From positions 330,970-394,969 of the forward strand of contig NZ_LMNX01000001.1 of assembly GCF_001423425.1 (NCBI RefSeq): a DNA stretch of 64,000 nt. Direction: 5' to 3'. The notes beneath the pieces were generated by a model, which saw nothing but the letters and a program-made list of their open reading frames with translations, did not search any database and was not told the DNA's origin. This document shows positions 1-64,000 of this stretch, piece by piece. A program made the position numbers and the translations under genes. Each line of letters begins with the position of its first letter. Positions within the stretch are counted from its first letter, which is position 1. This DNA comes from Rhizobium sp. Leaf306 (GTDB lineage: Bacteria > Pseudomonadota > Alphaproteobacteria > Rhizobiales > Rhizobiaceae).

Positions 1-1168
1 CGCGCTGATCCTCGACAATGGCACCATTGCCGACGCGACATCCGTCAAGGGCGGTGAAGTGACCGGTGACGTGCTGCATCTGACCGATCGCCGCCAGGCC
101 TTCACCTTCACCGGAATCGCGTCGCGGCCGGTCCTGTCGCTCAACCGTTCGTTCTCGGCGCCGGTCAACATCGCCTTTACCCAGACGCCGGCCGATCTTG
201 CGCATATCGCGCGTCACGACACGGATCTGTTTTCACGCTGGCAGTCCCTGACGGATCTCGCCATCCCCAACCTCACCAAGGCGGCCCGCGACGCGCGGGA
301 AGGTCATGAGGTCACCTGCGACCCGGCGCTGATTGCGGCACTTCTGGAAGCGGCCGGCGACGACACGCTGGAGCCGGCCTTCCGCGCGCAGGTTCTGGCA
401 CTTCCGAGCGAAGCCGACATCGGTCGCGAGCTTGGTGGCAACAACGATCCGGAAGCCATTCACACGGGCCGCAATGCGGTCTTGAAGCTCATTGCAGATG
501 CTGGCGAAGACCTGTTCAAGCGTCTGTTCAGTGACATGAAGGCAGATAGTGCCTATTCGCCGGATGCCGAAAGCGCCGGCAGGCGGGCTCTCAAGGCTGC
601 GGCACTGACCTACCTCGCCTATGCCGAGAACAGCCCGCAGCGCGCGGCCGAAGCCTTCGGTGCAGCCGACAACATGACGGAACTGTCGCAGGCGCTCACC
701 CTGCTTGCCCATCGCTTCCCGGAAGCGTCGGAAACAACAGGTGCGCTCGCAAGCTTCCTGACACGGTTCGGCGAAAACCCGCTCGTCATCGACAAGTGGT
801 TCTCGCTGCAGGCGACCATGCCCGGCGAAGATGCACTGGCGCGGGTCAAAGCGTTGATCGACCATCCGCGCTACAATGCCGGCAATCCGAACCGTGTTCG
901 CGCACTGGTCGGCATGTATGCCTTCTCGAACCCGACCGGCTTCAACCGTCGCGACGGCGAAGGCTACCGGTTCCTGGCCGGACAGATCCTCGAGATCGAT
1001 CCGAAGAACCCGCAACTGGCCGCCCGCATCCTCACCTCGATGCGCTCATGGCGCTCGCTGGAGCCGACCCGCGCCGACCAGGCCCGCGACGCTTTGATGA
1101 CGATCGAACGCAGCCCGTCCCTTTCGACTGACGTGCGCGACATCGTTGAGCGTATGCTGAAGGGCTGA
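1..1168 (+). CDS. pepN: Aminopeptidase N, C-terminal part (gene starts before the window)
   Basis: The reading frame is open from base 2, so only about the last 388 residues of a protein of usually 880-890 residues are present. PepN is a cytosolic M1-family zinc metallopeptidase that removes N-terminal amino acids from peptides. The catalytic HExxH region lies upstream of the window. What is visible matches the Ig-like linker domain (ending near SFSAPVNIAF) followed by the all-helical C-terminal domain typical of bacterial PepN, ending in a helical ERMLKG tail. A strong stem-loop with a T-run follows 22 bp after the stop. Identity rests on this C-terminal pattern and not on the active site. 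Confidence 0.85.
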   Translation, partial: ALILDNGTIADATSVKGGEVTGDVLHLTDRRQAFTFTGIASRPVLSLNRSFSAPVNIAFTQTPADLAHIARHDTDLFSRWQSLTDLAIPNLTKAARDAREGHEVTCDPALIAALLEAAGDDTLEPAFRAQVLALPSEADIGRELGGNNDPEAIHTGRNAVLKLIADAGEDLFKRLFSDMKADSAYSPDAESAGRRALKAAALTYLAYAENSPQRAAEAFGAADNMTELSQALTLLAHRFPEASETTGALASFLTRFGENPLVIDKWFSLQATMPGEDALARVKALIDHPRYNAGNPNRVRALVGMYAFSNPTGFNRRDGEGYRFLAGQILEIDPKNPQLAARILTSMRSWRSLEPTRADQARDALMTIERSPSLSTDVRDIVERMLKG

Positions 1169-1190
1169 GACAATCTTCGTGCAAAATGAC

Positions 1191-1226
1191 ATCCGCGTCG
1201 GCTGCCTGCCGGCGCGGATATTTTTT
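1191..1226 (+). terminator. Rho-independent terminator after pepN
   Basis: A stem ATCCGCG/CGCGGAT, extended inward by CGG/CCG with one bulged base on each side, is followed by six T. It begins 22 bp after the pepN stop and would separate pepN from the sensor kinase downstream. Confidence 0.85.
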
Positions 1227-1352
1227 GCGCCGATTTGGCACATTTTGGTACATCTTGCTTGACGGGGCTTGATAACTCGCATCCTGAAAAGCGTTACCCA
1301 GACACCTGATTTGGGGGGCCTCTTAGGCGTAAATGCGTCGACTATCATATGG

Positions 1353-1367
1353 TTAACGAAATGTTAC
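1353..1367 (+). promoter_or_regulatory. CtrA-like half-match upstream of the sensor kinase
   Basis: TTAA-N7-TTAC, one base off the CtrA consensus TTAA-N7-TTAA, embedded in the near-palindrome GGTTAAC-gaaat-GTTACC. It lies 85 bp before the chosen kinase start. Chance occurrence is quite possible. Confidence 0.25.
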
Positions 1368-1379
1368 CAACCCTCTGGA

Positions 1380-1438
1380 CACAGAGAATCACTCTGTGAT
1401 TCATTAGGTCAGATTCGAGCGGCGGCGCAGCGAATCAC
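1380..1438 (+). promoter_or_regulatory. Overlapping hairpins with a third repeat copy in the sensor-kinase leader
   Basis: Two hairpins share bases and cannot form together: CACAGAG-aatca-CTCTGTG (1380-1398) and GAATCAC-tct-GTGATTC (1386-1402). A second exact GAATCAC lies at 1432-1438, next to the likely ribosome binding site (GAGGGA, 1442-1447) of the gene starting at 1452, so GTGATTC could pair with either copy. This looks like a translation-switch arrangement, but the function is inferred only. Confidence 0.4.
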
Positions 1439-1451
1439 GACGAGGGATCGG

Positions 1452-3806
1452 ATGACGATGATATCGGGCGTGCAGCGGGAAACCGAGGCCGGGGGATGGT
1501 TGCGCTTCAAGTTTCCAGGCTTCAGCAGCCTTGGACGGACGGCTCCGGAGGAAGCTCAGCTTTCCGTCCGGCCGATCGCACAGCAGACGCCGCGCGTCGA
1601 GCTGGTGCTGAAGCGTTCCATTCCAATTCTGATCCTTATCTTTCTTGCCGTCGTTGCCGCATCGCGCATTATGGGGATCGTGGGCGAGCATGGCCGGATG
1701 GAAGATGCCGCGCGCCAGTCCGCGTCGCTGATGTCCGCGACCGCATCCGCCGCTTTCTCCGGTCAGGAATCGCTGTTTGCTGCAGCCGACCGCCAGACTG
1801 CCCAAGCGCGTCTCTCGACATTCCTCGGCCAGGACAAGCTGGAGCGCGGCGCTGTCGTGCTCTTTACCGATACCACCGGCCGGATCTTCGGCGGCATCGG
1901 CGATGCCGGCAGCTATCTCGGCAAGCGTCTTTCCTCGGTTCTTCCCGAAACCGCAGCCATGCGCCGCGTCGGCGGGTCGGGCACGGTCATCGAGACCTTT
2001 TTCGGTGATGTCCCCTACTATGCGTCGATCAAGCCAATCGGCAACGACGGTGCGCTGATCGTAGCGGCCCATTCGCTGGAGACGACGAACGAATTCGTAC
2101 GTGGCGAAGTCTCGCTCAGCGTCACGATCTTTGCCGGCATTTCGGCCATCCTGCTCGTCATCCTCTATGCCTATTACGCTCAGGTGAAGCGCGCCCGCGA
2201 CGCCGACGAGACGTTCGTGCAATCGAACCTGCGCATCGAGACGGCGCTGTCGCGCGGTCGCTGCGGCCTGTGGGATTTCGACGTTACTAACCGGCGCCTG
2301 TTCTGGTCGGGCTCGATGTACGAGATGCTCGGCTTCCCCCCGGTTGGCAACGTCGTGTCCTTTACCGATGCGGCGCGGATGATGCACCCGACCGATGGCA
2401 ATCTTTACGCTCTCGCCCGCGCCATCAGCCGCGGCAATGCCAAGCAGGTGGACCAAGTCTTCCGCATGCGCCACGCCGCCGGCCACTATGTGTGGATGCG
2501 CGCCCGCGCCCAGGTCGTGCGGATGGCAAACGGTCGCACCCATGTGATCGGCATCGCCATGGATGTGACCGAGCAGCACCGGCTTGCCGAACGCTATGCA
2601 GAAGCCGACCAGCGCCTTGCAGACGCCATCGAGTGCACGTCGGAAGCCTTCGTTCTCTGGGACAAGAACGACCGCCTGGTGATGTGCAATACCCATTTCC
2701 AGCAGGCCCACGGTCTTCCGGACTCAGTCCTCGTTCCCGGCACCGAACGCAGCACCGTGCTTGGCGCCTCTGCCCGTCCGGTGATCGAACGCCGTGTCGC
2801 CGATCCCGATCGCAGCGGCCTGTCGCGCACCACCGAAGTGCAGCTTGCCGATGAACGCTGGCTGCAGATCAACGAACGCCGCACCCGCGATGGCGGCACG
2901 GTTTCCGTCGGCACCGACATCACCCTGCTCAAGCGTCACCAGGAACGTCTGCGCGATTCCGAGCGCCGCCTGATGGCGACGATCGGCGATCTCTCCGCCT
3001 CGCAGAAGAAGCTCGAGCGCCAGAAGGAAGAGCTTTCGACCGCCAATGCCAATTACCAGGCGGAAAAGGAACGCGCCGAGGCCGCCAACAAGGCGAAGTC
3101 GGAATTCCTTGCCAACATGTCCCACGAACTCAGAACGCCGCTCAACGCCATCCTCGGCTTTTCCGAAATCCTGGTGAACGGCATGTTCGGCCCGCTCGGA
3201 TCCGCCAAATACAGCGAATACTCCCGCGATATCCACGACAGCGGCAAGCATCTCCTCAACGTCATCAACGATATCCTCGACATGTCGAAGATCGAGGCCG
3301 GCCACATGCTGATCCAATCGGAGCCCGTCAACCTGACGCCGCTGATCGAGGAAAGCCTGAGGCTGACTGCCGTGGTGGCACAGGAAAAGCAGATCGCCAT
3401 CCGCCAGTGCCTGTCGCCTTCCCTCGACATGATCGGCGATCGCCGGGCGCTGAAACAGGTGATGCTGAACCTTCTCTCCAACGCGGTGAAATTCACCGAC
3501 GAAGGCGGCCGCATCGAACTGCGCGCAAAGCCGATCAGCGGCGGCATCGTGCTGACCATCGCCGACACCGGCATCGGCATCCCCAAGGCATCGCTGTCGA
3601 AGATCGGCCAGCCCTTCGAACAGGTGCAGAGCCAGTATGCCAAGAGCAAAGGCGGCTCCGGCCTCGGCCTCGCCATCTCCCGCTCACTGATCGCGCTCCA
3701 CGGCGGCACGATGCGGATCCGGTCCGTCATGGGCAAGGGAACCGTGGTGTCGATCCACATCCCTCAAAGCGATGTGGTCCAGTTTACGGCAAAGAAGGTG
3801 GCTTGA
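1452..3806 (+). CDS. Membrane sensor histidine kinase with two PAS domains
   Basis: A 784-residue kinase. From N to C: a membrane segment (around VLKRSIPILILIFLAVV), a periplasmic sensor of about 140 residues, a second membrane helix, two PAS domains (the first around LWDFDVTNRRLFWSG, the second around AFVLWDKNDRLVMC), a coiled coil, a HisKA domain with HELRTPLNAILGFSEI (His near residue 557), and an HATPase_c domain with N box NLLSNAVKFTD and G boxes DTGIGIP and GGSGLGLAIS. The HisKA box resembles the PleC/DivJ/PdhS group of alphaproteobacteria. No response regulator is adjacent. The frame is open upstream to a TTG at 1269, but ATG 1452 has GAGGGA at a good distance and starts just before the first conserved part, so I chose it. 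The signal sensed is unknown. Confidence 0.85.
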   Translation: MTMISGVQRETEAGGWLRFKFPGFSSLGRTAPEEAQLSVRPIAQQTPRVELVLKRSIPILILIFLAVVAASRIMGIVGEHGRMEDAARQSASLMSATASAAFSGQESLFAAADRQTAQARLSTFLGQDKLERGAVVLFTDTTGRIFGGIGDAGSYLGKRLSSVLPETAAMRRVGGSGTVIETFFGDVPYYASIKPIGNDGALIVAAHSLETTNEFVRGEVSLSVTIFAGISAILLVILYAYYAQVKRARDADETFVQSNLRIETALSRGRCGLWDFDVTNRRLFWSGSMYEMLGFPPVGNVVSFTDAARMMHPTDGNLYALARAISRGNAKQVDQVFRMRHAAGHYVWMRARAQVVRMANGRTHVIGIAMDVTEQHRLAERYAEADQRLADAIECTSEAFVLWDKNDRLVMCNTHFQQAHGLPDSVLVPGTERSTVLGASARPVIERRVADPDRSGLSRTTEVQLADERWLQINERRTRDGGTVSVGTDITLLKRHQERLRDSERRLMATIGDLSASQKKLERQKEELSTANANYQAEKERAEAANKAKSEFLANMSHELRTPLNAILGFSEILVNGMFGPLGSAKYSEYSRDIHDSGKHLLNVINDILDMSKIEAGHMLIQSEPVNLTPLIEESLRLTAVVAQEKQIAIRQCLSPSLDMIGDRRALKQVMLNLLSNAVKFTDEGGRIELRAKPISGGIVLTIADTGIGIPKASLSKIGQPFEQVQSQYAKSKGGSGLGLAISRSLIALHGGTMRIRSVMGKGTVVSIHIPQSDVVQFTAKKVA

Positions 3807-3962
3807 GGAACACCACACGATCAATCCCAGATTGCAATTGACTTGCCCATACACATTTGCCGCCTTCTCATCTGTTGAAGGAGATCACCTGTAAGCCGCG
3901 CTGCAGACGCCCGTATTCCCAAGCTCTGCGAAATTGCTGACGACACGCGGGCAGCGCTTGCG

Positions 3963-4088
3963 ATGATCAACGTCAAGCTGGATTCGAAGCCGGATCAGGG
4001 TTGGATCATCAATCTCATCTGTGTGATCTTCGGGCTGGTGCTGGCAGCAATCGCTGCGACAGCCGGTATCTTCACTCTGATCCGATGA
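3963..4088 (+). CDS. Possible small single-helix membrane protein
   Basis: A 41-residue frame. The first 14 residues are polar (MINVKLDSKPDQGW), then one hydrophobic helix runs nearly to the C-terminus. The frame stays open upstream to a stop at 3876, and an AAGGAG-like site at 3878-3883 lies too far from this ATG and has no good start codon next to it. Either the upstream start was lost or an unusual start is used. I do not recognise the family. It fills the 311-bp gap between two convergent genes. Confidence 0.35.
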   Translation: MINVKLDSKPDQGWIINLICVIFGLVLAAIAATAGIFTLIR

Positions 4089-4117
4089 TCATCTCGGTCA
4101 GAACCGGCAGATGGAGC

Positions 4118-7078
4118 TCAGGCTCTCACGACTTTCTCGAAAACCTTCCGGACCGCTTTCGATAAACGCTTTACCTCTCCCTCGAGCGTTGCCAGATCAG
4201 GACAGTCTCCCGCCCGGCAGATGCGTTCGACAAGACCGGATGGCGCGTCCTTGGGTTCGAACGGGCCGTCGACGCAGAGCCTGATGATCTGCGACAGCTC
4301 GCTGAACAATCGGAGTGCCTCAAGGCATGTATCGAGATCGCCCGTCGTCATCAGTTCGTCGCCGAGGCGCTTCAGCAATTCTTCGGTGGTCGAGCCGTAA
4401 GTCGGGACGCTGATGCCCTTCACTGGTGCGACGAGGCGCAGGTACTGGGCGAGGAATTCGATGTCGATCAGCCCACCCGGAATCAGCTTGAAATCCCAGA
4501 TATCGCGCGGCGGCTTTTCCTTGCCGATCAGGACCCGCATCTCGGAGACATCCTTGGCGGTCTTGCCGATATCGGGCCGTGCCGACAGGACGTCGTCGAT
4601 CACGTCCCTCACCTCGTCCTGAAGGCTTGCGTCACCGCAGACGAGCCGCGCCCGCGTCAGCGCCATATGCTCCCAGGTCCAGGCTTCCTCGCGCTGATAT
4701 TTGCCGAAGGCACCGATGCGGGTGGCGACCGGGCCCTTGTTGCCGGAGGGCCGCAGCCGCAAATCCACCTCGAAGATCACGCCTTCCGCCATCGGCGCCG
4801 AAAGTGCTGCGACCAGCCGCTGGGTCAAGCGCGTGAAATAGCGTTGCGCATCGAGCGGCCTTGGGCCGTCGCTTTCCGCGACCGCGCTGTCATAGTCGTA
4901 GAGGAGGATGAGATCGACATCGGAGCCGGCGGTCAGCTCGAACGAACCGAGCTTGCCCATGCCGAGCACGGCCAGCCGACCGCCCGGATAGGCGCCATGC
5001 GCCGCCTCGATTTCGGACGTCACGGCAATCAGAGCCGCCTCGATCAGGAGATCGGCGAGATGAGTAAAGGCGCGACCCGCCTCCTCTCCGGAAATCGACC
5101 CGGTCAGCAGCCGGATCCCGATCAGGAACCGGTGCTCGGCGGCAAAGATCCGCAACCGGTCCAGCCGGTCCTCGTAGTGGCGCGAGCTTGCCAGAAACGC
5201 CGTCAGCCGCGAGGCGAGAAAGTCGCGGGTGGGGATCTCCGCCATCAGCCCGGGATCCAGCATGCCGTCGAACACATGCGGTTTGGAGGCGACGATATCG
5301 GCGAGCCGCGGCGCAGAGGCCATGATCGTCACGATCAGCGAGAGAAGGAGCGGATTGTTGCCGATCAGCGAGAACAGCTGAATGCCGGCCGGCAGACCTT
5401 TGAGAAAACTGTCGAACCGCAAAAGGGCCTCGTCGGCCCGACGGCTTTCGCCGATCGCCTTCAGCAGCGCCGGCATCATCTCCGTCAGCCGCTCGCGCGC
5501 TTCCGATGACTGCGTCGCCCGGTAGCGACCGGAATGCCATGTCCGGATCACCCGGCTCATGTCGGCCGGACGCTCGAAACCGAGCCGGCCGAGCGTCTCC
5601 AAGGTATCGGGATCGTCCTTCTGGCCGGTGAAGACGAGATTGCCTTCGTAATTTCCGCCCTGCGAAGAAAGCTTTTCCTCTTGCTCGAACAACCGGGAAT
5701 ATCGCTTCTCGACGGTCCTCAGAATGGCTTCGAGCCGCGTCGAAAATGCCGCAACGCTGTCGAAACCCAGCATGAAGGCAATGCGCTTCAGCTCCGCCTC
5801 GGTCGTCGGCAGCCGGTGCGTCTGTTCGTCATGCACCATCTGGATGCGGTGCTCCACATCGCGCAGGAACCAGTAGGCATCGGTCAGCGCCGCCGCTATC
5901 TCCGGCCTGATCCATTTCGCCTCGGCCAGCGCCTTGAGCGCCGCTTCTGTCTCTCTCGTACGCAGGGCCGGCATACGGCCGCCGGCGATCAGCTGCTGGG
6001 TCTGCGCAAAGAACTCGATCTCGCGAATGCCGCCGCGGCCGAGCTTGATGTCATGGCCTTTGACGGCGATCGCACCATGGCCCTTGTGCACATGGATCTG
6101 CCGCTTGATCGAGTGGATATCGGCAATCGCCGCATAGTCGAGATATTTGCGAAACACGAACGGCGTCAGCAGCTTCAGAAAGCCCTCGCCCGCCACGATA
6201 TCGCCCGCTACGGGCCGGGCCTTGATAAAGGCTGCCCGTTCCCAGTTCTGGCCCCTGCCCTCGTAATAGATCAGCGCCGCATCCATCGACACGGCAAGCG
6301 GCGTCGAGCCCGGATCGGGCCTCAGCCGCAGATCGGTGCGGAACACATAGCCGTCTGCCGTGCGCTCCTGCAGAATGCGGATCAACCGCCGCATCATCCG
6401 CCCATAGGTTTCCGATGCATCGAGCGGGTCAGCAAGAATGCCGGCCTCCGGATCGTAGAACACGACGATGTCGATATCGGAAGAGTAGTTCAGCTCGCGG
6501 CCACCCAGCTTGCCCATGCCGAGCACGATCAGGCCCGACCCGCGGCTCGGCTCCGCTGGATCGACGAGCCGGAGCTTGCCACTCTCATGGGCTGCCAGAA
6601 GCAGATGATCGATCGCCGCCGCCGTAGAAGCCTGCGCAAACTCGCTCAGCCAGCGCGTCGTATCCCGTGCCGAGAAGATGCGGGCAAGATCTGCGAGCGC
6701 CAGCAGAAAGCCGAACGCGCGTTTGGCACTGCGCAGCGCCGTCATCACCTCGTTCTCGGACGGGATCCTTGCATCCACCGGTCGCCAGGCGTCTCGCGCT
6801 GCGTCAACCAGCGCGGCCAGCGCATCCTCGACCTGCCCGTCGATCGCACCGGCCAGAAGCTTAGGCCTGATCGAAGCCACATCGCGGAGAAACGGTGACA
6901 GCGAGAACGCTGCGACAAAAAAGGCCTTGAGCGGACCATCGCCCTTGACGAGCTCAGCCACGAAAGGCTCGGTCCTGCCGATCTCCCTCAACAGGGAAAG
7001 CGAAAGCTTGGCCTCCGCCTGGTTCAGCGGCCGGATCACACCAGCCGCTACGTCGTCGAGCCGGTTTCCGGTCTCCAT
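4118..7078 (-). CDS. glnE: Bifunctional glutamine synthetase adenylyltransferase/deadenylyltransferase
   Basis: At 986 residues this has the full length of alphaproteobacterial GlnE. It adds AMP to, or removes it from, glutamine synthetase in response to PII and glutamine, so it controls ammonia assimilation. Both nucleotidyltransferase domains are visible: an N-terminal deadenylylase with GMGKLGGRELNYSSDID near residue 185, and a C-terminal adenylylase with GMGKLGSFELTAGSDVD near residue 705. The acidic metal-binding pair (SDxD) is intact in both. Helical linker and GlnD_UR_UTase-like regions follow each. It lies downstream of the two-component pair on the same strand with a 25-bp gap, so co-transcription is possible. 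Confidence 0.97.
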   Translation of the reverse strand: METGNRLDDVAAGVIRPLNQAEAKLSLSLLREIGRTEPFVAELVKGDGPLKAFFVAAFSLSPFLRDVASIRPKLLAGAIDGQVEDALAALVDAARDAWRPVDARIPSENEVMTALRSAKRAFGFLLALADLARIFSARDTTRWLSEFAQASTAAAIDHLLLAAHESGKLRLVDPAEPSRGSGLIVLGMGKLGGRELNYSSDIDIVVFYDPEAGILADPLDASETYGRMMRRLIRILQERTADGYVFRTDLRLRPDPGSTPLAVSMDAALIYYEGRGQNWERAAFIKARPVAGDIVAGEGFLKLLTPFVFRKYLDYAAIADIHSIKRQIHVHKGHGAIAVKGHDIKLGRGGIREIEFFAQTQQLIAGGRMPALRTRETEAALKALAEAKWIRPEIAAALTDAYWFLRDVEHRIQMVHDEQTHRLPTTEAELKRIAFMLGFDSVAAFSTRLEAILRTVEKRYSRLFEQEEKLSSQGGNYEGNLVFTGQKDDPDTLETLGRLGFERPADMSRVIRTWHSGRYRATQSSEARERLTEMMPALLKAIGESRRADEALLRFDSFLKGLPAGIQLFSLIGNNPLLLSLIVTIMASAPRLADIVASKPHVFDGMLDPGLMAEIPTRDFLASRLTAFLASSRHYEDRLDRLRIFAAEHRFLIGIRLLTGSISGEEAGRAFTHLADLLIEAALIAVTSEIEAAHGAYPGGRLAVLGMGKLGSFELTAGSDVDLILLYDYDSAVAESDGPRPLDAQRYFTRLTQRLVAALSAPMAEGVIFEVDLRLRPSGNKGPVATRIGAFGKYQREEAWTWEHMALTRARLVCGDASLQDEVRDVIDDVLSARPDIGKTAKDVSEMRVLIGKEKPPRDIWDFKLIPGGLIDIEFLAQYLRLVAPVKGISVPTYGSTTEELLKRLGDELMTTGDLDTCLEALRLFSELSQIIRLCVDGPFEPKDAPSGLVERICRAGDCPDLATLEGEVKRLSKAVRKVFEKVVRA

Positions 7079-7103
7079 TCTTTTCCTCCCGCGTTCCGCC
7101 AGC

Positions 7104-8528
7104 CTAGCCCTTCACCGCCGGAAACACCATCGTCACCGTCAGGCCGGGAGCCTCAGCGCTGGCCTCGTCGGTCGCGGAAAGCTCCAGCCTGCCGCCATGC
7201 AGCCCCATCACCGCCTCGACCAGAGACAGGCCAAGACCGGTTCCAGGCTTGGAACGACTGGCATCCAGCCGGAAGAACCGCTTCGTCACCTCTTCGCGCT
7301 TGTCGGCTGGCACGCCCGGCCCGTTGTCGCACACGGAAAGCCGAATGAGCCCCGCCGCCGACGAGAGCTTCACCCGGATTTCGGGAACACCGCCGCCTTC
7401 AGCGGCGTATTTGATCGCATTGTCCAGCAGGTTGAAGATCGCCTGGCCGATCAGTTCGCGGTTGCCGTTCACGGAAAGGCCGGGCTCGATCTCGGTCACC
7501 AGCGCCAGTCCAACCTCGTCGGCCACCGGTTCGTAAAGCTCGGCACAGTCCGCAGAGGCGGCAGAGAGATCGACATCAGACATTTCCGCCGCCATCGAAC
7601 CCGCCTCGACCCGCGAGATCATCAACAGCGCGTTGAAGGTCCGGATCAGCTGGTCGCTTTCGCCGATGATCCCTTCCAGCGCATGACGACGTACGTCCTC
7701 GCGGTCTTCGGAAAGCGCATCGGCCGCCTTGTTGCGCAGCCGTGTCAGCGGCGTCTTCAGATCGTGGGCGATGTTATCGGAAACCTGCCGCAGTCCCTCG
7801 TTGAGTTTCTCGATGCGGCCGAGCATGGCGTTGAGCGATTCCGACAGCCTGTCGAACTCGTCGCCGGAGCGGCCAACCGGCAGCCGCTGCGACAGGTCGC
7901 CCGCCATGATCTTCTGGCTTGCGGCCGACATCCGGTCGATGCGTTTGAGCGCATTGCGGCCGATGCCGAACCAGATCACGAGAGCACCGAGCCCCATGAT
8001 CGCCAGCGCCACCATCAGCGCCTGGCGCACGATATAGCGGAAACGGCTGGGATCTCCGAGATCGCGGCCGATCATGATCCTGAGCCCGTTGTCGAAGCGC
8101 AAGACGTTGGCGATCGCAAGATGCCGCCGCGCGCCCTGGTTCTCGGAGTATGGGGTGTAGCCGAACGGCATGTCCGTCCAGCCTTCCTTGTCGAGAACGC
8201 CCGGCTGCACCGACGCGACATTGCCGGCCAGAATATCGCCGCTCGGGCCCGCAATCACATAGAGATTGGCACCCGGCTGGCGGGCGCGACGCTCCATGAT
8301 GCGCAGCAGAAGGTTGATCCCGCCGCGATCATAGGCGCGCTGAATGTCCTGGATTTCCTCCTGGATCGTCTGGCGCGTCTGCTGCACCAGCGTCTTTTCG
8401 GAAAGCGCGGTGACATAGAACACCAGGAATGCGGCGCAGAGCGCGAACAGCAGGATGTAGAGTGCCGAAAGCCTGACCGCCGTGGAGCGGAACATCAGCC
8501 TTGCGCGGTTGACGATACGGGCAAACAC
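7104..8528 (-). CDS. Two-component sensor histidine kinase (HAMP type)
   Basis: This 474-residue inner-membrane kinase has a first transmembrane helix near residues 17-37, a periplasmic sensor of about 130 residues, a second helix near 165-185, a HAMP linker, a HisKA box NIAHDLKTPLTRLR (His near residue 253), and an HATPase_c domain with FNLLDNAIKYA, DNGPGVP and GTGLGLSLVEAV. It is separated by only 6 bp from the response regulator upstream, so the two form an operon and almost certainly a cognate pair. The neighbouring degP gene makes an envelope-stress role plausible, but that is context only. Confidence 0.92.
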   Translation of the reverse strand: MFARIVNRARLMFRSTAVRLSALYILLFALCAAFLVFYVTALSEKTLVQQTRQTIQEEIQDIQRAYDRGGINLLLRIMERRARQPGANLYVIAGPSGDILAGNVASVQPGVLDKEGWTDMPFGYTPYSENQGARRHLAIANVLRFDNGLRIMIGRDLGDPSRFRYIVRQALMVALAIMGLGALVIWFGIGRNALKRIDRMSAASQKIMAGDLSQRLPVGRSGDEFDRLSESLNAMLGRIEKLNEGLRQVSDNIAHDLKTPLTRLRNKAADALSEDREDVRRHALEGIIGESDQLIRTFNALLMISRVEAGSMAAEMSDVDLSAASADCAELYEPVADEVGLALVTEIEPGLSVNGNRELIGQAIFNLLDNAIKYAAEGGGVPEIRVKLSSAAGLIRLSVCDNGPGVPADKREEVTKRFFRLDASRSKPGTGLGLSLVEAVMGLHGGRLELSATDEASAEAPGLTVTMVFPAVKG

Positions 8529-8534
8529 GAAGGC

Positions 8535-9212
8535 TTACCCCTCGTCCTTGATCATGTAGCCGGCGCCACGAATGGTCTTCAGCAGCGGCTTGTCGAAATC
8601 CTTCTCGATCTTCGAGCGCAGCCGCGACACATGCACGTCGATCACATTGGTCTGCGGGTCGAAGTGGTAGTCCCAGACGTTTTCGAGAAGCATCGTGCGG
8701 GTCACCACCTGTCCGGCATTCTTCATCAGGTATTCGAGAAGACGGAATTCGCGCGGCTGCAACAGGATCTCCTTGCCGGCGCGCTTCACCTCGTGCGACA
8801 GCCGGTCGAGTTCCAGATCGCCGACCCGGTAGGCCATGTCCTGTTCCGGCGTGCCCTTGCGCCGGCCGAGAACCTCGACACGCGCCAGAAGCTCTGAGAA
8901 TGCATAGGGTTTTGGCAGATAGTCGTCGCCGCCGGCACGCAGTCCGGTCACCCGGTCGTCCACCTGGCCAAGTGCGGAAAGGATCAGCACCGGCGCATTG
9001 ACGCCGCGCTTGCGCAGTTCCGAAATCACCGACAGACCATCGCGCCGCGGCAGCATGCGGTCGATCACCATCACGTCGTAGGAATTCTCGGTTCCCATGA
9101 ACAGGCCGCTTTCGCCGTCGCTTGCATGGTCGGCAACAATCCCTGCCTCGCGAAAGGCCTTCGTCATGTAGGCCGCAGCCTCGAGATCGTCTTCAATCAC
9201 CAGAATCTTCAT
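8535..9212 (-). CDS. OmpR/PhoB-family response regulator
   Basis: The 225-residue protein has a receiver domain with the acidic pocket ED8D9, the phosphoacceptor Asp51 (VMVIDRMLP), a conserved Thr/Ser region (LILSALG) and Lys in LPKPYAF, then a winged-helix DNA-binding domain (LLEYLMKNAGQVVTRTMLLE). The frame extends 27 residues upstream to 9293, but MKILVIEDD at 9212 is the canonical receiver start. It pairs with the kinase immediately downstream. It sits next to degP, which ends at 9394 and is also on the minus strand. Confidence 0.93.
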   Translation of the reverse strand: MKILVIEDDLEAAAYMTKAFREAGIVADHASDGESGLFMGTENSYDVMVIDRMLPRRDGLSVISELRKRGVNAPVLILSALGQVDDRVTGLRAGGDDYLPKPYAFSELLARVEVLGRRKGTPEQDMAYRVGDLELDRLSHEVKRAGKEILLQPREFRLLEYLMKNAGQVVTRTMLLENVWDYHFDPQTNVIDVHVSRLRSKIEKDFDKPLLKTIRGAGYMIKDEG

Positions 9213-9393
9213 GTGCGGGACAATAGCGTCGCTTGCGATTTTTGCACCAGCGGAATCATCGGCACTTCCGGAATGTGGGATTATCGTCTGCATCTTGAAA
9301 CTCCATGAACGGTGAAGGGCGCCGACCGTTGCCGGTGGCGCCCTTCATGAGGTCGTCTGGGAGGACCAACCTATTGGGAACCGGAGGCTTTAA

Positions 9394-10989
9394 TCAGCCT
9401 TCGTCGATCGGCAGCGCCACGAAGCGGCTGGTACCGTCGGCCTCGACCTGGAACAGCGCACGGGTGCGGCCGTCCTTGCGGGCCTGTTCAATCACCTTGC
9501 CGATGTCATCGGCGGTAGCGACCTTGCGGTTGTTCACCGACAAGATCTTCTCGCCGTTCTTCAGACCACGGGCCGCTGCTTCGCTGTCCGGATCGACTTC
9601 GGTCACGGCAAGGCCGGAACCGTCTTCGGCGGGAGCAACGGTGATGCCGAGCGAGGCGAGCACCTTGCTGGTCGAGGGAACCGGCGCATCCGGCTGCTTC
9701 GGTTCGGCCGAAGCCGCCTCGTCGCTTGCCATGTTGCCGAGCGTCACGGTGACGTCTTGCATCTTGCCTTCGCGCCACAGATCGATCTTCACCTTGGCGT
9801 CAGGGCCAAAGCCTGCGATGCGGCGCGACAGTTCGCGGGCATCCTTGATTGCCTGACCGTTGACGGCGGTGATGATGTCACCTTCCTTGATGCCTGCCTT
9901 CTGGCCTGGCGAGCCTTCCTGCGGAGCAACGACAAGCGCACCGGCCGCTTCCTTGAGGCCAAGCGAGTCCGCGATATCCTGCGTCACCGGCTGGATCTGC
10001 ACGCCGAGCCAGCCGCGCGCAACCTTGCCGTCCTTCATCAGGTCGTTGATCACGTCCTTGGCGGTGGAGGCCGGGATCGCGAAGGCGATGCCGACATTGC
10101 CGCCCGACGGCGAGAAGATCGCGGTGTTGATGCCGACAACCTGGCCGGAAAGGTCAAAGGTCGGGCCGCCGGAATTGCCGCGGTTCACGGCCGCATCCAC
10201 CTGGATGTAGTCGTCGTAAGGACCGGAGCCGATGTCGCGGCCACGGGCCGAAACGATGCCGGCAGTCACGGTGCCGCCAAGGCCGAACGGGTTGCCGACC
10301 GCCACGACCCAGTCGCCGACGCGGGTCTTGGTGTCGTCGGCAAAGGACACGTAGGTGAACTTGCGGCTGGTGGCATCGACCTTCAGCAGCGCCAGATCGG
10401 TGCGGCTGTCGCGGCCGACCAGCTTGGCTTCGAGCTCGGTGCCGTCGTTGAGGACGACCGTATAGGCCTGACCGTCCGAAACGACGTGGTTGTTGGTGAC
10501 AACGTAGCCGTCTTCGGAGATGAAGAAGCCGGAGCCCTGTGCGGTCGGACGCAGGTGATGCGGACGGTTCGCGCCCGGGCCACCACGCTCGGCGCGGTCA
10601 CGCGGACCGGCACCGGGGCCGCCGTTCGGGCCGCCGGGAGCATCGGGGCCGCCCTGACCGCCGAATTCCTTGAAGAAGCGCTTCAGCGGATGGTCGTCGG
10701 GCAGCTGGTCAAAGCCGCGACCGCCGAAGTTGAAGGAAAAGTTGTTGCCGCCTTCATCGGCAGTCTCCTGCGGCTCGTCCGACTGAACGCGAACGGACAC
10801 GACGGCGGGCGATACGGCGGAGACCACGTCGGCAAAGCTCGGCGCCTGGGGCGCGGTCACGCTGACGGGGGCCGCGAAGGATGCGGTCACCTGGGCCGGA
10901 ATGCCGGTCGACAGCATGACGGCCGCAAGGCCGGCTACGGTGGAAGTCTTGAGAACCGTCTTCAGGGAGGGACGTTTAATGGTGCGCAT
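9394..10989 (-). CDS. degP: DegP/HtrA-family periplasmic serine endoprotease
   Basis: This 531-residue Do-family protease degrades or refolds misfolded envelope proteins. It has an N-terminal signal region, a Gly/Pro-rich low-complexity stretch (near residues 90-150), a trypsin-like domain with catalytic His in NNHVVSDG (about 167), Asp in SRTDLALL (about 197) and Ser in RGNSGGP (about 270), followed by two PDZ domains. The frame is open 36 residues further upstream, but ATG 10989 is preceded by AGAAGGT and starts just before the signal peptide. Together with the adjacent two-component pair this forms an envelope quality-control neighbourhood. Confidence 0.95.
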   Translation of the reverse strand: MRTIKRPSLKTVLKTSTVAGLAAVMLSTGIPAQVTASFAAPVSVTAPQAPSFADVVSAVSPAVVSVRVQSDEPQETADEGGNNFSFNFGGRGFDQLPDDHPLKRFFKEFGGQGGPDAPGGPNGGPGAGPRDRAERGGPGANRPHHLRPTAQGSGFFISEDGYVVTNNHVVSDGQAYTVVLNDGTELEAKLVGRDSRTDLALLKVDATSRKFTYVSFADDTKTRVGDWVVAVGNPFGLGGTVTAGIVSARGRDIGSGPYDDYIQVDAAVNRGNSGGPTFDLSGQVVGINTAIFSPSGGNVGIAFAIPASTAKDVINDLMKDGKVARGWLGVQIQPVTQDIADSLGLKEAAGALVVAPQEGSPGQKAGIKEGDIITAVNGQAIKDARELSRRIAGFGPDAKVKIDLWREGKMQDVTVTLGNMASDEAASAEPKQPDAPVPSTSKVLASLGITVAPAEDGSGLAVTEVDPDSEAAARGLKNGEKILSVNNRKVATADDIGKVIEQARKDGRTRALFQVEADGTSRFVALPIDEG

Positions 10990-11147
10990 CTGAGCTACCT
11001 TCTTCTTCTCGTCAGTCTTGGTGTTGCCGGAGGTCCGGCGGCGGTGGTTGAGAAGAGATATAGGAGCCTGCACCTTAACTGCACGTGTCGGCGGCATGAA
11101 TTGTTGGTAATGTTCGAAATTCTTGCAGCCTTGAGAAACGGCAGGCC

Positions 11148-11627
11148 TTACCGCTTCAACAGCTCGTCGATCCGCTTCTTTTCGGCATCTGTCAGAGCCG
11201 CGATGGAGCGTGTGTTTGGCCGTGTGCGGATAAAAACGAACAGCGCGACGATCCCGATCACCAGCGCCCCGATCGGCAGCGCCCAGAGAATGATCGTCCT
11301 TGCGCTCACACGCGGATTGAGCAGCACGAACTCGCCGTAGCGGGAAACGACATAATCGATCACCTGCCCGTCCGTATCCCCATCCGTCAACCGCTCGCGC
11401 ACCAGCACGCGAAGATCACGCGCCAACTCCGCATTGCTGTCGTCGATCGACTGGTTCTGACAGACCATGCAGCGCAACTGCGTGGAAATCTGCCGCGCCC
11501 GCTGTTCCAGCGCCGGATCCTTGAGGATCTCATCCGGATTGACGGCGAAGGCGGGAAGCGGTGCGAGTAGCAGGAAGAGCGCAAGCAGAGCCTGGCATGA
11601 TCTGCGCAAACCCCATCCTCCCCTCAT
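11148..11627 (-). CDS. ccmH: Cytochrome c-type biogenesis protein CcmH (CycL)
   Basis: The mature part is a CcmH/CycL/NrfF thiol oxidoreductase that reduces or handles the apocytochrome c CXXCH site in haem attachment. It has a signal peptide ending near PLPAFA, the RCMVCQNQS redox motif, a three-helix domain, and a C-terminal membrane helix ([18 protein letters not shown]). The ATG at 11627 lies inside the left arm of the palindromic repeat. A TTG at 11609 is an attractive alternative because GGGGAGG sits 7 nt before it and the resulting N-terminus ([14 protein letters not shown]) looks like a normal signal peptide. The open frame runs further back to 11924, through ccmF, and is rejected. 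Last gene of the ccmI-E-F-H operon. Confidence 0.9.
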
Positions 11628-11756
11628 TCCTGTGCTCGTCACAGGAACCCAGCCACGGCGCGTCCGCGCTGTGAAAGAACCCGCTGTTTCAATTGCGTCT
11701 TTTGCGCCCAGAGACCCGGGCGCGCTGGATTGCGGTGACAAGCACAGGAATGAGGG
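11621..11756. repeat. RIME-like palindromic intergenic repeat between ccmF and ccmH
   Basis: Two 22-nt terminal arms (11621-11642 and 11735-11756) are inverted copies matching at 21 of 22 positions. The interior also has GC-rich complementary parts. The arm sequence CCTCATTCCTGTGC is, from memory, that of the abundant Rhizobiaceae intergenic palindromes (RIME/RPE type). Here it sits 15 bp after the ccmF stop and reaches into the ccmH start region. Confidence 0.7.
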
Positions 11757-11770
11757 AAGCCGCAAATGTT

Positions 11771-13765
11771 TCATTCCGCCGGCTCCAGCCCACCCTTCGG
11801 CGTCACCACCTTCGGCCGCTTGGCCGGCGCGCCGACCCTCAGCCTGCGATCGGACAGCGACACGAACCCGCCCATCATCATGATCAGACATCCGCCCCAG
11901 ATGCACAGGATGAACGGCTTCCACCAGATCCGCACGACAATCCCGCCGCTATCCATGGGGTCGCCGAGCGACACATAGAGCTGGCTCAAACCGAAGGTGA
12001 GGATCCCTGCTTCCGTCGTCGGCATGCGCCGCGCCGTATAGAGCCGCTTCGAAGACCAGACGTCGGCAACAGCAGCGCCGCCCTTGCGCGCCGTGAAATG
12101 CCCGCGGCTTTCGGTGTAGTTCGGCCCGACGGCATCGCGGAACCCGTCGAAGGTCAGCGAATAGCCACCGGCCTCGGCCGTCTGGCCCTGCTTCATCTCA
12201 ACCACCGTTTCGGTGCCGAATGTCGTTGCCGCAAAAATCCCGAGCACGGTGACGCCCATCCCGAAATGCGCGAGTGCCGTTCCGAACGCCGAACGCGGCA
12301 GGCCCCTCACGCGTCGAAGGCCTGTCGCGAAGCCGACCTTGCCGAAATTGCCGCGATACCAGAGATCGGCGATCGCGCCGAACATGCCCCAGAAACCGAG
12401 CGCCAGCCCGAAGATCGACAGGACCGGCCCTCCGCCCTGGAAATACGCGAAGGCGAGACCGGCCGCGAGCGACAGTCCGGCAAACACGTAGAGCCGCTGC
12501 AGAGCGCCCAGCAGATCTCCGCGCTTCCAGGCCAGCACCGGGCCGAACGGCACGGCGATCAGAAGCGGCAGCATCAGTAACCCGAAGGTCATGTTGAAGA
12601 AAGGTGCGCCGACGGAGATCTTTTCGCCGGTCAGCGTCTCCAGCACCAGCGGGTAGAGCGTGCCGGTCAGAACAGTGGCAGTTGCCACGGTCAGGATCAG
12701 GTTGTTCAGCACCAGCGCGCCCTCGCGCGAGATCGGCGCAAACAGTCCGCCCGCCTTCAGGCTCGGCGCCCGCCAGGCAAACAGCGAAAACGCGCCGCCG
12801 ATGAAGACGGCGAGGATGCAGAGAATGAAGATGCCGCGGGTCGGGTCGGATGCAAACGAATGCACCGAGGTCAGCACGCCCGACCGCACCAGGAAGGTTC
12901 CAAGCAGCGACAGCGAAAAGGTCATGATCGCCAGAAGCACCGTCCAGATCTTCAGCGCCTCACGCTTTTCCATCACCAGTGCCGAATGCAGCATTGCGGT
13001 GCCCGCAAGCCACGGCATGAAGGAAGCGTTCTCGACCGGATCCCAGAACCACCAGCCGCCCCAGCCGAGTTCGTAATAGGCCCAGTAGGAGCCCATCGCG
13101 ATGCCTGCCGTGAGGAATGTCCAGGCCGCCAGCGTCCACGGCCGCACCCAGCGCGCCCAGGCGGCATCGATGCGCCCTTCGATCAGCGCCGCGACGGCAA
13201 ACGAGAAGCAGACGGAAAAGCCGACATAGCCGAGGTAGAGCAGCGGCGGATGGATGGCGAGGCCGAGATCCTGCAGAACCGGGTTGAGGTCCTGCCCTTC
13301 CGCAGGTGCGGGGTCGAGCCTCAGAAACGGGTTGGACGAGAGCAGGATGAACAATAGGAAGGCCGAGGAGATCCAGGCCTGCACAGCCAGAACATTGGCT
13401 TTCAGCGTATCCGGCAGATTGCCGCCGAACACCGCAACCAGCGCCGAAAACAAAGCGAGGATCAGCAGCCACAGCAGCATCGACCCTTCGTGATTGCCCC
13501 AGACGCCGGAGAATTTGTAGAGCATCGGCATCATCGAATGGGAGTTTTCCCAGACGTTCTTGACCGAAAAATCCGAGACCATATAGGCCCAGGTCAGTGC
13601 CGCAAACGAGATGACCACCAGAGCGAACAGCGTCAGCGACCCGGTCGTTGCCAGCGCCATCATCGCGGGGTCGCGACGCCTGGCACCGATCATCGGCAGG
13701 GTGGACACGATCAGCGCGGTGGCAAGCGCCAGAACCAGCGCGTAATGGCCGATCTCGACGATCAT
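11771..13765 (-). CDS. ccmF: Haem lyase subunit CcmF (CycK)
   Basis: This 664-residue polytopic inner-membrane protein belongs to the CcmF/NrfE family and, with CcmH and CcmI, attaches haem to apocytochromes c in the periplasm. The tryptophan-rich WWD signature is visible ([20 protein letters not shown] near residues 230-250), as are conserved periplasmic histidines and more than a dozen hydrophobic helices. Its start overlaps the ccmE stop by 4 bp (ATGA), indicating translational coupling. The length is normal. Confidence 0.96.
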
Positions 13766-14313
13766 TGTCTGGTCACTCCCTCGCCGGACGTTCCCGGCAT
13801 CTGCAGCATCACCTGCGGCTTGCCGTCGATTTTGGCTTCAGGCTGAGCCGCATCCTTTTTCGGCGCCATGCCCTTGCCGGTCCCGTCTTCCCAGACACCG
13901 TCCTTCTTCAGACGGTCGGCCACTTCCTTCGGCATGTAGTTCTCGTCATGCTTGGCCAGCACGCTGTCGGCGGTAAACCGGGTGCCGCCGTCGAACACGC
14001 CTTCGGTCACCACGCCCTGCCCCTCGCGAAACAGGTCGGGCAGAATGCCGGTATAGCTGACATCGACCTTGCCATTACCATCAGTCACGGTAAAGCTCAC
14101 CGTCGATCCCTGGCCGCGCTTGACCGATCCCTCTTCCACCAGCCCGCCGAGCCGGATGCGCGTTCCCGGCTGGATATCGGTCTTGGCCAGATCGCCCGGC
14201 ATGAAGAAATACGCGACCGACTGCGAGAAGGCGAACATGACCAGCAGCACTGCGATCGTGACGAAGCTCATGCCGCCCAGAATCACCGCCATGCGTTTCT
14301 GCTTGCGTGTCAT
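13762..14313 (-). CDS. ccmE: Periplasmic haem chaperone CcmE (CycJ)
   Basis: CcmE covalently carries haem from CcmC/CcmD to CcmF. This 183-residue protein has one N-terminal membrane anchor ([19 protein letters not shown]), an OB-fold domain, and the haem-binding motif [10 protein letters not shown] with its histidine near residue 121 and the conserved tyrosine. The C-terminal tail is flexible and polar. It overlaps ccmI upstream and ccmF downstream by 4 bp each, so ccmI-E-F are translated as a coupled set. Confidence 0.96.
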
Positions 14314-15509
14314 GGTCTTGCTCCTCCCGGCGCCGGCGATGCATCCGCATCGAGCCCGATATCCTTGCCAAGCGCCAGCAGACGCTTGCCATCATTGCCG
14401 TCAGGCGGAAACTGCGCCAGTCCGGTCGAAAGTGCGTCGCGGGCCTTCGCCTCGTCGCCCAGCACCGCATAGGAGCGCACCAGCCGCAGCCAGCCCTCGA
14501 TATTGTCGGGCTCGTCCTTGAGCTTTGCGGCGAGACTGTCGACCATGCCGGCAATCATCACTTTATGATCACCCTGCGACAAGTCCTGCGCTGCCGCAAC
14601 ATCTTCCTGTGTCGGTCCTCCGAGCGAAGGGGCCGCAGGCTTTGCCGCCAAAGGCGTCCCGCCGTTCTTGACGATATGTTCGTCGAGCAGACCCTTCCAC
14701 GGCGCATCGGCAGGGGTTGCGCTCGCAAGCTCCTCGAAGGCCGCGCGTGCCTCGTCCTTCCTCCCGCCCTGCTCAAGCCCGAGTGCTGCATAAAAGCGCG
14801 AGCGCGGGTCAGCCGGATCGAGTTTCACCGCCTGCTCGAATGCCTGGCGCGCCGCTTCGGTGACGATCCCGTCATTGGCAACGACCAGCGTTTCGCCAAG
14901 GCCCGAATAGCGGGCATTGCTCGGACCGATGAACCGGATCGCATTGCGATAGGCAAGTTCGGCGTCACCAGCCCGGTCCAACCGCAGATAGATCGGCGCC
15001 AGAATATCCCAGCCCGCACCATCGGTCGGATTTTCGGCCAGGTGCCGCTCCACCTTGGTGACGAGCAGCGCGATATTGTTGCCGGGGTTTTCAAGACGCG
15101 CCTGTAACGGCTGGTCCGGGATGCCGGGATTTCCGAGGCTCAAGTAAAGACAGAGCCCCAACGCCGGCGGCACGACGGTGACGAGTGCCGTGGCGATCCG
15201 GTGCTTTCTGTTGGCGAAGCCGCCGGTATTGTCCTGATCGTTTTCGGCCGCAGCGGCAATCAGCCGGCGTCCAACCTCGGCGCGGGCGTTCTCCGCCTCC
15301 TCAGTGCTGATCAACCCGCCTTCGCGGTCGCGGTCGATTTCCCGCAGCTGGTCGCGATAGACTTCGACCTCTCCGGCCCTCGTGGAATTGCTCCGACGAG
15401 CATTCGATACGCCGGAAGCAGCCGCCGAAGCGCTGCGCGCAAACGGCAGGAGAAGGGCCACTGCGACGGCAGCCGTCAGCAGCGCGAGAACGATCCACAA
15501 ATACATCAT
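14310..15509 (-). CDS. ccmI: Cytochrome c biogenesis protein CcmI (CycH)
   Basis: CcmI binds the C-terminus of apocytochrome c and presents it to the haem lyase. The 399-residue protein starts with a membrane helix ([20 protein letters not shown]), then a cytoplasmic segment with leucine-zipper character ([17 protein letters not shown]), a second membrane helix ([20 protein letters not shown]), and a periplasmic domain with TPR-like repeats (for example [14 protein letters not shown]). It is the first gene of the ccmI-E-F-H operon. Either of two adjacent ATG codons could start it. Confidence 0.93.
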
Positions 15510-15685
15510 CGCCCATTACCGCAATCGGTGACGCTTTCCAATGGCCGGCCAGTGGTCTAGCGCGCGTTGACGCGAATTTGACGGGTATTGGCGCAGCCGG
15601 CAAGCGTTCCCTTAGCAGCAAAGATCGAGACCGCCCCCGGCAGCATCGGCAACGTTTTTTTAGTTTCCGCGTCTTATCGGGATTG

Positions 15686-16117
15686 TCAGGTCAACGGCGT
15701 CCATGTGCCGCTGGCGTTGCGGCAGGCTGCCCCCCGCGACATCAGTTCCTTGCCGGCGGCCGTGACGGTGTGGCGATACTGGCGGCAGTTCTGCGAGCCG
15801 ACCTGGAACGGCGCGTTGGCGATCACTTCGCCGCTCGCATCGTCACCCTTCCACTTGATCGTCTGGCCGACGGCACTGCCTTCAAGCGCGCGGTATTCCG
15901 CCTCAAGCGCCCGCGTCCGATCGCTGCTGGAGAGCTCGGCGCCGGTCCGCCCGACGATCCCGCCCTGCAGCGCCGTGATATAGGCAGCCGAACTTGACGG
16001 CCGTTGCGACAGCAGGCCTTTCGGGGCACCCGCCGCGGTGGAACTGGTGTTGCACCCTGCCAGCAGGCCGGCAATCGTCATGAATGTTGCTGCAGTGAGG
16101 AGATGTGACAACCGCAT
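15686..16117 (-). CDS. Surface-antigen-like lipoprotein
   Basis: This 143-residue protein starts with a type II signal peptide ending in the lipobox LLAGC, so it should be a lipid-anchored envelope protein. The mature part begins with a low-complexity linker, followed by a glycine-containing segment (ALQGGIVGRTGAEL) and a compact domain ending CRQYRHTVTAAGKEL and RNASGTWTPL. This resembles the RT0821/Lpp0805 or 17-kDa surface-antigen family. The frame extends 24 residues upstream, but ATG 16117 gives a normal signal peptide. Its role is unknown. Confidence 0.75.
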   Translation of the reverse strand: MRLSHLLTAATFMTIAGLLAGCNTSSTAAGAPKGLLSQRPSSSAAYITALQGGIVGRTGAELSSSDRTRALEAEYRALEGSAVGQTIKWKGDDASGEVIANAPFQVGSQNCRQYRHTVTAAGKELMSRGAACRNASGTWTPLT

Positions 16118-16398
16118 CGTGTCGGGAACCGCGCTCGTTTCGTTTTCGGGATCGGAACCGGCATCATTCGGTTTCCGGCTTGGCGCCATTATGACGCTAT
16201 TGGGTCGGAACTGAAATGCTGCGATTGTCGCCTCTCCTTTTTGTGCGCAGTTCTTGTTGTCGCCGTATCGTCACGGCATGATGTTGCATTGGCTGTAGAC
16301 AAGATATAGCAGGCGATCCGTCCGTCCAGAACCGTCGGAAGCAAGTGCGGCGTCGTTGCCCATCGGCCACAGTTTTCTTCCCTCAACCGGCCTTGTGC

Positions 16399-17823
16399 TC
16401 AGCCGGCGACTTCCTTGATCATGCCCGGCAGCAGCAACTGGGTCCGAAGGCCACCGCGCACCCCGCGCGTCATCTCCAGCTCGCCCTGATATTCGCTGAC
16501 GATCTCGCTTACAATCGACAGTCCCAGCCCGGCGCCCGGCTTGCTCTCGTCCAGCCGCCTGCCGCGCTTGACCGCTTCGGTGATCTGGTCGGGATTGAGA
16601 CCCGGCCCGTCGTCTTCGACGGCCATCTCGATCCAGGGACGCTTGGCCGCCTCTCCTTCTGCCTTTTCCGGTGGCGCTGTTGCAAGCGCTGCCGTCACCC
16701 AGACGCCGGTGCGACAGAACCGTGCGGAGTTTTCCAACAGGTTTCCGATCGTCTCCTCGACATCCTGCTGCTCCAGCGCAAGCGCTGCGCCCGGCGGATA
16801 GACGGAAAGGTGGAATTCCTTGTCGGGGTTGAGGCGGCGCATCACGCGCACCAGCCGCTCCAGCACCGGCTCGATATCCGTGCGCGCCAGAAGCGAGTTG
16901 CGCTGTGCCGCGATCCGGGCGCGATTCAGATAGGATTGCACCTGCGCCTGCATCGTCTCGGCCTGCGAGCGGACGAGATCGGACTGGACCTTGTCGAGCA
17001 TGCGCGATTCGTTGAGCAGAACCGCGATCGGCGTCTTCAGCGAATGCGCGAGATTGCCGACCTGCATGCGGGCCCGCTCGACGATGCGGCGGTTGCTTTC
17101 GATCAAAGCATTGATGTCGTTTGCCAAAGGCATGATTTCACGCGGAAATTCTCCCTCCAGATGCTCCGCCTCACTGCGCCTCACCCGCTCCAGCGAGCGG
17201 CGCGCCGCATCAAGCGGCTGCAATCCGTAGAGGATGGCGAGGCCATTGACGATCAGGCTGCCGATCCCGAACACGCCGAGCGCGATATAGAGGCTGCGCG
17301 AAAAGCTGCGGATATCGTCTTCCACGGCATCGAGATTGCCCGAGACGCGAAACCGCGCCGCGCGTCCCTCGCCATCCAGAACCACTTCGGTTTCCGCGAC
17401 CAGGACGTGGTTCCCGAAAGCGTCGCGGGTCGGATAGAAACGCTCGTAGCGATTGTTGAACGGCGCCTGCAGGATCGACGGCACCGTGATGTTGGAGGTC
17501 CCGAGCGACGAGGACGAGATCGCCGTCGCGGCAAACGTGCCGAGCGGTTCGATGATCCAGTACCATCCGGTCTCCGGCTGCGAGAAACGCAGGTCGCCCA
17601 GTTGGGGGTTGCCGATCAGCTTGTTGTCCTCGCCGATCGTCACGGAATTGATGACGTTATAGAGCTGCGCTCGCAAAAGGTCGGTAAACGAGCGTTCGGC
17701 GGACTGGCGGTAGAGCTGCGAAATGACGATCGAGATCACCACCAGCGCCACGGCAGACCAGGTGGTCGCGAGAAGCAGAACGCGAGCGGTGAGCGAGCGA
17801 GGCCCTATCCGCTTAATGCGCAT
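16399..17823 (-). CDS. feuQ: Sensor histidine kinase, FeuQ-like
   Basis: A 474-residue membrane kinase with two transmembrane helices (near 15-40 and 180-205) around a periplasmic sensor of about 140 residues, then a HisKA box NLAHSLKTPIAVLLNES (His near 258) and an HATPase_c domain with DDGPGLN and GAGLGLSIV. It overlaps the upstream response regulator by 11 bp. FeuQ in Sinorhizobium works with FeuP to control ndvA and cyclic glucan export and is restrained by the small periplasmic protein FeuN; a FeuN-like gene is present just upstream here. The gene name rests on this gene order and kinase type. Confidence 0.8.
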   Translation of the reverse strand: MRIKRIGPRSLTARVLLLATTWSAVALVVISIVISQLYRQSAERSFTDLLRAQLYNVINSVTIGEDNKLIGNPQLGDLRFSQPETGWYWIIEPLGTFAATAISSSSLGTSNITVPSILQAPFNNRYERFYPTRDAFGNHVLVAETEVVLDGEGRAARFRVSGNLDAVEDDIRSFSRSLYIALGVFGIGSLIVNGLAILYGLQPLDAARRSLERVRRSEAEHLEGEFPREIMPLANDINALIESNRRIVERARMQVGNLAHSLKTPIAVLLNESRMLDKVQSDLVRSQAETMQAQVQSYLNRARIAAQRNSLLARTDIEPVLERLVRVMRRLNPDKEFHLSVYPPGAALALEQQDVEETIGNLLENSARFCRTGVWVTAALATAPPEKAEGEAAKRPWIEMAVEDDGPGLNPDQITEAVKRGRRLDESKPGAGLGLSIVSEIVSEYQGELEMTRGVRGGLRTQLLLPGMIKEVAG

Positions 17824-18484
17824 CGTTGGGCGCTTGCATGCGGTAGCCGAGGCCCCGCACGGTTTCGATCAGGTCGACGCCGATCTTCTTGCGCAGGCGC
17901 CCGACAAACACTTCGATCGTGTTGGAATCGCGATCGAAATCCTGGTCGTACATGTGTTCCACAAGCTCGGTGCGCGACACGACCTGGCCCATGTGATGCA
18001 TCAGGTAGGAGAGAAGCCGGAACTCGTGCGAGGTCAGCTTCAGCTGGATACCATCGACGCTTGCCTTCGATGCCTTGGTATCGAGACGAACCGGACCGCA
18101 GATGATCTCGGACGACGAATGCCCCGCAGCACGCCGGATAAGCGCACGCACGCGCGCAAGCACTTCTTCCACGTGGAAGGGTTTTGCCACATAATCGTCG
18201 GCGCCGGCATCGATACCCGACACCTTGTCGCTCCACCGGTCACGCGCCGTCAGCATCAGCACCGGCATGCCCTTGCCCGCCTCACGCCACTTCTCGACAA
18301 CGGTGATGCCGTCCATCTGCGGCAGTCCGATGTCGAGGATCACGGCGTCGTAGGGCTCGGTCTCGCCGAGATAGTGCCCTTCTTCGCCGTCGAAGGCCTG
18401 ATCGACCACATAGCCGGATTCCTTCAACGCGTCGGAAAGCTGGCGGTTGAGGTTGACGTCGTCTTCGACCACGAGAATACGCAT
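17813..18484 (-). CDS. feuP: OmpR-family response regulator, FeuP-like
   Basis: The 223-residue regulator has a receiver with Asp51 (AVILDIGLP) and the conserved Lys in VAKPFHVEE, and a winged-helix C-terminal domain (YLMHHMGQVVSRTELVEHMYDQDFDRDSNTIEVF, spanning the recognition helix and wing). In rhizobia FeuP activates the cyclic beta-glucan exporter gene ndvA and other targets. It is co-transcribed with the kinase that overlaps its 3' end. Confidence 0.82.
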   Translation of the reverse strand: MRILVVEDDVNLNRQLSDALKESGYVVDQAFDGEEGHYLGETEPYDAVILDIGLPQMDGITVVEKWREAGKGMPVLMLTARDRWSDKVSGIDAGADDYVAKPFHVEEVLARVRALIRRAAGHSSSEIICGPVRLDTKASKASVDGIQLKLTSHEFRLLSYLMHHMGQVVSRTELVEHMYDQDFDRDSNTIEVFVGRLRKKIGVDLIETVRGLGYRMQAPNDAH

Positions 18485-18556
18485 GAAACTGTCCTGAAAA
18501 TCACTGCGGGCCCCGCCGCGGTATGAAGCTTACAAGCCGGTTTACAGGCAACCGGC

Positions 18557-18820
18557 CTACATGGGAACCCGGACCGTCACCTTGCGCGGACGTTCGCCAT
18601 TGCCCTGCACCAGGACGGTGACAATGCAGGTCTGTCCGTCCGAGGATGGCTGGGCGGACAAAAGCTGACCTCCCGTGTCGCGCAAGACCTTGTTTGCCGC
18701 CGTGCCGCAGTCGCCTGCAACCAGGATCAGATAGTCGCGCGCCGGCGCTTTTGCCGGCACAAAGGCCGCCAATCCCGCTATTGTCGCGGCGATGATCGCA
18801 ATGATCGGCAGTCGCGCCAT
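18557..18820 (-). CDS. feuN: Small exported protein, FeuN-like
   Basis: An 87-residue protein with a clear signal peptide (IIAIIAATIAGLAAFVPAKA) and a short mature domain with two cysteines (AGDCGTAANK and GQTCIVTVLV) that could form a disulfide in the periplasm. It lies 72 bp upstream of feuP on the same strand. In Sinorhizobium meliloti, FeuN is a periplasmic protein of similar size that inhibits FeuQ, and its gene is linked to feuP. Size, export signal and position fit. I have not compared sequences, so the name is a strong guess. Confidence 0.55.
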   Translation of the reverse strand: MARLPIIAIIAATIAGLAAFVPAKAPARDYLILVAGDCGTAANKVLRDTGGQLLSAQPSSDGQTCIVTVLVQGNGERPRKVTVRVPM

Positions 18821-18980
18821 GGCTTTCGGTTTCCACTCACAAGACGACAGGTGTCACGCCCCGGGATCACGGTCTTGAATCACGTCCCCGAAATCATGTC
18901 CAAAGCATTCGATGGAGTATGTATCCAAACCCAACTGAATGGCAAATGAATGGTCTGTAATGCTGACCCTCGTGGCGCCG

Positions 18981-19202
18981 TCATCCCTTCCCCGTCGGAT
19001 GGATCGGCGCGCTCGCGACGATCCGCCCGTAGAGCGCCAGCAACCCGCCGAAAGCACCGGCAAAGGTGACCAGAATGTCGGCAAGCTCTCCTTGCGCATC
19101 AGCGTTAATCTCCACTCCCGCCACATGCGCAAGCGGGGCGGCAACGGCAATCAGCGCGCCCCAGATCGTCTTCGATTGATACCAAGCTTTTGTCCCGTCC
19201 AT
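18981..19202 (-). CDS. Holin-like small membrane protein, at the end of the GTA cluster
   Basis: A 73-residue protein with a short polar N-terminus (WYQSKTIWGALIAVAAPL) running into a first hydrophobic helix, a polar turn with an acidic patch (EINADAQGELADI), and a second helix (FAGAFGGLLALYGRIVA). This layout and the WYQSKT(I/V)WG start are typical of phage and GTA holins, which make holes in the inner membrane to release an endolysin. It follows the g15-like gene by 64 bp on the same strand, and an endolysin is encoded further up the cluster. Confidence 0.65.
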   Translation of the reverse strand: MDGTKAWYQSKTIWGALIAVAAPLAHVAGVEINADAQGELADILVTFAGAFGGLLALYGRIVASAPIHPTGKG

Positions 19203-19266
19203 AGCTGTCTCCCATCACGATATTGTCAGAAATCGGCACACAAAAATCGGCACTCAAACTCGGCTG

Positions 19267-22200
19267 TCAAAACTGGATCGTTGCAAGCGCCGCAATGCCG
19301 AACGGTACGGCCTGCCCCATCTGCCGGATACGAAGCGTCAGGCTAGGCTGCTGGGAGCCGAAGTCGGCAAGCTCGTCACTCGCCGGATAGAGGAAAACCG
19401 GAGCCTCGACATCCACCCGCCGCACCACGACGCCACTGGCCCCGAGGATCTCGACGCGGTAGCCTTCGTCCTGCTCGTCTCGCGGAATATCGCGCCCGTC
19501 CCAGCCGTCGGCATCGACGCGCCCGCGCCGGATCCAGCGGAACTGGGCAGCGCCATCGGCCAACCGGACGCCGCGGATATGCACCGGCGAAAGCGGCGTC
19601 TGCGCCCTTTCTCCACCGGCAAACACATGCGGTCCGGATCGGCCTCCGACGGCGCCCAGGCTTTCGGCCAGGAAATTCAACCTCCGTCCCTGCTCGTCAC
19701 CGGTCAGCCCGAGCGGCTTCACGGCATCGTCCAGCACCACGCAGGCCGCACCGACAGCGCTCCCGGCCGCCATCGCATCCTCGGTTCCCGCCAGTCCCCG
19801 CAGCAATCCAGACAGCCGCCATCGCCCCGCCGCGATCTCCTGCGCCTTGGCAAACCCGACGATTTCCCAGATGCCGTTTGACGCGCGGATGGCTAGCCGG
19901 TTGTCGCCGCTCAACACCGCCAGCGTCTGCGCCGACGAGAGACCGCCGAAATAAAGCTCGAGATCGAGCACCTTTGAGCGGTCGAACCGCGCCGTCACAC
20001 CGGGGTCGAGCGCCGAGACAAGCACCCCGAGCCGCGCCGGGCGGTCGAGCGTCACCCGCCTGCGATATCCATCTGTTGTCACTGAGGACGAAACCGCGAT
20101 CCGTGTCCAGGGCCTGCAAAACACCGCGACCACCGCAAACCCCGCCTCATCAGACGAGGTCAGCCGCGGCAGGTCGAGGAAATGCACGACCGGCGCAAAC
20201 GCGTCGCTCGCCCAGCGGCCGCTGTCACGCCGCGTCGTGACAGCATCATACCGCCCAGGTGGAAGCGGCGCATGGCTCTGCGCCTCGATCCGTCGCACCG
20301 CCCCGTCCTCGACCCGCTGGACGACGAACATGCCGTCGGGACCGTCCGTCAGATGCACCGCATCGCCGGGCTCGAGCGCCAAATCCTGCGGCGGCAGCGT
20401 GAAGGAGATCGAGCGCCGTGCCACGCGCTGCGCCCGCAGCACCGATTCCACCGCTCCCAACGCCGTCTCCTCGCCAAGCGTCGCCGGCAGGTCGTAGCTT
20501 GCCACACGCTCGCTTTCGGCCGTAGCGCGGCGCGACCTTGCGCTCGCCTGCTCATAGTCCAGAACCGGATTGTAGAAGCCCAGCACCGCTTCCGCCGGAA
20601 AATCGCTGTCGTGTCCCCGGCTTTCCGACCACAGCGGTTCGCCCTCCACCTCCGCCACAATCCCGATCTCGCGTGCGGCAAGGCTCGCACCCTGCCGTGA
20701 GCGGAACCGCAACAGCCCCGCATCCTCGCTGACGTCGATCTGGAACACACTCAACAGAGGCTCCAGCAGCAAGCGCGCCGACGTGACGTCGGCCTGCACA
20801 TAGCCGGTCAGATCGCCGGTCACCCCGGACACGTCGAAATCGTCAAAACCGTGATCGGTCAGGATCGCCGCGATCGCGTCGGCAAGCGTCGTTCCGCCCA
20901 GCCTGCCGTTCAGCCAATGCCCCGTGCGCCAGTTCTCGCCGTCGCTCCAGATCGTCAGGTCGTCGGGAAAGGCCGGAGACGGCCGCGCATCCCATGTCCA
21001 GACGAACACATGATCCGGATCGACCATGCCGGCGGGTGCCGCCTCGCCCTGCCACCAGCCATGATGCGCTTCGAGAAACCGTCGCTGCTGGCTGTCGGAT
21101 CGCCCGCCGGACGAGAAATACGGCAGGCTGCTTTCCACCGATTTCGGATCGACAAACACATTCGGCTGGTTGGCGCCCTTGTCGACAGCCGGGCAACCCA
21201 GTTCGGTAAACCAGATCGGCTTCATCCCCGGCAACCAGGCTGTCGACGCCGCACTCTCCACGCCGCCCACCCGGTTATAGTGACGGTTGTCCCACCACCC
21301 CTGGAGATCCTTGGCGCGAAACACCCAGGGCTTACCCGCCAGCCCGTCGCTGATCGGTGAGCGCAGTCGGTTCGCCCGGTCGGCCTCGCTTGCGTAATAC
21401 CAGTCGAACCCTTCGCCCGCCGCAATCTGCGCCGCCATCGCCGCCCGGTCGTCGCAGGACCGGAACCCATCCGGATTTGCCGCTGCCAGATCCTCGTCGC
21501 GCCAGTCGGAGAGCGGCATGTAATTGTCGATCCCGACCGCATCGATATGAGGCGACGCCCAGAGCGGATCGAGATGGAACAGCACGTCGCCTGTGCCATC
21601 CTGCGGGTGGTAGCCGAAATACTCGCTCCAGTCGGCGCCATAGGTCAGCGCCGTCGCCGGTCCGACAAGCGCCCGCACATCCGATGCAAGGGTCACCAGC
21701 GCCTCGACGAACGGAAACTTGCCGGTCTCATCGCGGATCTGCGTCAGCCCCCTCAGTTCCGACCCGATCACAAGTCCGTCGACGCCACCGGCCGAGACGG
21801 CGAGCCCCGCATAATGCAGCACCATCCGCCGATAGCCGTCCGCCCCACTGGCAAAGGCCTCGACCTGCGTCCTCGCAAGCGCTGTCCTGTCGGCACTTCC
21901 CGCCAGTCCCGGGGCCGGATGACAGGTGATCCGCCCGCGCCAGGGGTAGCTAGCCTGTTCCGTCTGACCATAGGGATCGGCCAAGCCATTGCCCGGCGCG
22001 ATGTCCATCATCACGAACGGATAGAGAAACACCTTCAGCCCGCGCGCCTTGAGATCAGTGATCGCCGCCAGCACGCTCGCATCCCCAGGCGTGCCGCCAT
22101 AGGCAGGGCCGCCTCCCGACGAACTGACGCGGTGCGCCGCGCTCCTGACCACGCCTGCAACCGACCATACGGTGCTTTCGTCGCGCCGTGTCTCGACCTC

Positions 22201-23064
22201 GACACCCGGCAGAATGCGGCATTGCCCCGCGCGCAGATCCGTCCCGAACCAGGCAACGACCAGCGCAACACTCTCGATATTGGGGCAGAGCGCCTGCAAT
22301 TCGTCGAGCGATGCCTGCCAGTCGGTCGTTGCCACCATCGTGTTGCGGTTGAGGATGCGTGCGCTGCCTTCCGCCGTCTTCTCGGTCACCTGAACCGTGT
22401 GATAGCCATGCTCGGTGGCGCCGGGAATGATCGTCACCGCCCGGATCTGCCGCTCCAGCGTCCCGACCGGCCGCACCACCTCGAACTGCAGCAGCGGAAT
22501 GCGGTTGCCAAACGCTTCCAGCGGCAACCGGTCGAACACGACATAGGCAAGCCCACGATAGGCCGGCGCCTTGCCTTCGCCCTGCTTCGCCTCGATCAGC
22601 GGATCCGGCAACTGCATCTCGTCGCCCACATGCTCGCGCATCTCGATCGCCGTCAGGTCCATTTCCTGACCATCGGCCCACACCCGCCGCACGCAGGCGA
22701 TCGGCCCCTCGCAGAGCCCGACGGCGAAGTTGGCGAAATACTGAAACGTTTCCGTCTGAGACCCGCCCGTCGCCTTGGCGCCGGTCCGCTCCCGCGTCGC
22801 CTCCTCCTCGAACCGCGTCGCCCAGATCAGCGTGCCCCCGATCCTCGCGGTCCCATAAACCCGGCTGACCGGCGCCCCTTCGTCCGCCCCCGGAATGCGC
22901 GCCGTCGCAAGTCTTGCTCCCGAGACGGTCGAGGAACCGCCGAGCAACGCCCGATCAACAACGCTCCCCGCCAACGCCCCCGCCGCCCGCCCAAGGATCG
23001 CCCCGACAGGACCGAACACCCCACCAAGTGCCGCACCCGCCGCCTGAAACAGGATCGTCGCCAT
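19267..23064 (-). CDS. GTA g15-like baseplate megatron protein with TIM-barrel-like domain
   Basis: At 1265 residues this is the large tail-tip or host-recognition protein of RcGTA-type particles. It starts with a glycine-rich hydrophobic region (FQAAGAALGGVFGPVGAILG). The middle holds the glycoside-hydrolase-like TIM barrel (for example LVIGSELRGLTQIRDE and HIDAVGIDNYMPLSDW, about residues 430-560), and the C-terminal third resembles phage tail protein domains seen in RcGTA g15. Expected role: baseplate hub and spike that binds and penetrates the recipient surface. Last large gene of the cluster, 87 bp after the g14-like peptidase. No internal lesion was seen. Confidence 0.92.
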   Translation of the reverse strand: MATILFQAAGAALGGVFGPVGAILGRAAGALAGSVVDRALLGGSSTVSGARLATARIPGADEGAPVSRVYGTARIGGTLIWATRFEEEATRERTGAKATGGSQTETFQYFANFAVGLCEGPIACVRRVWADGQEMDLTAIEMREHVGDEMQLPDPLIEAKQGEGKAPAYRGLAYVVFDRLPLEAFGNRIPLLQFEVVRPVGTLERQIRAVTIIPGATEHGYHTVQVTEKTAEGSARILNRNTMVATTDWQASLDELQALCPNIESVALVVAWFGTDLRAGQCRILPGVEVETRRDESTVWSVAGVVRSAAHRVSSSGGGPAYGGTPGDASVLAAITDLKARGLKVFLYPFVMMDIAPGNGLADPYGQTEQASYPWRGRITCHPAPGLAGSADRTALARTQVEAFASGADGYRRMVLHYAGLAVSAGGVDGLVIGSELRGLTQIRDETGKFPFVEALVTLASDVRALVGPATALTYGADWSEYFGYHPQDGTGDVLFHLDPLWASPHIDAVGIDNYMPLSDWRDEDLAAANPDGFRSCDDRAAMAAQIAAGEGFDWYYASEADRANRLRSPISDGLAGKPWVFRAKDLQGWWDNRHYNRVGGVESAASTAWLPGMKPIWFTELGCPAVDKGANQPNVFVDPKSVESSLPYFSSGGRSDSQQRRFLEAHHGWWQGEAAPAGMVDPDHVFVWTWDARPSPAFPDDLTIWSDGENWRTGHWLNGRLGGTTLADAIAAILTDHGFDDFDVSGVTGDLTGYVQADVTSARLLLEPLLSVFQIDVSEDAGLLRFRSRQGASLAAREIGIVAEVEGEPLWSESRGHDSDFPAEAVLGFYNPVLDYEQASARSRRATAESERVASYDLPATLGEETALGAVESVLRAQRVARRSISFTLPPQDLALEPGDAVHLTDGPDGMFVVQRVEDGAVRRIEAQSHAPLPPGRYDAVTTRRDSGRWASDAFAPVVHFLDLPRLTSSDEAGFAVVAVFCRPWTRIAVSSSVTTDGYRRRVTLDRPARLGVLVSALDPGVTARFDRSKVLDLELYFGGLSSAQTLAVLSGDNRLAIRASNGIWEIVGFAKAQEIAAGRWRLSGLLRGLAGTEDAMAAGSAVGAACVVLDDAVKPLGLTGDEQGRRLNFLAESLGAVGGRSGPHVFAGGERAQTPLSPVHIRGVRLADGAAQFRWIRRGRVDADGWDGRDIPRDEQDEGYRVEILGASGVVVRRVDVEAPVFLYPASDELADFGSQQPSLTLRIRQMGQAVPFGIAALATIQF

Positions 23065-23151
23065 GGAATCCCCTCACGCCGACCCAGTCGTGAACTGGAT
23101 GCGCGCTAAAATTGTCAAGTTATTGGATTGTGGGAGGGAGGTGGCTGCCGC

Positions 23152-23616
23152 TCACTTGCTCGCCGGCGACTGCCCCTCATCCCTTGCCGTCGGAAACCGG
23201 TGCACGGCAGCGATTTTGCGGCGCCAGGAGGGCACGAGAACCGAGCGCGTCACCGCCATCTGCTCGTAGGCATGAATGAAATGGGACGGCCCGGCCAGAA
23301 TGCCCGCATGCTTCACCATCGTGTCCGGTCGCCAACGAAACAGCAGCAGATCGCCCGGCTGCATCTGCCCGACGCCAAGTGCTGGTCCGAACAACCGGAT
23401 GCCAGCCACCAGCAGCCTGTCCTCGCCGCCCCGTTCCGCCCAGTCGGGCGCATAGGGCGCCACCGGTTCCGGCTCTTCGCCATAAAGCTCCCGCCAGATG
23501 CCGCGGATCAGGCCGATGCAATCGCAGCCGATGCCGCGCGTTGCCCCCTGATGCCGATAGGGCGTGCCGATCCAGGTCTCAGCCACCGCGACGATCCGCT
23601 CTCCGGCGGCACTCAT
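23152..23616 (-). CDS. GTA g14-like NlpC/P60 cysteine peptidase
   Basis: A 154-residue peptidase of the NlpC/P60 fold, expected to open peptidoglycan locally as the tail enters a recipient. The catalytic cysteine is in IGCDCIGLIRGIW, and the histidine is in TMVKHAGIL. Its start overlaps the stop of the g13-like gene (ATGA at 23613-23616), as in other GTA clusters. Confidence 0.9.
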   Translation of the reverse strand: MSAAGERIVAVAETWIGTPYRHQGATRGIGCDCIGLIRGIWRELYGEEPEPVAPYAPDWAERGGEDRLLVAGIRLFGPALGVGQMQPGDLLLFRWRPDTMVKHAGILAGPSHFIHAYEQMAVTRSVLVPSWRRKIAAVHRFPTARDEGQSPASK

Positions 23617-24488
23617 TCGAACAGCGCTCCGCCATCATGCAGCCGCTCGCCATCCACATAGGAATAGGCAAAATCGGAGCCCGGCACATGCGGAAAGCCG
23701 CGGAAATTGAGAAGGTTCGCAAACCTCCCCCGGCACGTCGAAACCGTCTTGTCGCAACCGGCCGTCAGCGTCACCGCCTGCCCGGGAACGACCGCCTGCT
23801 CCAGCGGCAACCAGAATGTCAGCCCCGCCTTGCCGTCGGCGCGTCGCTCGTGAACCTCGATATCCACCTGCGCCCCGCCCGCAAATTGTGCGACGCCACG
23901 GCCGAAAAATCCTTCCGCAAAACCGGACAGACCCGACACGACGATGCGGCTTTTATCGATCACCGCATCCACCACGCCATTCCCGCGCCAGGCCGAGAGG
24001 TCGACCCGGCAGCTGTTATCACCAAGGCTCGCGTCGCAGCGCCTGCCATAGACCCGCCCCTGTGGCTGGCCCAGCCGATGCGCAAGGCTGCGCAGCTCTG
24101 CCTTGAAGGCGCCGCCCGATCTGGAAACTTCGCCGATCTCGCGGATATTCAGCAGCATATGCTGAGCCGAATCCGCCCAGTTGACCACGAACAGCTCAAC
24201 CCGCGCGCCGTCATAGCGCCCGCTTGCGAGATCCGCCTCGTCGATCGCAGCGCTCGAGAGGCCGCCTTCCACCTCTTCCGCGCTGGCGGCCATGCCCAGC
24301 GCCTGTTCCGCCTCGCTTGCCGCAAAACCGCTCGCCGCCAGAAACGTCGTCTCCGCGAAGACGAGATCGCGATCATGCTCGGTAAACCCAAGCACCACCG
24401 CGTCACGTCGCGTCACCCGCCAGCAATAGCAGATCGTGGTCGCCTCGCCGATCAGATGGGCGGCAAGACCCGCCGGGATCGCCCTCAT
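23613..24488 (-). CDS. GTA g13-like tail protein (DUF2163)
   Basis: A 291-residue protein with the N-terminal domain of DUF2163 (AHLIGEATTICYCWRVTRRD) and a C-terminal half with four cysteines (GRRCDAS, DNSCRVD, AGCDKTVSTCRGRF). In RcGTA the g13 product is a tail hub component whose C-terminal domain carries conserved cysteines. It is flanked by 4-bp overlaps with the g12- and g14-like genes, so these are coupled. Confidence 0.9.
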   Translation of the reverse strand: MRAIPAGLAAHLIGEATTICYCWRVTRRDAVVLGFTEHDRDLVFAETTFLAASGFAASEAEQALGMAASAEEVEGGLSSAAIDEADLASGRYDGARVELFVVNWADSAQHMLLNIREIGEVSRSGGAFKAELRSLAHRLGQPQGRVYGRRCDASLGDNSCRVDLSAWRGNGVVDAVIDKSRIVVSGLSGFAEGFFGRGVAQFAGGAQVDIEVHERRADGKAGLTFWLPLEQAVVPGQAVTLTAGCDKTVSTCRGRFANLLNFRGFPHVPGSDFAYSYVDGERLHDGGALFE

Positions 24489-25123
24489 GCCAGCACCTCC
24501 GTCAATGGAATGGCCGGGATCCGCCCGGCATCGAAATGCGCCAGATTGATCTCGATCCGGTCCGTATCGAAGCGCACGGCCACGTCGAATTCGAACCCGG
24601 CCCGCACGATCTGGCCGGCCGCCGGCACCTGCCCTGCCGCAAACGTGACGGTGCCGGTCGTCGTATCGACACTGAACGAGCTCGCTGCCTTCGCCACGCC
24701 ACCGACCGACACGACCACCGTTCCCGCCACCGGCTTGGTGATCCGTCGCTCCCAGCCGCCAGCCGCATCCGCATAGGTTTTCGTCAGGGGAAACGCAGAG
24801 GTCGCCCCATCGCCGACCCCGATCTGCTGATCGCTCGCCGAGATCGCCTGGCCCGGACCGCAGGATTTCCAGTCGACGGGATCGCGAAACCGAAACCCGT
24901 AGAGCTGGCCGCCGCGTGCCTCGAAGAATTTCAGAACCGCATAGAGATCGGCAACCGATTTCACCCCGGATCCGGCCTCATAGCTTCGCCGCGAATCCCG
25001 CCAGCGCTGGTTGCGGCTTTCGCGGCCATTGGACAGGTTGACGATATCGGTCCGGCGCACAGGCCCGCCGGAGGCGCCAAGCGCCACCCGCAGGGGAAAG
25101 CGCACTTCATGAAATCCGCTCAT
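24485..25123 (-). CDS. GTA g12-like distal tail protein (DUF2460)
   Basis: The 212-residue protein has the DUF2460 signature near the N-terminus (FHEVRFPLRVALGASGGP), the central DLYAVLKFFEARGGQLYGF segment, and the RDPVDWKS motif. In RcGTA this forms the distal tail ring to which the hub attaches. Order and overlaps with g13 match the RcGTA cluster. Confidence 0.92.
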   Translation of the reverse strand: MSGFHEVRFPLRVALGASGGPVRRTDIVNLSNGRESRNQRWRDSRRSYEAGSGVKSVADLYAVLKFFEARGGQLYGFRFRDPVDWKSCGPGQAISASDQQIGVGDGATSAFPLTKTYADAAGGWERRITKPVAGTVVVSVGGVAKAASSFSVDTTTGTVTFAAGQVPAAGQIVRAGFEFDVAVRFDTDRIEINLAHFDAGRIPAIPLTEVLA

Positions 25124-25132
25124 CGATGCCCC

Positions 25133-25669
25133 TCACAATCCTCTGTTTCCGCGCGAAACGCTGCGTGCCAGCATGGCCGAAATCTGGCCCTCGCTTTTGC
25201 GAAAACTCGCCGCATCGGTCGCCGTCACGTTGAACACCACCTGCGCTCCCCCGCCGCCGCCAGCTGACGCCACGCCGAGCGCCCCATCCGCGCCGCGCCG
25301 AAGCGGCAGGATCGCCTCGGCCCCCGCCTCGCCCATCAGCCCGGTCCCGCCGCCCATCGGAAAGAAAGTCGGCGCCCGTACGACGCCACCATCGGCAAAC
25401 GGAGTCACCGAACCGATCAGCCCGCTCACCGCATTGCCCAGCAGACTTTCCAGCGGCTTCAGCCCTGCTGACAGCGAAATATCCGCCAGCCGGTTGCCGA
25501 GGCCTTTCAGCACGTCGTCCAGCCCCTTGCCACTCGTCGTCGCCGTGCTCAGCGCACTGGCCAAAGCCCGGCCGAACCGGTCCGAACGCGCCTCAAGATC
25601 CGCCATCACGCCGGACAAGGCTTCAGCCCCCGTCACGGCCGCACCGAACGTCTCATCATCTGGATCCAT
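25133..25669 (-). CDS. GTA g11-like tail tape measure protein
   Basis: A 178-residue helical protein with Gly/Ala-rich hydrophobic stretches and the conserved tape-measure C-terminal motif (FADGGVVRAPTFFPMGGGTG, then GLMGEAGAEAILPLRRG). Tape measure length sets tail length, so such a short protein predicts a very short tail, as in RcGTA. It lies between the tail chaperone and the g12-like gene. Confidence 0.9.
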   Translation of the reverse strand: MDPDDETFGAAVTGAEALSGVMADLEARSDRFGRALASALSTATTSGKGLDDVLKGLGNRLADISLSAGLKPLESLLGNAVSGLIGSVTPFADGGVVRAPTFFPMGGGTGLMGEAGAEAILPLRRGADGALGVASAGGGGGAQVVFNVTATDAASFRKSEGQISAMLARSVSRGNRGL

Positions 25670-25716
25670 GGCCTCAACTCCTGTTCAGAATTTCGCCGAT
25701 CCGCCGGCTTGCACCG

Positions 25717-25938
25717 TCACGCTCCATCCGGAAAAGCCCGCATCAGCGTCTCCAGCCCGGCACGCTCGATCGACGTCGCGCGTTTCACCAGACCACCGGT
25801 CGCGGCAAACAGCTCCCGTGGCGTCAGCGCCCAGAATTGCGGTGCGGGAAGCCGCAGCAGGCAGAGACCGGCATGCATTGCCGCATCCCATGGAAAAGGC
25901 TCAAACCTCTGCGCCTTCCCGCCCGCTGCGGCTATCAG
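25717..25938 (-). CDS. GTA tail assembly chaperone (rcc01693-like), probable CTG start
   Basis: A 73-residue protein with the GTA tail-chaperone pattern: a short head, FEPFPWDAAMHAGLCLLRL, then FWALTPRELFAATGG. No ATG, GTG or TTG lies before this conserved part; the only internal ATG would remove about 20 residues of it. The frame includes a CTG at 25938 that overlaps the stop of the upstream gene as CTGA, the same 4-bp coupling (NTGA) used elsewhere in this cluster. ATA is the next codon. The next upstream stop in this frame is at about 25977. A start-codon change from ATG/GTG/TTG to CTG would explain the pattern. Confidence 0.75.
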   Translation of the reverse strand: MIAAAGGKAQRFEPFPWDAAMHAGLCLLRLPAPQFWALTPRELFAATGGLVKRATSIERAGLETLMRAFPDGA

Positions 25939-26285
25939 GGGTTTGCGGGGGATGTCCCCTCATCCGTGCCGAATGCAGCACTCAGCAACTCGCCAACGAT
26001 CCGCGCGCAGGAGAGTATCCCGCCATCGACGCTCATCGCCGCCGCCTCGTCGTCGGTAATCAGGTTGCCGCCGCCGCGAAGGCCCGCCCCGATGATGCGG
26101 ATCATGTCGGCTGCCTTCATCCGGCCGGAGGAAAACCGTCCCGCGAGCTCCGTCAGATCGCTCGCCGCAAAGGCCGTTTCCAGTTCTGCTAGCGCGCCGA
26201 GCGTCAGACACAGGATGCGCCGCTCGCCGTCCATTTCGGCCTCCACCTCGCCGCGTCGGCGGTTGGCCCGTCCATGCATGCCCAT
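25935..26285 (-). CDS. GTA g10-like protein (gene transfer agent family)
   Basis: A 116-residue protein with the GTA-gp10 pattern: a short strand-rich N-terminus (RRILCLTLGALAELETAF), a helix, and a segment around AADMIRIIGAGLRGGG. In RcGTA the corresponding gene lies between the major tail protein and the tape measure and is needed for tail assembly. Its stop forms the CTGA overlap with the chaperone. GC and codon use match the neighbours. Confidence 0.85.
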   Translation of the reverse strand: MGMHGRANRRRGEVEAEMDGERRILCLTLGALAELETAFAASDLTELAGRFSSGRMKAADMIRIIGAGLRGGGNLITDDEAAAMSVDGGILSCARIVGELLSAAFGTDEGTSPANP

Positions 26286-26305
26286 GAAATCCCCCTTTCA
26301 TGCTC

Positions 26306-26713
26306 CTACAATGCTGTGAAACTCACGACGCCGGCGGATTCGAGCGCAATCTCGAACCGGATTTCGCCATTGTGCTCGCCGGAATATTCGAGCGCCGTCA
26401 CCTGGAACGCACCCGCCAGTGTCGCGAAACTGGGGATGATGATCTGCCAGGACAGGATCGTGCCGGCAAAGAACGTGCTGCGCACCAGCGCGTCGCTCGT
26501 GCCGTCCTTGAAGATCCCCGAACCGCTCAGCGATGCCCGCTGCACCCCCGCCCCGCCCAGAAGTTCGCGCCAGCGCCCGCTGCTTTCGGCATCGGTAATG
26601 TCGACCGTTTCGGCGTTGAAGGCGATCCGCCGGGAGCGCAGTCCCGCCACGGTCAGAAACGTTCCGCTATTGTCCACCTTCAGGAGAAGGTCCTTGCCCT
26701 TCTGTGCCACCAT
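26306..26713 (-). CDS. GTA g9-like major tail tube protein (TP901-1 family)
   Basis: A 135-residue tail tube subunit. It begins MVAQKGKDLLLK, as in the TP901-1/RcGTA g9 family, and continues with the conserved VDITDAESSGRWRELLGGAG and GSGIFKDG segments. The frame is open for six more residues upstream, but ATG 26713 is preceded by AAGGA and starts the conserved region. It is the first gene of the third block of the cluster; the next gene upstream is a plus-strand transporter, so it needs its own promoter in 26714-26823 or readthrough over 1.3 kb of antisense. Confidence 0.9.
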   Translation of the reverse strand: MVAQKGKDLLLKVDNSGTFLTVAGLRSRRIAFNAETVDITDAESSGRWRELLGGAGVQRASLSGSGIFKDGTSDALVRSTFFAGTILSWQIIIPSFATLAGAFQVTALEYSGEHNGEIRFEIALESAGVVSFTAL

Positions 26714-26823
26714 GTCCCGATCCTTTTCCAACCGCTTTGAAGTATTGATGCTTTCGGGTTGCGTGCCGACCTGCTACAGCCGCGGGACACATTTCCTCGC
26801 CCGCTCCCCATCGCGATATCGCA

Positions 26824-28050
26824 TTGACCAAGTCCCCCCTCTGGTCTGCCCGGACCATTGGCGTTCTCGCCATCACGCAACTCATCGGCTGGGGCACCAC
26901 GTTCGAAAGCCTCGGCGTTCTCGGTCGCTCCATCGCGCCCGATCTCGGCCTTGCCAACGAAATGGTGTTTGCCGGACTGTCGGTGATGATGCTCGCCAGC
27001 GCGTTTTGTGGTCCGCTCGTGGGACGGCTGCTCGGGCGCCATGGGGCAGCAAAGGTTCTGGCCGCCGGTTCCGTATTCTTCTGCGTCGGGTTGCTCGTGC
27101 TGTCGCTTGCGAACGGCCTGCCGCTCTATGCGGTCGCCTGGATCCTGCTCGGTGCCGGCGGCGCCTTCTGCCTGTCAGCGCCGGCCTATGCCGCGGTGGT
27201 CGAGCGTGAAGGCACGAAGGGTCGTCGCAGCATCACCATCCTGATGCTGTTTACGGGCCTCTCCGCCACCATCTTCTGGCCGCTGCTCAGTCTCGGCAAC
27301 GATCTCATCGGCTGGCGCACCACGCTGATGGTCTGCGCGTTCCTGCATCTGTTCGTCTGCGTGCCGCTCTATCTCTTCGCGCTGCCGAAGCCGATCGCCT
27401 GGGATACGGCCGATGCCGGCGTCGATGCGCCGCCGGTCGCCTTTACCGCCCGGCAAGGCAAGCTCGCCTTCCTTCTGGTCGCCACCGCCACCACCATTGC
27501 CTCCTTCGCATCCTACGGCGTGTCGCCGTCGCTTCTGGAACTGTTGCGGCAATCCGGTGCGACGCCTGAATTCGCCCTGCAGCTTGCCGCAGCGCGTGGC
27601 GTCATCGGCATTTCGGCGCGTGCCTTCGATATGCTGCTCGGCAAGCGCGGCAATCCGTTCATCACGGCAGTGACCGGCAATAGCTTCATGATCCTCGGCT
27701 TTCTCAGCCTCATCGTCCTGCCGTCGTCGACGGCAACGCTCTGGATTTTCATCGGGCTTTACGGCATCGGCTCGGCAGTCCTGCAGGTCGCAAAGGCGCT
27801 GCTGCCGCTCGCCCTGTTTTCACCGCGCGACTACGGCCGCCAGGCCGCACGGCTGTCCATGCCGCAGAACCTTGCCAATGCGCTCGCTCCCGTCGTGTTC
27901 ACAGCACTTCTCGATCGTTCGGGCGCGCTGACGGTTCTCGTCGTCACCGTTCTTCTGGCCGGCTCGGCCCTCACCGGCATCCTCTTCCTCATGCATCTCG
28001 TGCGGCAGAGTAACCGGCTTGCGGCATCTCACTCGGTCACCGCACGGTAA
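26824..28050 (+). CDS. Major facilitator superfamily transporter, opposite strand inside the GTA cluster
   Basis: A 408-residue protein with about twelve hydrophobic helices and an MFS loop signature after helix 2 (GPLVGRLLGRHGAAKVLAAG). The substrate cannot be read from the sequence. It starts at TTG with no clear ribosome binding site; GCGATATCGC ends one base before the TTG. Its 3' end overlaps the 3' end of the g8-like gene by 22 bp. It is the only transporter in the cluster, is not part of RcGTA, and splits the tail genes. From memory, MFS genes occur in GTA clusters of other Rhizobiaceae. Confidence 0.85.
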   Translation: MTKSPLWSARTIGVLAITQLIGWGTTFESLGVLGRSIAPDLGLANEMVFAGLSVMMLASAFCGPLVGRLLGRHGAAKVLAAGSVFFCVGLLVLSLANGLPLYAVAWILLGAGGAFCLSAPAYAAVVEREGTKGRRSITILMLFTGLSATIFWPLLSLGNDLIGWRTTLMVCAFLHLFVCVPLYLFALPKPIAWDTADAGVDAPPVAFTARQGKLAFLLVATATTIASFASYGVSPSLLELLRQSGATPEFALQLAAARGVIGISARAFDMLLGKRGNPFITAVTGNSFMILGFLSLIVLPSSTATLWIFIGLYGIGSAVLQVAKALLPLALFSPRDYGRQAARLSMPQNLANALAPVVFTALLDRSGALTVLVVTVLLAGSALTGILFLMHLVRQSNRLAASHSVTAR

Positions 28051-28430
28051 CGCAGCTCGACCTGAAGATACCGCGTGTTCGGCTCGCGTCTGGTGCGCGA
28101 TCCCGTCCGCAACAGGCTCACCAGCACAAACCCTTCCAGCGTCAGCGCCGCATCGTGCAGCAGCGTATCCACCCGGCTTGCGATCTCCTGCGCCTGCCTT
28201 CGCCCTTCTGCCTGCGACCACACCGTGATCGTCAGGCTATGCGCCTCGCCCGGTTCCGTACCGGTCGAATAATCGCGCGTCTCCCACTCTCCGAAGGCGA
28301 TCGCCGGCAGCTTCGACTTCGGCATCAGCCGGTCGTGGACACCGCCCTGGCCGACCAGCGCCGTCAATGCGGCGTCGCCGGTCAGCCGCGCATGAACCGC
28401 CTTCATCAACGCGTTGGAGGCTGATGTCAT
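28029..28430 (-). CDS. GTA g8-like tail terminator (DUF3168)
   Basis: A 133-residue protein of the DUF3168/gp17-like tail-completion family, with the typical MTSASNALMKAVHARLTGD start and VHDRLMPKSKLPAIAFGEWE core. It caps the tail tube and joins it to the head. ATG 28430 overlaps the stop of the upstream adaptor gene (ATGA), which decides the start. The last 22 bp run into the end of the convergent transporter. Confidence 0.9.
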   Translation of the reverse strand: MTSASNALMKAVHARLTGDAALTALVGQGGVHDRLMPKSKLPAIAFGEWETRDYSTGTEPGEAHSLTITVWSQAEGRRQAQEIASRVDTLLHDAALTLEGFVLVSLLRTGSRTRREPNTRYLQVELRYRAVTE

Positions 28431-28759
28431 GGTGCCTGCTCCTCGCACTGGCAGACCAGATAGCGACCGGTCTCGTCAGGGTCGCGCACCAGTTTCAGCA
28501 GGAAGATCCGCGCGCCCTTGGTCAGCCTCTGGCCGGCTGCGACATCGCTTCGAAACCGGATCCAGATCCGGTGACTGACCGTGCCGACTTCCGCGCTTGC
28601 CGCTTCCGTCACCACGAACGAGACCGGCTCGATCTTCGCCCAAACGGCCGCCACCGATTGCCAGGTCACACTCGCACCACCCTGACCGTCGGATACGGTA
28701 ACCGGCGCTTCCAGCTCCAGCCGGGCAGTCATCTGGCCCGGATCGAGAAACACCACCAT
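28427..28759 (-). CDS. GTA g7-like head-tail adaptor
   Basis: A 110-residue protein of the phage head-tail joining family: LDPGQMTARLELEAP near the N-terminus, then GASVTWQSVAAVWAKIEPV and SHRIWIRFRSDV. It forms a ring between connector and tail. The frame is open much further upstream, but ATG 28759 overlaps the stop of the connector gene (ATGA), consistent with the coupled layout of g6-g7-g8. Confidence 0.9.
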   Translation of the reverse strand: MVVFLDPGQMTARLELEAPVTVSDGQGGASVTWQSVAAVWAKIEPVSFVVTEAASAEVGTVSHRIWIRFRSDVAAGQRLTKGARIFLLKLVRDPDETGRYLVCQCEEQAP

Positions 28760-29328
28760 CACAGCCTCCGCATGCGAAAGGGCGCGATCAGCCGCTCGTA
28801 GCCATCGGGAATCCCGGCGGGCTGCTGGTCGGGCGACAGCACGCCGCGGAAGGCGAACATATGGCCGATATGGATCAGCATCGCCCGCTTCAGCGTATCC
28901 GGCACATCGGTCCCGGCCTCGCCACAGCCGGCAATAAAATCGATCTCGATCCCGTTCAGCACCTGGCCGGGAGCGATCGTCGAGCGCAGCCACAGTCGCG
29001 CTGGTCGCCCCTTGCCGTCGAGCAGATGGTCTTCAAGCGACACATGAACCGCAGTGCCTGCAGCGTCGTAAACCGTAACAGTCTGAATCGCTTGCACCGG
29101 AGACTTGAGGATGCGGATCACGCCGTCGCCCGGCCAGCGGTCGAGATAGAGACGCCACGTCTGCGCCATCAGGCAGAGGCCCGTCTCGCGCTCCAGATGC
29201 TCGCGTGCGGTGGAAATCAGCGATCCGATCAGCGCGTCCTCATCGGCGCCGTCAAGGCGCAGATGCGCCTTCGCCTCGGCAAGCGTCAGCGGTTCCGCCA
29301 GGGGCGGATTGGTCTGGGCATAGGTCAT
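28759..29328 (-). CDS. GTA g6-like head-tail connector (phiE125 gp8 family)
   Basis: A 189-residue connector with the gp6/gp8 signature LTLAEAKAHLRLDG, then DALIGSLISTAREHLERETG and LDRWPGDGVIRI. It binds the portal ring. The frame is open upstream, but ATG 29328 starts the conserved part. It follows the capsid gene after 119 bp that contain a strong hairpin. Confidence 0.92.
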   Translation of the reverse strand: MTYAQTNPPLAEPLTLAEAKAHLRLDGADEDALIGSLISTAREHLERETGLCLMAQTWRLYLDRWPGDGVIRILKSPVQAIQTVTVYDAAGTAVHVSLEDHLLDGKGRPARLWLRSTIAPGQVLNGIEIDFIAGCGEAGTDVPDTLKRAMLIHIGHMFAFRGVLSPDQQPAGIPDGYERLIAPFRMRRL

Positions 29329-29350
29329 GGGGATCCTCGTCGAAGATGAT

Positions 29351-29409
29351 ATCCGGCCCTGCCCCACCCTCTCCCCGCCGCTGCGGGAAGACGGTGGGGA
29401 TGGCCGGAT
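29351..29409. repeat. 59-nt imperfect inverted repeat between capsid and connector genes
   Basis: Nested arms ATCCGGCC/GGCCGGAT, CCCCACC/GGTGGGG and CCCGC/GCGGG form one long hairpin. No T-run follows on the minus strand. In phage operons such structures protect or process the capsid message or dampen readthrough into the connector genes. That role is inferred. Confidence 0.6.
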
Positions 29410-29447
29410 GACGGGCAGTTCCGGCAAGCGTCGGTGCGCTTGGCCGA

Positions 29448-30737
29448 TCAGCTCACGGCGAACCGCACCAGCTTGATCGCCTCGAAATTCTGCACCCCGC
29501 CGCCGACCCGCTTGGTGGTGTAGAACAGCACATAGGGCTTGGCGGAATACGGATCGCGCAGGATGCGCACACCCGCCCGATCGACCACGAGATAGCCCGA
29601 CCGGAAGTCTCCGAACGCAAGCGAGGTCGAGCTTGCGGCAATGTCGGGCATTTCCTCGGCTTCTGCGATCGGAAAGCCCATCAGCGAGGCTGGCTGCCCC
29701 GCACTTGCCGGCGGCCGCCACAGGTAGTTGCCGTCGACATCCTTGAACTTGCGGATATCGGCCTGCACCTTGCGGTTCATCATGAACGTGCCGTTCTGGC
29801 GGTGACCGGCCTTGAGCGCGTAGATCACCTCGATCAGCGTGTCGGAGGGATTGGTCGCCTTCCAGCCGCCGGCAACACCGGTTGCGATATAGCCGAGACT
29901 GCCCCAGGCCCAGCTCGCATCGGCAACAGCCGTATAGGCGAGAAAACCCTTCGGCTTGTTTGTCCCGTCACCGCGCACGAAGGCATCGCCCTCCTGCTCG
30001 GCAAAGACGATATCCACCTCGCCGGCAATCCAGGCCTCCATGTCGACAGCCGCGTCGTCGAGCAGCGCCTGCGTGGCGGCCGGCATGGCGTAGAGTTCCA
30101 TCGTCGGGAAGGCGAGTTCGGCCAGAAGCGGAGTGTTGGTCTGCGGCCGCGCCGCCGTTTCCGCCACCCAGCCGGTGGTCAGCCCCGTCGTCGAGAACGG
30201 TTTCTTCAGAACCGAGGTCGAGACGGTGCGCACGGTCGACAGCGCCCGCATTGGCGATACGACGGACACGCGGCGGCCGATTTCCGTGTCGGTCTCCGGC
30301 GGCACCAGATAGCCGCCATCGGCGCCGACCCCGACTGAGAACGCCTTCGCCTCCAGCTCGCGCAGCCCTGAATCCTCGCCGCGACGGATATAGGCGTCGA
30401 ACCCCGCCTTGTGCTCCATCGCTTCGGGCGAAAGATCGCCGCTCTGGCCATAGCCACCCCGGCCACCGAGCGGCGGTCGCGCCTTCTTCAGCGCCAGCTG
30501 GTCCAGCACCCGCTTCTGGTCGTCCATGGCCCGGTTGATGCGGTCCACCTTGTCGCGGGTCACCACGTCGGCGGTCAGCTTCTGCTCGATCTCGCCGATT
30601 CTTCGGTCGTTGACGTCCTTGAACGCCTCGAACGCTTCCATGAATTCATCGAGCGCGGCCGTCACCGTTTCCGGCACGGCTTTCACTTCCGGCGCCACGG
30701 CGGCATTTCCAGTTACATGTCCCTGTCCCGTCATCAT
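29448..30737 (-). CDS. GTA g5-like HK97-fold major capsid protein
   Basis: A 429-residue capsid precursor. The first 110 residues form a charged coiled-coil scaffold (delta domain, for example EFMEAFEAFKDVNDRRIGEI) that the prohead protease removes. The mature part starts near FSVGVGADGGYLVPPETD and carries the conserved FVRGDGTNKPKGFL and QADIRKFKD segments and the C-terminal VQNFEAIKLVRF. It is 16 bp downstream of the protease gene. Confidence 0.95.
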   Translation of the reverse strand: MMTGQGHVTGNAAVAPEVKAVPETVTAALDEFMEAFEAFKDVNDRRIGEIEQKLTADVVTRDKVDRINRAMDDQKRVLDQLALKKARPPLGGRGGYGQSGDLSPEAMEHKAGFDAYIRRGEDSGLRELEAKAFSVGVGADGGYLVPPETDTEIGRRVSVVSPMRALSTVRTVSTSVLKKPFSTTGLTTGWVAETAARPQTNTPLLAELAFPTMELYAMPAATQALLDDAAVDMEAWIAGEVDIVFAEQEGDAFVRGDGTNKPKGFLAYTAVADASWAWGSLGYIATGVAGGWKATNPSDTLIEVIYALKAGHRQNGTFMMNRKVQADIRKFKDVDGNYLWRPPASAGQPASLMGFPIAEAEEMPDIAASSTSLAFGDFRSGYLVVDRAGVRILRDPYSAKPYVLFYTTKRVGGGVQNFEAIKLVRFAVS

Positions 30738-30753
30738 GTCCTGTCCTTCTCTG

Positions 30754-31347
30754 TTAAGCCTTGTTCTGCCTGAACGACGATCTCCACATCATCTTCGCCG
30801 CCCGCCGCATCTGGCGAACGAGCTCCGTCTCGCGGTCGCGGAAGAACCGCTGATGCTTGACGTCGGAAACCCTGGCCGATGGCAGCATCGGAAAGGTCAC
30901 GACGGAGATTTCCCAAAGATCCGCCTCGAGAATGCGCCGCACCCCCGTCTTGGCGTCGGTGCGCGCCCGAACGGTTCGAAAGCCGATCGAGAGCCCGTCC
31001 AGCGCACCGGATTTCATCAGCGCCAGCACTTCCCGCGATCGGGCGACGCCGGGCGACAGCACGCCCTCGACGAACAGGCCGCGACCATCCTCGCGGATCG
31101 TCTTCCAGGCGCCGATCGGCTCATTCGGGTCGTGCTGGTAAAGCATGCGCACCCCCGGCGCGCCGCGTTCGACAAGCGAGGAGAGAAACGCCCCCCGTTC
31201 GATCCGGTCGCGACCGAGATCGACCTCGCCGAACACGCTGGCATAACCGGAAAACGTGCCGTCGCCGGCAATGCCGGCCAGTTCCAGATTGGCGAATTTG
31301 CGCACATTCGGGCGCATGGGCGGGCATTGCCCGCGGTCAGCGTGCAT
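30754..31347 (-). CDS. GTA g4-like HK97 prohead protease
   Basis: A 197-residue S78-type serine protease that cleaves the capsid scaffold. It shows the FSGYASVFGEVDLGRD start, catalytic His in LYQHDPNEPIG, and Ser in LDGLSIGFR. ATG 31347 has GCAGGAGA at a normal spacing. An open frame runs to 31485 but lacks conserved sequence. Confidence 0.92.
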   Translation of the reverse strand: MHADRGQCPPMRPNVRKFANLELAGIAGDGTFSGYASVFGEVDLGRDRIERGAFLSSLVERGAPGVRMLYQHDPNEPIGAWKTIREDGRGLFVEGVLSPGVARSREVLALMKSGALDGLSIGFRTVRARTDAKTGVRRILEADLWEISVVTFPMLPSARVSDVKHQRFFRDRETELVRQMRRAAKMMWRSSFRQNKA

Positions 31348-31424
31348 CGGAATCTCCTGCAATGTCATTGAACCTGTCGAACCCATCCGCCCAAGGCGGA
31401 AGGAGGTTCGTCGTCGGGAGCGCC

Positions 31425-31751
31425 TTACTCCCTGCGTCGCCCGTATCGCTCGGCCAAGCGCGACAGCGCGCCCAGCACCCACCAAGCCGAAAGGCTGGCG
31501 GCAGCCGATCCCGCCAGCAAGGTCTCCGGCTCGGGAAGTTCACCGCTGATCCCCAACCGTGCCATCAGCCACAGACCGGCCGGCCCGCCGAAGATCAGCC
31601 CGCAGGCCACGCCGGTCAGAAACCGGCTCGCCGCCTCGTGCCCGCTTTTCGGCAGGAGATAGACCAGCGAAACGCCCGCACCCGCCACCGCACCTGCGGT
31701 CCGCGCAGCCCACACGCCAAGCGTTCCCGGATCATGCCCAAGGTCAGCCAT
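31425..31751 (-). CDS. Small membrane protein at the g3.5 position (DUF6107-like)
   Basis: A 108-residue protein with three or four hydrophobic segments (TAGAVAGAGVSLVYLL, FLTGVACGLIFGGPAGLWL, LLAGSAAASLSAWWVLGAL). Its location between portal and prohead protease is where RcGTA has its small g3.5. From memory, Rhizobiaceae GTA clusters carry a DUF6107 protein here. Role unknown. Confidence 0.75.
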   Translation of the reverse strand: MADLGHDPGTLGVWAARTAGAVAGAGVSLVYLLPKSGHEAASRFLTGVACGLIFGGPAGLWLMARLGISGELPEPETLLAGSAAASLSAWWVLGALSRLAERYGRRRE

Positions 31752-31865
31752 CGTTAAACTTTCTCGGTTATGTTGAGAGTGTCAGCCGGAAAGCGGATCT
31801 CCATCCGCAACCGCCAAGGCCTCGCGCACGTGTTCACGCGCCACATGAGGCCGGCCGCTTTTTAT

Positions 31866-31918
31866 CAACCCCCTGAATCGCTTGAGAGACAGCGTTGACG
31901 AGTTGAGTCAGGGGTTTG
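31866..31918. repeat. Inverted repeat just downstream of the toxin gene
   Basis: CAACCCCCTGA (31866-31876) and TCAGGGGTTTG (31908-31918) pair at 10 of 11 positions around a 31-nt loop. It ends 14 bp after the toxin stop (minus-strand order). There is no T-run, so it is not a standard terminator. It could mark the edge of the inserted toxin-antitoxin block. Confidence 0.45.
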
Positions 31919-31932
31919 AGAAGTTGAGCCTC

Positions 31933-32241
31933 TCAGTTTCCGTCGTCTGCCGGTGCGTCCGCTAAAAGACCGGGCGGCAGCTGACGGCCGTGTCGAATGT
32001 GGGAAACGGAGACGATCCCCTTCTCCATCCTGTAGTCGATGACATACTCGCCGGACACGAAACGGCGCCGGCCTTCCAGCGCCTCAATCGGGCTCCCGGC
32101 TTGCGGATAGTCCAGCAAGAGCCGCATCGATCCCCTCAACTGCCGCAGCACCGCTTCGGCGGCGCGCGGATTGAAACGCTCCAGATACCGCTGCTCGCTT
32201 CTCAGAAAGAGCGCCGCATCCTTGGAGAGCCTGATCCGCAT
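31933..32241 (-). CDS. RelE/ParE-family toxin
   Basis: A 102-residue protein of the RelE/ParE fold: helical start (RLSKDAALFLRSEQRYLERFNPRAAE as two helices), then GSMRLLLDYPQAGSPI, RRRFVSGEYVIDYRME and ISVSHIRHGRQLP-like C-terminal strands. The C-terminal IRHGRQ is the ParE-type ending. Toxins of this family act on gyrase or the ribosome; which one cannot be read here. Its start overlaps the antitoxin stop by one base. Confidence 0.85.
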   Translation of the reverse strand: MRIRLSKDAALFLRSEQRYLERFNPRAAEAVLRQLRGSMRLLLDYPQAGSPIEALEGRRRFVSGEYVIDYRMEKGIVSVSHIRHGRQLPPGLLADAPADDGN

Positions 32242-32516
32242 CAGGCGGCGTCGCTCTTCTTCTCGTCGAGCACCTCCGCGAAGAACTCCTCCGCATCGAC
32301 GAATTCGCCGCGCGCAATTTGTTCCTCGCCCTTGCGGATCTGCAGGATGTCATTCCCCTCCGCCATCAGATAATATTTCAACGCCCGGACAATCACCCAG
32401 CTTCTGCTGCGATCGGATGTCTCGGCGATCTTCTCGATATCGTCGAGAATGTCCTGCGGCACGCGCAAGGTGATCGGGTCCGAGAGAACGGGCTTTTCGG
32501 ATTTGGCGTCTGCCAT
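32241..32516 (-). CDS. Ribbon-helix-helix antitoxin (ParD/CopG-like)
   Basis: A 91-residue protein with an N-terminal ribbon-helix-helix DNA-binding domain (ITLRVPQDILDDIEKIAE, then RSRSWVIVRALKYYL) and an acidic C-terminal tail that would wrap the toxin. ATG 32516 follows GGAGAT, and a 19-bp palindrome lies just upstream, as expected for autoregulation. Portal and g3.5 genes flank the pair. Confidence 0.87.
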   Translation of the reverse strand: MADAKSEKPVLSDPITLRVPQDILDDIEKIAETSDRSRSWVIVRALKYYLMAEGNDILQIRKGEEQIARGEFVDAEEFFAEVLDEKKSDAA

Positions 32517-32529
32517 GACGATCTCCATC

Positions 32530-32548
32530 TGTAATACACCGTATTACA
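32530..32548. promoter_or_regulatory. Operator palindrome of the toxin-antitoxin pair
   Basis: TGTAATAC-ACC-GTATTACA is a perfect 8+3+8 inverted repeat, 13 bp before the antitoxin ATG, with an extra TTACAC half-site just beyond it. It is strikingly AT-rich next to the GC-rich GTA genes. TAATAC within it could serve as a -10 element. Likely bound by the antitoxin or the complex. Confidence 0.75.
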
Positions 32549-32576
32549 AATTACACCCTGTGCCGCGATCGCGCAA

Positions 32577-33746
32577 TCACGCCGAATAACCCACCGCCTC
32601 GCGCTTTTCGTCCTCCGTCAGGAAGCCTGCAGCACCGATCCGCGCCCACAGCGCCTCACGCTCGGCCGAGAGACCTGCCACCCGGTCGAGATCCGGTTCC
32701 AGCCGCAACCCCTCCCCGAAAGCGTCCGAAAGCCACGCGGAAAAGCTAGCCGCCGTGCGGGCAATCAGCGGCAGCACCGTGAGCCGGTAGAAGGCGCGGT
32801 TCGCCTCCTGGTAATTGGCATAGGTGTTGTCGCCGGGGATGCCGATCAGCATCGGCGGCACGCCGAGCGCCAGCGCAATGTCGCGGGCAGCACCGTTCTT
32901 TGCCTCGATGAAATCCATGTCCTTCGGCGAAAGCCCCATCGCCTTCCAGTCCAGCCCGCCTTCCAGAAGCAGCGGCCGGCCGGCATTGACCGCACCCGAA
33001 TAGCCCGCCTCCAGTTCGTCCTTCAGCCGCTGATACTGATCCGCGGAAAGATTGCCGCCATCCTTCGGCTGGTAGACCAGCGCGCCGGACGGTCTTGCGG
33101 AATTGTCGAGCAGCGCCTTGTTCCAGCCCGCCGCCGCATTGGAAAGGTCAAGCGCCGCACCTGCCGCCACCAGCGGCGACAGGCCGCAATGGTCGTCGAG
33201 CGGATGAAACAGCTTCAGGTGCAGCAGCCCCGGCCCGTCACGATCGACGGCAAGCCGCCGTGTCACCTGCCCGGCGCGATAATCATAGGCCGCAATCCAG
33301 CCGTCGCGCCCCTCGACGACGCTCACCCGGTCCGGCCGCAGCAAATGCAGTTCCCGCAGGTCGCCGCCAAGCGCCAGCGGCTCCACATAGGCATTGCCGG
33401 ACAAAAGCAGATGCCCGTACAGCGCCTCGAAGAAATCCGGCCCGCTCTGGCGGCCGTTCGGACGTGCCAGAAGCGCCAGCGCCGGATGATCGGCTGCCTC
33501 GCTCGTCCCCCGATAGGCGAGCCACGGCACGGCGGCGGCAGCTTCGGCCACCATCCGCATGGCCCGATAGGCGATCGGGTTCTTCATGAACCCGGCCTTT
33601 GCCAGAGCCGCATAGGACCGCCCGGACCAGTGCGCCGCGCCATCGCCAGATACGATCGCAAAGCCCGACGATAGCCCCGACGTCGCCTTGGTTTCCTGAG
33701 GCGGCGCGATGCGGGAAAGCCCAGGAAGCCGGAATGGAAATCTCAT
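32577..33746 (-). CDS. GTA g3-like portal protein
   Basis: A 389-residue HK97-type portal through which DNA is packaged and ejected. Visible are FMKNPIAYRAMRMVAEAAAA, PNGRQSGPDFFEALYGHLLL with SGNAYVEPL, and PPMLIGIPGDNTYANYQEANRAFYR split across the clip region. ATG 33746 starts MRFPFRLPG; the open frame before it is unconserved. In order, the g3.5-like gene should come next, but the toxin-antitoxin pair is inserted between them. Confidence 0.94.
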   Translation of the reverse strand: MRFPFRLPGLSRIAPPQETKATSGLSSGFAIVSGDGAAHWSGRSYAALAKAGFMKNPIAYRAMRMVAEAAAAVPWLAYRGTSEAADHPALALLARPNGRQSGPDFFEALYGHLLLSGNAYVEPLALGGDLRELHLLRPDRVSVVEGRDGWIAAYDYRAGQVTRRLAVDRDGPGLLHLKLFHPLDDHCGLSPLVAAGAALDLSNAAAGWNKALLDNSARPSGALVYQPKDGGNLSADQYQRLKDELEAGYSGAVNAGRPLLLEGGLDWKAMGLSPKDMDFIEAKNGAARDIALALGVPPMLIGIPGDNTYANYQEANRAFYRLTVLPLIARTAASFSAWLSDAFGEGLRLEPDLDRVAGLSAEREALWARIGAAGFLTEDEKREAVGYSA

Positions 33747-33792
33747 CGTTTCATCCTTCACTCGATCCGGGATCAATTCCCTCTGAAGACGT

Positions 33793-34422
33793 TCAGGCCG
33801 CCATCGCCGCATCGTCCCGCAGCGCTGCCGCGAACGCTTTCGCGTACCCCGCCACCTGCGCCGCCCGGTCATTGCCATTGATGATTTTTCGCGCTCCGAC
33901 CCAGTCCGATTTCCCAGGGCCGAAATAATCGCCGAGCTTGCGGCCGGTGAAACTGCCGGCCCGCATGCCCTCGATCAGGATTTTTACTGCCACATCCATC
34001 TCCATGGCGCGATGAGGTGCCGTGACCAGATCGATCCCTGTCAGCGCCGACATTTTCTGGTAGTTGCGCCTGTGGGTCAGTTGCACGAGCCCGCGCCCCA
34101 GCCAGGTGCGGCCATCGGCATCGTAACGCCAGTACGGCGTCTTCACCGTCCGCAGCCGGCCGGCGCTGTAAGCGCTTTCCAGCCGCACCACCGCAAGCTG
34201 ATCGGTCTTGGCCAGCGTTTCGCGCACCGGCTGCATCGTCGCTGCCGTCTCGTGAAACGCGGTCGCCAGCGCATAGGCAAGCGCCGCGGGGCCTTCGATG
34301 GGGTTGCGCGCCTCCCATGCCTCCAAAACAGCAGCCAACCCGGCCACCTGACCACTTGCCAACCGCCCGCTGAACGGGTTCCTGCGCACGTGATCGAAGA
34401 AAAAACTGCGCTCGTATCCCAT
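33793..34422 (-). CDS. GH19/lysozyme-like endolysin inside the GTA cluster
   Basis: A 209-residue enzyme of the lysozyme/class I chitinase type. It has a helical N-terminus, an HET motif (LATAFHETAATMQPV, catalytic Glu), the segment WRYDADGRTWLGRGLVQLTHRRNY, and GARKIINGNDRA. Such enzymes cut peptidoglycan to lyse the producing cell. RcGTA keeps its endolysin and holin genes elsewhere in the genome; here it is encoded between TerL and portal. It lacks a signal peptide, consistent with release through the holin. The intergenic region upstream holds an operator-like repeat and the divergent small gene. Confidence 0.87.
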   Translation of the reverse strand: MGYERSFFFDHVRRNPFSGRLASGQVAGLAAVLEAWEARNPIEGPAALAYALATAFHETAATMQPVRETLAKTDQLAVVRLESAYSAGRLRTVKTPYWRYDADGRTWLGRGLVQLTHRRNYQKMSALTGIDLVTAPHRAMEMDVAVKILIEGMRAGSFTGRKLGDYFGPGKSDWVGARKIINGNDRAAQVAGYAKAFAAALRDDAAMAA

Positions 34423-34460
34423 GTTAATCCTACCCCTTTACCGCGTTCGAAGGTTTCAAT

Positions 34461-34489
34461 CGGTTTAGAAAAAACTAAATCGTTTTAGT
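34461..34489. promoter_or_regulatory. Overlapping TTTAG inverted repeats in a divergent intergenic region
   Basis: CGGTTTAG-aaaaaa-CTAAATCG (7 of 8 pairs) and ACTAAA-tcgt-TTTAGT (perfect) overlap, giving three half-sites in 29 bp. The site is 39 bp upstream of the endolysin start on one side and 31 bp before the small plus-strand gene on the other. A regulator controlling lysis could bind here. Confidence 0.5.
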
Positions 34490-34519
34490 CTGTTAGTGAC
34501 GATTTACTTCGGAGTAAGG

Positions 34520-34720
34520 ATGTGGAACCAATCCAACCATGCGACGTTCATAGGGGCGCACCACCATGATGGTGCAGCGCACAATCCGGAGATCATGATG
34601 ATGCAGCAGACCGCCCAGACAGCCGCCACGAAATCGGTGCCGCAGCACGTCCTAGAGCGCATGGAATCCGAATGGAAGCAGATGCGCGACAGCGCTCCGG
34701 CTGTGCCGGCTAAAAGCTGA
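34520..34720 (+). CDS. Small protein of unknown function on the opposite strand of the GTA cluster
   Basis: A 66-residue protein with a His-rich N-terminal part (GAHHHDGAAH), a Met/Gln segment and a charged helix (HVLERMESEWKQMRD). The ATG at 34520 follows GGAG at good distance; a GTG at 34496 is also in frame. A rho-independent terminator 46 bp downstream makes it a complete transcription unit. I do not recognise the family. Confidence 0.55.
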   Translation: MWNQSNHATFIGAHHHDGAAHNPEIMMMQQTAQTAATKSVPQHVLERMESEWKQMRDSAPAVPAKS

Positions 34721-34765
34721 ATTGCAACTTTTGGCAGTAGCCAACTGTCAGATATAGAACGCTTG

Positions 34766-34789
34766 AGCGGCCCTGTCCGGGCCGCTTTT
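34766..34789 (+). terminator. Terminator of the small plus-strand gene
   Basis: AGCGGCC-ctgtc-CGGGCCGCT stem followed by TTTT, on the plus strand only; the minus strand lacks a T-run, so TerL messages could read through it. Confidence 0.8.
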
Positions 34790-34829
34790 CGTTGCGCGGT
34801 TCACCAGAAGCGCCACACCGGGCCTAGGC

Positions 34830-36221
34830 TCAAATCCCCCTGACGCGCGGCTCGCCCTGGCCGTCCAAAACAAGCGCCGTCAGCGCCCAGACCAGCGCAT
34901 CCAGCCGGTCCGGCGAGCGTCCCGATGACAGTCCGTTGGGACCGAAATCGCACATCTGGTCCTCCAGCTCCGCAAACCGTCCCGCATGCACCACCCGTCC
35001 CTGCTCGTAGAGGGCTGCGACCGGTTCTGCGCGGGCAAACTTTCCGCGGGATGCATGCACCACCGTCACCGGCAGGTTGGCGTCGATGCTTTTGAGCATC
35101 GCCGGCACCATGTCGCCGCCCTGGTTGCCCTCAGCCACGACCCGGTCGGCCGAAAACCGCGCATAGGCCTTCACCACGGCCTTGGCCCAGCCGCCCGGCG
35201 TATGGCCGGTCACCGAACAGTCGGCCAGCACCACCGCCCGGCCAGGCGAACCTTCGCTTGCCTCGACACCCGCCACGACAATGCCGCAGCAGGAGTTCTC
35301 GCCCGATCCCGAGGGCGGATCGACCGCCACCACGATGCGCCGCAAAACCCCAGTAAACCGCGTCACGCAGGCTTCGAGGTCGGCACGCTTCCACAGCGCA
35401 TCGTCGCGATCCTCGATCAACTCGCCGCCGAGTTCCTGGCGCCCGAGCCGCGTGCCGCCATAGCGTCGCTCCAGCGCCGCGATAAAGCCCGGCGCCAGAT
35501 TGCCGGCGTTACCGGCGGTGGAAATCTTGATCAGCCGCGTGCCAGGGTCGGCGATCAGCTGCTTCAGCACCGGCACCGGTCGCGGCGTCGTCGTCACCAG
35601 CTGGCGCGGATCGCGTCCCAGCCGCAGGCCAAACTGCAGCATGTCGAACGTTTCCTGCCCATGCTTCCATTTGCCGATCTCATCGCACCAGGCGTAGTGA
35701 AACTGCGGCCCGCGCAGCGCTTCCGGATCTTCGGAGGAAAAGATCTGCGCCACCGTGCCGTTCGGCCAGACCAGCCGTTTGCGTGAAATCTCGAATTCCG
35801 GCCAGTGCCGTGCCGCAATCCGGCAGATGCCGGAGACACCATCCACCATCACCTCGCGGGCATCGCCCAGCGTTTCCGCCACGAGCGCGATGCGAAGATC
35901 GGACCGCTCTCCAGCCGCACACGCCAGCGCATGCACCCATTCGGCGCCCGCCCGCGTCTTGCCGGATCCGCGCCCGCCCATGATCAGCCACGTCCGCCAG
36001 TCGCCCTCTGGCGGCCTCTGTCCGGGAAGCGCCGTAAACGCCCAATCCCGGTCGAGACCGGCCACAAACCCGTCAAACGCGTTCTCTCCCGGACCAGGCT
36101 CGTCACAGCTCTCCGCCGGCACCGAGTCCGGAGCGCGGGGCACGCCCATCGCACCGGCCAAAACCATTCCGGCCTCCAGATCCCGTGCACTCTTCTCCCT
36201 GACATCAGCGATGCCAGACAT
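34830..36221 (-). CDS. GTA g2-like large terminase (TerL)
   Basis: A 463-residue packaging motor. The ATPase domain has Walker A GGRGSGKTRAGAEW, Walker B HYAWCDEIGKW and TTTPRP coupling motif; the nuclease domain has VAVDPPSG and a later SPDRLDALVWAL. It packs DNA into the head; RcGTA-type terminases package host DNA by headful. The frame is open upstream to 36386, overlapping TerS by 131 bp. I chose ATG 36221, 34 bp after the TerS stop, but M14 or M34 of the longer frame are possible. Confidence 0.93.
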   Translation of the reverse strand: MSGIADVREKSARDLEAGMVLAGAMGVPRAPDSVPAESCDEPGPGENAFDGFVAGLDRDWAFTALPGQRPPEGDWRTWLIMGGRGSGKTRAGAEWVHALACAAGERSDLRIALVAETLGDAREVMVDGVSGICRIAARHWPEFEISRKRLVWPNGTVAQIFSSEDPEALRGPQFHYAWCDEIGKWKHGQETFDMLQFGLRLGRDPRQLVTTTPRPVPVLKQLIADPGTRLIKISTAGNAGNLAPGFIAALERRYGGTRLGRQELGGELIEDRDDALWKRADLEACVTRFTGVLRRIVVAVDPPSGSGENSCCGIVVAGVEASEGSPGRAVVLADCSVTGHTPGGWAKAVVKAYARFSADRVVAEGNQGGDMVPAMLKSIDANLPVTVVHASRGKFARAEPVAALYEQGRVVHAGRFAELEDQMCDFGPNGLSSGRSPDRLDALVWALTALVLDGQGEPRVRGI

Positions 36222-36255
36222 GCTCGCCCTGAATGACCCGGATGCGTTCACTGCC

Positions 36256-36894
36256 TCACCCGTGATCTTCTCTGCGGCCCGCCGCATCTTGCGCTGGCTG
36301 GGTTCCTCCGGCTGGAAGCCTTTGCGCCACCCATCCCGGTGGGCCATCGCGTTTCCAGGCTTCGAAATACCCAAAGGCTGTTTCATTGGCGCGATCCTCG
36401 ATCATCCGGACGAAGCGGGCCTTCGCCTCTTCGTATCCGCCGGCATCGGCCAGCCGGTCGGCCTCCACCTGCCGGTCGCGGGACAGCTGACGCTGCAGCG
36501 CATCGACCTTTTCCAGCGTGCGCATGATCAGGCTCATCGCATCGGTCGCCGCCTTCACATCGGCTCGCGCCAGTTTCTGCGCCGCCTCGTTGCCGTCAGC
36601 TGACACCGCGTCGTCGGCCTCGCTGGACAACAGCCCGGACGCCGCTTCCCGCATCTTGCGGAACGTGGCGAACTGCTGGCGCATCTCCGCCGTCATCTCG
36701 TTCAGAAGCTGCCGCAGTTCATCTGCGGGCTTCAGCTCGGTTTCCGCAGACTTGATCTCCAGCAGAACGTTTCGAACCGTCTCTTCCAGTTCGGCATCCT
36801 GCGTCACGTCGTCATCCGCGTCGTAAAGCGGTTCGTCCGTCCACAGGCCGAACAGGTCTGGATCAAGACCGGCGAGAGTATCGGAACGGTTCAT
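36256..36894 (-). CDS. GTA g1-like small terminase (TerS)
   Basis: A 212-residue, mostly helical, charged protein with long coiled-coil stretches (for example ELRQLLNEMTAEMRQQFATF) and a C-terminal segment FGYFEAWKRDGPPGWVAQ. In RcGTA the first gene, g1, was shown to encode the small terminase, which pairs with TerL. ATG 36894 has GGAGATCT upstream and starts after the leader. The name follows from position and helical make-up; sequence conservation of TerS is low. Confidence 0.7.
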   Translation of the reverse strand: MNRSDTLAGLDPDLFGLWTDEPLYDADDDVTQDAELEETVRNVLLEIKSAETELKPADELRQLLNEMTAEMRQQFATFRKMREAASGLLSSEADDAVSADGNEAAQKLARADVKAATDAMSLIMRTLEKVDALQRQLSRDRQVEADRLADAGGYEEAKARFVRMIEDRANETAFGYFEAWKRDGPPGWVAQRLPAGGTQPAQDAAGRREDHG

Positions 36895-36968
36895 GGCAGA
36901 TCTCCACAGCCGAAAACCCGCCGCGCCGGCTTGCCGTCGCACGTTCGGTTTCGATATCGATGTCCTGG

Positions 36969-37062
36969 AAAAAAAGAGGGCCCGGAGGTCAATCCGAGCC
37001 CTGACTGGAAGCCTTGCGGCGGTCGGGGCGTGAAGCCTCTCCCGACGCAACTCTTCGACTAT
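36969..37062 (-). ncRNA. Predicted small RNA or attenuated leader in front of the GTA cluster
   Basis: A sigma70-like promoter (37069-37097) and a rho-independent terminator frame about 95 nt on the minus strand. The predicted RNA has a first hairpin GTCGGG...CCCGAC (37022-37046) and an end hairpin AGGGC(T)CGGA...TCCG(G)GCCCT (36977-37002) followed by seven T. The terminator may also end selO transcripts. If readthrough is regulated, this would be the control point for the GTA message. I do not recognise an RNA family. Confidence 0.55.
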
Positions 37063-37068
37063 GCCTAA

Positions 37069-37097
37069 ACACTACCCGACAACCGTCACGCCGTCAA
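37069..37097 (-). promoter_or_regulatory. Sigma70-like promoter upstream of the GTA cluster
   Basis: On the minus strand TTGACG (-35), a 17-bp spacer and TAGTGT (-10). It lies 46 bp beyond the selO stop and points toward TerS. Confidence 0.6.
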
Positions 37098-37142
37098 GGA
37101 TTAAATTCCTATCTCGAAAATTTTACCAGAGCAGCTTCTCGC

Positions 37143-38603
37143 TCACGTCCCGCAGAAGGTGCGCGCAACCTTCTGTTCCGCCGTCGGCGCAATCGCGTAG
37201 TCGGCAAATTCCGGCCGCTCTTCGAACGGTTTTTCGAGCGCCTCCACCAGCTTTTCAAAGAAGCTGAAATCACCGTAATTGGCAGCCGCGATGGCTTCCT
37301 CGATCCGGTGGTTGCGGGCGATCAGCCACGGATTGACGCCGCGCATCTCTGTTGCCACGTCCGCCGGGCTGCGGCCTTCCTCGGCCAGGCGCTCGTTCCA
37401 TTTCGGCAACCATTCCCGCAGCTTGGCCGGATCCGCGAAACAGGCGAGCAGGTCGTCGTCGTGTCCTTCCGCGGCGTTGCAGAGCGCTCGGAACGTCCGC
37501 GTGAAATCCGCTTCGTTTTCCTCCATCGCAGAAAGCAGTCCCTGCACGAGATCGCCATCACCGTCGCGCGCGGTGACCAGACCGAGCTTTGCGCGGAACA
37601 CCTCGATCCAGTGCGCCTGGAACGTGTCGCCGAATGCCTTCAGGACAGAATTGGCGGCTCCCACCGCCTTTTCTTCGTCGGCATCGATCAGCGGCACCAG
37701 CGCCTCGGCAAGCCTTGCGATGTTCCACTGGCCGATGCCCGGCTGGTTGCGATAGGCGTAGCGTCCCTGCCGATCAATCGAGGAAAACACCTTCATCGGG
37801 TTGTATTCGTCGAGAAAGGCGCAAGGACCGAAATCGATCGTCTCGCCTGAAATCGTCATGTTGTCGGTGTTCATCACACCATGGATGAAACCGACGCCGA
37901 GCCAGCGGGCAATCAGCACCGCCTGCCGGTCCGCCACGGCCTGCAACAGCGCCAGATACGGGTTCTGCGCCCCCATCAGGTCAGGGTAATGCCGCTCGAT
38001 CACGTAGTTCGCCAGCGTCCGCACGCCCTCGGTATCGCCGCGGGCGGCAAAGAACTGGAACGTGCCCACTCGCACATGGCTTGCCGCGACCCGCACGAAC
38101 ACTGCGCCCTGCTGCTCCTGCTCGCGCTGAACGAGCTCACCGGTCGAAACCGCCGCCAGGGCCCGCGTCGCCGGTATGCCCAGCGCATGCATGGCCTCGG
38201 ACACGACATATTCGCGGATGACCGGCCCAAGCGCTGCCCGCCCGTCACCACGGCGCGAAAACGGCGTCGGCCCCGCGCCCTTCCACTGGATGTCGCGGCG
38301 CTGTCCGGCACGGTCCATGACCTCGCCGATCAGGATCGCCCGCCCATCGCCGAGCTGCGGTACAAAATTGCCGAACTGGTGCCCAGCATAGGCCATGGCG
38401 AGAGGCGATGCCCCCTGCGGCACGACATTGCCGGAAAGCACGGATGCCAGACGATCAGGATCCGAAAGATCCGCCTCGACGCCCAGTTCCGCTGCCAGCT
38501 TCTGGTTGAACCTCAGAAGCTTCGGCCCCTCCACCGGCTCCGGGTAGACGGAAGCGAAGAACCGATCCGGCAGGCGGGCATAGGAATTGTCGAACTGGAA
38601 CAC
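37143..38603 (-). CDS. selO: Protein adenylyltransferase SelO (YdiU family)
   Basis: A 486-residue pseudokinase-fold enzyme that AMPylates proteins in oxidative-stress responses. It shows PLAMAYAGHQFGNFVPQLGDG, GRGAKP-like replaced by WKGAGPTPFSRRGDGRA, NTDNMTISGETIDFGPCAFLD-type metal-binding Asn/Asp (in NTDN and DFGP), and a C-terminal cysteine in the FCGT end that corresponds to the redox-active Cys/Sec site. Start is GTG 38603, with AAGGAG upstream. It is not part of the GTA but is the next gene upstream on the same strand. Confidence 0.94.
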   Translation of the reverse strand: MFQFDNSYARLPDRFFASVYPEPVEGPKLLRFNQKLAAELGVEADLSDPDRLASVLSGNVVPQGASPLAMAYAGHQFGNFVPQLGDGRAILIGEVMDRAGQRRDIQWKGAGPTPFSRRGDGRAALGPVIREYVVSEAMHALGIPATRALAAVSTGELVQREQEQQGAVFVRVAASHVRVGTFQFFAARGDTEGVRTLANYVIERHYPDLMGAQNPYLALLQAVADRQAVLIARWLGVGFIHGVMNTDNMTISGETIDFGPCAFLDEYNPMKVFSSIDRQGRYAYRNQPGIGQWNIARLAEALVPLIDADEEKAVGAANSVLKAFGDTFQAHWIEVFRAKLGLVTARDGDGDLVQGLLSAMEENEADFTRTFRALCNAAEGHDDDLLACFADPAKLREWLPKWNERLAEEGRSPADVATEMRGVNPWLIARNHRIEEAIAAANYGDFSFFEKLVEALEKPFEERPEFADYAIAPTAEQKVARTFCGT

Positions 38604-38710
38604 GGGATCTCTCCTTCGGCCCTTTCAGGGGCTTGGTCTCGGGTATGTGCTTGAGTCTGGTCTGTGGCGTATCCCCAATATGGGGTCTCGCGCCTGCGGA
38701 ACAAGCAAGA

Positions 38711-40108
38711 TCAGCCCTTATTGCCCGCCTTCAACCGCACCCCGAACCCGAGCAGAAACGTCACCAGCGCCGCGGCTGCGGACGTCCCGTAAAGCCAGTA
38801 GGCGACCTGCCCGGGATCGCCTTGCGACAACTGCCGTGTCAGCCCGGTCGCTGCCGCGATCATGCCGGCAAGCGCCGATCCGACGGCGTAGCCGGCCGTC
38901 GACATGGTCGGCAAAAGCGCGCTAGCCCGGTCACGCTCCTCGTCGCCGGCGGCCTCCATCGAGGCCTGGTTGATCGCCGCCCACGACAGACCGAAACCGG
39001 TGCCGATCGCCATCTGGCTCAGGACCACGAGCAGGATCTCCCGGACGTCGATCGATATCGCGATCATCAGGAAGCCCGCGAGCTGGAACAGCGGCCCGGC
39101 CCGCATCGCAAAGTGTCGTCCCTTCAGAGACTTGATCCGGCTGGAGGCCATCGCGACCGCGCTCCAGGTCAGTGCCATCGCCACCACGATATAGCCGACC
39201 GCCGCCGGTCCGATGCCCCAGACGTCGCGGATGATCAGAGCGAGATAGGTGGCACCAGACGCATGGCCCGCCGACATCAGGAACAGCATCCAGAACCCGT
39301 GGCCAAGCACCGATCCCAGCCTGAAAGCGCCAGCCGGAAACAACCGCGGCCCGAGCTTTCCATCCGTCGTCACGGTCAGCGACAGCGCCAGTGATCCCAG
39401 CACCAGACAGGCGACCTGCCAGCCGATCACCCCCGTTGCGGACGACAGTGCGAAAATGAAGGACGCAGTCACGCAGAGCGCTACGGCCAGAGGCGCAAAC
39501 GCGGCCTTTGCCGCGCTGCCGGTCTCGGGCGTCGTCAACAGCGTGAAAAGACCAAGCAGGATGAGAAACGGCGTCACCGCCAGAAACGCGGCATGCCACG
39601 AAAACGCCTCTGCGAGCAGCCCCCCGATCAGCGGCCCGAGCAGAGCCGCGACCGCCCAGACGGTTGCCTCCACCGCAAATACCTTCGCCGTCACCGCGGA
39701 CGAGAAATTGGCCGGGATGAGGCTGTAGCAGATTGCCACGATCAGACCGTCGGCAATCCCCTGCAACAGTCTGCCCGCAACGATAAAGAAAAAGCTCGGT
39801 GCCAGAACCGCCATCAGACCGCCCAGCGAAAACAGCGCCATGGACCAGAACAGGCTGGATTTCACACCCAACCGATCGCGGAGATAGGCAGCACTGGTGC
39901 CGCCGGCGATCGAACCGATGAAATAGAGGCTGTAGACCCAGCTGAACCAGTCGCGCCCGCCAAGTTCGGCGGCGGCCAGCGGCATGGCGGCAACAATCGC
40001 GAACTGGTTGAAGGCATGCAACCCGATCCCGGCGGAAATCAGCCCCAGCATCAGGCCGTTCCGGCCGGACAAAAGCGTTTTCCATCCGGTGTCTGTTCTT
40101 GTCAGCAC
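38711..40108 (-). CDS. MFS drug/multidrug exporter-like transporter
   Basis: A 465-residue polytopic membrane protein of the MFS type with twelve or more helices. Motif-A-like YLRDRLGVKSSLFW follows helix 2, and the helix 4-5 region has GRLLQGIADGLIVAICYSLIP, which resembles drug:H+ antiporters of the DHA2 group. Substrate cannot be inferred. Next to it lie selO and, divergently, the beta-barrel protein gene. Confidence 0.88.
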   Translation of the reverse strand: MLTRTDTGWKTLLSGRNGLMLGLISAGIGLHAFNQFAIVAAMPLAAAELGGRDWFSWVYSLYFIGSIAGGTSAAYLRDRLGVKSSLFWSMALFSLGGLMAVLAPSFFFIVAGRLLQGIADGLIVAICYSLIPANFSSAVTAKVFAVEATVWAVAALLGPLIGGLLAEAFSWHAAFLAVTPFLILLGLFTLLTTPETGSAAKAAFAPLAVALCVTASFIFALSSATGVIGWQVACLVLGSLALSLTVTTDGKLGPRLFPAGAFRLGSVLGHGFWMLFLMSAGHASGATYLALIIRDVWGIGPAAVGYIVVAMALTWSAVAMASSRIKSLKGRHFAMRAGPLFQLAGFLMIAISIDVREILLVVLSQMAIGTGFGLSWAAINQASMEAAGDEERDRASALLPTMSTAGYAVGSALAGMIAAATGLTRQLSQGDPGQVAYWLYGTSAAAALVTFLLGFGVRLKAGNKG

Positions 40109-40289
40109 GGCATGCTCCTCGGTTCATCCGCAAGGCTTTCCCGACCGCAGCAGTGGCGGCGCAAAGTCCCCCGGTCAACGGTCAAGGATCGATTTTGGCG
40201 CGCGTGACATTTTAGCTACAGCTTTCCAAGCCGAACGCACTACATTGATCCTCATAACAAGCAGTCGTTGAAAACACGGAGAAATCATC

Positions 40290-40919
40290 ATGAGGAACAC
40301 ACTCGTTCTCGCCGCAGCTCTTGCAGCCGGCCTCTCGTCCGCAGCTCTCGCCGCCGATGCGGTTGAGACCATTCCGAGCGCGCCAGTCGCCTACGAAACA
40401 GCTCCGGCATTTTCCTGGTCCGGTCCTTACCTCGGTATCCACGGCGGATACGGCTGGGGCGATGCTGATATCGAAGGCGCTGGTTCCCAGAACTTCGACG
40501 GCGCCCGCATGGGTGGCTTCGTCGGCTACAACTGGCAGTTCTCCAACGGTTTCGTTGCCGGTGTTGAAGGCGACGTCAACTACGACTGGAACAACGACGA
40601 TGTCGCCGCTGGCGTCGATGCCGAAAGCGGCTTCTCCGGTTCGGCCCGTGCGCGTCTCGGTTACGCCATGGACCGCACCCTGATCTACGCAGCAGGCGGC
40701 TGGACAGCCACCAATGTTGAAGTCGACACGCCGGTTGGCGACGACGACGACACGCTGCACGGCTGGACCATCGGCGCTGGCGTCGATCACGCATTCACCG
40801 ACAACCTGTTCGGCCGCGTCGAGTATCGCTACAACGACTACGGCAACGGCAACCTCGCCGGCGCTGATGTCGACTTCAACCAGCACGTCGTGCAGGTTGG
40901 CCTCGGCGTGAAGTTCTGA
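40290..40919 (+). CDS. Outer-membrane beta-barrel protein, Omp25/RopB-like
   Basis: A 209-residue protein with a signal peptide (LVLAAALAAGLSSAALA) and an eight-stranded barrel pattern: WSGPYLGIHGGYGWGDA, GARMGGFVGYNWQF-like strands, GFVAGVEGDVNY, FGRVEYRYNDYG and the C-terminal VQVGLGVKF ending in Phe, the BAM signal. Related Omp25/RopB proteins are abundant and affect envelope integrity in Rhizobiales. ACGGAGA precedes the ATG. A terminator follows. Codon use is strongly biased, in line with high expression. Confidence 0.9.
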   Translation: MRNTLVLAAALAAGLSSAALAADAVETIPSAPVAYETAPAFSWSGPYLGIHGGYGWGDADIEGAGSQNFDGARMGGFVGYNWQFSNGFVAGVEGDVNYDWNNDDVAAGVDAESGFSGSARARLGYAMDRTLIYAAGGWTATNVEVDTPVGDDDDTLHGWTIGAGVDHAFTDNLFGRVEYRYNDYGNGNLAGADVDFNQHVVQVGLGVKF

Positions 40920-40948
40920 TCGCGTCAAGCATCTGATTGTATAAGGAG

Positions 40949-40977
40949 AAGGCTGCCGCTCGCGCGGTGGCCTTTTT
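40949..40977 (+). terminator. Terminator after the beta-barrel gene
   Basis: AGGC-tg-CCGC-tcgc-GCGG-tg-GCCT hairpin followed by TTTTT, 30 bp after the stop. Confidence 0.85.
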
Positions 40978-41187
40978 CTTTGGAACTTGCTCTTCAGGGA
41001 TTTCGACCACTGTCCCGGCCATCATCACGGCAGGATTAGGCTCCCGTTGCGAGAGGTTCGCTTAACTTTACTGTATTAGACGGGACTTGTCGGCTCTTTG
41101 CCCGTGGTCCTGCCAATGACGTCGTGCGCGACGTAAATCAGCCGGGTTGCAGTTTCGTGTTTTGACTATTTTCGGAAGTTTCTGCGC

Positions 41188-43107
41188 ATGCCGTTTTCCC
41201 CATCGTCTCGCGGGGCAGACCCCGAGAACCGCAAAGGGCTAGGCCGCCGCACCAGACACGGCCTTGGCCCAGCTCTGGCGACACCTGCGGCGGTATTGGG
41301 CTTCGGTGCGTTTCTGGCACTTTTCGGCTGGGCGGAATATTCCAACTGGAAGACACAGGTCGCACGGGTCGAAGCGGCACTGGAACAGACGGCCGAAGCA
41401 ATTACCCAGCATGCCGACGACGTGGTGGAAATGTCGCGGCTGCCGCTCGCAAGCCTGATCTCCAAGATCGAGGAGAAAGACGGCGAGGCCGATCTCGCCC
41501 AGGCGATCGACGCGCTGATGAAGCGCCAGCTCAGTGCGTCGCCCACACTCGATACGCTCTCCTATCTCAATGCCGATGGCCAGATGGTTGCGACCTCGTC
41601 GGCAACACGCCCCGCCGGGGTCTCCTACCAGGACCGCGACTATTTCAAGTTCCACAAGGCCAGCCCCTTCCCGCTCCCGGTCCTTGGCAAGCCCATCCTC
41701 AGCCGGCTGACCCAGACCTGGGTCCTGCCGATCTCGCAGAAGGTGATTTTGCCGGACGGCACGTTCGGCGGGGTTGTGGTCTCCACCATCAAGGTCAACC
41801 ATTTCGTCAATTTCTTCAGCCGCTACGATATCGGGTCCGACGCCTCCTTCCTGCTCGTTCGCGGAGATGGCGTGGTTCTCGCCCGCGCGCCCATGGCCGA
41901 CAGCATTCTCGGCCAGGACATGTCCAAGAGCGACCTGTTTGCCCATGTCCGCCAGACCCGCGTCGGCGCCTTTCATTACCAGTCACCGATCGACCAGACG
42001 GCGCGGGCGGGTGGCTTTCACCAGAGCCAGCTGACCGGCCTGGTGGCGCTCGCGGCCGCATCGGAATGGCAGGTGCTGATCTCCTGGGCGTCGACCGCGA
42101 GGACGCGCTGGATCTATGCGGCGATCCTTCTCATCGCGGCCGGGTTCGCCACGGTCTACTGGCGCCGCCAGATGCAATTGCGCCAGGAGCGCGAAGCGCT
42201 GGTCGCCGCGCGCGAAGCGGAGTTCCGCCTGCTCGCTGAATCCTCCAGCGACCTCATCACCCGGTTCGATGAACACGGCATCCGCGAATATGTCTCGCCC
42301 TCCTCGATCGGCATCCTCGGGCTCGAGCCAGAGGACCTGATCGGCCGCAGCATCTTTGCCGGCATGGCCGAAGATACCGAATTCCTGGTGCGCCAGGCAA
42401 CGGAGCGTCTCGGCAGCGGGCCTGGTCATGAGAAATTCCTGATTCGCCACGTCAAGCCCGACGGCGAGGAAGTATGGCTGGAAACGGCGATGAGCCGTCT
42501 GCCGGCTTCGCATCCGGCCCAGGCGCCGCGGGTGGTTGCGATCACCCGCGATGTCAGCCGCCACAAGCGCGCACAGGATGAGCTCGATCTTCTTGCCAAT
42601 ACCGACGACCTGACACGGCTTGCCAACCGGCGTTTCTTCAACGCCCGGTTCGAGGCGATGGTCACTGCGGCGAACCGTTCGATGACGCCGCTGTCGCTGC
42701 TGATGATCGACGCCGACCGTTTCAAGCTTTTCAACGACACCTATGGCCACGCGGCCGGTGACGAATGCCTGCGCGCGATCGCACAGGTGGTACGGTCAAC
42801 CGTCATCCGCCCCGGCGATGTCTGCGCCCGCTATGGTGGCGAGGAAGTGGCGGTGCTGCTCGCCGCAACCGACGCGAAGGCCGCGCATGCCATCGCCGAA
42901 AGCATCCGCGTGGGCGTCGAAGAGATCGGCTTGGAACACGGCAGAAACCCACCCTCCAACCGCGCCACGATCAGCGTCGGCCTCGCCACGCTCATCCCCG
43001 GCCAGGACCTCGTTACAACCTCGCAAGCCCTCTTCAAGCGCGCCGACGAAGCCCTCTACAACGCCAAGGCTGCAGGCCGAAACCGGGTGGAGACGGCGGG
43101 GAGCTAA
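41188..43107 (+). CDS. Membrane diguanylate cyclase with Cache-like sensor and PAS domain
   Basis: A 639-residue protein: first membrane helix (AVLGFGAFLALFGWAEY), a large periplasmic double-Cache-type sensor (residues about 55-300, with SYLNADGQMVATSSA and YQDRDYFKFHK), second helix (WIYAAILLIAAGFATVYW), PAS (LITRFDEHGIREYVSPSSI) and GGDEF. The active loop reads RYGGEEVAVLL, so the fourth position is E and the last is V instead of F; GGEEx loops are often active. The RPGD five residues before it is a product-inhibition I-site. Expected product: cyclic di-GMP. Ligand unknown. Confidence 0.92.
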   Translation: MPFSPSSRGADPENRKGLGRRTRHGLGPALATPAAVLGFGAFLALFGWAEYSNWKTQVARVEAALEQTAEAITQHADDVVEMSRLPLASLISKIEEKDGEADLAQAIDALMKRQLSASPTLDTLSYLNADGQMVATSSATRPAGVSYQDRDYFKFHKASPFPLPVLGKPILSRLTQTWVLPISQKVILPDGTFGGVVVSTIKVNHFVNFFSRYDIGSDASFLLVRGDGVVLARAPMADSILGQDMSKSDLFAHVRQTRVGAFHYQSPIDQTARAGGFHQSQLTGLVALAAASEWQVLISWASTARTRWIYAAILLIAAGFATVYWRRQMQLRQEREALVAAREAEFRLLAESSSDLITRFDEHGIREYVSPSSIGILGLEPEDLIGRSIFAGMAEDTEFLVRQATERLGSGPGHEKFLIRHVKPDGEEVWLETAMSRLPASHPAQAPRVVAITRDVSRHKRAQDELDLLANTDDLTRLANRRFFNARFEAMVTAANRSMTPLSLLMIDADRFKLFNDTYGHAAGDECLRAIAQVVRSTVIRPGDVCARYGGEEVAVLLAATDAKAAHAIAESIRVGVEEIGLEHGRNPPSNRATISVGLATLIPGQDLVTTSQALFKRADEALYNAKAAGRNRVETAGS

Positions 43108-43131
43108 GCCCCGCCCAATCCGCGACGCCCC

Positions 43132-44358
43132 TTACGCCGGCAGTCCCTGCCAGCCGTGGATGCCGACATAGAGGCCGACGGCGATGATGAGGAGGCTGGA
43201 GACATAAGGCGCGCGACGGGCAACTGTCGAAAACCAGCTCCAGCGCGACGTGGCGTGACGCACGCTCAGCGCAGCAACGGCCCCGACGGTCACCAGCGTG
43301 ATTGCAAGGCCGATGGAAAAGCACATGACCAGCACGAAGCCGAGCGTGAACTCCTTGAGCTGCAGGCAGAGAAGCAGAACCGTGATGGCGGCTGGGCACG
43401 GGATGAGACCTCCGGTCAGACCGAACAGAACGATCTGCCATGTGGTCACCTTGCGGTCGGCGAACCGGCGACGAATGTCGTTGGCATGCGCCATTTCATG
43501 GGCATCCTGATACCCGTCCGTCGCCACGTCTAGCCCCTGCATCTCGGCGTGGTCATGGTCGTGGCCTTCCGTGAAGGACAGGTCGTAGTCATGGGTATGG
43601 TTGCCGTGGCCAAGGCTCAGGCTTGCGACGAACGCATGCGGCTCGGGAATGTCCGTGGTCGACTGCAGATATCCGCCCTGATCGGCAAAGACGAAGGCCT
43701 GCCGCGATCCATCCGGGCGCTGTGTCGTGACGACGACATCGGACGCCGTCCAGCCGTGGCCGCGCTCGGAGCGAAAACGCCAGACAGGCGCAACGCCGTC
43801 TTCGAAGATTTCGAGCGTGACGATGCCGTGCCCGGTATCGACCCGCGTGATGTCACCGTGGCCTGCGGCATGCCCCTGCGCTGAACCGTGGTCATGTGCG
43901 CCGTGATGGGCGCCGTGATGGCCGTCGTGGCCATGGCCACCGTGGTGGCCGTGATGACCGTCATGCCCATGCGAGCCATCATGCCCGTGGGCGGCAGCGG
44001 CCTTTCCCATCTGCTGATCCTGCCATGTTCGCCACAGCATCCAGAGTGCGATCGCAATGATGACCGCCGCGGAAACAAGCTGGAAATAGGGTTCGGAAGC
44101 TTCGGCATCCATGCCCTGCCAGAGATACATGCCCGCAAAGGCGATGCCCCAGACGACGATCGTGTGCGAGATCGTCGCGGCAAGACCGAGCAGCACCGCC
44201 TGCGTGACCGTCCCCCTCACCGCAACGATAAAGGCTGCCATCATCGTCTTCGAATGGCCCGGCTCCAAGCCGTGCAAGGCCCCAAGCAGGATGGCGCTTG
44301 GAACAAACAGCCAGGCATGGGCAGATCCCTGCTGCAGGAGGTCGGCAAAATCAGGCAT
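43132..44358 (-). CDS. Nickel/cobalt exporter, NicO/RcnA family
   Basis: A 408-residue inner-membrane protein with six or seven helices, the HGLEPGHSKTMMAAFIV motif in the first part and LTGGLIPCPAAITVLLLC in the second, both typical of NicO/RcnA. Between them are two His-rich loops (HGHDGHHGHHGGHGHDGHHG in the first) that would bind Ni(II) or Co(II), and an extra domain of about 100 residues (EIFEDGVAPVWRFRSERGHG) seen in longer alphaproteobacterial members. It lies 26 bp downstream of the metal-responsive repressor. Confidence 0.92.
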   Translation of the reverse strand: MPDFADLLQQGSAHAWLFVPSAILLGALHGLEPGHSKTMMAAFIVAVRGTVTQAVLLGLAATISHTIVVWGIAFAGMYLWQGMDAEASEPYFQLVSAAVIIAIALWMLWRTWQDQQMGKAAAAHGHDGSHGHDGHHGHHGGHGHDGHHGAHHGAHDHGSAQGHAAGHGDITRVDTGHGIVTLEIFEDGVAPVWRFRSERGHGWTASDVVVTTQRPDGSRQAFVFADQGGYLQSTTDIPEPHAFVASLSLGHGNHTHDYDLSFTEGHDHDHAEMQGLDVATDGYQDAHEMAHANDIRRRFADRKVTTWQIVLFGLTGGLIPCPAAITVLLLCLQLKEFTLGFVLVMCFSIGLAITLVTVGAVAALSVRHATSRWSWFSTVARRAPYVSSLLIIAVGLYVGIHGWQGLPA

Positions 44359-44384
44359 GGAAATATCTCACGGGTATTTAGGTC

Positions 44385-44666
44385 TCAAAGGTATTTGGTG
44401 ATCGACTTGAACTCGTCGATGGAGTGGCGCTTCTCCCGATCGAGCGCGCCGATCGTGTCTTCGAGACAGTGGTCCAGATGGTCCTGGATCAGGGTGCGCT
44501 TGGCATTGGTGATCGCCTTTTCCACCGCATGCAGCTGCTGGGCGATGTCGAGACACGGCCTGCCGCCCTCGATCATGGCGATCACACTTTTGAGATGTCC
44601 CTCAGCCCGTTTCAGCCGCTTGACGATTTCGGGATGACTTTCGTGGACGTGATCGTGTTCTGTCAT
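44385..44666 (-). CDS. CsoR/RcnR-family metal-responsive repressor
   Basis: A 93-residue four-helix repressor. The metal site has Cys38, His63 and Cys67, the C-H-C set seen in CsoR (copper) and InrS (nickel) and not the C-H-H set of RcnR. The N-terminus is His-rich (HDHVHESH), as a fourth ligand would require for nickel or cobalt. Genes downstream encode a Ni/Co exporter, so nickel or cobalt is the likely signal. It would repress the operon via the G-tract palindrome just upstream. Confidence 0.88.
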   Translation of the reverse strand: MTEHDHVHESHPEIVKRLKRAEGHLKSVIAMIEGGRPCLDIAQQLHAVEKAITNAKRTLIQDHLDHCLEDTIGALDREKRHSIDEFKSITKYL

Positions 44667-44676
44667 GCGATAATCC

Positions 44677-44695
44677 TATCCCCCTGGAGGGGATA
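44677..44695. promoter_or_regulatory. Operator of the Ni/Co repressor
   Basis: TATCCCC-CTGGA-GGGGATA, a perfect 7+5+7 inverted repeat, 10 bp before the repressor start. C/G tracts flanked by AT are the known operator type of the CsoR/RcnR family. Confidence 0.75.
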
Positions 44696-44779
44696 AGGCA
44701 AGTATCTTCAGAACTGCTTTCATACGAGTTCCTCCAGCTCTCTGGGTGGAGGCTGCGAGCGTTGTGCCGTTAGCCTGGC

Positions 44780-44980
44780 TTACGACCGCCGGGCTTCCAG
44801 ACGTCTTTTGTCACGCTGGATATATTCGAAACCCATCTCTGTCAGTCGGAACTGGCGTTTCTGGAACTCGCCGCGGATGGTGATGAAGCCCTGCTCTTCG
44901 GCTTCGCTCAGCGTCTTCAAGCTGGTGCCCTTGGGCGGAGACTGCCATTCGAGGCCGTTGGCGCTGTGAAGCAATACCAT
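44780..44980 (-). CDS. Small protein of unknown function, winged-helix-like
   Basis: A 66-residue protein with SLKTLSEAEEQGFITIRGEF followed by RQFRLTEMGFEYIQRDKRR. The pattern (helix, short wing, RLTEMGxEYI) resembles the end of a MarR/PadR-type winged helix but it is too short for a full domain. No clear ribosome binding site close to the ATG; GGGAGA is about 20 nt upstream. I do not recognise the family. Confidence 0.5.
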   Translation of the reverse strand: MVLLHSANGLEWQSPPKGTSLKTLSEAEEQGFITIRGEFQKRQFRLTEMGFEYIQRDKRRLEARRS

Positions 44981-45382
44981 GATCTTGATGATTGTCGTGT
45001 CTCCCGGCCAATGCGTTCAGGCCAGACGAATAGCTTTTCGCACGATCCCCTGCAATGACCGATGTTCATGCAGGAATGTCGGGCCCGTGTTGCCAAATTT
45101 GCAATGGACTTGACGGCTGCGGTCTGCCAAAAGCGCGAAAGGACGCGACTGCCGTTATCTTTAGAACGGGGTCGGGTGGCCGATTGACGTCACGTCGCTG
45201 CCGCGAGATCACGCTGGCCGTCCTTTTGATTTCCCAGTTTTCCCAGCATTCAATCTACGACCTTGGTTGTGACTGCGAACCTTTTGTCATGAAAAAAGGT
45301 CCTGCGGCTTTCACCGAGGACCTCTGATCAGGCTCGATCAGACGGGGGTAAGACCCGTCCAACCGCTTCCGTCATTGTTTAA
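44981..45382. other. 402-bp intergenic stretch
   Basis: Holds the minus-strand terminator at 45292-45323 and a small hairpin GACGGG-ggtaaga-CCCGTC (45340-45358). A 90-codon plus-strand frame (45055-45327) runs through the terminator and lacks a ribosome binding site; I consider it not coding. Confidence 0.5.
45292..45323 (-). terminator. Terminator after the small exported protein gene
   Basis: On the minus strand AGGTCC...GGACCT with a 15-nt loop, then TTTTTT. It follows the gene ending at 45383. Confidence 0.85.
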
Positions 45383-45718
45383 TCAGCAACCGGTACCCTG
45401 GGCAGTTTCGCCCGTCAGGTTCGGCAGGTTGCCGGAGTTTGCAGCATCGCCTGGCTCACCGCCCGGTGCGCAGCCTGCGCGGCTACCGTAGGCGCCGGTC
45501 GAACCGACTGCCGAGCCCGGGGTAACGCTGCCTGTCGAATAGGGGTCTACAGTACCCGATGCGGCTGGCTTCGGCGGGATGTTGCCGCCGGCACCGCTCA
45601 TGTTCTGCTGGACGTCCGCGCGGTTGGCCGAACCGTTCATGTCATAGCTCGTCTGCGCAAATGCTGCAGAGGATAGGCCAAACGAAAGTGCGGCAACAAC
45701 TGTCAATGTCTTGATCAT
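45383..45718 (-). CDS. Small exported protein, unknown function
   Basis: A 111-residue protein with a signal peptide ending AAFAQT, then a low-complexity mature region rich in Gly, Ser, Pro and Asn, with two cysteines (GCAPGGEPG and the final TGC). No known domain. ATG 45718 has AAGGAAT upstream; a longer frame to 45766 adds an unlikely polar N-terminus. A terminator follows at about 60 bp. Similar low-complexity exported proteins are common in Rhizobiaceae. Confidence 0.7.
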   Translation of the reverse strand: MIKTLTVVAALSFGLSSAAFAQTSYDMNGSANRADVQQNMSGAGGNIPPKPAASGTVDPYSTGSVTPGSAVGSTGAYGSRAGCAPGGEPGDAANSGNLPNLTGETAQGTGC

Positions 45719-45806
45719 TTCTGAATTCCTTTTCGTATCCCTACAGGGTGTTAACCGGCCGGGCACAAATTGGTTTCATCTCAAATTCCCGTGAGGAACC
45801 GCGCTT

Positions 45807-46004
45807 TTATGGAACCCGTTTGTCGATGAGCGACTGCGCATTGCGCGCTTCGCGTCGCAGCCAGCGCCGGTTGGCGACCTCGGGCAGATCGTGCGCTTTG
45901 GGAATGCGCTTGGTCTTCCAGCGGCGCAGGATCAAAAATCCGAGCGTGCCAATACCGGCAAGCAAGACAACGGCCAGCAGGATCATCGGGGTCTGGTCGA
46001 CCAT
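45807..46004 (-). CDS. Small single-helix membrane protein
   Basis: A 65-residue protein with a short N-terminus, one membrane helix (MILLAVVLLAGIGTLGFLIL) and a basic, cytoplasmic tail (RRWKTKRIPKAHDLPEVANR). ATG 46004 follows GGAGAA; the open frame further upstream (to 46088) lacks a site. Next to corA on the same strand, 84 bp after its stop. Function unknown. Confidence 0.65.
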   Translation of the reverse strand: MVDQTPMILLAVVLLAGIGTLGFLILRRWKTKRIPKAHDLPEVANRRWLRREARNAQSLIDKRVP

Positions 46005-46088
46005 GGCGGGGTTCTCCGTAGCAAGGGTTTCATCTTTCTGACCGAACCAACTCGACGCCGGCTCGAGAGTTCCCTTGCTTGGTTGCAA

Positions 46089-47054
46089 CTACAACCAGCC
46101 GGACTTCCGGAACCGGTAGAAAAGGATGCTGCAGAGAAGGACGATCGCAACCAGCACGGCGGGATAGCCGTATTCGGTCTTCAATTCCGGCATGTTCTCG
46201 AAATTCATGCCGTAGATGCCGGCGATGGCCGTCGGCACCGCAAGAATGGCGGCCCAGGCAGCCAGCTGCCTGGTGATGACGCCCTGGCGCTGCTGTTCCA
46301 GAAGGTTCGAGGCTTCAAAGACCGAGGTGATGACTTCGCGAAGTCCGCCCACCATGCCTTCGACCCTTCGGATATGATCGAGCACGTCACGGAAGAACGG
46401 CTTGGCGTCCCGGTCGAGGCAGGGAAGGTCGAGATTGACGAGCTTGCCCGCCACTTCCGACATCGGGCCCAGGATTCGCCCGAACAGGATCAGCTGACGG
46501 CGCAGGCGGAAGAGACGGCGGATCTGCTCGCGTTCGAGAAAGTTCGCGAGCATCTTCTGCTCCATTTCCAGCACCTTGTCCTCGATCGTTTGCACCAGCG
46601 GCAGATAGCCGTCGGCGATGAAATCGATGATCCCGTGCAGGACGTAGTCAGGCCCCTTGGAGAGAAGCTGCGGCGAGGCTTCGAGCTGTGCCCGGATGGC
46701 GGCATGGTTGCGGGCCGAGCCGTGCCGGACGGTGATGATGTGGCGCCTTCCGACGAAGATCGCCGTCTCGCCATACTTGAATTTCTCGCCTTCCAGATGG
46801 GCGGTCTTTGCCACCACGAACAGCTGTTCGCCATAGGCTTCCACCTTGGGCACCTGATGGGCGTTGATGGCGTCTTCGACCGCAAGAGGGTGCAGCTCAT
46901 AGGTTTCGGCCAGCGCATGCAGCTCGTCCGGTGACGGCTCGTGCAGGCCGATCCAGACGAAATCCTGACCGGACAGTCTCGGCGCCGGCCCATCGACAGG
47001 CACCGCCTCGGCACGTTTTCCGTTGCGGTACACATAGGAGGCGACAACTGTCAT
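46089..47054 (-). CDS. corA: CorA-family magnesium/cobalt channel
   Basis: A 321-residue protein of CorA type that forms a pentameric Mg2+ (and Co2+/Ni2+) channel. The cytoplasmic N-terminal domain is alpha/beta, followed by a long helix, and two C-terminal membrane helices. The signature GMN lies in YGMNFENMPELKTEYGY at the start of the periplasmic loop. The basic tail RFRKSGWL follows the second helix. Located 44 bp after copZ, possibly read from the copper operon. Confidence 0.93.
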   Translation of the reverse strand: MTVVASYVYRNGKRAEAVPVDGPAPRLSGQDFVWIGLHEPSPDELHALAETYELHPLAVEDAINAHQVPKVEAYGEQLFVVAKTAHLEGEKFKYGETAIFVGRRHIITVRHGSARNHAAIRAQLEASPQLLSKGPDYVLHGIIDFIADGYLPLVQTIEDKVLEMEQKMLANFLEREQIRRLFRLRRQLILFGRILGPMSEVAGKLVNLDLPCLDRDAKPFFRDVLDHIRRVEGMVGGLREVITSVFEASNLLEQQRQGVITRQLAAWAAILAVPTAIAGIYGMNFENMPELKTEYGYPAVLVAIVLLCSILFYRFRKSGWL

Positions 47055-47098
47055 GGTATGCTCTGCGATGGAGTATGGTCTGCGATGCCGATAACGTA

Positions 47099-47299
47099 CT
47101 AGGCCTTGGCCCGTTCCGGCGAATAACCCGCGTCACGGATCGCTTGCGCGGCCTTTGCCTCGTCGCCACCCACCATCACCGTATGCGTGACAAGATCGAT
47201 CGACACGGGTGCATCCGGCAGCGCTTCGGCGAGAGCGTTTCGCAGGGTCTTCTCGCAGTGGCCGCAGGTCATGTCCGGCACGGTGAAGATCACGGTCAT
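47099..47299 (-). CDS. copZ: Copper chaperone CopZ-like heavy-metal-associated domain protein
   Basis: A 66-residue HMA-fold protein with the metal site DMTCGHCEKTL near the N-terminus and the beta-alpha-beta-beta-alpha-beta order expected of the family. It delivers Cu(I) to CopA. It is the last gene of the copA-cueR-copZ unit, 15 bp after cueR. Confidence 0.9.
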   Translation of the reverse strand: MTVIFTVPDMTCGHCEKTLRNALAEALPDAPVSIDLVTHTVMVGGDEAKAAQAIRDAGYSPERAKA

Positions 47300-47314
47300 C
47301 TCAGGTCTCCTTCT

Positions 47315-47725
47315 TCAATCTGTATGCGCCGGTGACGCGGAACCGGCAAGGTCGTCAAGGATCGGGCAGTCGGGACGGTCGTTTCCACCGCAGCAATGGG
47401 CAAGGTGCTTCAAGGTCTTGACCATGCCCTGCATCTCCGCGATGCGCCGCTCCAGATCGTCGATATGGGTGGTGGCGATGTCCTTGACGGCGGCGCTCTC
47501 GCGGCTGCGGTCCTGCCACAGTTTCAAGAGCGCCTGCGTTTCCTCCAGCGAAAAACCCAGCGAGCGGGCGCGCTTGATGAAGCGCAGCACATGCACCTGA
47601 TCGCCGCCATAGGTCCGGTAATTGTTGCCGGTGCGGGCGGCCGGCGTAATCAGGCCGATCTCCTCGTAATAGCGGATCATCTTGGCCGAAACGCCGGATG
47701 CCTGTGCGGCCTCGCCGATATTCAC
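47315..47725 (-). CDS. cueR: MerR-family copper-responsive activator CueR
   Basis: A 136-residue MerR-type regulator: N-terminal winged helix ([23 protein letters not shown] as two helices), a dimerisation coiled coil, and a C-terminal metal loop with [14 protein letters not shown]. The two cysteines spaced eight residues apart match CueR's Cu(I) pocket. It overlaps copA by 4 bp and is expected to activate the copA promoter at 50221-50251. Confidence 0.9.
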
Positions 47726-50196
47726 GCTTTCTCTCCCAGTGCGACGGTTTTCAATCGCAGCGCATTGCCAAGCACGAACGTGCTCGACAGCGCCATGGCG
47801 GCAGCGCCCAGCATCGGCGAAAGCGTCAATCCGAGCAAGGGATAGAACAGACCGGCGGCAAGCGGGATCAGCGCCACGTTATAACCGAATGCCCAGAACA
47901 GGTTCTGTCTGATATTGCGCATCGTCTCGCGGCTGATGGCGATGGCGCTGACGACGCCGGTGAGATCGCCGCCGACCAGCACCACATCGGCGCTCTCGAT
48001 CGCCACATCCGTGCCCGTGCCGATGGCAATGCCGACATCCGCATGCGCCAGCGCCGGCGCATCGTTGATGCCGTCGCCGACAAAGGCGATCCGGCGTGCC
48101 CGGGGTGAAGTCGCCTGTGGCGAGGACACGGCGGCGGAACCGCTCCCCTTCCGCAGGTCATCCAGCGCATTCACCTTGCCCTCGGGCAGAACCTCGGCAA
48201 CGACCGTCTCGATCCCCACCTTGGCTGCAATCGCTTGTGCCGTGCGACGGTTGTCGCCGGTCACCATGGCAACCTCGATGCCCATCGCCCGCAGCGCCTT
48301 GATGGCCTGAACGCTCGACGGCTTCAGCGGATCGGCAACGGCAATCACCGCCGCCAGACGACCGTCTATCGCGGTATAGAGCGGCGACTTGCCCTCGCCG
48401 GCCAACCGGGCGGCCGTCTGTTCCAGTGGTGCGACCGAAATGGCGAGCTTGTCCATGAACCTGTCGGCGCCGACCGAAACGTCCCGGCCATCGACGCGGG
48501 CACTGATGCCGTAGCCGGTGACGGAGCGGAAATCCTCGGTCTCGGCCAAGACCAGACCCTTCGCCTCCGCCGCCTTGACGATCGCATCCGCAATCGGGTG
48601 TTCGGAGCGACGCTCGACGGCTGCGGTGAGGCGCAGAACCTCGTCTTCCGAAAACCCGTCCACAACATCCAGATCCGTCAGTTGCGGCCGTCCCATCGTC
48701 ATAGTGCCCGTCTTGTCGAACACGACGAGATCCACATCCGACAGCGCCTGCAGCGCATCGCCCTTGCGGAAGAGCACGCCGAGCTCTGCGGCCCTGCCCG
48801 CGCCGACGACGATCGAGACCGGGACGGCGAGACCCATGGCGCAGGGGCAGGCAATGATCAGCACCGCCACCGCGGCCACCAGCGCATGCGACAGCCGCGG
48901 CTCCGGTCCGACCAGGAACCAGACAACAAATGTAACGATCGCCAGAAGCATCACGGCCGGCACGAACCACGCAGTCACCTTGTCCACCAGCGTCTGGATC
49001 GGCAGTTTGGCGCCCTGCGCCTGTTCCACCAGCCGGATGATGCCGGCAAGCGCCGTATCGCGGCCGACCTTTTCGGCGCGGAAACGGAAGGAGCCGGTGC
49101 GGTTGACCGTTCCGGCGGTGACGGACGCGCCCGCCATCTTCTCGACCGGCAGCGGCTCACCTGTGATCATCGATTCATCAACATTCGATTGCCCGTCGAT
49201 CACGGTGCCATCGACCGGCAGACGTTCGCCGGGACGGATGACGACGATATCGCCGACCACGACCTCGGACGAGGGAATATCGACGACCGCCCCGCTCCGT
49301 TCGACCCGCGCGGTTTTCGCCTGCAGACCGGCCAGTTTCTCGATTGCCTCGCCGGTGCGGCCTGTGGCACGCGCCTCCAGCAGGCGGCCGAACAGGATCA
49401 GCGTCACGATGACGGCGGCGGCTTCATAATAGACAAAGCGCGCGCTTTCCGGCAGCAGGCCGGGTGCGAAGGTCGCAAACACCGAATAGCCATAGGCGGC
49501 AAGAACGCCCACCGCGACCAGCGAATTCATCTCCGGATGGCCCCGCAACAGGGCCGGCAGACCAAGCTTCAGGAACCGCAGACCCGGCCCGAAAATCACC
49601 ACCGTTGCCAGCACGAAGTAGAGGTAGTGGAGGTTCTGCGTGTCGACGACTCCCATCAGCCAGTGATGGAACGGCGCATAGACGTGGCCCGTCATCTCCA
49701 GCACGAACAGCGGCAATGTCAGCACCGCCGCAATGGCGAGATCACGCTTCAGGACACCCGCTTCACCGCCATGCATATGGGCATGGTCGTGGGCGGCGTT
49801 TTCATGCGTTGGATGCGGATGCTCGGCTTGGGAATGGGCGGCCCCGGTATGATCAGCATGGGTATGATCAGCCTGCGCGCTCGTCTCCGCATGCTTCAAC
49901 GCCGGGTGATGATCAGAGCCCGCGTCAAAACCCGCTTCCCGCAGCGCAAGATCCATCGCGCCGTCGGGGATCTCGTAGCCCATCTTGCGGACAGCCGCTT
50001 CCAGCGTCTCCGGATCAAACCCCGCGCCCGTCTCGACCGTGAGCTTCTTCGTTGCAAAGTTGACAGCGCTTTTCTCGACGCCCGCCACTTTTGCAGCCGC
50101 GGTTTCCACCCGGCGCACGCAGGAGGCACAGGTCATGCCCTCGACGGGCACGGTGATCGGTTCGGAGCGATGGATGGGGCGAATAATCTGGTTCAT
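47722..50196 (-). CDS. copA: Copper-exporting P1B-type ATPase CopA
   Basis: An 824-residue P-type ATPase. Near the N-terminus is one HMA domain with GMTCASC, a His-rich linker (from about residue 95), then eight membrane helices with the CPC motif in [12 protein letters not shown], the phosphorylation motif [11 protein letters not shown] in [10 protein letters not shown], and [10 protein letters not shown]. This is the Cu(I) export type. ATG 50196 follows GAGGAT; the longer frame to 50223 overlaps the promoter -10 and is excluded. Confidence 0.96.
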
Positions 50197-50220
50197 GGGT
50201 CGCGATCCTCTTCGCATCAC

Positions 50221-50251
50221 CATGTAGGGCTTCCCATCATGGGAAGGTCAA
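50221..50251 (-). promoter_or_regulatory. MerR-type copA promoter with CueR operator
   Basis: On the minus strand TTGACC (-35) and TACATG (-10) are 19 bp apart, the unusual spacing used by MerR activators. The spacer contains a near-perfect palindrome CTTCCCAT-C-ATGGGAAG (50230-50246) in the position of the CueR box. Confidence 0.85.
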
Positions 50252-50283
50252 GGGCCAGCCGGGTATTTAGCTCTGGCGGATGC

Positions 50284-50312
50284 TTGTACCGTATCCGGGA
50301 TACGCCTATTCT
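50284..50312 (+). promoter_or_regulatory. Promoter with palindromic operator before the AbiE-like module
   Basis: TTGTAC (-35), 17-bp spacer, TATTCT (-10). The spacer contains GTATCC-G-GGATAC, a perfect 6+1+6 palindrome, so a repressor bound there would block the promoter. The downstream gene or its partner is the likely repressor. Confidence 0.6.
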
Positions 50313-50331
50313 ACGATGAAGGGAGTTCGCT

Positions 50332-50667
50332 ATGCCGGTGCGCGACAGAATGAAGCGATATCGCGAAAGCGGAGGTGCAGCGCATCTTGTCCGGGTCGAA
50401 GTGCTGGTCCCAGCGTCGCAACGGCAGGATATACTTTCAAGCGCTGCAGCGATGCGTGATGCGCACCGAGATAAAAGAGGCAGGATACAGGCGCTCTGCG
50501 ATCAGGCCGTCACGCTTTACCGGTTGCGCATCCTCGACAACATCGACCTCGACCGGTTGCACACCCTCACGGACCGAGCCCGTGTCATTGCCAACGCCTT
50601 GATGGAACGCGGCGACGCCCGCGCCTTTGCCCTCGGGCGAAAGCTAAATGCTGAACTGGACGAGTGA
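50332..50667 (+). CDS. Helical protein upstream of the broken nucleotidyltransferase, antitoxin-like
   Basis: A 111-residue, mostly helical, charged protein (RMKRYRESGGAAHLVRVEVL, then SQRQDILSSAAAMRDAHRDK). Its last 20 bp overlap the start of the nucleotidyltransferase frame, as in AbiE-type two-gene modules, in which the first gene encodes the repressor-antitoxin. It is not the usual winged-helix AbiEi. The palindrome in its promoter suggests autoregulation. Role inferred from position. Confidence 0.6.
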   Translation: MPVRDRMKRYRESGGAAHLVRVEVLVPASQRQDILSSAAAMRDAHRDKRGRIQALCDQAVTLYRLRILDNIDLDRLHTLTDRARVIANALMERGDARAFALGRKLNAELDE

Positions 50668-51462
50668 CATCCTGCAGAAAGCCATCCTCGCGGTCATTGC
50701 CGGCAATCGATCCGAAACCAGCTATCTGGCCGGTGGCCTGCTGCTTAACCGCGACTGGCCGCGTCAGTCGGACGACATCGACATCTTCAACGATACGGAC
50801 GAGGAAATCGGCGAAATCGCCACGCGCGACATCGAGGCGCTGCGGTGCCATGGCTTCCATGTGGCAATCGACGTGTTCATCTATGGCTGCGTCGAGGCAA
50901 CCGTCAGCCGTGCCGGCGAGGCAACCCTGATCCAGTAGATGAGCGAGACGCGACAGCGCTTTTTCCCCTTGTGGACGACCCCGAATGGGGGATGCGACTG
51001 CATCAGGCCGATCTTGCCGTTAACAAGGTTCTAGCGGCCTCCACCCGACGCAAGGCCCGCGATTACGTGGATCTCATTCTGATCGCTGAACGCTTCTGCG
51101 CGCTCGGTCCGCTCGTCATGGCAGCAGCGGGAAAACCGCCACACTATTCGCCGGTTCGCATCACGGACGAGATCCGCCACAAGGGATTGTCGGTTGCTTC
51201 GACCGACTACCAGTCCGTCAAGGGAATCTCCGGCGCTCTTGGCGCCGACGTTATTCGCGAACTCCTGCAACACGCCATTGATAGAGCCGAGATCTATGTC
51301 CGCAGCGCACCGGCCGATCTTGTCGGGCTGCTGGCGGTCGACGCGGACGGGACTCCGGTGGAAGTGGGTGGGGATCGCCCCTACACGATCCGAAAGGCAA
51401 CGACGGAACCCGAAATTCCGCCAGGTTTTCCGGGCGAGGACTTTCCCTGGCGAAAGACCTGA
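50648..51462 (+). pseudogene. AbiEii-like nucleotidyltransferase, inactivated by a stop and a frameshift
   Basis: The first part (50648-50935) has the nucleotidyltransferase start with SYLAGGLLLNRDWPRQSDDIDIF, containing the G-x(n)-D-x-D metal motif. TAG at 50936-50938 stands where a Trp codon (TGG) is likely. Beyond it the frame changes once within the tttttcccc run near 50960-50970, after which the C-terminal half (DDPEWGMRLHQADLAVNKVL, ARDYVDLILIAERF) continues openly to 51462 in another frame. Two lesions make it unlikely to be functional, unless recoding occurs. Confidence 0.75.
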
Positions 51463-51544
51463 TCAACGCATCTGCCGCCCGGTGCATTCTGTCCCGACCA
51501 CAAAAGAACCAGTTGCGCTTGGGGAGATCCCGAGGCTCTCCTAC

Positions 51545-52015
51545 CTAGCCCCGCCGTGCGTCGCCGACATGCAGGGGCCAGTCGATCAGATAGTCCTCGA
51601 AATCCTCGACATCGACCTCTTCTTCGCTGATCGTGCGGCCGCGGGCCGAGATGCCGGCCTGGTGGACCGTTTCCGGATCGCCTGAGAGCAGCGGGTGCCA
51701 CCAGTAGAGATCGTGGCCGTCGCGCACCAGGCGGTAGCCGCAGGTCGGCGGCAGCCAGGGGATTTCGTCCACTTGGGCCGGCGTCAGCTGGATGCATTCC
51801 GGAACGGTCGCCTGGCGGTTGGGATAGTCCTTGCACTGGCAGCTCGTGCCGTCGAGAAGCCGGCAGGCAACCGAGGTGAAAGCCACCTCGCCCGTGTCGT
51901 AATCCTCGAGCTTGTTGAGACAGCAGAGCCCGCAGCCATCGCACAGGCTTTCCCACTCCTGCTGGGACAGATCCTCAAGCGTCTTGGTTTTCCAGAATGC
52001 GTCTTCCATCATCAT
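51545..52015 (-). CDS. YcgN-family cysteine cluster protein (UPF0260)
   Basis: A 156-residue protein with many cysteines: [14 protein letters not shown], then [27 protein letters not shown] and PPTCGYRL. This spacing is the YkgJ/YcgN zinc- or iron-chelating cluster family. Cellular role unknown. Three consecutive ATG codons could each start it. Confidence 0.9.
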
Positions 52016-52174
52016 ATCTGTCGCGGATGGGGACCAATTTTCCCCTGCCGCCTTTACCCTGTTGCGGATTCTCTATCGCGCATAAACCTTTTGTCAGCTA
52101 ATGCTGAATAACGGTGAGACGCTCATGCCTTTGATCCCTCCGGGGGGTCGGCGTCAAGCGTTTCTCATCGGGCG

Positions 52175-54568
52175 ATGGGGGAAATGGGGCAGGAACTTCC
52201 AGTGCAGGACCATCCGAAATCACCGGTTAAGCAAGAGCGCTCCGGCTCCTCGCGCAAGAAGCGCCACATCCTACTGCGGATCGACAGCTGGATCGATTCC
52301 ACTGTCTGGAACCTCGGTTTCCGGGCCGGCGAAGTCTGGGAAGAGATCACCATCTTCTTCCGGCGGTTCCGCGTTACAGGCTTGAAAAAGCTTGGTTTCG
52401 AGCTTGCCGGCGAGGCTATGACGCTCGGCACGGTCGGTTGCGTTGCGCTTCTGGCGCTTGCCCAGCCAGCCTTTGAAGAAACCAAGGAAGACTGGCGCAA
52501 CCGGGGCGATTTCGCCGTCACCTTTCTTGATCGCTACGGCAACGTCATCGGCCATCGCGGCATCATCCATGAAGGCTCGGTTCCGATCGAGCAACTGCCC
52601 GACCACCTGATCAAGGCGGTGCTGGCGACCGAGGACCGCCGCTTCTTCGATCACTACGGGATCGACTTCATCGGCCTCGGCCGCGCGCTTTCCGAAAACG
52701 CCAAGGCCGGCGGCGTCGTCCAGGGCGGATCGACGCTCACCCAGCAGCTGGCGAAGAACCTGTTCCTCACCAACGAACGGTCGATCGAACGCAAGATCAA
52801 GGAGGCGTTTCTGGCCATGTGGCTGGAGGCGAACCTTTCGAAGAAAGAGATCCTGTCGCTCTATCTTGACCGCGCCTATATGGGCGGCGGCACGTTCGGG
52901 GCAGCCGCGGCAAGCCAGTTCTATTTCGGCAAGAACATCACCGAAGTCAGCCTCGCGGAAAGCGCGATGCTGGCCGGCCTGTTCAAGGCACCGGCGAAAT
53001 ATGCGCCGCATGTGAATCTGCCGGCTGCGCGCGCCCGCGCCAACGACGTTCTGTCCAACCTTGTACAGTCAGGCCTGATGTCGGAGGGCCAGGTGATCGC
53101 AGCCCGCCGCACGCCGGCAACCGCGATCGACCGCGCCGAGGTCAAGTCGCCAGACTATTTCCTCGACTGGGCCTTCGACGAGGTGCAGCGGCTGGCCAAG
53201 GCCGGCAAGATCCGCGAGCATTCGATGGTGGTCAGGACCACGATCGACATGGGCCTGCAGCAGGCAGCCGATGCCGCGATGGAAACCAGCCTTCGCGAAT
53301 ACGGCGACAGCTTCAAGGTGAAGCAGGGCGCCATGGTGATGATCGAAAACGGCGGCGGCGTGCGCGCCATGGTCGGCGGCCGCGACTATGGCGAGAGCCA
53401 GTTCAACCGTGCCACCAAGGCGCTGAGACAACCGGGCTCGTCATTCAAGCTCTATACCTACTCCGCCGCGATGGAGCACGGATACAAGCCGGAGTCGGTG
53501 ATCTCCGACGCTCCGATCACCTGGCGGGGCTGGTCGCCGCAGAATTACGGTCGCTCCTACAAGGGCAAGGTGACCCTGATGAGCGCCATGCAGCAATCGC
53601 TCAATACGGTGCCTGTCCGGCTTGCCAAGGATGTGCTCGGCACCGACGTCATCGTCAACACCGCAAAGGCTTTTGGTGTCGAGACGCCGCTCAGAAGCGA
53701 CAAGACGATCCCGCTCGGAACGTCCGAGGTAACGGTACTCGACCAGGCCACCGCCTATGCGGTGATGCCGGCCGGCGGCGTGCAATCGCATCGCCACGGG
53801 ATCGAGCAGGTTCTGGGCTACGGCGGCAACATTCTCTACGATTTCGGCCGCGACGAGGCGCCGGCGAAGCGGGTTCTGTCCGAACAGGCGACCTCATCGA
53901 TGAACCGCATCCTGACGACGATCCCCTATCAGGGCACGGCGCGACGCGCGGCACTCGATGGCGGCATCGTCACCGGCGGCAAGACCGGCACTTCGCAGAG
54001 CTATCGCGACGCCTGGTTTATCGGCTTTACCGGCAATTACACGACGGCGGTGTGGTTCGGAAACGACGACTTCACCTCGATGAACAACATGACCGGCGGC
54101 TCGCTTCCGGCGATGACCTTCAAGGTGCTGATGGACTACGCCCATCAGGGGATCGAGCTGAAACCAATTCCCGGCATCGAAAACCCACTGCCGAACGGCG
54201 ACCACAAGAGCGACAAGAAGAGCCAGGAAATTGCGAAAGCGATGGAAGGCGAGAACGCCCTGCCGCCGCTGCAGAGACCGCGCTCGCTTTCGGCCGAAGC
54301 CACCAGAACGCTCAAGCAGATCGGCAAGGCGCTGTCCGAGGCTCCACCGCTTACAGCGGGCGGCCCCAAGGTCGCCGATGCCGGCAAGCCAGCTGTCGAC
54401 GGACAGGCAACCTCTGTTCAGGGTGACAAGGTCCAGGGCGCCGCTACCCAAAGCGACAAGGCGTCGGTGCCGGAAGCCGGTCCCGTGACGGGCTCGATAT
54501 CGACCCGGCATCAGCCGAAACAGTCGACGGCAAAGGTGACGCCGATCAATCTGGAAGTGCGGCGCTAG
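52175..54568 (+). CDS. Class A penicillin-binding protein (PBP1A-type glycosyltransferase/transpeptidase)
   Basis: A 797-residue bifunctional cell-wall synthase. It has a cytoplasmic basic head, a membrane helix near residues 85-105, and a GT51 domain with ATEDRRFFDHYGID (catalytic Glu near 152), QGGSTLTQQLAKNLFL and RKIKEAFLAMWLE. The transpeptidase domain has SSFK (near residue 421), SLN (in QQSLNTVP) and KTGTS (near 603). The C-terminal 100 residues are low-complexity. Rhizobial class A PBPs drive sidewall or polar growth. Confidence 0.93.
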   Translation: MGEMGQELPVQDHPKSPVKQERSGSSRKKRHILLRIDSWIDSTVWNLGFRAGEVWEEITIFFRRFRVTGLKKLGFELAGEAMTLGTVGCVALLALAQPAFEETKEDWRNRGDFAVTFLDRYGNVIGHRGIIHEGSVPIEQLPDHLIKAVLATEDRRFFDHYGIDFIGLGRALSENAKAGGVVQGGSTLTQQLAKNLFLTNERSIERKIKEAFLAMWLEANLSKKEILSLYLDRAYMGGGTFGAAAASQFYFGKNITEVSLAESAMLAGLFKAPAKYAPHVNLPAARARANDVLSNLVQSGLMSEGQVIAARRTPATAIDRAEVKSPDYFLDWAFDEVQRLAKAGKIREHSMVVRTTIDMGLQQAADAAMETSLREYGDSFKVKQGAMVMIENGGGVRAMVGGRDYGESQFNRATKALRQPGSSFKLYTYSAAMEHGYKPESVISDAPITWRGWSPQNYGRSYKGKVTLMSAMQQSLNTVPVRLAKDVLGTDVIVNTAKAFGVETPLRSDKTIPLGTSEVTVLDQATAYAVMPAGGVQSHRHGIEQVLGYGGNILYDFGRDEAPAKRVLSEQATSSMNRILTTIPYQGTARRAALDGGIVTGGKTGTSQSYRDAWFIGFTGNYTTAVWFGNDDFTSMNNMTGGSLPAMTFKVLMDYAHQGIELKPIPGIENPLPNGDHKSDKKSQEIAKAMEGENALPPLQRPRSLSAEATRTLKQIGKALSEAPPLTAGGPKVADAGKPAVDGQATSVQGDKVQGAATQSDKASVPEAGPVTGSISTRHQPKQSTAKVTPINLEVRR

Positions 54569-54579
54569 GTGGGTTGGCC

Positions 54580-54900
54580 TCAGACAGCGCGCGGGGTGAT
54601 CCGCTCGAGATCATCTCCGAGTTCGCGGCGGCGGCGAAGAAGCTCGTAATCAGCCTGCAGGCCGAGAAAGACGCCTTCCGACATGCCGAAATAGCGTGCC
54701 AGACGGAGATCCGTATCGGCTGTGATCGCGCGCTTGCCAAGCACGATCTCGTTGATGCGCCGGGGTGGAACGCCGACGGCACAGGCAAGCCCGTTCTGGC
54801 TAAGCTGCATCGGCTTTAAGAAATCCTCCAGAAGAATCTCGCCGGGATGCGGGTTCGGCAGCCATTCAGCATCAGCCTTGGTAATTGACGATTTCGACAT
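54580..54900 (-). CDS. higA: HigA-type addiction-module antitoxin, no HigB partner seen
   Basis: A 106-residue XRE-family DNA-binding protein with the HigA start (HPGEILLEDFLKPMQLSQNGLA), a helix-turn-helix (VGVPPRRINEIVLGKRAIT) and ADTDLRLARYFGMSEGVFLGLQ. HigB is normally encoded upstream on the same strand, overlapping or near higA. The region upstream (54901-55090) holds only a 36-codon frame that does not look like HigB. It may be an orphan antitoxin. Confidence 0.85.
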   Translation of the reverse strand: MSKSSITKADAEWLPNPHPGEILLEDFLKPMQLSQNGLACAVGVPPRRINEIVLGKRAITADTDLRLARYFGMSEGVFLGLQADYELLRRRRELGDDLERITPRAV

Positions 54901-54936
54901 GCTCGGGCCTCCATCAGTTCAGACGAAATCTATTCA

Positions 54937-55047
54937 CTATTTCCGTTCGATGGGGATCGTTACTTCCATCTCGACACTGCAGGCCGGGCCGGATCGATCG
55001 GCATAGATTTCAATATGCCGCGCGAGGCCCTTCCCCCTTCCCGCCAA
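54937..55047 (-). CDS. Short open frame upstream of higA, possible remnant
   Basis: TTG-initiated frame of 36 codons ending EIYADRSGPACSVEMEVTIP plus four residues. The composition looks protein-like, but no family is recognised and no good ribosome binding site is present. It could be the remnant of a gene lost next to higA. Low confidence that it is translated. Confidence 0.2.
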   Translation of the reverse strand: MAGRGKGLARHIEIYADRSGPACSVEMEVTIPIERK

Positions 55048-55096
55048 ACAATGCTAACCCTTCGCGAACGCTCCAAAAAGACACAAAGCCAATCCC

Positions 55097-55681
55097 GTGT
55101 TCCGTATTCCCTTCCTCATCGCCGTTGCACTTGCCATCGCATTCGGCGGCGGGATCTGGTCGACCCGGCTGGCGCTTGATGCGACGACCGGGTTCGGGGT
55201 GCTCCGGATCGGGCCTTGGGAGGCGTTTCCGCAGGCGCAGACGGCCGATGCAGACCCTTATGCCAAATCGCACCGGGCCAATGCCGGCAAGCTTCTCTAT
55301 GCCAGCGCCGAGGGCCTGACCTTTACCGCGACGACCGACATGAGCGGCGAGCGGCTTGTGGCAAGCTGCTCCTACAGGATCCGGGGTCACACGCCGCAGG
55401 CACGGTTCTGGACGCTGTTTGCGCAGGCGCCCGGGGCTGCTGCACCCTCGCTGTCGTCGGATTTGCCGCAGGCGCTCAATTCGCGCATCACGCTGCGCCA
55501 GCCGAATGGCGAGTTCGAAATCACCGCATCGCCGACGGCCAAGTCCGGCAACTGGCTTGCTCTCACACAAAGCGGGGACTTCAGGCTCGTCCTCACCCTG
55601 TTCGACACGCCGACCGCGGGCAGTTCCGGACTGATCGACCTTGCCATGCCGCTCATTGAAAAGATCGGATGCGGCCCATGA
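55097..55681 (+). CDS. DUF1214-domain exported protein
   Basis: A 194-residue protein with a signal/anchor helix (LIAVALAIAFGGGIWST) and a beta-rich domain matching DUF1214 (ERLVASCSYRIRGHTPQARFW, LNSRITLRQPNGEF, GNWLAL). It starts at GTG 55097. Overlaps the following DUF1254 gene by 4 bp (ATGA), so they are a coupled pair. The two domains occur fused or side by side in many bacteria; the function is unknown. Confidence 0.85.
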   Translation: MFRIPFLIAVALAIAFGGGIWSTRLALDATTGFGVLRIGPWEAFPQAQTADADPYAKSHRANAGKLLYASAEGLTFTATTDMSGERLVASCSYRIRGHTPQARFWTLFAQAPGAAAPSLSSDLPQALNSRITLRQPNGEFEITASPTAKSGNWLALTQSGDFRLVLTLFDTPTAGSSGLIDLAMPLIEKIGCGP

Positions 55682-56259
55682 TCCGGCGGTTTTTCACAGG
55701 TCTGGCATTTGCTGTCGCGGCGGGACTGGTCGGGGCAGCACTGCTGCATTTGATCATCGTGCTCGCACTGCCGCATTTTTCGGAAAACGATGCCTATACG
55801 CGGGTGCTGAAGGAAGGCGAAACGCAACGGTTCTATCGACTGACAGAAGCGGCGGACCGGGCTGGTCTTTCCAAGGACGATCCCTTCGTGGAGACCGCGG
55901 TCTGCGGTTTTGACGTATCGGAAGGCCCGGTCAGGCTGACGGCTGAAAATACCGGCCTGCCGTTCTGGTCGCTCGGCATCTATGACGGGGCGTCCAACGA
56001 GGTGTTCAGCATCAACGACCGAACGTCGCCGGGCGGCATGCTGGATGTGGTGATCGCGACGCCGACGCAGATGACGATGCTGCGCAAAAGCCTGCCCACC
56101 GGGATCAGCCAGTCGATCCTTGTCGAGAGCCAGTCGGGCGAAGGCTATGCAGTGCTGCGGGCGCTGACGCCGCAGGCGAGTTTTTCTGAGGCAGCCACAC
56201 AGTTTCTGAAGGACGCGGATTGTGGCGCGTTCCAGTGGCGCGGCAGAAGCCGCTTCTAG
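55678..56259 (+). CDS. DUF1254-like exported protein
   Basis: A 193-residue protein with an N-terminal membrane helix (GLAFAVAAGLVGAALLHLII) and a periplasmic domain containing CGFDVSEGPVRLTAEN, PFWSLGIYDGASNEVFSIND and a late cysteine (DADCGAFQW). The preferred ATG at 55678 overlaps the stop of the DUF1214 gene. Family from gene pairing and motif pattern. Confidence 0.8.
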   Translation: MIRRFFTGLAFAVAAGLVGAALLHLIIVLALPHFSENDAYTRVLKEGETQRFYRLTEAADRAGLSKDDPFVETAVCGFDVSEGPVRLTAENTGLPFWSLGIYDGASNEVFSINDRTSPGGMLDVVIATPTQMTMLRKSLPTGISQSILVESQSGEGYAVLRALTPQASFSEAATQFLKDADCGAFQWRGRSRF

Positions 56260-56276
56260 GTCCGTTTCGTACCGGC

Positions 56277-56450
56277 CTACTCGGCGCGGACGGCGTGGTT
56301 TTCGGCCTTGCGGTCCATCCGGTCGTCGAAACGCTCGTAGCGCACGCCGGTAAACAGCACCACTTCGCCGGGATCGGCTTCGCCGATGCGGATCTGCGGC
56401 TTGCGGCCATGCTGGTCACGCCATTTGTTCAGTATCACGATCTCTGCCAT
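56277..56450 (-). CDS. Small protein of unknown function
   Basis: A 57-residue protein (MAEIVILNKWRDQHGRKP, then GEVVLFTGVRYERFDDRMD). ATG 56450 has GGAGA at a good spacing, while the open frame upstream lacks one. Its stop lies 17 bp from the convergent DUF1254-like gene. Soluble and basic. Family not recognised. Confidence 0.6.
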   Translation of the reverse strand: MAEIVILNKWRDQHGRKPQIRIGEADPGEVVLFTGVRYERFDDRMDRKAENHAVRAE

Positions 56451-57105
56451 GCTCGTCTCCGTGACTTTACGAATTCGAGACGGATGAAGACGAAGATATC
56501 TCACCCTGCCCTTTCGGGGCTGACGCGACCTGCCTGATACGGCAGGAACATCCGCGTCCTTCTCGTCAGAGCGCCCAATCGCGGCGCAGCGACATTACCT
56601 TAGAAAAGCGACCTCACGGTCGTTATGCGAGCCTTCGGGCCATCTACCCAGTCTTACGGGCTTTCAGGGTGCCCCGACGCTTATAAAACCGGATGCTACG
56701 GCCCGGTTACAGACCAATACAGCCAGACGTGGATTAACAGTGAGTTAATTCTAATATGGCAGTTGATATCGACGTATGCTGGTATCAGGCTGATGAACGC
56801 CAAAACGGCATCTTTGTTCACCGCGTCATTCAAACTTCACAGTCTTCGAACGGCACGATTTTGTCGTTTTCGAACGGTCATCGGTGCGCCAAAACGAGCC
56901 GCTTTCACTGACCGTTAACCCTCAAAGCGTTAGCATCTGGTAAACCAAGGCGAAACCGACGGGCGCGGCGCGGGAGACAGCTGCATCCGGCGGAATATGC
57001 TCCGGGGAGTTCCCCAGGCACAGGTAGACGAGATGCACCGGGGCGCGTGTTTACCCCGGCGGCATCACGCGTTTCGGACATGTATTGCGTAGATGAGAGT
57101 TGCCC
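56451..57105. other. 655-bp intergenic stretch with several hairpins, no convincing gene
   Basis: Unusually long for this dense region. Visible: hairpins GCGAC-ctcac-GG(T)CGT near 56610 and AACCGG...CCGGTT near 56690-56710, a direct repeat TTCGAACGG twice about 25 bp apart near 56860-56880, and CCGGGG...CCCCGG near 57040-57060. A 97-codon plus-strand frame (56625-56918) has no ribosome binding site. A structured RNA is possible. No tRNA, tmRNA, RNase P or SRP RNA signature was recognised. Confidence 0.4.
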
Positions 57106-58197
57106 GTGACCAACGAGTTTCGAGACCTTGAGAGGCCACAAGCCATGCGAAAAAAGGATGTGGTGTTGATGGCCACCGTCACGAGCTTCGAAAGCCTGTC
57201 GCGTCCTTCCCGCTCCGAACTGAGACAGTTCGCCGAGCTGTTCGCACCGCTGTTTGCCGCCTCTTCGGAAGAAGCCCGCCGCGATGCGGTGGCAGCCCTT
57301 TCGCAATCACCCGCCATTCCGCCGGCCGTCGCCTTTTTCATCGGAAGCCAGCCGATCGCGGTCGCCGCACCATTCCTGATTGCCTCGCCCTGCCTTTCCA
57401 ACGATGCGCTGATCACCATCGCCCGCAGCCAGGGCGTCAACCACGCCCGCGCGATCGCCAAGCGCGAAAGCCTGTCGCCGATCGTCATCGATGCGCTGGT
57501 CGGCATGCGCTATGATACGATCGCAAGGCCGATCACCGAACGGCGCGAGCTGCCTACTGCCGCGATCGAGGCCATGTCGACCGTTGTCGAACCCCCGGCA
57601 GACACGCCGGTCGAGACCGCAAAGGCCGAAGACGACTTCCTGCTGCCCGAGGAAGCCCGGGCTGCGCGCGAAGAGGAGCTGCGCCGCCGCATCAAGCTTC
57701 TGGCCGGCCATATGGAACGCCAGAGCGACGACCGGCAGGGTCTGCGGCAGCTCAGCGAAACGCATGCCGCCCTTCTGGTCCGATTTGCCCGTGCCCGCGA
57801 GGCGACGCTGTTTGCCGGCGTTCTGGCAGACGCGCTGTCGGCCAGCCGCTGGCTCGCACAACGGATCATGCTCGATATCTCCGGCCAGCAGCTGGCGACG
57901 ACGCTCAAGGGTCTGTTCATGGACGAAGCGGAAGCCGTCTTCGTCCTGGAAAGGTTCTACGGTCACCTCGCACACGAACAGCTTGACGGTGCAAGCCGGG
58001 CGACGGCCATGTGGCTGGTTCTCGATATCGACGATTGCGGACGAAGGCTCGAAGCCTGGCGCCGGGCTGACGGCTACACCTATGCGGAGCGACCGGTTGC
58101 GCAACCCGTCGAGGCCCCTGCCCCCCACGCGACCGAAGAGGCCGAGCGGCCATTCCGTACATCGGCCAGCATGAGACGAGCCGGCCGCGGCCGGTAA
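57106..58197 (+). CDS. DUF2336-domain protein
   Basis: A 363-residue, mostly helical cytosolic protein with HEAT-like repeats typical of DUF2336 in alphaproteobacteria (ATVTSFESLSRPSRSELRQF, then LFIGSQPIAVAAPF-like repeats). The C-terminus is basic. Start taken at GTG 57106, with GAGAG 6 nt upstream; TTG 57100, ATG 57145 and ATG 57169 are also in frame. Function unknown. Confidence 0.85.
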   Translation: MTNEFRDLERPQAMRKKDVVLMATVTSFESLSRPSRSELRQFAELFAPLFAASSEEARRDAVAALSQSPAIPPAVAFFIGSQPIAVAAPFLIASPCLSNDALITIARSQGVNHARAIAKRESLSPIVIDALVGMRYDTIARPITERRELPTAAIEAMSTVVEPPADTPVETAKAEDDFLLPEEARAAREEELRRRIKLLAGHMERQSDDRQGLRQLSETHAALLVRFARAREATLFAGVLADALSASRWLAQRIMLDISGQQLATTLKGLFMDEAEAVFVLERFYGHLAHEQLDGASRATAMWLVLDIDDCGRRLEAWRRADGYTYAERPVAQPVEAPAPHATEEAERPFRTSASMRRAGRGR

Positions 58198-58200
58198 GGC

Positions 58201-58551
58201 CTACCGAGCATCGGCGTTGACGACCTCGATCAGGTCGCCGATCTCGTCCACCTCGATCTCGACCACCCAGAGATCCGGATCGAAGCGCTTTTCGCGATCG
58301 ATCGTCTCGCGCACCGTATCGGGCTCTGCCCGCACCAGACGCCGTTCGAACTTGCGTCCGCCATCGTCCTCGTCGTCAAAGAAGTTTTGCGGTGCCGGCG
58401 CATAAAGCGTTTCGGTGCCATCGCGAAAGCGTTGGCGGATGAAGATGGCACCAGCCTCCTCGGCACCCTTTTTCTCAACCGCTGCGTAGTCGCCCATGGC
58501 AAAGACGCGGCGGGTCAGGGCGGAGACAAATATGTGGGTTTTAAGGCGCAT
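58201..58551 (-). CDS. DUF1491-family protein
   Basis: A 116-residue protein with the DUF1491 pattern: TRRVFAMGDYAAVEKKGAEE, GAIFIRQRFRDGTETLYAP, then FERRL and the acidic EIEVDEIGDLIEVV C-terminus. Its stop is 3 bp from the convergent DUF2336 gene stop. Function unknown. Confidence 0.88.
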   Translation of the reverse strand: MRLKTHIFVSALTRRVFAMGDYAAVEKKGAEEAGAIFIRQRFRDGTETLYAPAPQNFFDDEDDGGRKFERRLVRAEPDTVRETIDREKRFDPDLWVVEIEVDEIGDLIEVVNADAR

Positions 58552-58697
58552 TACAGCGTCATAGCGGCTGCGGACGGCATCGTTAAGCGAAAATAATCAA
58601 AAGAAAGTGAGGGTAAAGGCTTGGCAACCCTTTCCTTTTGGCACCGCTGTCATATTTCCCACCCCACTACCGCATTTTTGCCAAAAAGGAGTGGGCC

Positions 58698-58859
58698 TTG
58701 AGCGTTCTTATCAGCATTCTGATCACCTTCCTCGTGATCGTCCTCGTACTTTATCTTGTCGCGCGCCTGCCGCTCGAAGCACGGATCAAGCAGATCATCC
58801 AGGTTATCGTACTGATCATCGGCATCATCGCGCTGCTGAAGTATCTGGCCGTGTTCTAA
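58698..58859 (+). CDS. Small two-helix membrane protein
   Basis: A 53-residue protein with two hydrophobic helices (LISILITFLVIVLVLYLVA and IIQVIVLIIGIIALLKYLAV) joined by RLPLEARIKQ. Start at TTG 58698, which has AAGGAG 7 nt before it; the longer frame to 58638 covers non-coding-like sequence. Small proteins of this two-helix type are known; the function is not. Confidence 0.75.
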   Translation: MSVLISILITFLVIVLVLYLVARLPLEARIKQIIQVIVLIIGIIALLKYLAVF

Positions 58860-58890
58860 CAACCGACCCGGCGCGCTTGCGGCTTCAGGC

Positions 58891-60072
58891 TTAGAGCGCG
58901 CCGATCGCCTTCAGTTTCTTCAAAACCGCTTCGCTTGGTTCACCGGTCTCCGGCAAGCGGTAATGCTTTTCGAAACGGCGTATCGCCGCCTTCGTCTGTG
59001 CACCGGCAACCCCATCCACTTCGACATCCGAATAGGCAATGTTCTGCAGCCCGCGCTGGATCTGCAGCACGAGCTTCGGCGCCGGGATATCCGCCGTCAT
59101 GACGGCGTTCGACTTCGCGACCGCGGGCGACGGACGCAATCCGCCAGTCGGAATATCCGCGGGCGGGATGCGGATCTGGCCCGACCGCGAACCTGCGGTT
59201 TCGGACGAGCGGATCGCCGCCGCCACCGGGTCTTCACTCTTCAGACTGATATTTTCGGCCGGCCGGTTCGCAGGCACGGTCTTCGGCTGCGCCATCGGCT
59301 TTGGCTGCACGCGGGCCGTCTCGTCAGCCGCGGGTTTTGCAACGACCGATGGCTGGGGTACGGGGACATGCACGGCAGCGCTCGAGGGCGAGCCGGTCGA
59401 GGGCTTGCGTTCCGCCTTCAGCGCCGCCAGCAGATCGCTGCCGGCCTCGCCGGATTGCGCCAGCCCCATGCGCTGCTGATACAGCACGATGGCCGACTGG
59501 GTGCGCGGACCGGTAACGCCGTCATCGGCCCCGTCATAGAGACCGCGCTTCGTCAGCTCACGCTGGATTTCGGCAACCAGCTCACGATCCTCGTCGGAAC
59601 CGGGGACCGGCGGTGCTGCGGTGATGAGCGTCGTGATCGGATCGACAGCGGGAGCCTGCATGGGTGCCGGCATTGGAGCCGGTTGGACAGTGGTCTGCTC
59701 GGCAGGCTGTTCGACCGGTTCGATGACGGGCTTGGCATCGCCGGACCGTTCGATGCGGAACGTGGTGACGTCTTCTGCCGGCATGCGCTTGTAGGGCCGG
59801 TAGCCGGCGATGGCGTTCGGGTCTTTCGGATCGCGTGTGGCAAGGAAGGGCGACGGATGTCCGCCCGGCTGATACCAGAGCGCATTGGCGGCGACGAAAC
59901 TGAACAGAACGACAAAGCCTGCCGCGCCCAACACAGGACGCGGATGGCGTGTCAGGACGCCGCCCACGACGCCACCAACAAGCCCCCCCGTCGCGGTCAC
60001 CGCGCGAAGGGCAAGCGCCGGCCGTTTTGCCGGTTTGCGCCTCTCAGGCGATTTTCGCTTTCGCGGGGCCAT
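58891..60072 (-). CDS. Membrane-anchored protein with two peptidoglycan-binding domains
   Basis: A 393-residue protein: basic cytoplasmic head, membrane helix (VLGAAGFVVLFSFVAANAL), a Pro/Ala-rich linker, then two PG_binding_1 domains, one around LVAEIQRELTKRGLYDG with GVTGPRTQSAIVLYQQ and one around LVLQIQRGLQNIAYSDVEVDG with GAQTKAAIRRFEKHY. It likely binds the cell wall in the periplasm. Its start overlaps the end of the upstream kinase gene by 29 bp, so the two are probably co-expressed. Confidence 0.88.
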   Translation of the reverse strand: MAPRKRKSPERRKPAKRPALALRAVTATGGLVGGVVGGVLTRHPRPVLGAAGFVVLFSFVAANALWYQPGGHPSPFLATRDPKDPNAIAGYRPYKRMPAEDVTTFRIERSGDAKPVIEPVEQPAEQTTVQPAPMPAPMQAPAVDPITTLITAAPPVPGSDEDRELVAEIQRELTKRGLYDGADDGVTGPRTQSAIVLYQQRMGLAQSGEAGSDLLAALKAERKPSTGSPSSAAVHVPVPQPSVVAKPAADETARVQPKPMAQPKTVPANRPAENISLKSEDPVAAAIRSSETAGSRSGQIRIPPADIPTGGLRPSPAVAKSNAVMTADIPAPKLVLQIQRGLQNIAYSDVEVDGVAGAQTKAAIRRFEKHYRLPETGEPSEAVLKKLKAIGAL

Positions 60073-61651
60073 CGGTAAAATCCTCTTCGTCCATCATGGT
60101 CGTAAGTATTTCGGGGGCGATGTGGGCTTGCTGCTTATTCGTGCCTGGCTTGTTGGATATCATGAGGCGCGGCGGAAATTCCACCCTCTCCTCACCGTCA
60201 TCCACGGCTGCGCCTTCGATGCCGGACCCATCGGCTGGCAGGGCGATCGTGACGACGGTCCCCTCGCCGAGACGGCTTTCGATCGTGAAGCGGCCGCCGT
60301 GCAGGGCGATCAGGCCCTTGACCAGCGACAGGCCGAGGCCCGTGCCTTCATACTGGCGGCTCAAATCGTTTTCGATCTGCGTAAACGGCTGGCCAATCGT
60401 CGCTAGCTTGTCTGCGGCAATGCCGATACCGGTATCGCTGACCGTGATCACCAGCTTGCCGGCCACAACGGTGGCATCGATCGAGACGACGCCGCCAGCC
60501 GGCGTGAACTTGATGGCGTTGCCGGCAAGGTTGATCAGGACCTGCTGCAGCGCGCGACGGTCGGCCACCACTTCGGCAAGGTTGCGGTTGGTGCGGGCTG
60601 TCAGCGTGACGCCCTTTTCGCGAGCCGAGTGATCGAGCATCGCACGGCAGGCTTCGACCGCTTCGCTGATATGGAAGGGTTCGGCGAGCAGCTCGTAACG
60701 GCCGGCCTCGATCTTCGACATGTCGAGCATGGTGGTGACGACCGACAGGAGGTGGCCGCCCGACTGGCGGATGAGGCCGACATATTCACGCTGGCGGTCA
60801 TTGGCGAGCTTGCCGAAATATTCGCCGGCCAGAACATCGGAAAAGCCGAGGATCGCATTGAGCGGGGTGCGCAGCTCGTGGCTGACGGCGGCGAGGAAGC
60901 GCGACTTCGCCTCATGGGCCGACTGCGCCTCGATCGTGCGATTTTCGGCTTCGACCCGCAGGCGCTCTTCGGCACTGCGATCGAGCGCCTGGACGAAGAT
61001 CTGGATAAGTTCGCCTTCGCCGTCGCGGATGGCCGACATGTCGAACGACATATGCAGGAACTGCCGGCCGCCGACGGCGCTGAAGGGACGTTCGACACGG
61101 ATGTCGACGATTGCGTTGCGGCCACCCTGGCGCAGCGTATCGACGGCCTGAAGAAGCGCCAGACGATCGGACACATGGACGATTTCGGCCAGCATTTCGC
61201 CAAGGCCGGCTTTCAGCTTGTCCGGGAATGCGGCGTGGTCGCGACCGCCGAGCTTGACCACCCGTCCCTGCGGATCGACGATGAGGGCGAGGCCGGGGCA
61301 GGCATGAAAGGCGATATCATCGATGGCTGGCGCGTTGGCGACCGGCCGGACGACATTGCGGGGCCATGCAAAGGCAAGCGCTGCGAGAATCAGGAAGAGC
61401 GCCGAAACGACGGTTGCGCCAAGCGGCAGAGCCAGTGCCGGCTTCATAAAGACGGAGAGAAGAGCCGGCACGGCAACGAAGGCGACGCCACCGCAAAAGG
61501 CAAGCCGGCGCAGCGACGCGACGGCCGCGGCAGAGACGGTTTCGCCCTCGCCGATGCGTCGCAGCCAACGGGATGCAGCCCCGTCAACCAGCAGAACCGC
61601 CCTCTCGGCAATGTCACTCAATACGCGCACGCAAAACCTACTCAGTCTCAT
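60044..61651 (-). CDS. Sensor histidine kinase, DivJ/PleC/PdhS-like
   Basis: A 535-residue kinase with two closely spaced membrane helices (LAFCGGVAFVAVPALLSVF and GATVVSALFLILAALAFAW), a PAS-like region (residues about 110-230), HisKA box AVSHELRTPLNAILGFSDVL (His near 258), and HATPase_c with LINLAGNAIKFTP, DTGIGIA and GTGLGLSLVKGL. This is the histidine box type of the DivJ/PleC/PdhS group that controls DivK and the CtrA pathway. From memory, DivJ of Sinorhizobium lies in a similar neighbourhood with a DUF5330 gene and sufE, so it is a candidate divJ. Not proven. Confidence 0.8.
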   Translation of the reverse strand: MRLSRFCVRVLSDIAERAVLLVDGAASRWLRRIGEGETVSAAAVASLRRLAFCGGVAFVAVPALLSVFMKPALALPLGATVVSALFLILAALAFAWPRNVVRPVANAPAIDDIAFHACPGLALIVDPQGRVVKLGGRDHAAFPDKLKAGLGEMLAEIVHVSDRLALLQAVDTLRQGGRNAIVDIRVERPFSAVGGRQFLHMSFDMSAIRDGEGELIQIFVQALDRSAEERLRVEAENRTIEAQSAHEAKSRFLAAVSHELRTPLNAILGFSDVLAGEYFGKLANDRQREYVGLIRQSGGHLLSVVTTMLDMSKIEAGRYELLAEPFHISEAVEACRAMLDHSAREKGVTLTARTNRNLAEVVADRRALQQVLINLAGNAIKFTPAGGVVSIDATVVAGKLVITVSDTGIGIAADKLATIGQPFTQIENDLSRQYEGTGLGLSLVKGLIALHGGRFTIESRLGEGTVVTIALPADGSGIEGAAVDDGEERVEFPPRLMISNKPGTNKQQAHIAPEILTTMMDEEDFTDGPAKAKIA

Positions 61652-62107
61652 ATTCGAGGCTTCACAATAGGGCTCGTGCGCTTAAGGAAACTATAAAGAC
61701 AGGCTTCCGCAGCCCCGTCCAGGGCCCCGTTTTCCGGCTTTGGCACACATCCACGGCTTGTTTTCTGATTGTGGTTAACAGGGCGTAAGCGTCGGAATTG
61801 GTTTGATTTTTCCTGATACATTAACCATTGGGGCAGATCCGCAGACCGACAACCCTTGGCGCGTGGGCGGGCCGCCCCATTTATGCTTAATCCGGTTTGT
61901 TAAAATTGTCCGGAAGCATCCGTCCACCCCGCCGCCCGAGCAAGGAAAGGTCGCATTTTAATCGAATTTGCCGAAAACCCGAGCGAACCCGTCAAAGCGA
62001 TGTTCGCTCCCCGCGGCTAGATTGACGCCAAGACCGGAACAGGCAAGCCAGACGACTGGAGCTTAGCCGGCACGCCCGAAAACGGGCAAAACAGGTGGAC
62101 CAAGACG
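61652..62107. other. 456-bp divergent intergenic stretch
   Basis: Separates the minus-strand kinase from the plus-strand DUF5330 gene and should hold both promoters. Contains a CtrA-like half-match at 61775-61789 and a small hairpin GCCCG-aaaa-CGGGC at 62075-62088 close to the DUF5330 start. No open frame that I would call a gene. Confidence 0.5.
61775..61789 (+). promoter_or_regulatory. CtrA-like half-match between the kinase and DUF5330 genes
   Basis: TTAA-N7-TAAG, partly matching the CtrA consensus TTAA-N7-TTAA. It lies in the divergent region, 124 bp from the kinase start. Weak. Confidence 0.2.
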
Positions 62108-62545
62108 ATGTGGTTTCTGATCAAGGGAAGTGTGTTCTTCGCAGCCGTGCTGGTGGTGCTGTCCTATTTCAGTGCCGAACCGGCCTCCGATGACGCCAAC
62201 ATTTCGCCGCTCCAGGTGGCCGATGCGGTGTCTGCCGCAAGCGGCGCCTATCAGTATATCAGTGCGATCTGCAGCGAACGTCCCGAAGTCTGCGAAAAGG
62301 GCGCAGACACGCTTGCCGTGCTTGGTGTCCGCGCCAAGGAAGGCGCCCGTGTCGCCTACGAGCTTCTCGACAAGCAGTTCGGCGACGGCCAGCCGAAGCT
62401 TGCCATGAAGGCCGACCCAGAAGCCACCCCGATGCCATCAGGTTCGCTTTCCGACATCAGCATCGAGACCCCCCGCGGCGAGCAGGTTGCGACCGGCACG
62501 ATCCCCCGCAACATTCCGGTGCCGATCAAGCGCCCGACGCTCTGA
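62108..62545 (+). CDS. DUF5330-like exported protein
   Basis: A 145-residue protein with an N-terminal membrane helix (FLIKGSVFFAAVLVVLSYF) and a short helical domain with two cysteines (ISAICSERPEVCEKGADTLAVLG), then a Pro-rich tail. Pattern and neighbours fit DUF5330. A strong terminator follows. Function unknown. Confidence 0.8.
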   Translation: MWFLIKGSVFFAAVLVVLSYFSAEPASDDANISPLQVADAVSAASGAYQYISAICSERPEVCEKGADTLAVLGVRAKEGARVAYELLDKQFGDGQPKLAMKADPEATPMPSGSLSDISIETPRGEQVATGTIPRNIPVPIKRPTL

Positions 62546-62637
62546 CCGCTTCTCCAACGAATTTCAAAGCTTGCACCGGGTCTCGTGCCACGGTTCCCGG
62601 TGCCGGACTGCCGCAACTCTCATCAGCCTGTTGCTGA

Positions 62638-62673
62638 CGCCGTGAGGACCAGCATCCTCACGGCGATTTTTTT
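62638..62673 (+). terminator. Rho-independent terminator after the DUF5330 gene
   Basis: An 11-bp perfect stem (CGCCGTGAGGA/TCCTCACGGCG) with a 6-nt loop, followed by A and seven T. Confidence 0.93.
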
Positions 62674-62727
62674 GCTTTAATCGAGGCTGTGACCGCCTAT
62701 ATGAAGGCGCAAACGGGACCGCACGCC

Positions 62728-63150
62728 ATGGCCAGCATCGAACAGATCATCGACGATTTTGCCTATCTCGAAGAGTGGGAGGATCGCTATCGCTATGTGA
62801 TCGAGCTCGGCAAGGCCATGCCCGACCTTTCCGACGACAAGAAGACTGCGGAAAACAAGGTACAGGGCTGCGCCAGCCAGGTCTGGGTCGTCAGCCACGG
62901 CAGCGATGACAGCGCCGACCCCGTGATGACGTTCGAGGGCGACAGCGATGCGCATATCGTGCGCGGGCTCGTCGCAATCGTGCTGTCGGTCTATTCCGGC
63001 AAGCATGCGTCTGAAATCGCCTCCACGGATGCGATCGAGGTGTTCGACAAGATTGGCCTTGTGGAGCATCTTTCGGCACAGCGCGCGAATGGCCTGCGCT
63101 CGATGGTCAAGCGCATCCGTCAGGAAGCGGTGATCATGCAGGCCGCCTGA
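62728..63150 (+). CDS. sufE: SufE-family cysteine desulfuration protein
   Basis: A 140-residue protein matching SufE, which accepts sulfur from the cysteine desulfurase SufS for Fe-S cluster assembly. Motifs: EQIIDDFAYLEEWEDRYRYV at the start, then NKVQGCASQVWV with the active-site cysteine, and FEGDSDAHIVRGLVAIVLS. ATG 62728 is the canonical start; the frame is open to 62689. The sulfur-relay partner genes are not nearby, as is common for this SufE in rhizobia. Confidence 0.93.
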   Translation: MASIEQIIDDFAYLEEWEDRYRYVIELGKAMPDLSDDKKTAENKVQGCASQVWVVSHGSDDSADPVMTFEGDSDAHIVRGLVAIVLSVYSGKHASEIASTDAIEVFDKIGLVEHLSAQRANGLRSMVKRIRQEAVIMQAA

Positions 63151-63284
63151 TCAAGACACGGATTTCCGGTATTAACCCTGTCGCGCGATAGTAGTCCCGC
63201 TCACCCGGACGTGAAGGACTGCCGACCCTCGTTGTTATACTGATGCTCTACTCGCTTGTTTAAAAGCAACCACAGGGCAGCAGG

Positions 63285-64000
63285 ATGCAGGACAAGGCAA
63301 ACCGTATCGCATACCTGGACGGATGGCGCGGCATCGCGATCCTGTTCGTGATCGCCGACCATTTCTCAGGCGGGCTTCTGCCCTTCGGTTCACTCGGCGT
63401 CGAACTCTTCTTCGTCTTGAGCGGACGGCTGATGGCCGATATTCTGCTCGTCCGCAAGACCGACATTCCGACCTTCTTCCAGCGTCGGTTCTCCCGCATC
63501 TATCCGGCGCTCCTGGTGTTTGCCACGGCGATGCTCGCCGTCTCCGTCGTCGGCGGGCTTGCTGGCGCGCCGCCGCATCTCCTGCTGGAGCCCTCCGCCT
63601 ATCTCGCGGCGATCACCTTCACCACGAACTATTACGAGGCCTGGACCCACACGTCGTCGGTGCTGGGGCATGTCTGGTCGCTGTCGGTCGAGGAACACAG
63701 TTATGTTCTGCTCGCCCTTCTCGTCGTCGTCGTCATCCGCAATGCGAGGGCTGCGGCTTTCGTCAGCCTGGCAATTGCCATCGCCGCAATGGCAAACGGT
63801 GCGATCCGCACCAGTCTTGCCGAACCGGGCGCCATGAGCGTGTACTGGCTGAGCGATGTGCGGATGGCCTCGATCTTTGCATCGGTGGCGCTGTTCGTGC
63901 TCATCGACAAGGTTCGCGTCCCGGCTGCAGCTCCCATTGTCGCCGCGATCCTGGGTCTGTCGCTGTGGATCCTGCCGGCGCCGGATATGGCCCGCTATAC
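63285..64000 (+). CDS. Acyltransferase 3 family membrane protein, cut by the window end
   Basis: The first 238 codons of an integral membrane O-acyltransferase (OafA/OatA type). Visible: YLDGWRGIAILFVIADHF, with the conserved Arg and His about ten residues apart, FGSLGVELFFVLSGRLMADI, RRFSRIYPALL, and WSLSVEEHSYVLLALL. Such enzymes O-acylate surface polysaccharides or other cell-surface molecules. It starts at ATG 63285 with CAGGAT upstream. No stop is reached inside the window. Confidence 0.9.
   Translation, partial: MQDKANRIAYLDGWRGIAILFVIADHFSGGLLPFGSLGVELFFVLSGRLMADILLVRKTDIPTFFQRRFSRIYPALLVFATAMLAVSVVGGLAGAPPHLLLEPSAYLAAITFTTNYYEAWTHTSSVLGHVWSLSVEEHSYVLLALLVVVVIRNARAAAFVSLAIAIAAMANGAIRTSLAEPGAMSVYWLSDVRMASIFASVALFVLIDKVRVPAAAPIVAAILGLSLWILPAPDMARY

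Follow-up and report, generated by a model that had tools for sequence, protein, structure and literature searches.

The 64,000-nt stretch of Rhizobium sp. Leaf306 DNA analyzed here (the window) contains a gene transfer agent (GTA) cluster whose first gene, terS-like, is separated from the upstream gene selO by a short segment carrying both a putative promoter and a strong terminator. The question is what this segment does: whether it makes a small RNA, insulates the cluster from selO, or decides whether the whole GTA is transcribed.

Promoter and Neighboring Genes

The first-pass annotation read TTGACG-N17-TAGTGT on the minus strand as a promoter, and this arrangement is indeed present at 37097-37069. 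A plain consensus promoter scan of 34000-40000 called no promoters, with 1.1 expected from chance; by consensus alone the promoter does not rise above chance, and it is conservation among relatives that lifts it to a candidate. Transcription is predicted to begin at 37062, a start set by lambda-like spacing. The elements and flanking genes, in window coordinates, are:

37143 to 38603, minus strand: selO, the upstream neighbor (Pfam SelO, 9e-116)
37101 to 37111, minus strand: TAGGAATTTAA box just 5' of the -35 element, a candidate UP-like or protein site; its TAGGAA is invariant in 57/57 loci
37092 to 37097, minus strand: -35 element TTGACG, identified by sequence and invariant in 57/57 BLAST-found loci
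37075 to 37091, minus strand: 17-nt spacer, conserved across relatives, with core CGTGACG at 37090-37084, a candidate GafZ site
37069 to 37074, minus strand: -10 element TAGTGT (TAGGGT in most relatives)
36256 to 36894, minus strand: terS-like gene, first of the cluster, assigned from its placement before terL, with relatives in 53/57 loci
34830 to 36386, minus strand: terL, large terminase (Pfam Terminase_6N, 3.1e-32; Terminase_6C, 3.2e-21)

The stop codon of selO lies 45 nt before the -35 element. The terS-like ORF begins with ATG at 36894, gives no match in a Pfam search, and is followed by terL and then by portal, capsid, and tail genes. Its frame is open on the minus strand back to a TTG in the leader (36256-37050), and automatic annotation may place the terS start too early, as happened for Caulobacter gtaT.

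Conservation and Association with GTA Clusters

A 141-nt query matched 58 of 100 genomes of relatives (the window's own among them), and the match covered the promoter in 57 of these, all belonging to the same family; in the 58th, G094, it was limited to query positions 115-140. Across the 57 loci the conserved block begins with TAGGAA before the -35 element, takes in most of the spacer, and continues over the first ~17 transcribed nt, after which conservation drops. The terS relatives lie downstream of the promoter with or without selO upstream. The first-pass annotation had staked its reading on conservation in relatives, which proves to be strong and independent of an adjacent selO.

Matches to the promoter pattern numbered at least 119 in bacterial genomes and 20 in viral contigs. 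Among the 139 matches listed, tblastn identified GTA genes (terminase or portal) in 111 of the 112 whose downstream sequence exceeds 2 kb, the single informative miss among them being an Oscillospiraceae MAG, and in 20 of the 27 with shorter downstream sequence. Genera among the listed matches include Rhizobium, Neorhizobium, Agrobacterium, Shinella, Martelella, Mesorhizobium, Brucella/Ochrobactrum, Aurantimonas, and Hoeflea. Because nearly every informative match listed precedes GTA genes, the element is identified from sequence as the main promoter of the RcGTA-type GTA cluster; it lies directly before terS and terL and recurs there in relatives. The 20 viral contigs (L182-L201, from IMG/VR) carry the promoter together with GTA terminase or portal genes and probably represent GTA clusters of chromosomal origin that have been listed as viral. 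Two loci from the same genus, L022 (G047) and L023 (G027), keep the promoter, with terS not found and only partial matches to TerL; these are decaying clusters.

The comparisons of promoter and leader used 159 distinct full-length sequences out of 195, a chance match (L174) having been removed beforehand. The sequences are related and the counts are therefore not independent. The search pattern itself partly set positions 1-28 and left the early transcribed region free.

Spacer Palindrome and Early Transcribed Region

Two features were recognized in the first transcribed bases:

37058 to 37063, minus strand: -10-like hexamer CATAGT at -1 to +5, a candidate sigma-dependent pause signal
37046 to 37056, minus strand: pause consensus, with G-10 at 37056 and T-3, G-2, C-1, and G+1 at 37049-37046

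The spacer core follows the pattern CGTNACG across relatives. A perfect 13-bp palindrome, CACCGTNACGGTG, occurs in 34 of the 118 typed family matches; typing covered 118 of the 128 element places in 118 genomes, the other ten being second or off-cluster places picked by eye. In the window spacer the inner 7 bp alone are palindromic, the palindrome being reduced to this length in the window's own clade.

Downstream of the -10 element, 158 of the 159 distinct sequences have both A+1 and T+5, with more variation at the bases between them. The -10-like hexamer was found in all 159 sequences versus 7.2% of shuffles, and the pause consensus, which predicts an RNA 3' end at 37047 (+16), stands within one base of its expected place in 118/159 (16.8% in shuffles). 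The combination of the hexamer with G-10Y-1G+1, allowing one base of play, occurs in 118/159 sequences versus 1.2% of shuffles, and with T-3G-2 included the figures are 116/159 and 0.07%.

Strong conservation suits any DNA-binding site, and the spacer and early region could be ordinary activator sites for GafY, GafZ, or IHF at a promoter that works by recruitment and has no functional pause, the terminator mainly blocking read-through from selO or other neighbors. Caulobacter PgtaT also needs GafY and IHF (PMC11150451). The -35 element here is near consensus, however, unlike the AATCAT of Caulobacter, and conservation in the early hexamer falls on the two bases read by sigma, with freedom between them. 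The distribution of the terminator, to which we turn next, bears on this explanation as well.

Leader Terminator and Predicted Leader RNA

Downstream of the early region the leader comprises:

37008 to 37056, minus strand: hairpin 1 of the predicted leader RNA, confined to the closest clade, from folding and arm pairing
37003 to 37011, minus strand: CTTCCAGTC box, whose CTTC closes hairpin 1, invariant in 21 aligned clade leaders
36969 to 37002, minus strand: intrinsic terminator, a 10-bp stem (37002-36977) followed by C and seven T (36975-36969)
36895 to 36968, minus strand: remainder of the terS leader, identified by sequence, with GGAG at 36905-36902 before the start codon

A strong hairpin with seven T, and another hairpin between promoter and terminator, had been claimed in the first pass, and both are present. 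The terminator tops the list of terminator-like sites in 34000-40000 (eight found, 5.0 expected from shuffles), and the region 37065-36965 folds at -43.1 kcal/mol (z -2.73), with 1 of 200 shuffles equally good. From the sequence between promoter and terminator, the default product is predicted to be a discrete leader RNA of ~94 nt, in line with the ~95 nt proposed at the outset and a possible source of orphan sRNA entries in transcriptome studies.

Of 159 leaders, 79 have a canonical terminator within 200 nt after the early region; the corresponding counts are 102 of 795 in shuffles (12.8%), 4 of 159 on reverse strands, and 2 of 124 in stretches lying further downstream. In leaders of diverged elements (described below) the count is 11/30 versus 6.7% of shuffles and one reverse strand. 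The terminator is nonetheless the least conserved part in sequence comparisons, and the 80 of 159 leaders that have no canonical terminator would need a later or other stop.

Insulation of the cluster from selO had also been suggested, and this may be a side role. Where selO lies directly upstream on the same strand, the leader terminator is present in 14/14 distinct loci, which are close relatives, a pattern that favors insulation and, with it, the activator-site explanation. The terminator is however also present in 65 of the 145 loci without such a selO, and its position downstream of the promoter means that it would stop transcription of the cluster too. Taken with the properties of the -35 element and early hexamer, this makes activator sites without a functional pause an unlikely account of the locus.

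Hairpin 1, in the closest clade, links the early region with the CTTCCAGTC box. Its cognate arms pair at -15.4 kcal/mol versus -13.7 kcal/mol when swapped; arm-swap permutations gave 3/20000 on 26 leaders and 51/20000 on the 11 distinct 5' arms, values uncorrected for relatedness. The swap test used 26 of the 30 clade leaders (all except L012, L013, L030, and L053) and the alignment 21 of the 30. Arm pairing thus provides moderate support for an RNA structure in this clade. No Rfam covariance model matched the window at its gathering score, and three weak matches to the stretch reached 16-17 bits against cut-offs of at least 50.

A leader acting mainly in trans as a small RNA with targets elsewhere, GTA control being secondary, would account for the discrete promoter-hairpin-terminator unit, the covariation of hairpin 1 in one clade, and the invariant CTTCCAGTC box. 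It sits poorly with an RNA body that differs between clades and lacks a canonical terminator in about half of leaders, whereas the promoter and the first ~17 nt are fixed, and with an element that has no Rfam match and is always tied to a GTA cluster. We regard a mainly trans-acting role as distinctly improbable.

The GAAGAG/GAAGAA close to the 5' end of the RNA has a second possible partner, the interrupted U tract (CTCTTT/TTCTTT), in place of the CTTC box; folding predicts this pairing for L002 and L004, and in the window (37056-37051 with 36978-36970) it was spotted by eye. Together with the presence of a hairpin and terminator in a 5' leader, the L002 and L004 folds recall a classical attenuator, in which a ligand, protein, or ribosome toggles terminator and antiterminator folds. 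The two hairpins of the window are not mutually exclusive in its single minimum-energy fold, however, leader sequence and length vary widely, and neither an ATG-started leader ORF nor an antiterminator fold was seen among the ORFs and single minimum-energy folds. The TTG frame running from 37050 into terS cannot be general either, because the spacing to terS differs among leaders by amounts not divisible by three. We give such toggling barely any credence.

Several leaders (L136, L148, L161, L176, and others) contain a similar GC-rich inverted repeat (CCCCCTCTGTCCTGCCGGACATCTCCCC...) 100-170 nt past the promoter and ahead of terS; it resembles a dispersed repeat. The L042 leader has a (CATCGG)n hexanucleotide run between promoter and terS.

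Linkage to gafZ

The window's genome contains one gafZ (DUF6456, 1.1e-44), 376 bp past the right end of the window and adjoining gafY (Bac_DnaA_C, 3.3e-11; DnaA-type helix-turn-helix), so that homologues of both genes expected for a GafYZ-controlled promoter are present. Starting within 400 bp past position 64000, gafZ, gafY, and a ROS/MUCR regulator stand side by side (L202, 777-2821, minus strand), and the MucR neighbor might be a silencer of gafYZ.

Among 199 family genomes, TerL was found in 156, the element (with up to two mismatches) in 118, and DUF6456 in 165. The element accompanies both TerL and GafZ in 115 genomes, TerL only in one, and GafZ only in two, and it never occurs alone. 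In 102 of the 118 genomes it is on the same strand as TerL and no more than 3 kb upstream; of the other 16, nine have no TerL place listed and in seven, one of them G212 with a probably chance match, TerL is on another contig or further off.

TerL without the element was found in 40 of the 199 genomes, 36 of them with GafZ. We examined 34 of these 36 (all but G100 and G223) and found a diverged but recognizable element in 30 of the 34 clusters (18/20 and 12/14), two of the four misses having less than 0.8 kb of readable sequence. Recognition was by matrix score and by eye, the first 18 then serving to train the matrix used for later sets. The CGTNACG core is present in 19 of the 30 diverged versions (manual count), including L208 and L221, which are GafZ positive and keep CGTGACG. 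Three of the versions (L208, L218, and L221) have no TTGAC -35 and keep the -10 element and early region.

None of the four GafZ-less TerL-positive clusters examined, from a total of five (all but G235), has an intact element. One shows no trace of it, and the other three (L247, L248, and L249), which share one genus label, are relics in which the AT box, the TTGAC -35, and A+1 and T+5 persist, indicating that the -10-like element itself did not decay. These relics have lost the palindrome and the G-10 and G+1 of the pause consensus, and their -10 reads TATAAA or TACATA instead of TAGNNT. In two of the three the -10 is nearer the sigma70 consensus, giving the impression of a promoter that has turned into a plain one. 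Decay of the palindrome and pause consensus in the absence of gafZ would be a new observation; since the three relics represent one genus, the loss has been seen only once or twice. Lineages without gafZ constitute a natural experiment on the function of these elements.

Beyond the Family

In 20 upstream regions from the wider class, the element was recognizable in three (L226 and L228 from the same order and L225 from another) and weak in L231 and L244, and the remaining 15 had no recognizable element. The published Caulobacter palindrome and -10, used as a pattern against 385 class genomes, gave one match, which we attribute to chance; it lies in an apparent cytochrome c maturation locus (judged by reading frames) with no GTA genes.

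BaGTA of Bartonella is of different phage origin. By the title of the study, anti-termination operates in this GTA from the same order (Korotaev et al., cited in PMC13236601). A wider hypothesis is that sigma-dependent promoter-proximal pausing is ancestral in alphaproteobacterial GTA control, that GafZ, together with the corresponding part of GafA, represents another, unrelated Q-like anti-terminator loading on paused polymerase at the terS promoter, and that the rhizobial terminated leader is additionally a structured small RNA. We offer this tentatively, as a doubtful but possible extension.

Proposed Mechanism

Cells that produce GTAs finally lyse, and the off state of the GTA must consequently be tight. 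We assign a probability of roughly two in three (0.68) to the reading that the main RcGTA-type promoter is built as a GafZ loading site, with transcription stopping in the leader by default and GafZ carrying polymerase through. RNA polymerase would begin at ~37062, and sigma rebinding to the -10-like hexamer at -1 to +5 would cause it to pause near +16. Without GafZ the polymerase would escape and stop at the leader terminator, yielding the ~94-nt RNA and little terS message. When gafYZ are expressed, GafZ would bind the spacer element and join the paused polymerase, which could then pass the leader terminator and later terminators and switch on the whole cluster.

The first-pass annotation had raised regulated read-through governing the whole GTA as one of its options, and this remains the best reading. 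The RNA-switch attenuator that it also named is less likely than processive anti-termination loaded at the promoter, by GafZ in a Q/AlpA-like manner. The window contains the features that define Q- and AlpA-type loading sites: a conserved element between -35 and -10, a -10-like element (by sequence match) in the first transcribed bases, and a terminator between promoter and first gene. A promoter common to many rhizobial genera may thus have a complete loading-site anatomy, in which A+1, T+5, the palindrome, and the terminator are singled out.

Comparison with Known Systems

The PgtaT promoter of Caulobacter crescentus, described with GafY, GafZ, IHF, and terGTA (Tran and Le 2024, PMC11150451), is likewise a main GTA promoter before the first gene, with an element between -35 and -10 and GafYZ in the genome. 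Caulobacter GafZ is an anti-terminator that needs a palindrome between -35 and -10 (PMC11150451); the PgtaT cluster is expressed by anti-termination, and we propose the same for the window promoter. The Caulobacter terminator, in contrast, consists of three 150-bp repeats after gtaT, whereas in the window a plain hairpin within the leader serves as terminator. The Caulobacter -35 is degenerate (AATCAT), unlike the near-consensus TTGACG of the window, and PgtaT depends on GafY and IHF. The sections of PMC11150451 consulted contain no pause element, whereas we propose an early pause site for the window. Anti-termination beyond Caulobacter is raised there only as a possibility, for GafA of R. capsulatus (PMC11150451).

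In the lambda sequence used for comparison (J02459) the -10-like element is at +1 to +6, while that of the window is at -1 to +5. With the pR' start where we take it to be, lambda has C at +16, G at +17, and G at +7, as in the window. The lambda leader terminator lies further on, at about +194. The pR'-Q-tR' regions of lambda and 21 otherwise share with the window a -35, a 17-nt spacer, and a -10, as well as a -10-like element in the first transcribed bases and a terminated leader before the late genes (PMC6606751, PMC4604602). Q and GafZ are said to be unrelated (PMC11150451).

The AlpA promoter PalpB of Pseudomonas aeruginosa (PMC9371919) also has a binding element between -35 and -10, an intrinsic terminator downstream, and a -10-like element at -1 to +5, the same position as in the window, with A+1 and T+5 needed. 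AlpA is however a different protein, with a short element (GGGACG), and controls lysis genes (PMC9371919). In the literature drawn on for GTAs, for GafA, GafY, and GafZ, and for rhizobial sRNAs, neither a pause element nor a leader terminator was seen described for a GTA promoter of rhizobia. The terminator inside the leader ahead of terS and the proposed sigma-dependent pause would be new in this setting. The mechanism itself would be of a known kind, with a layout that corresponds to the Q and AlpA systems.
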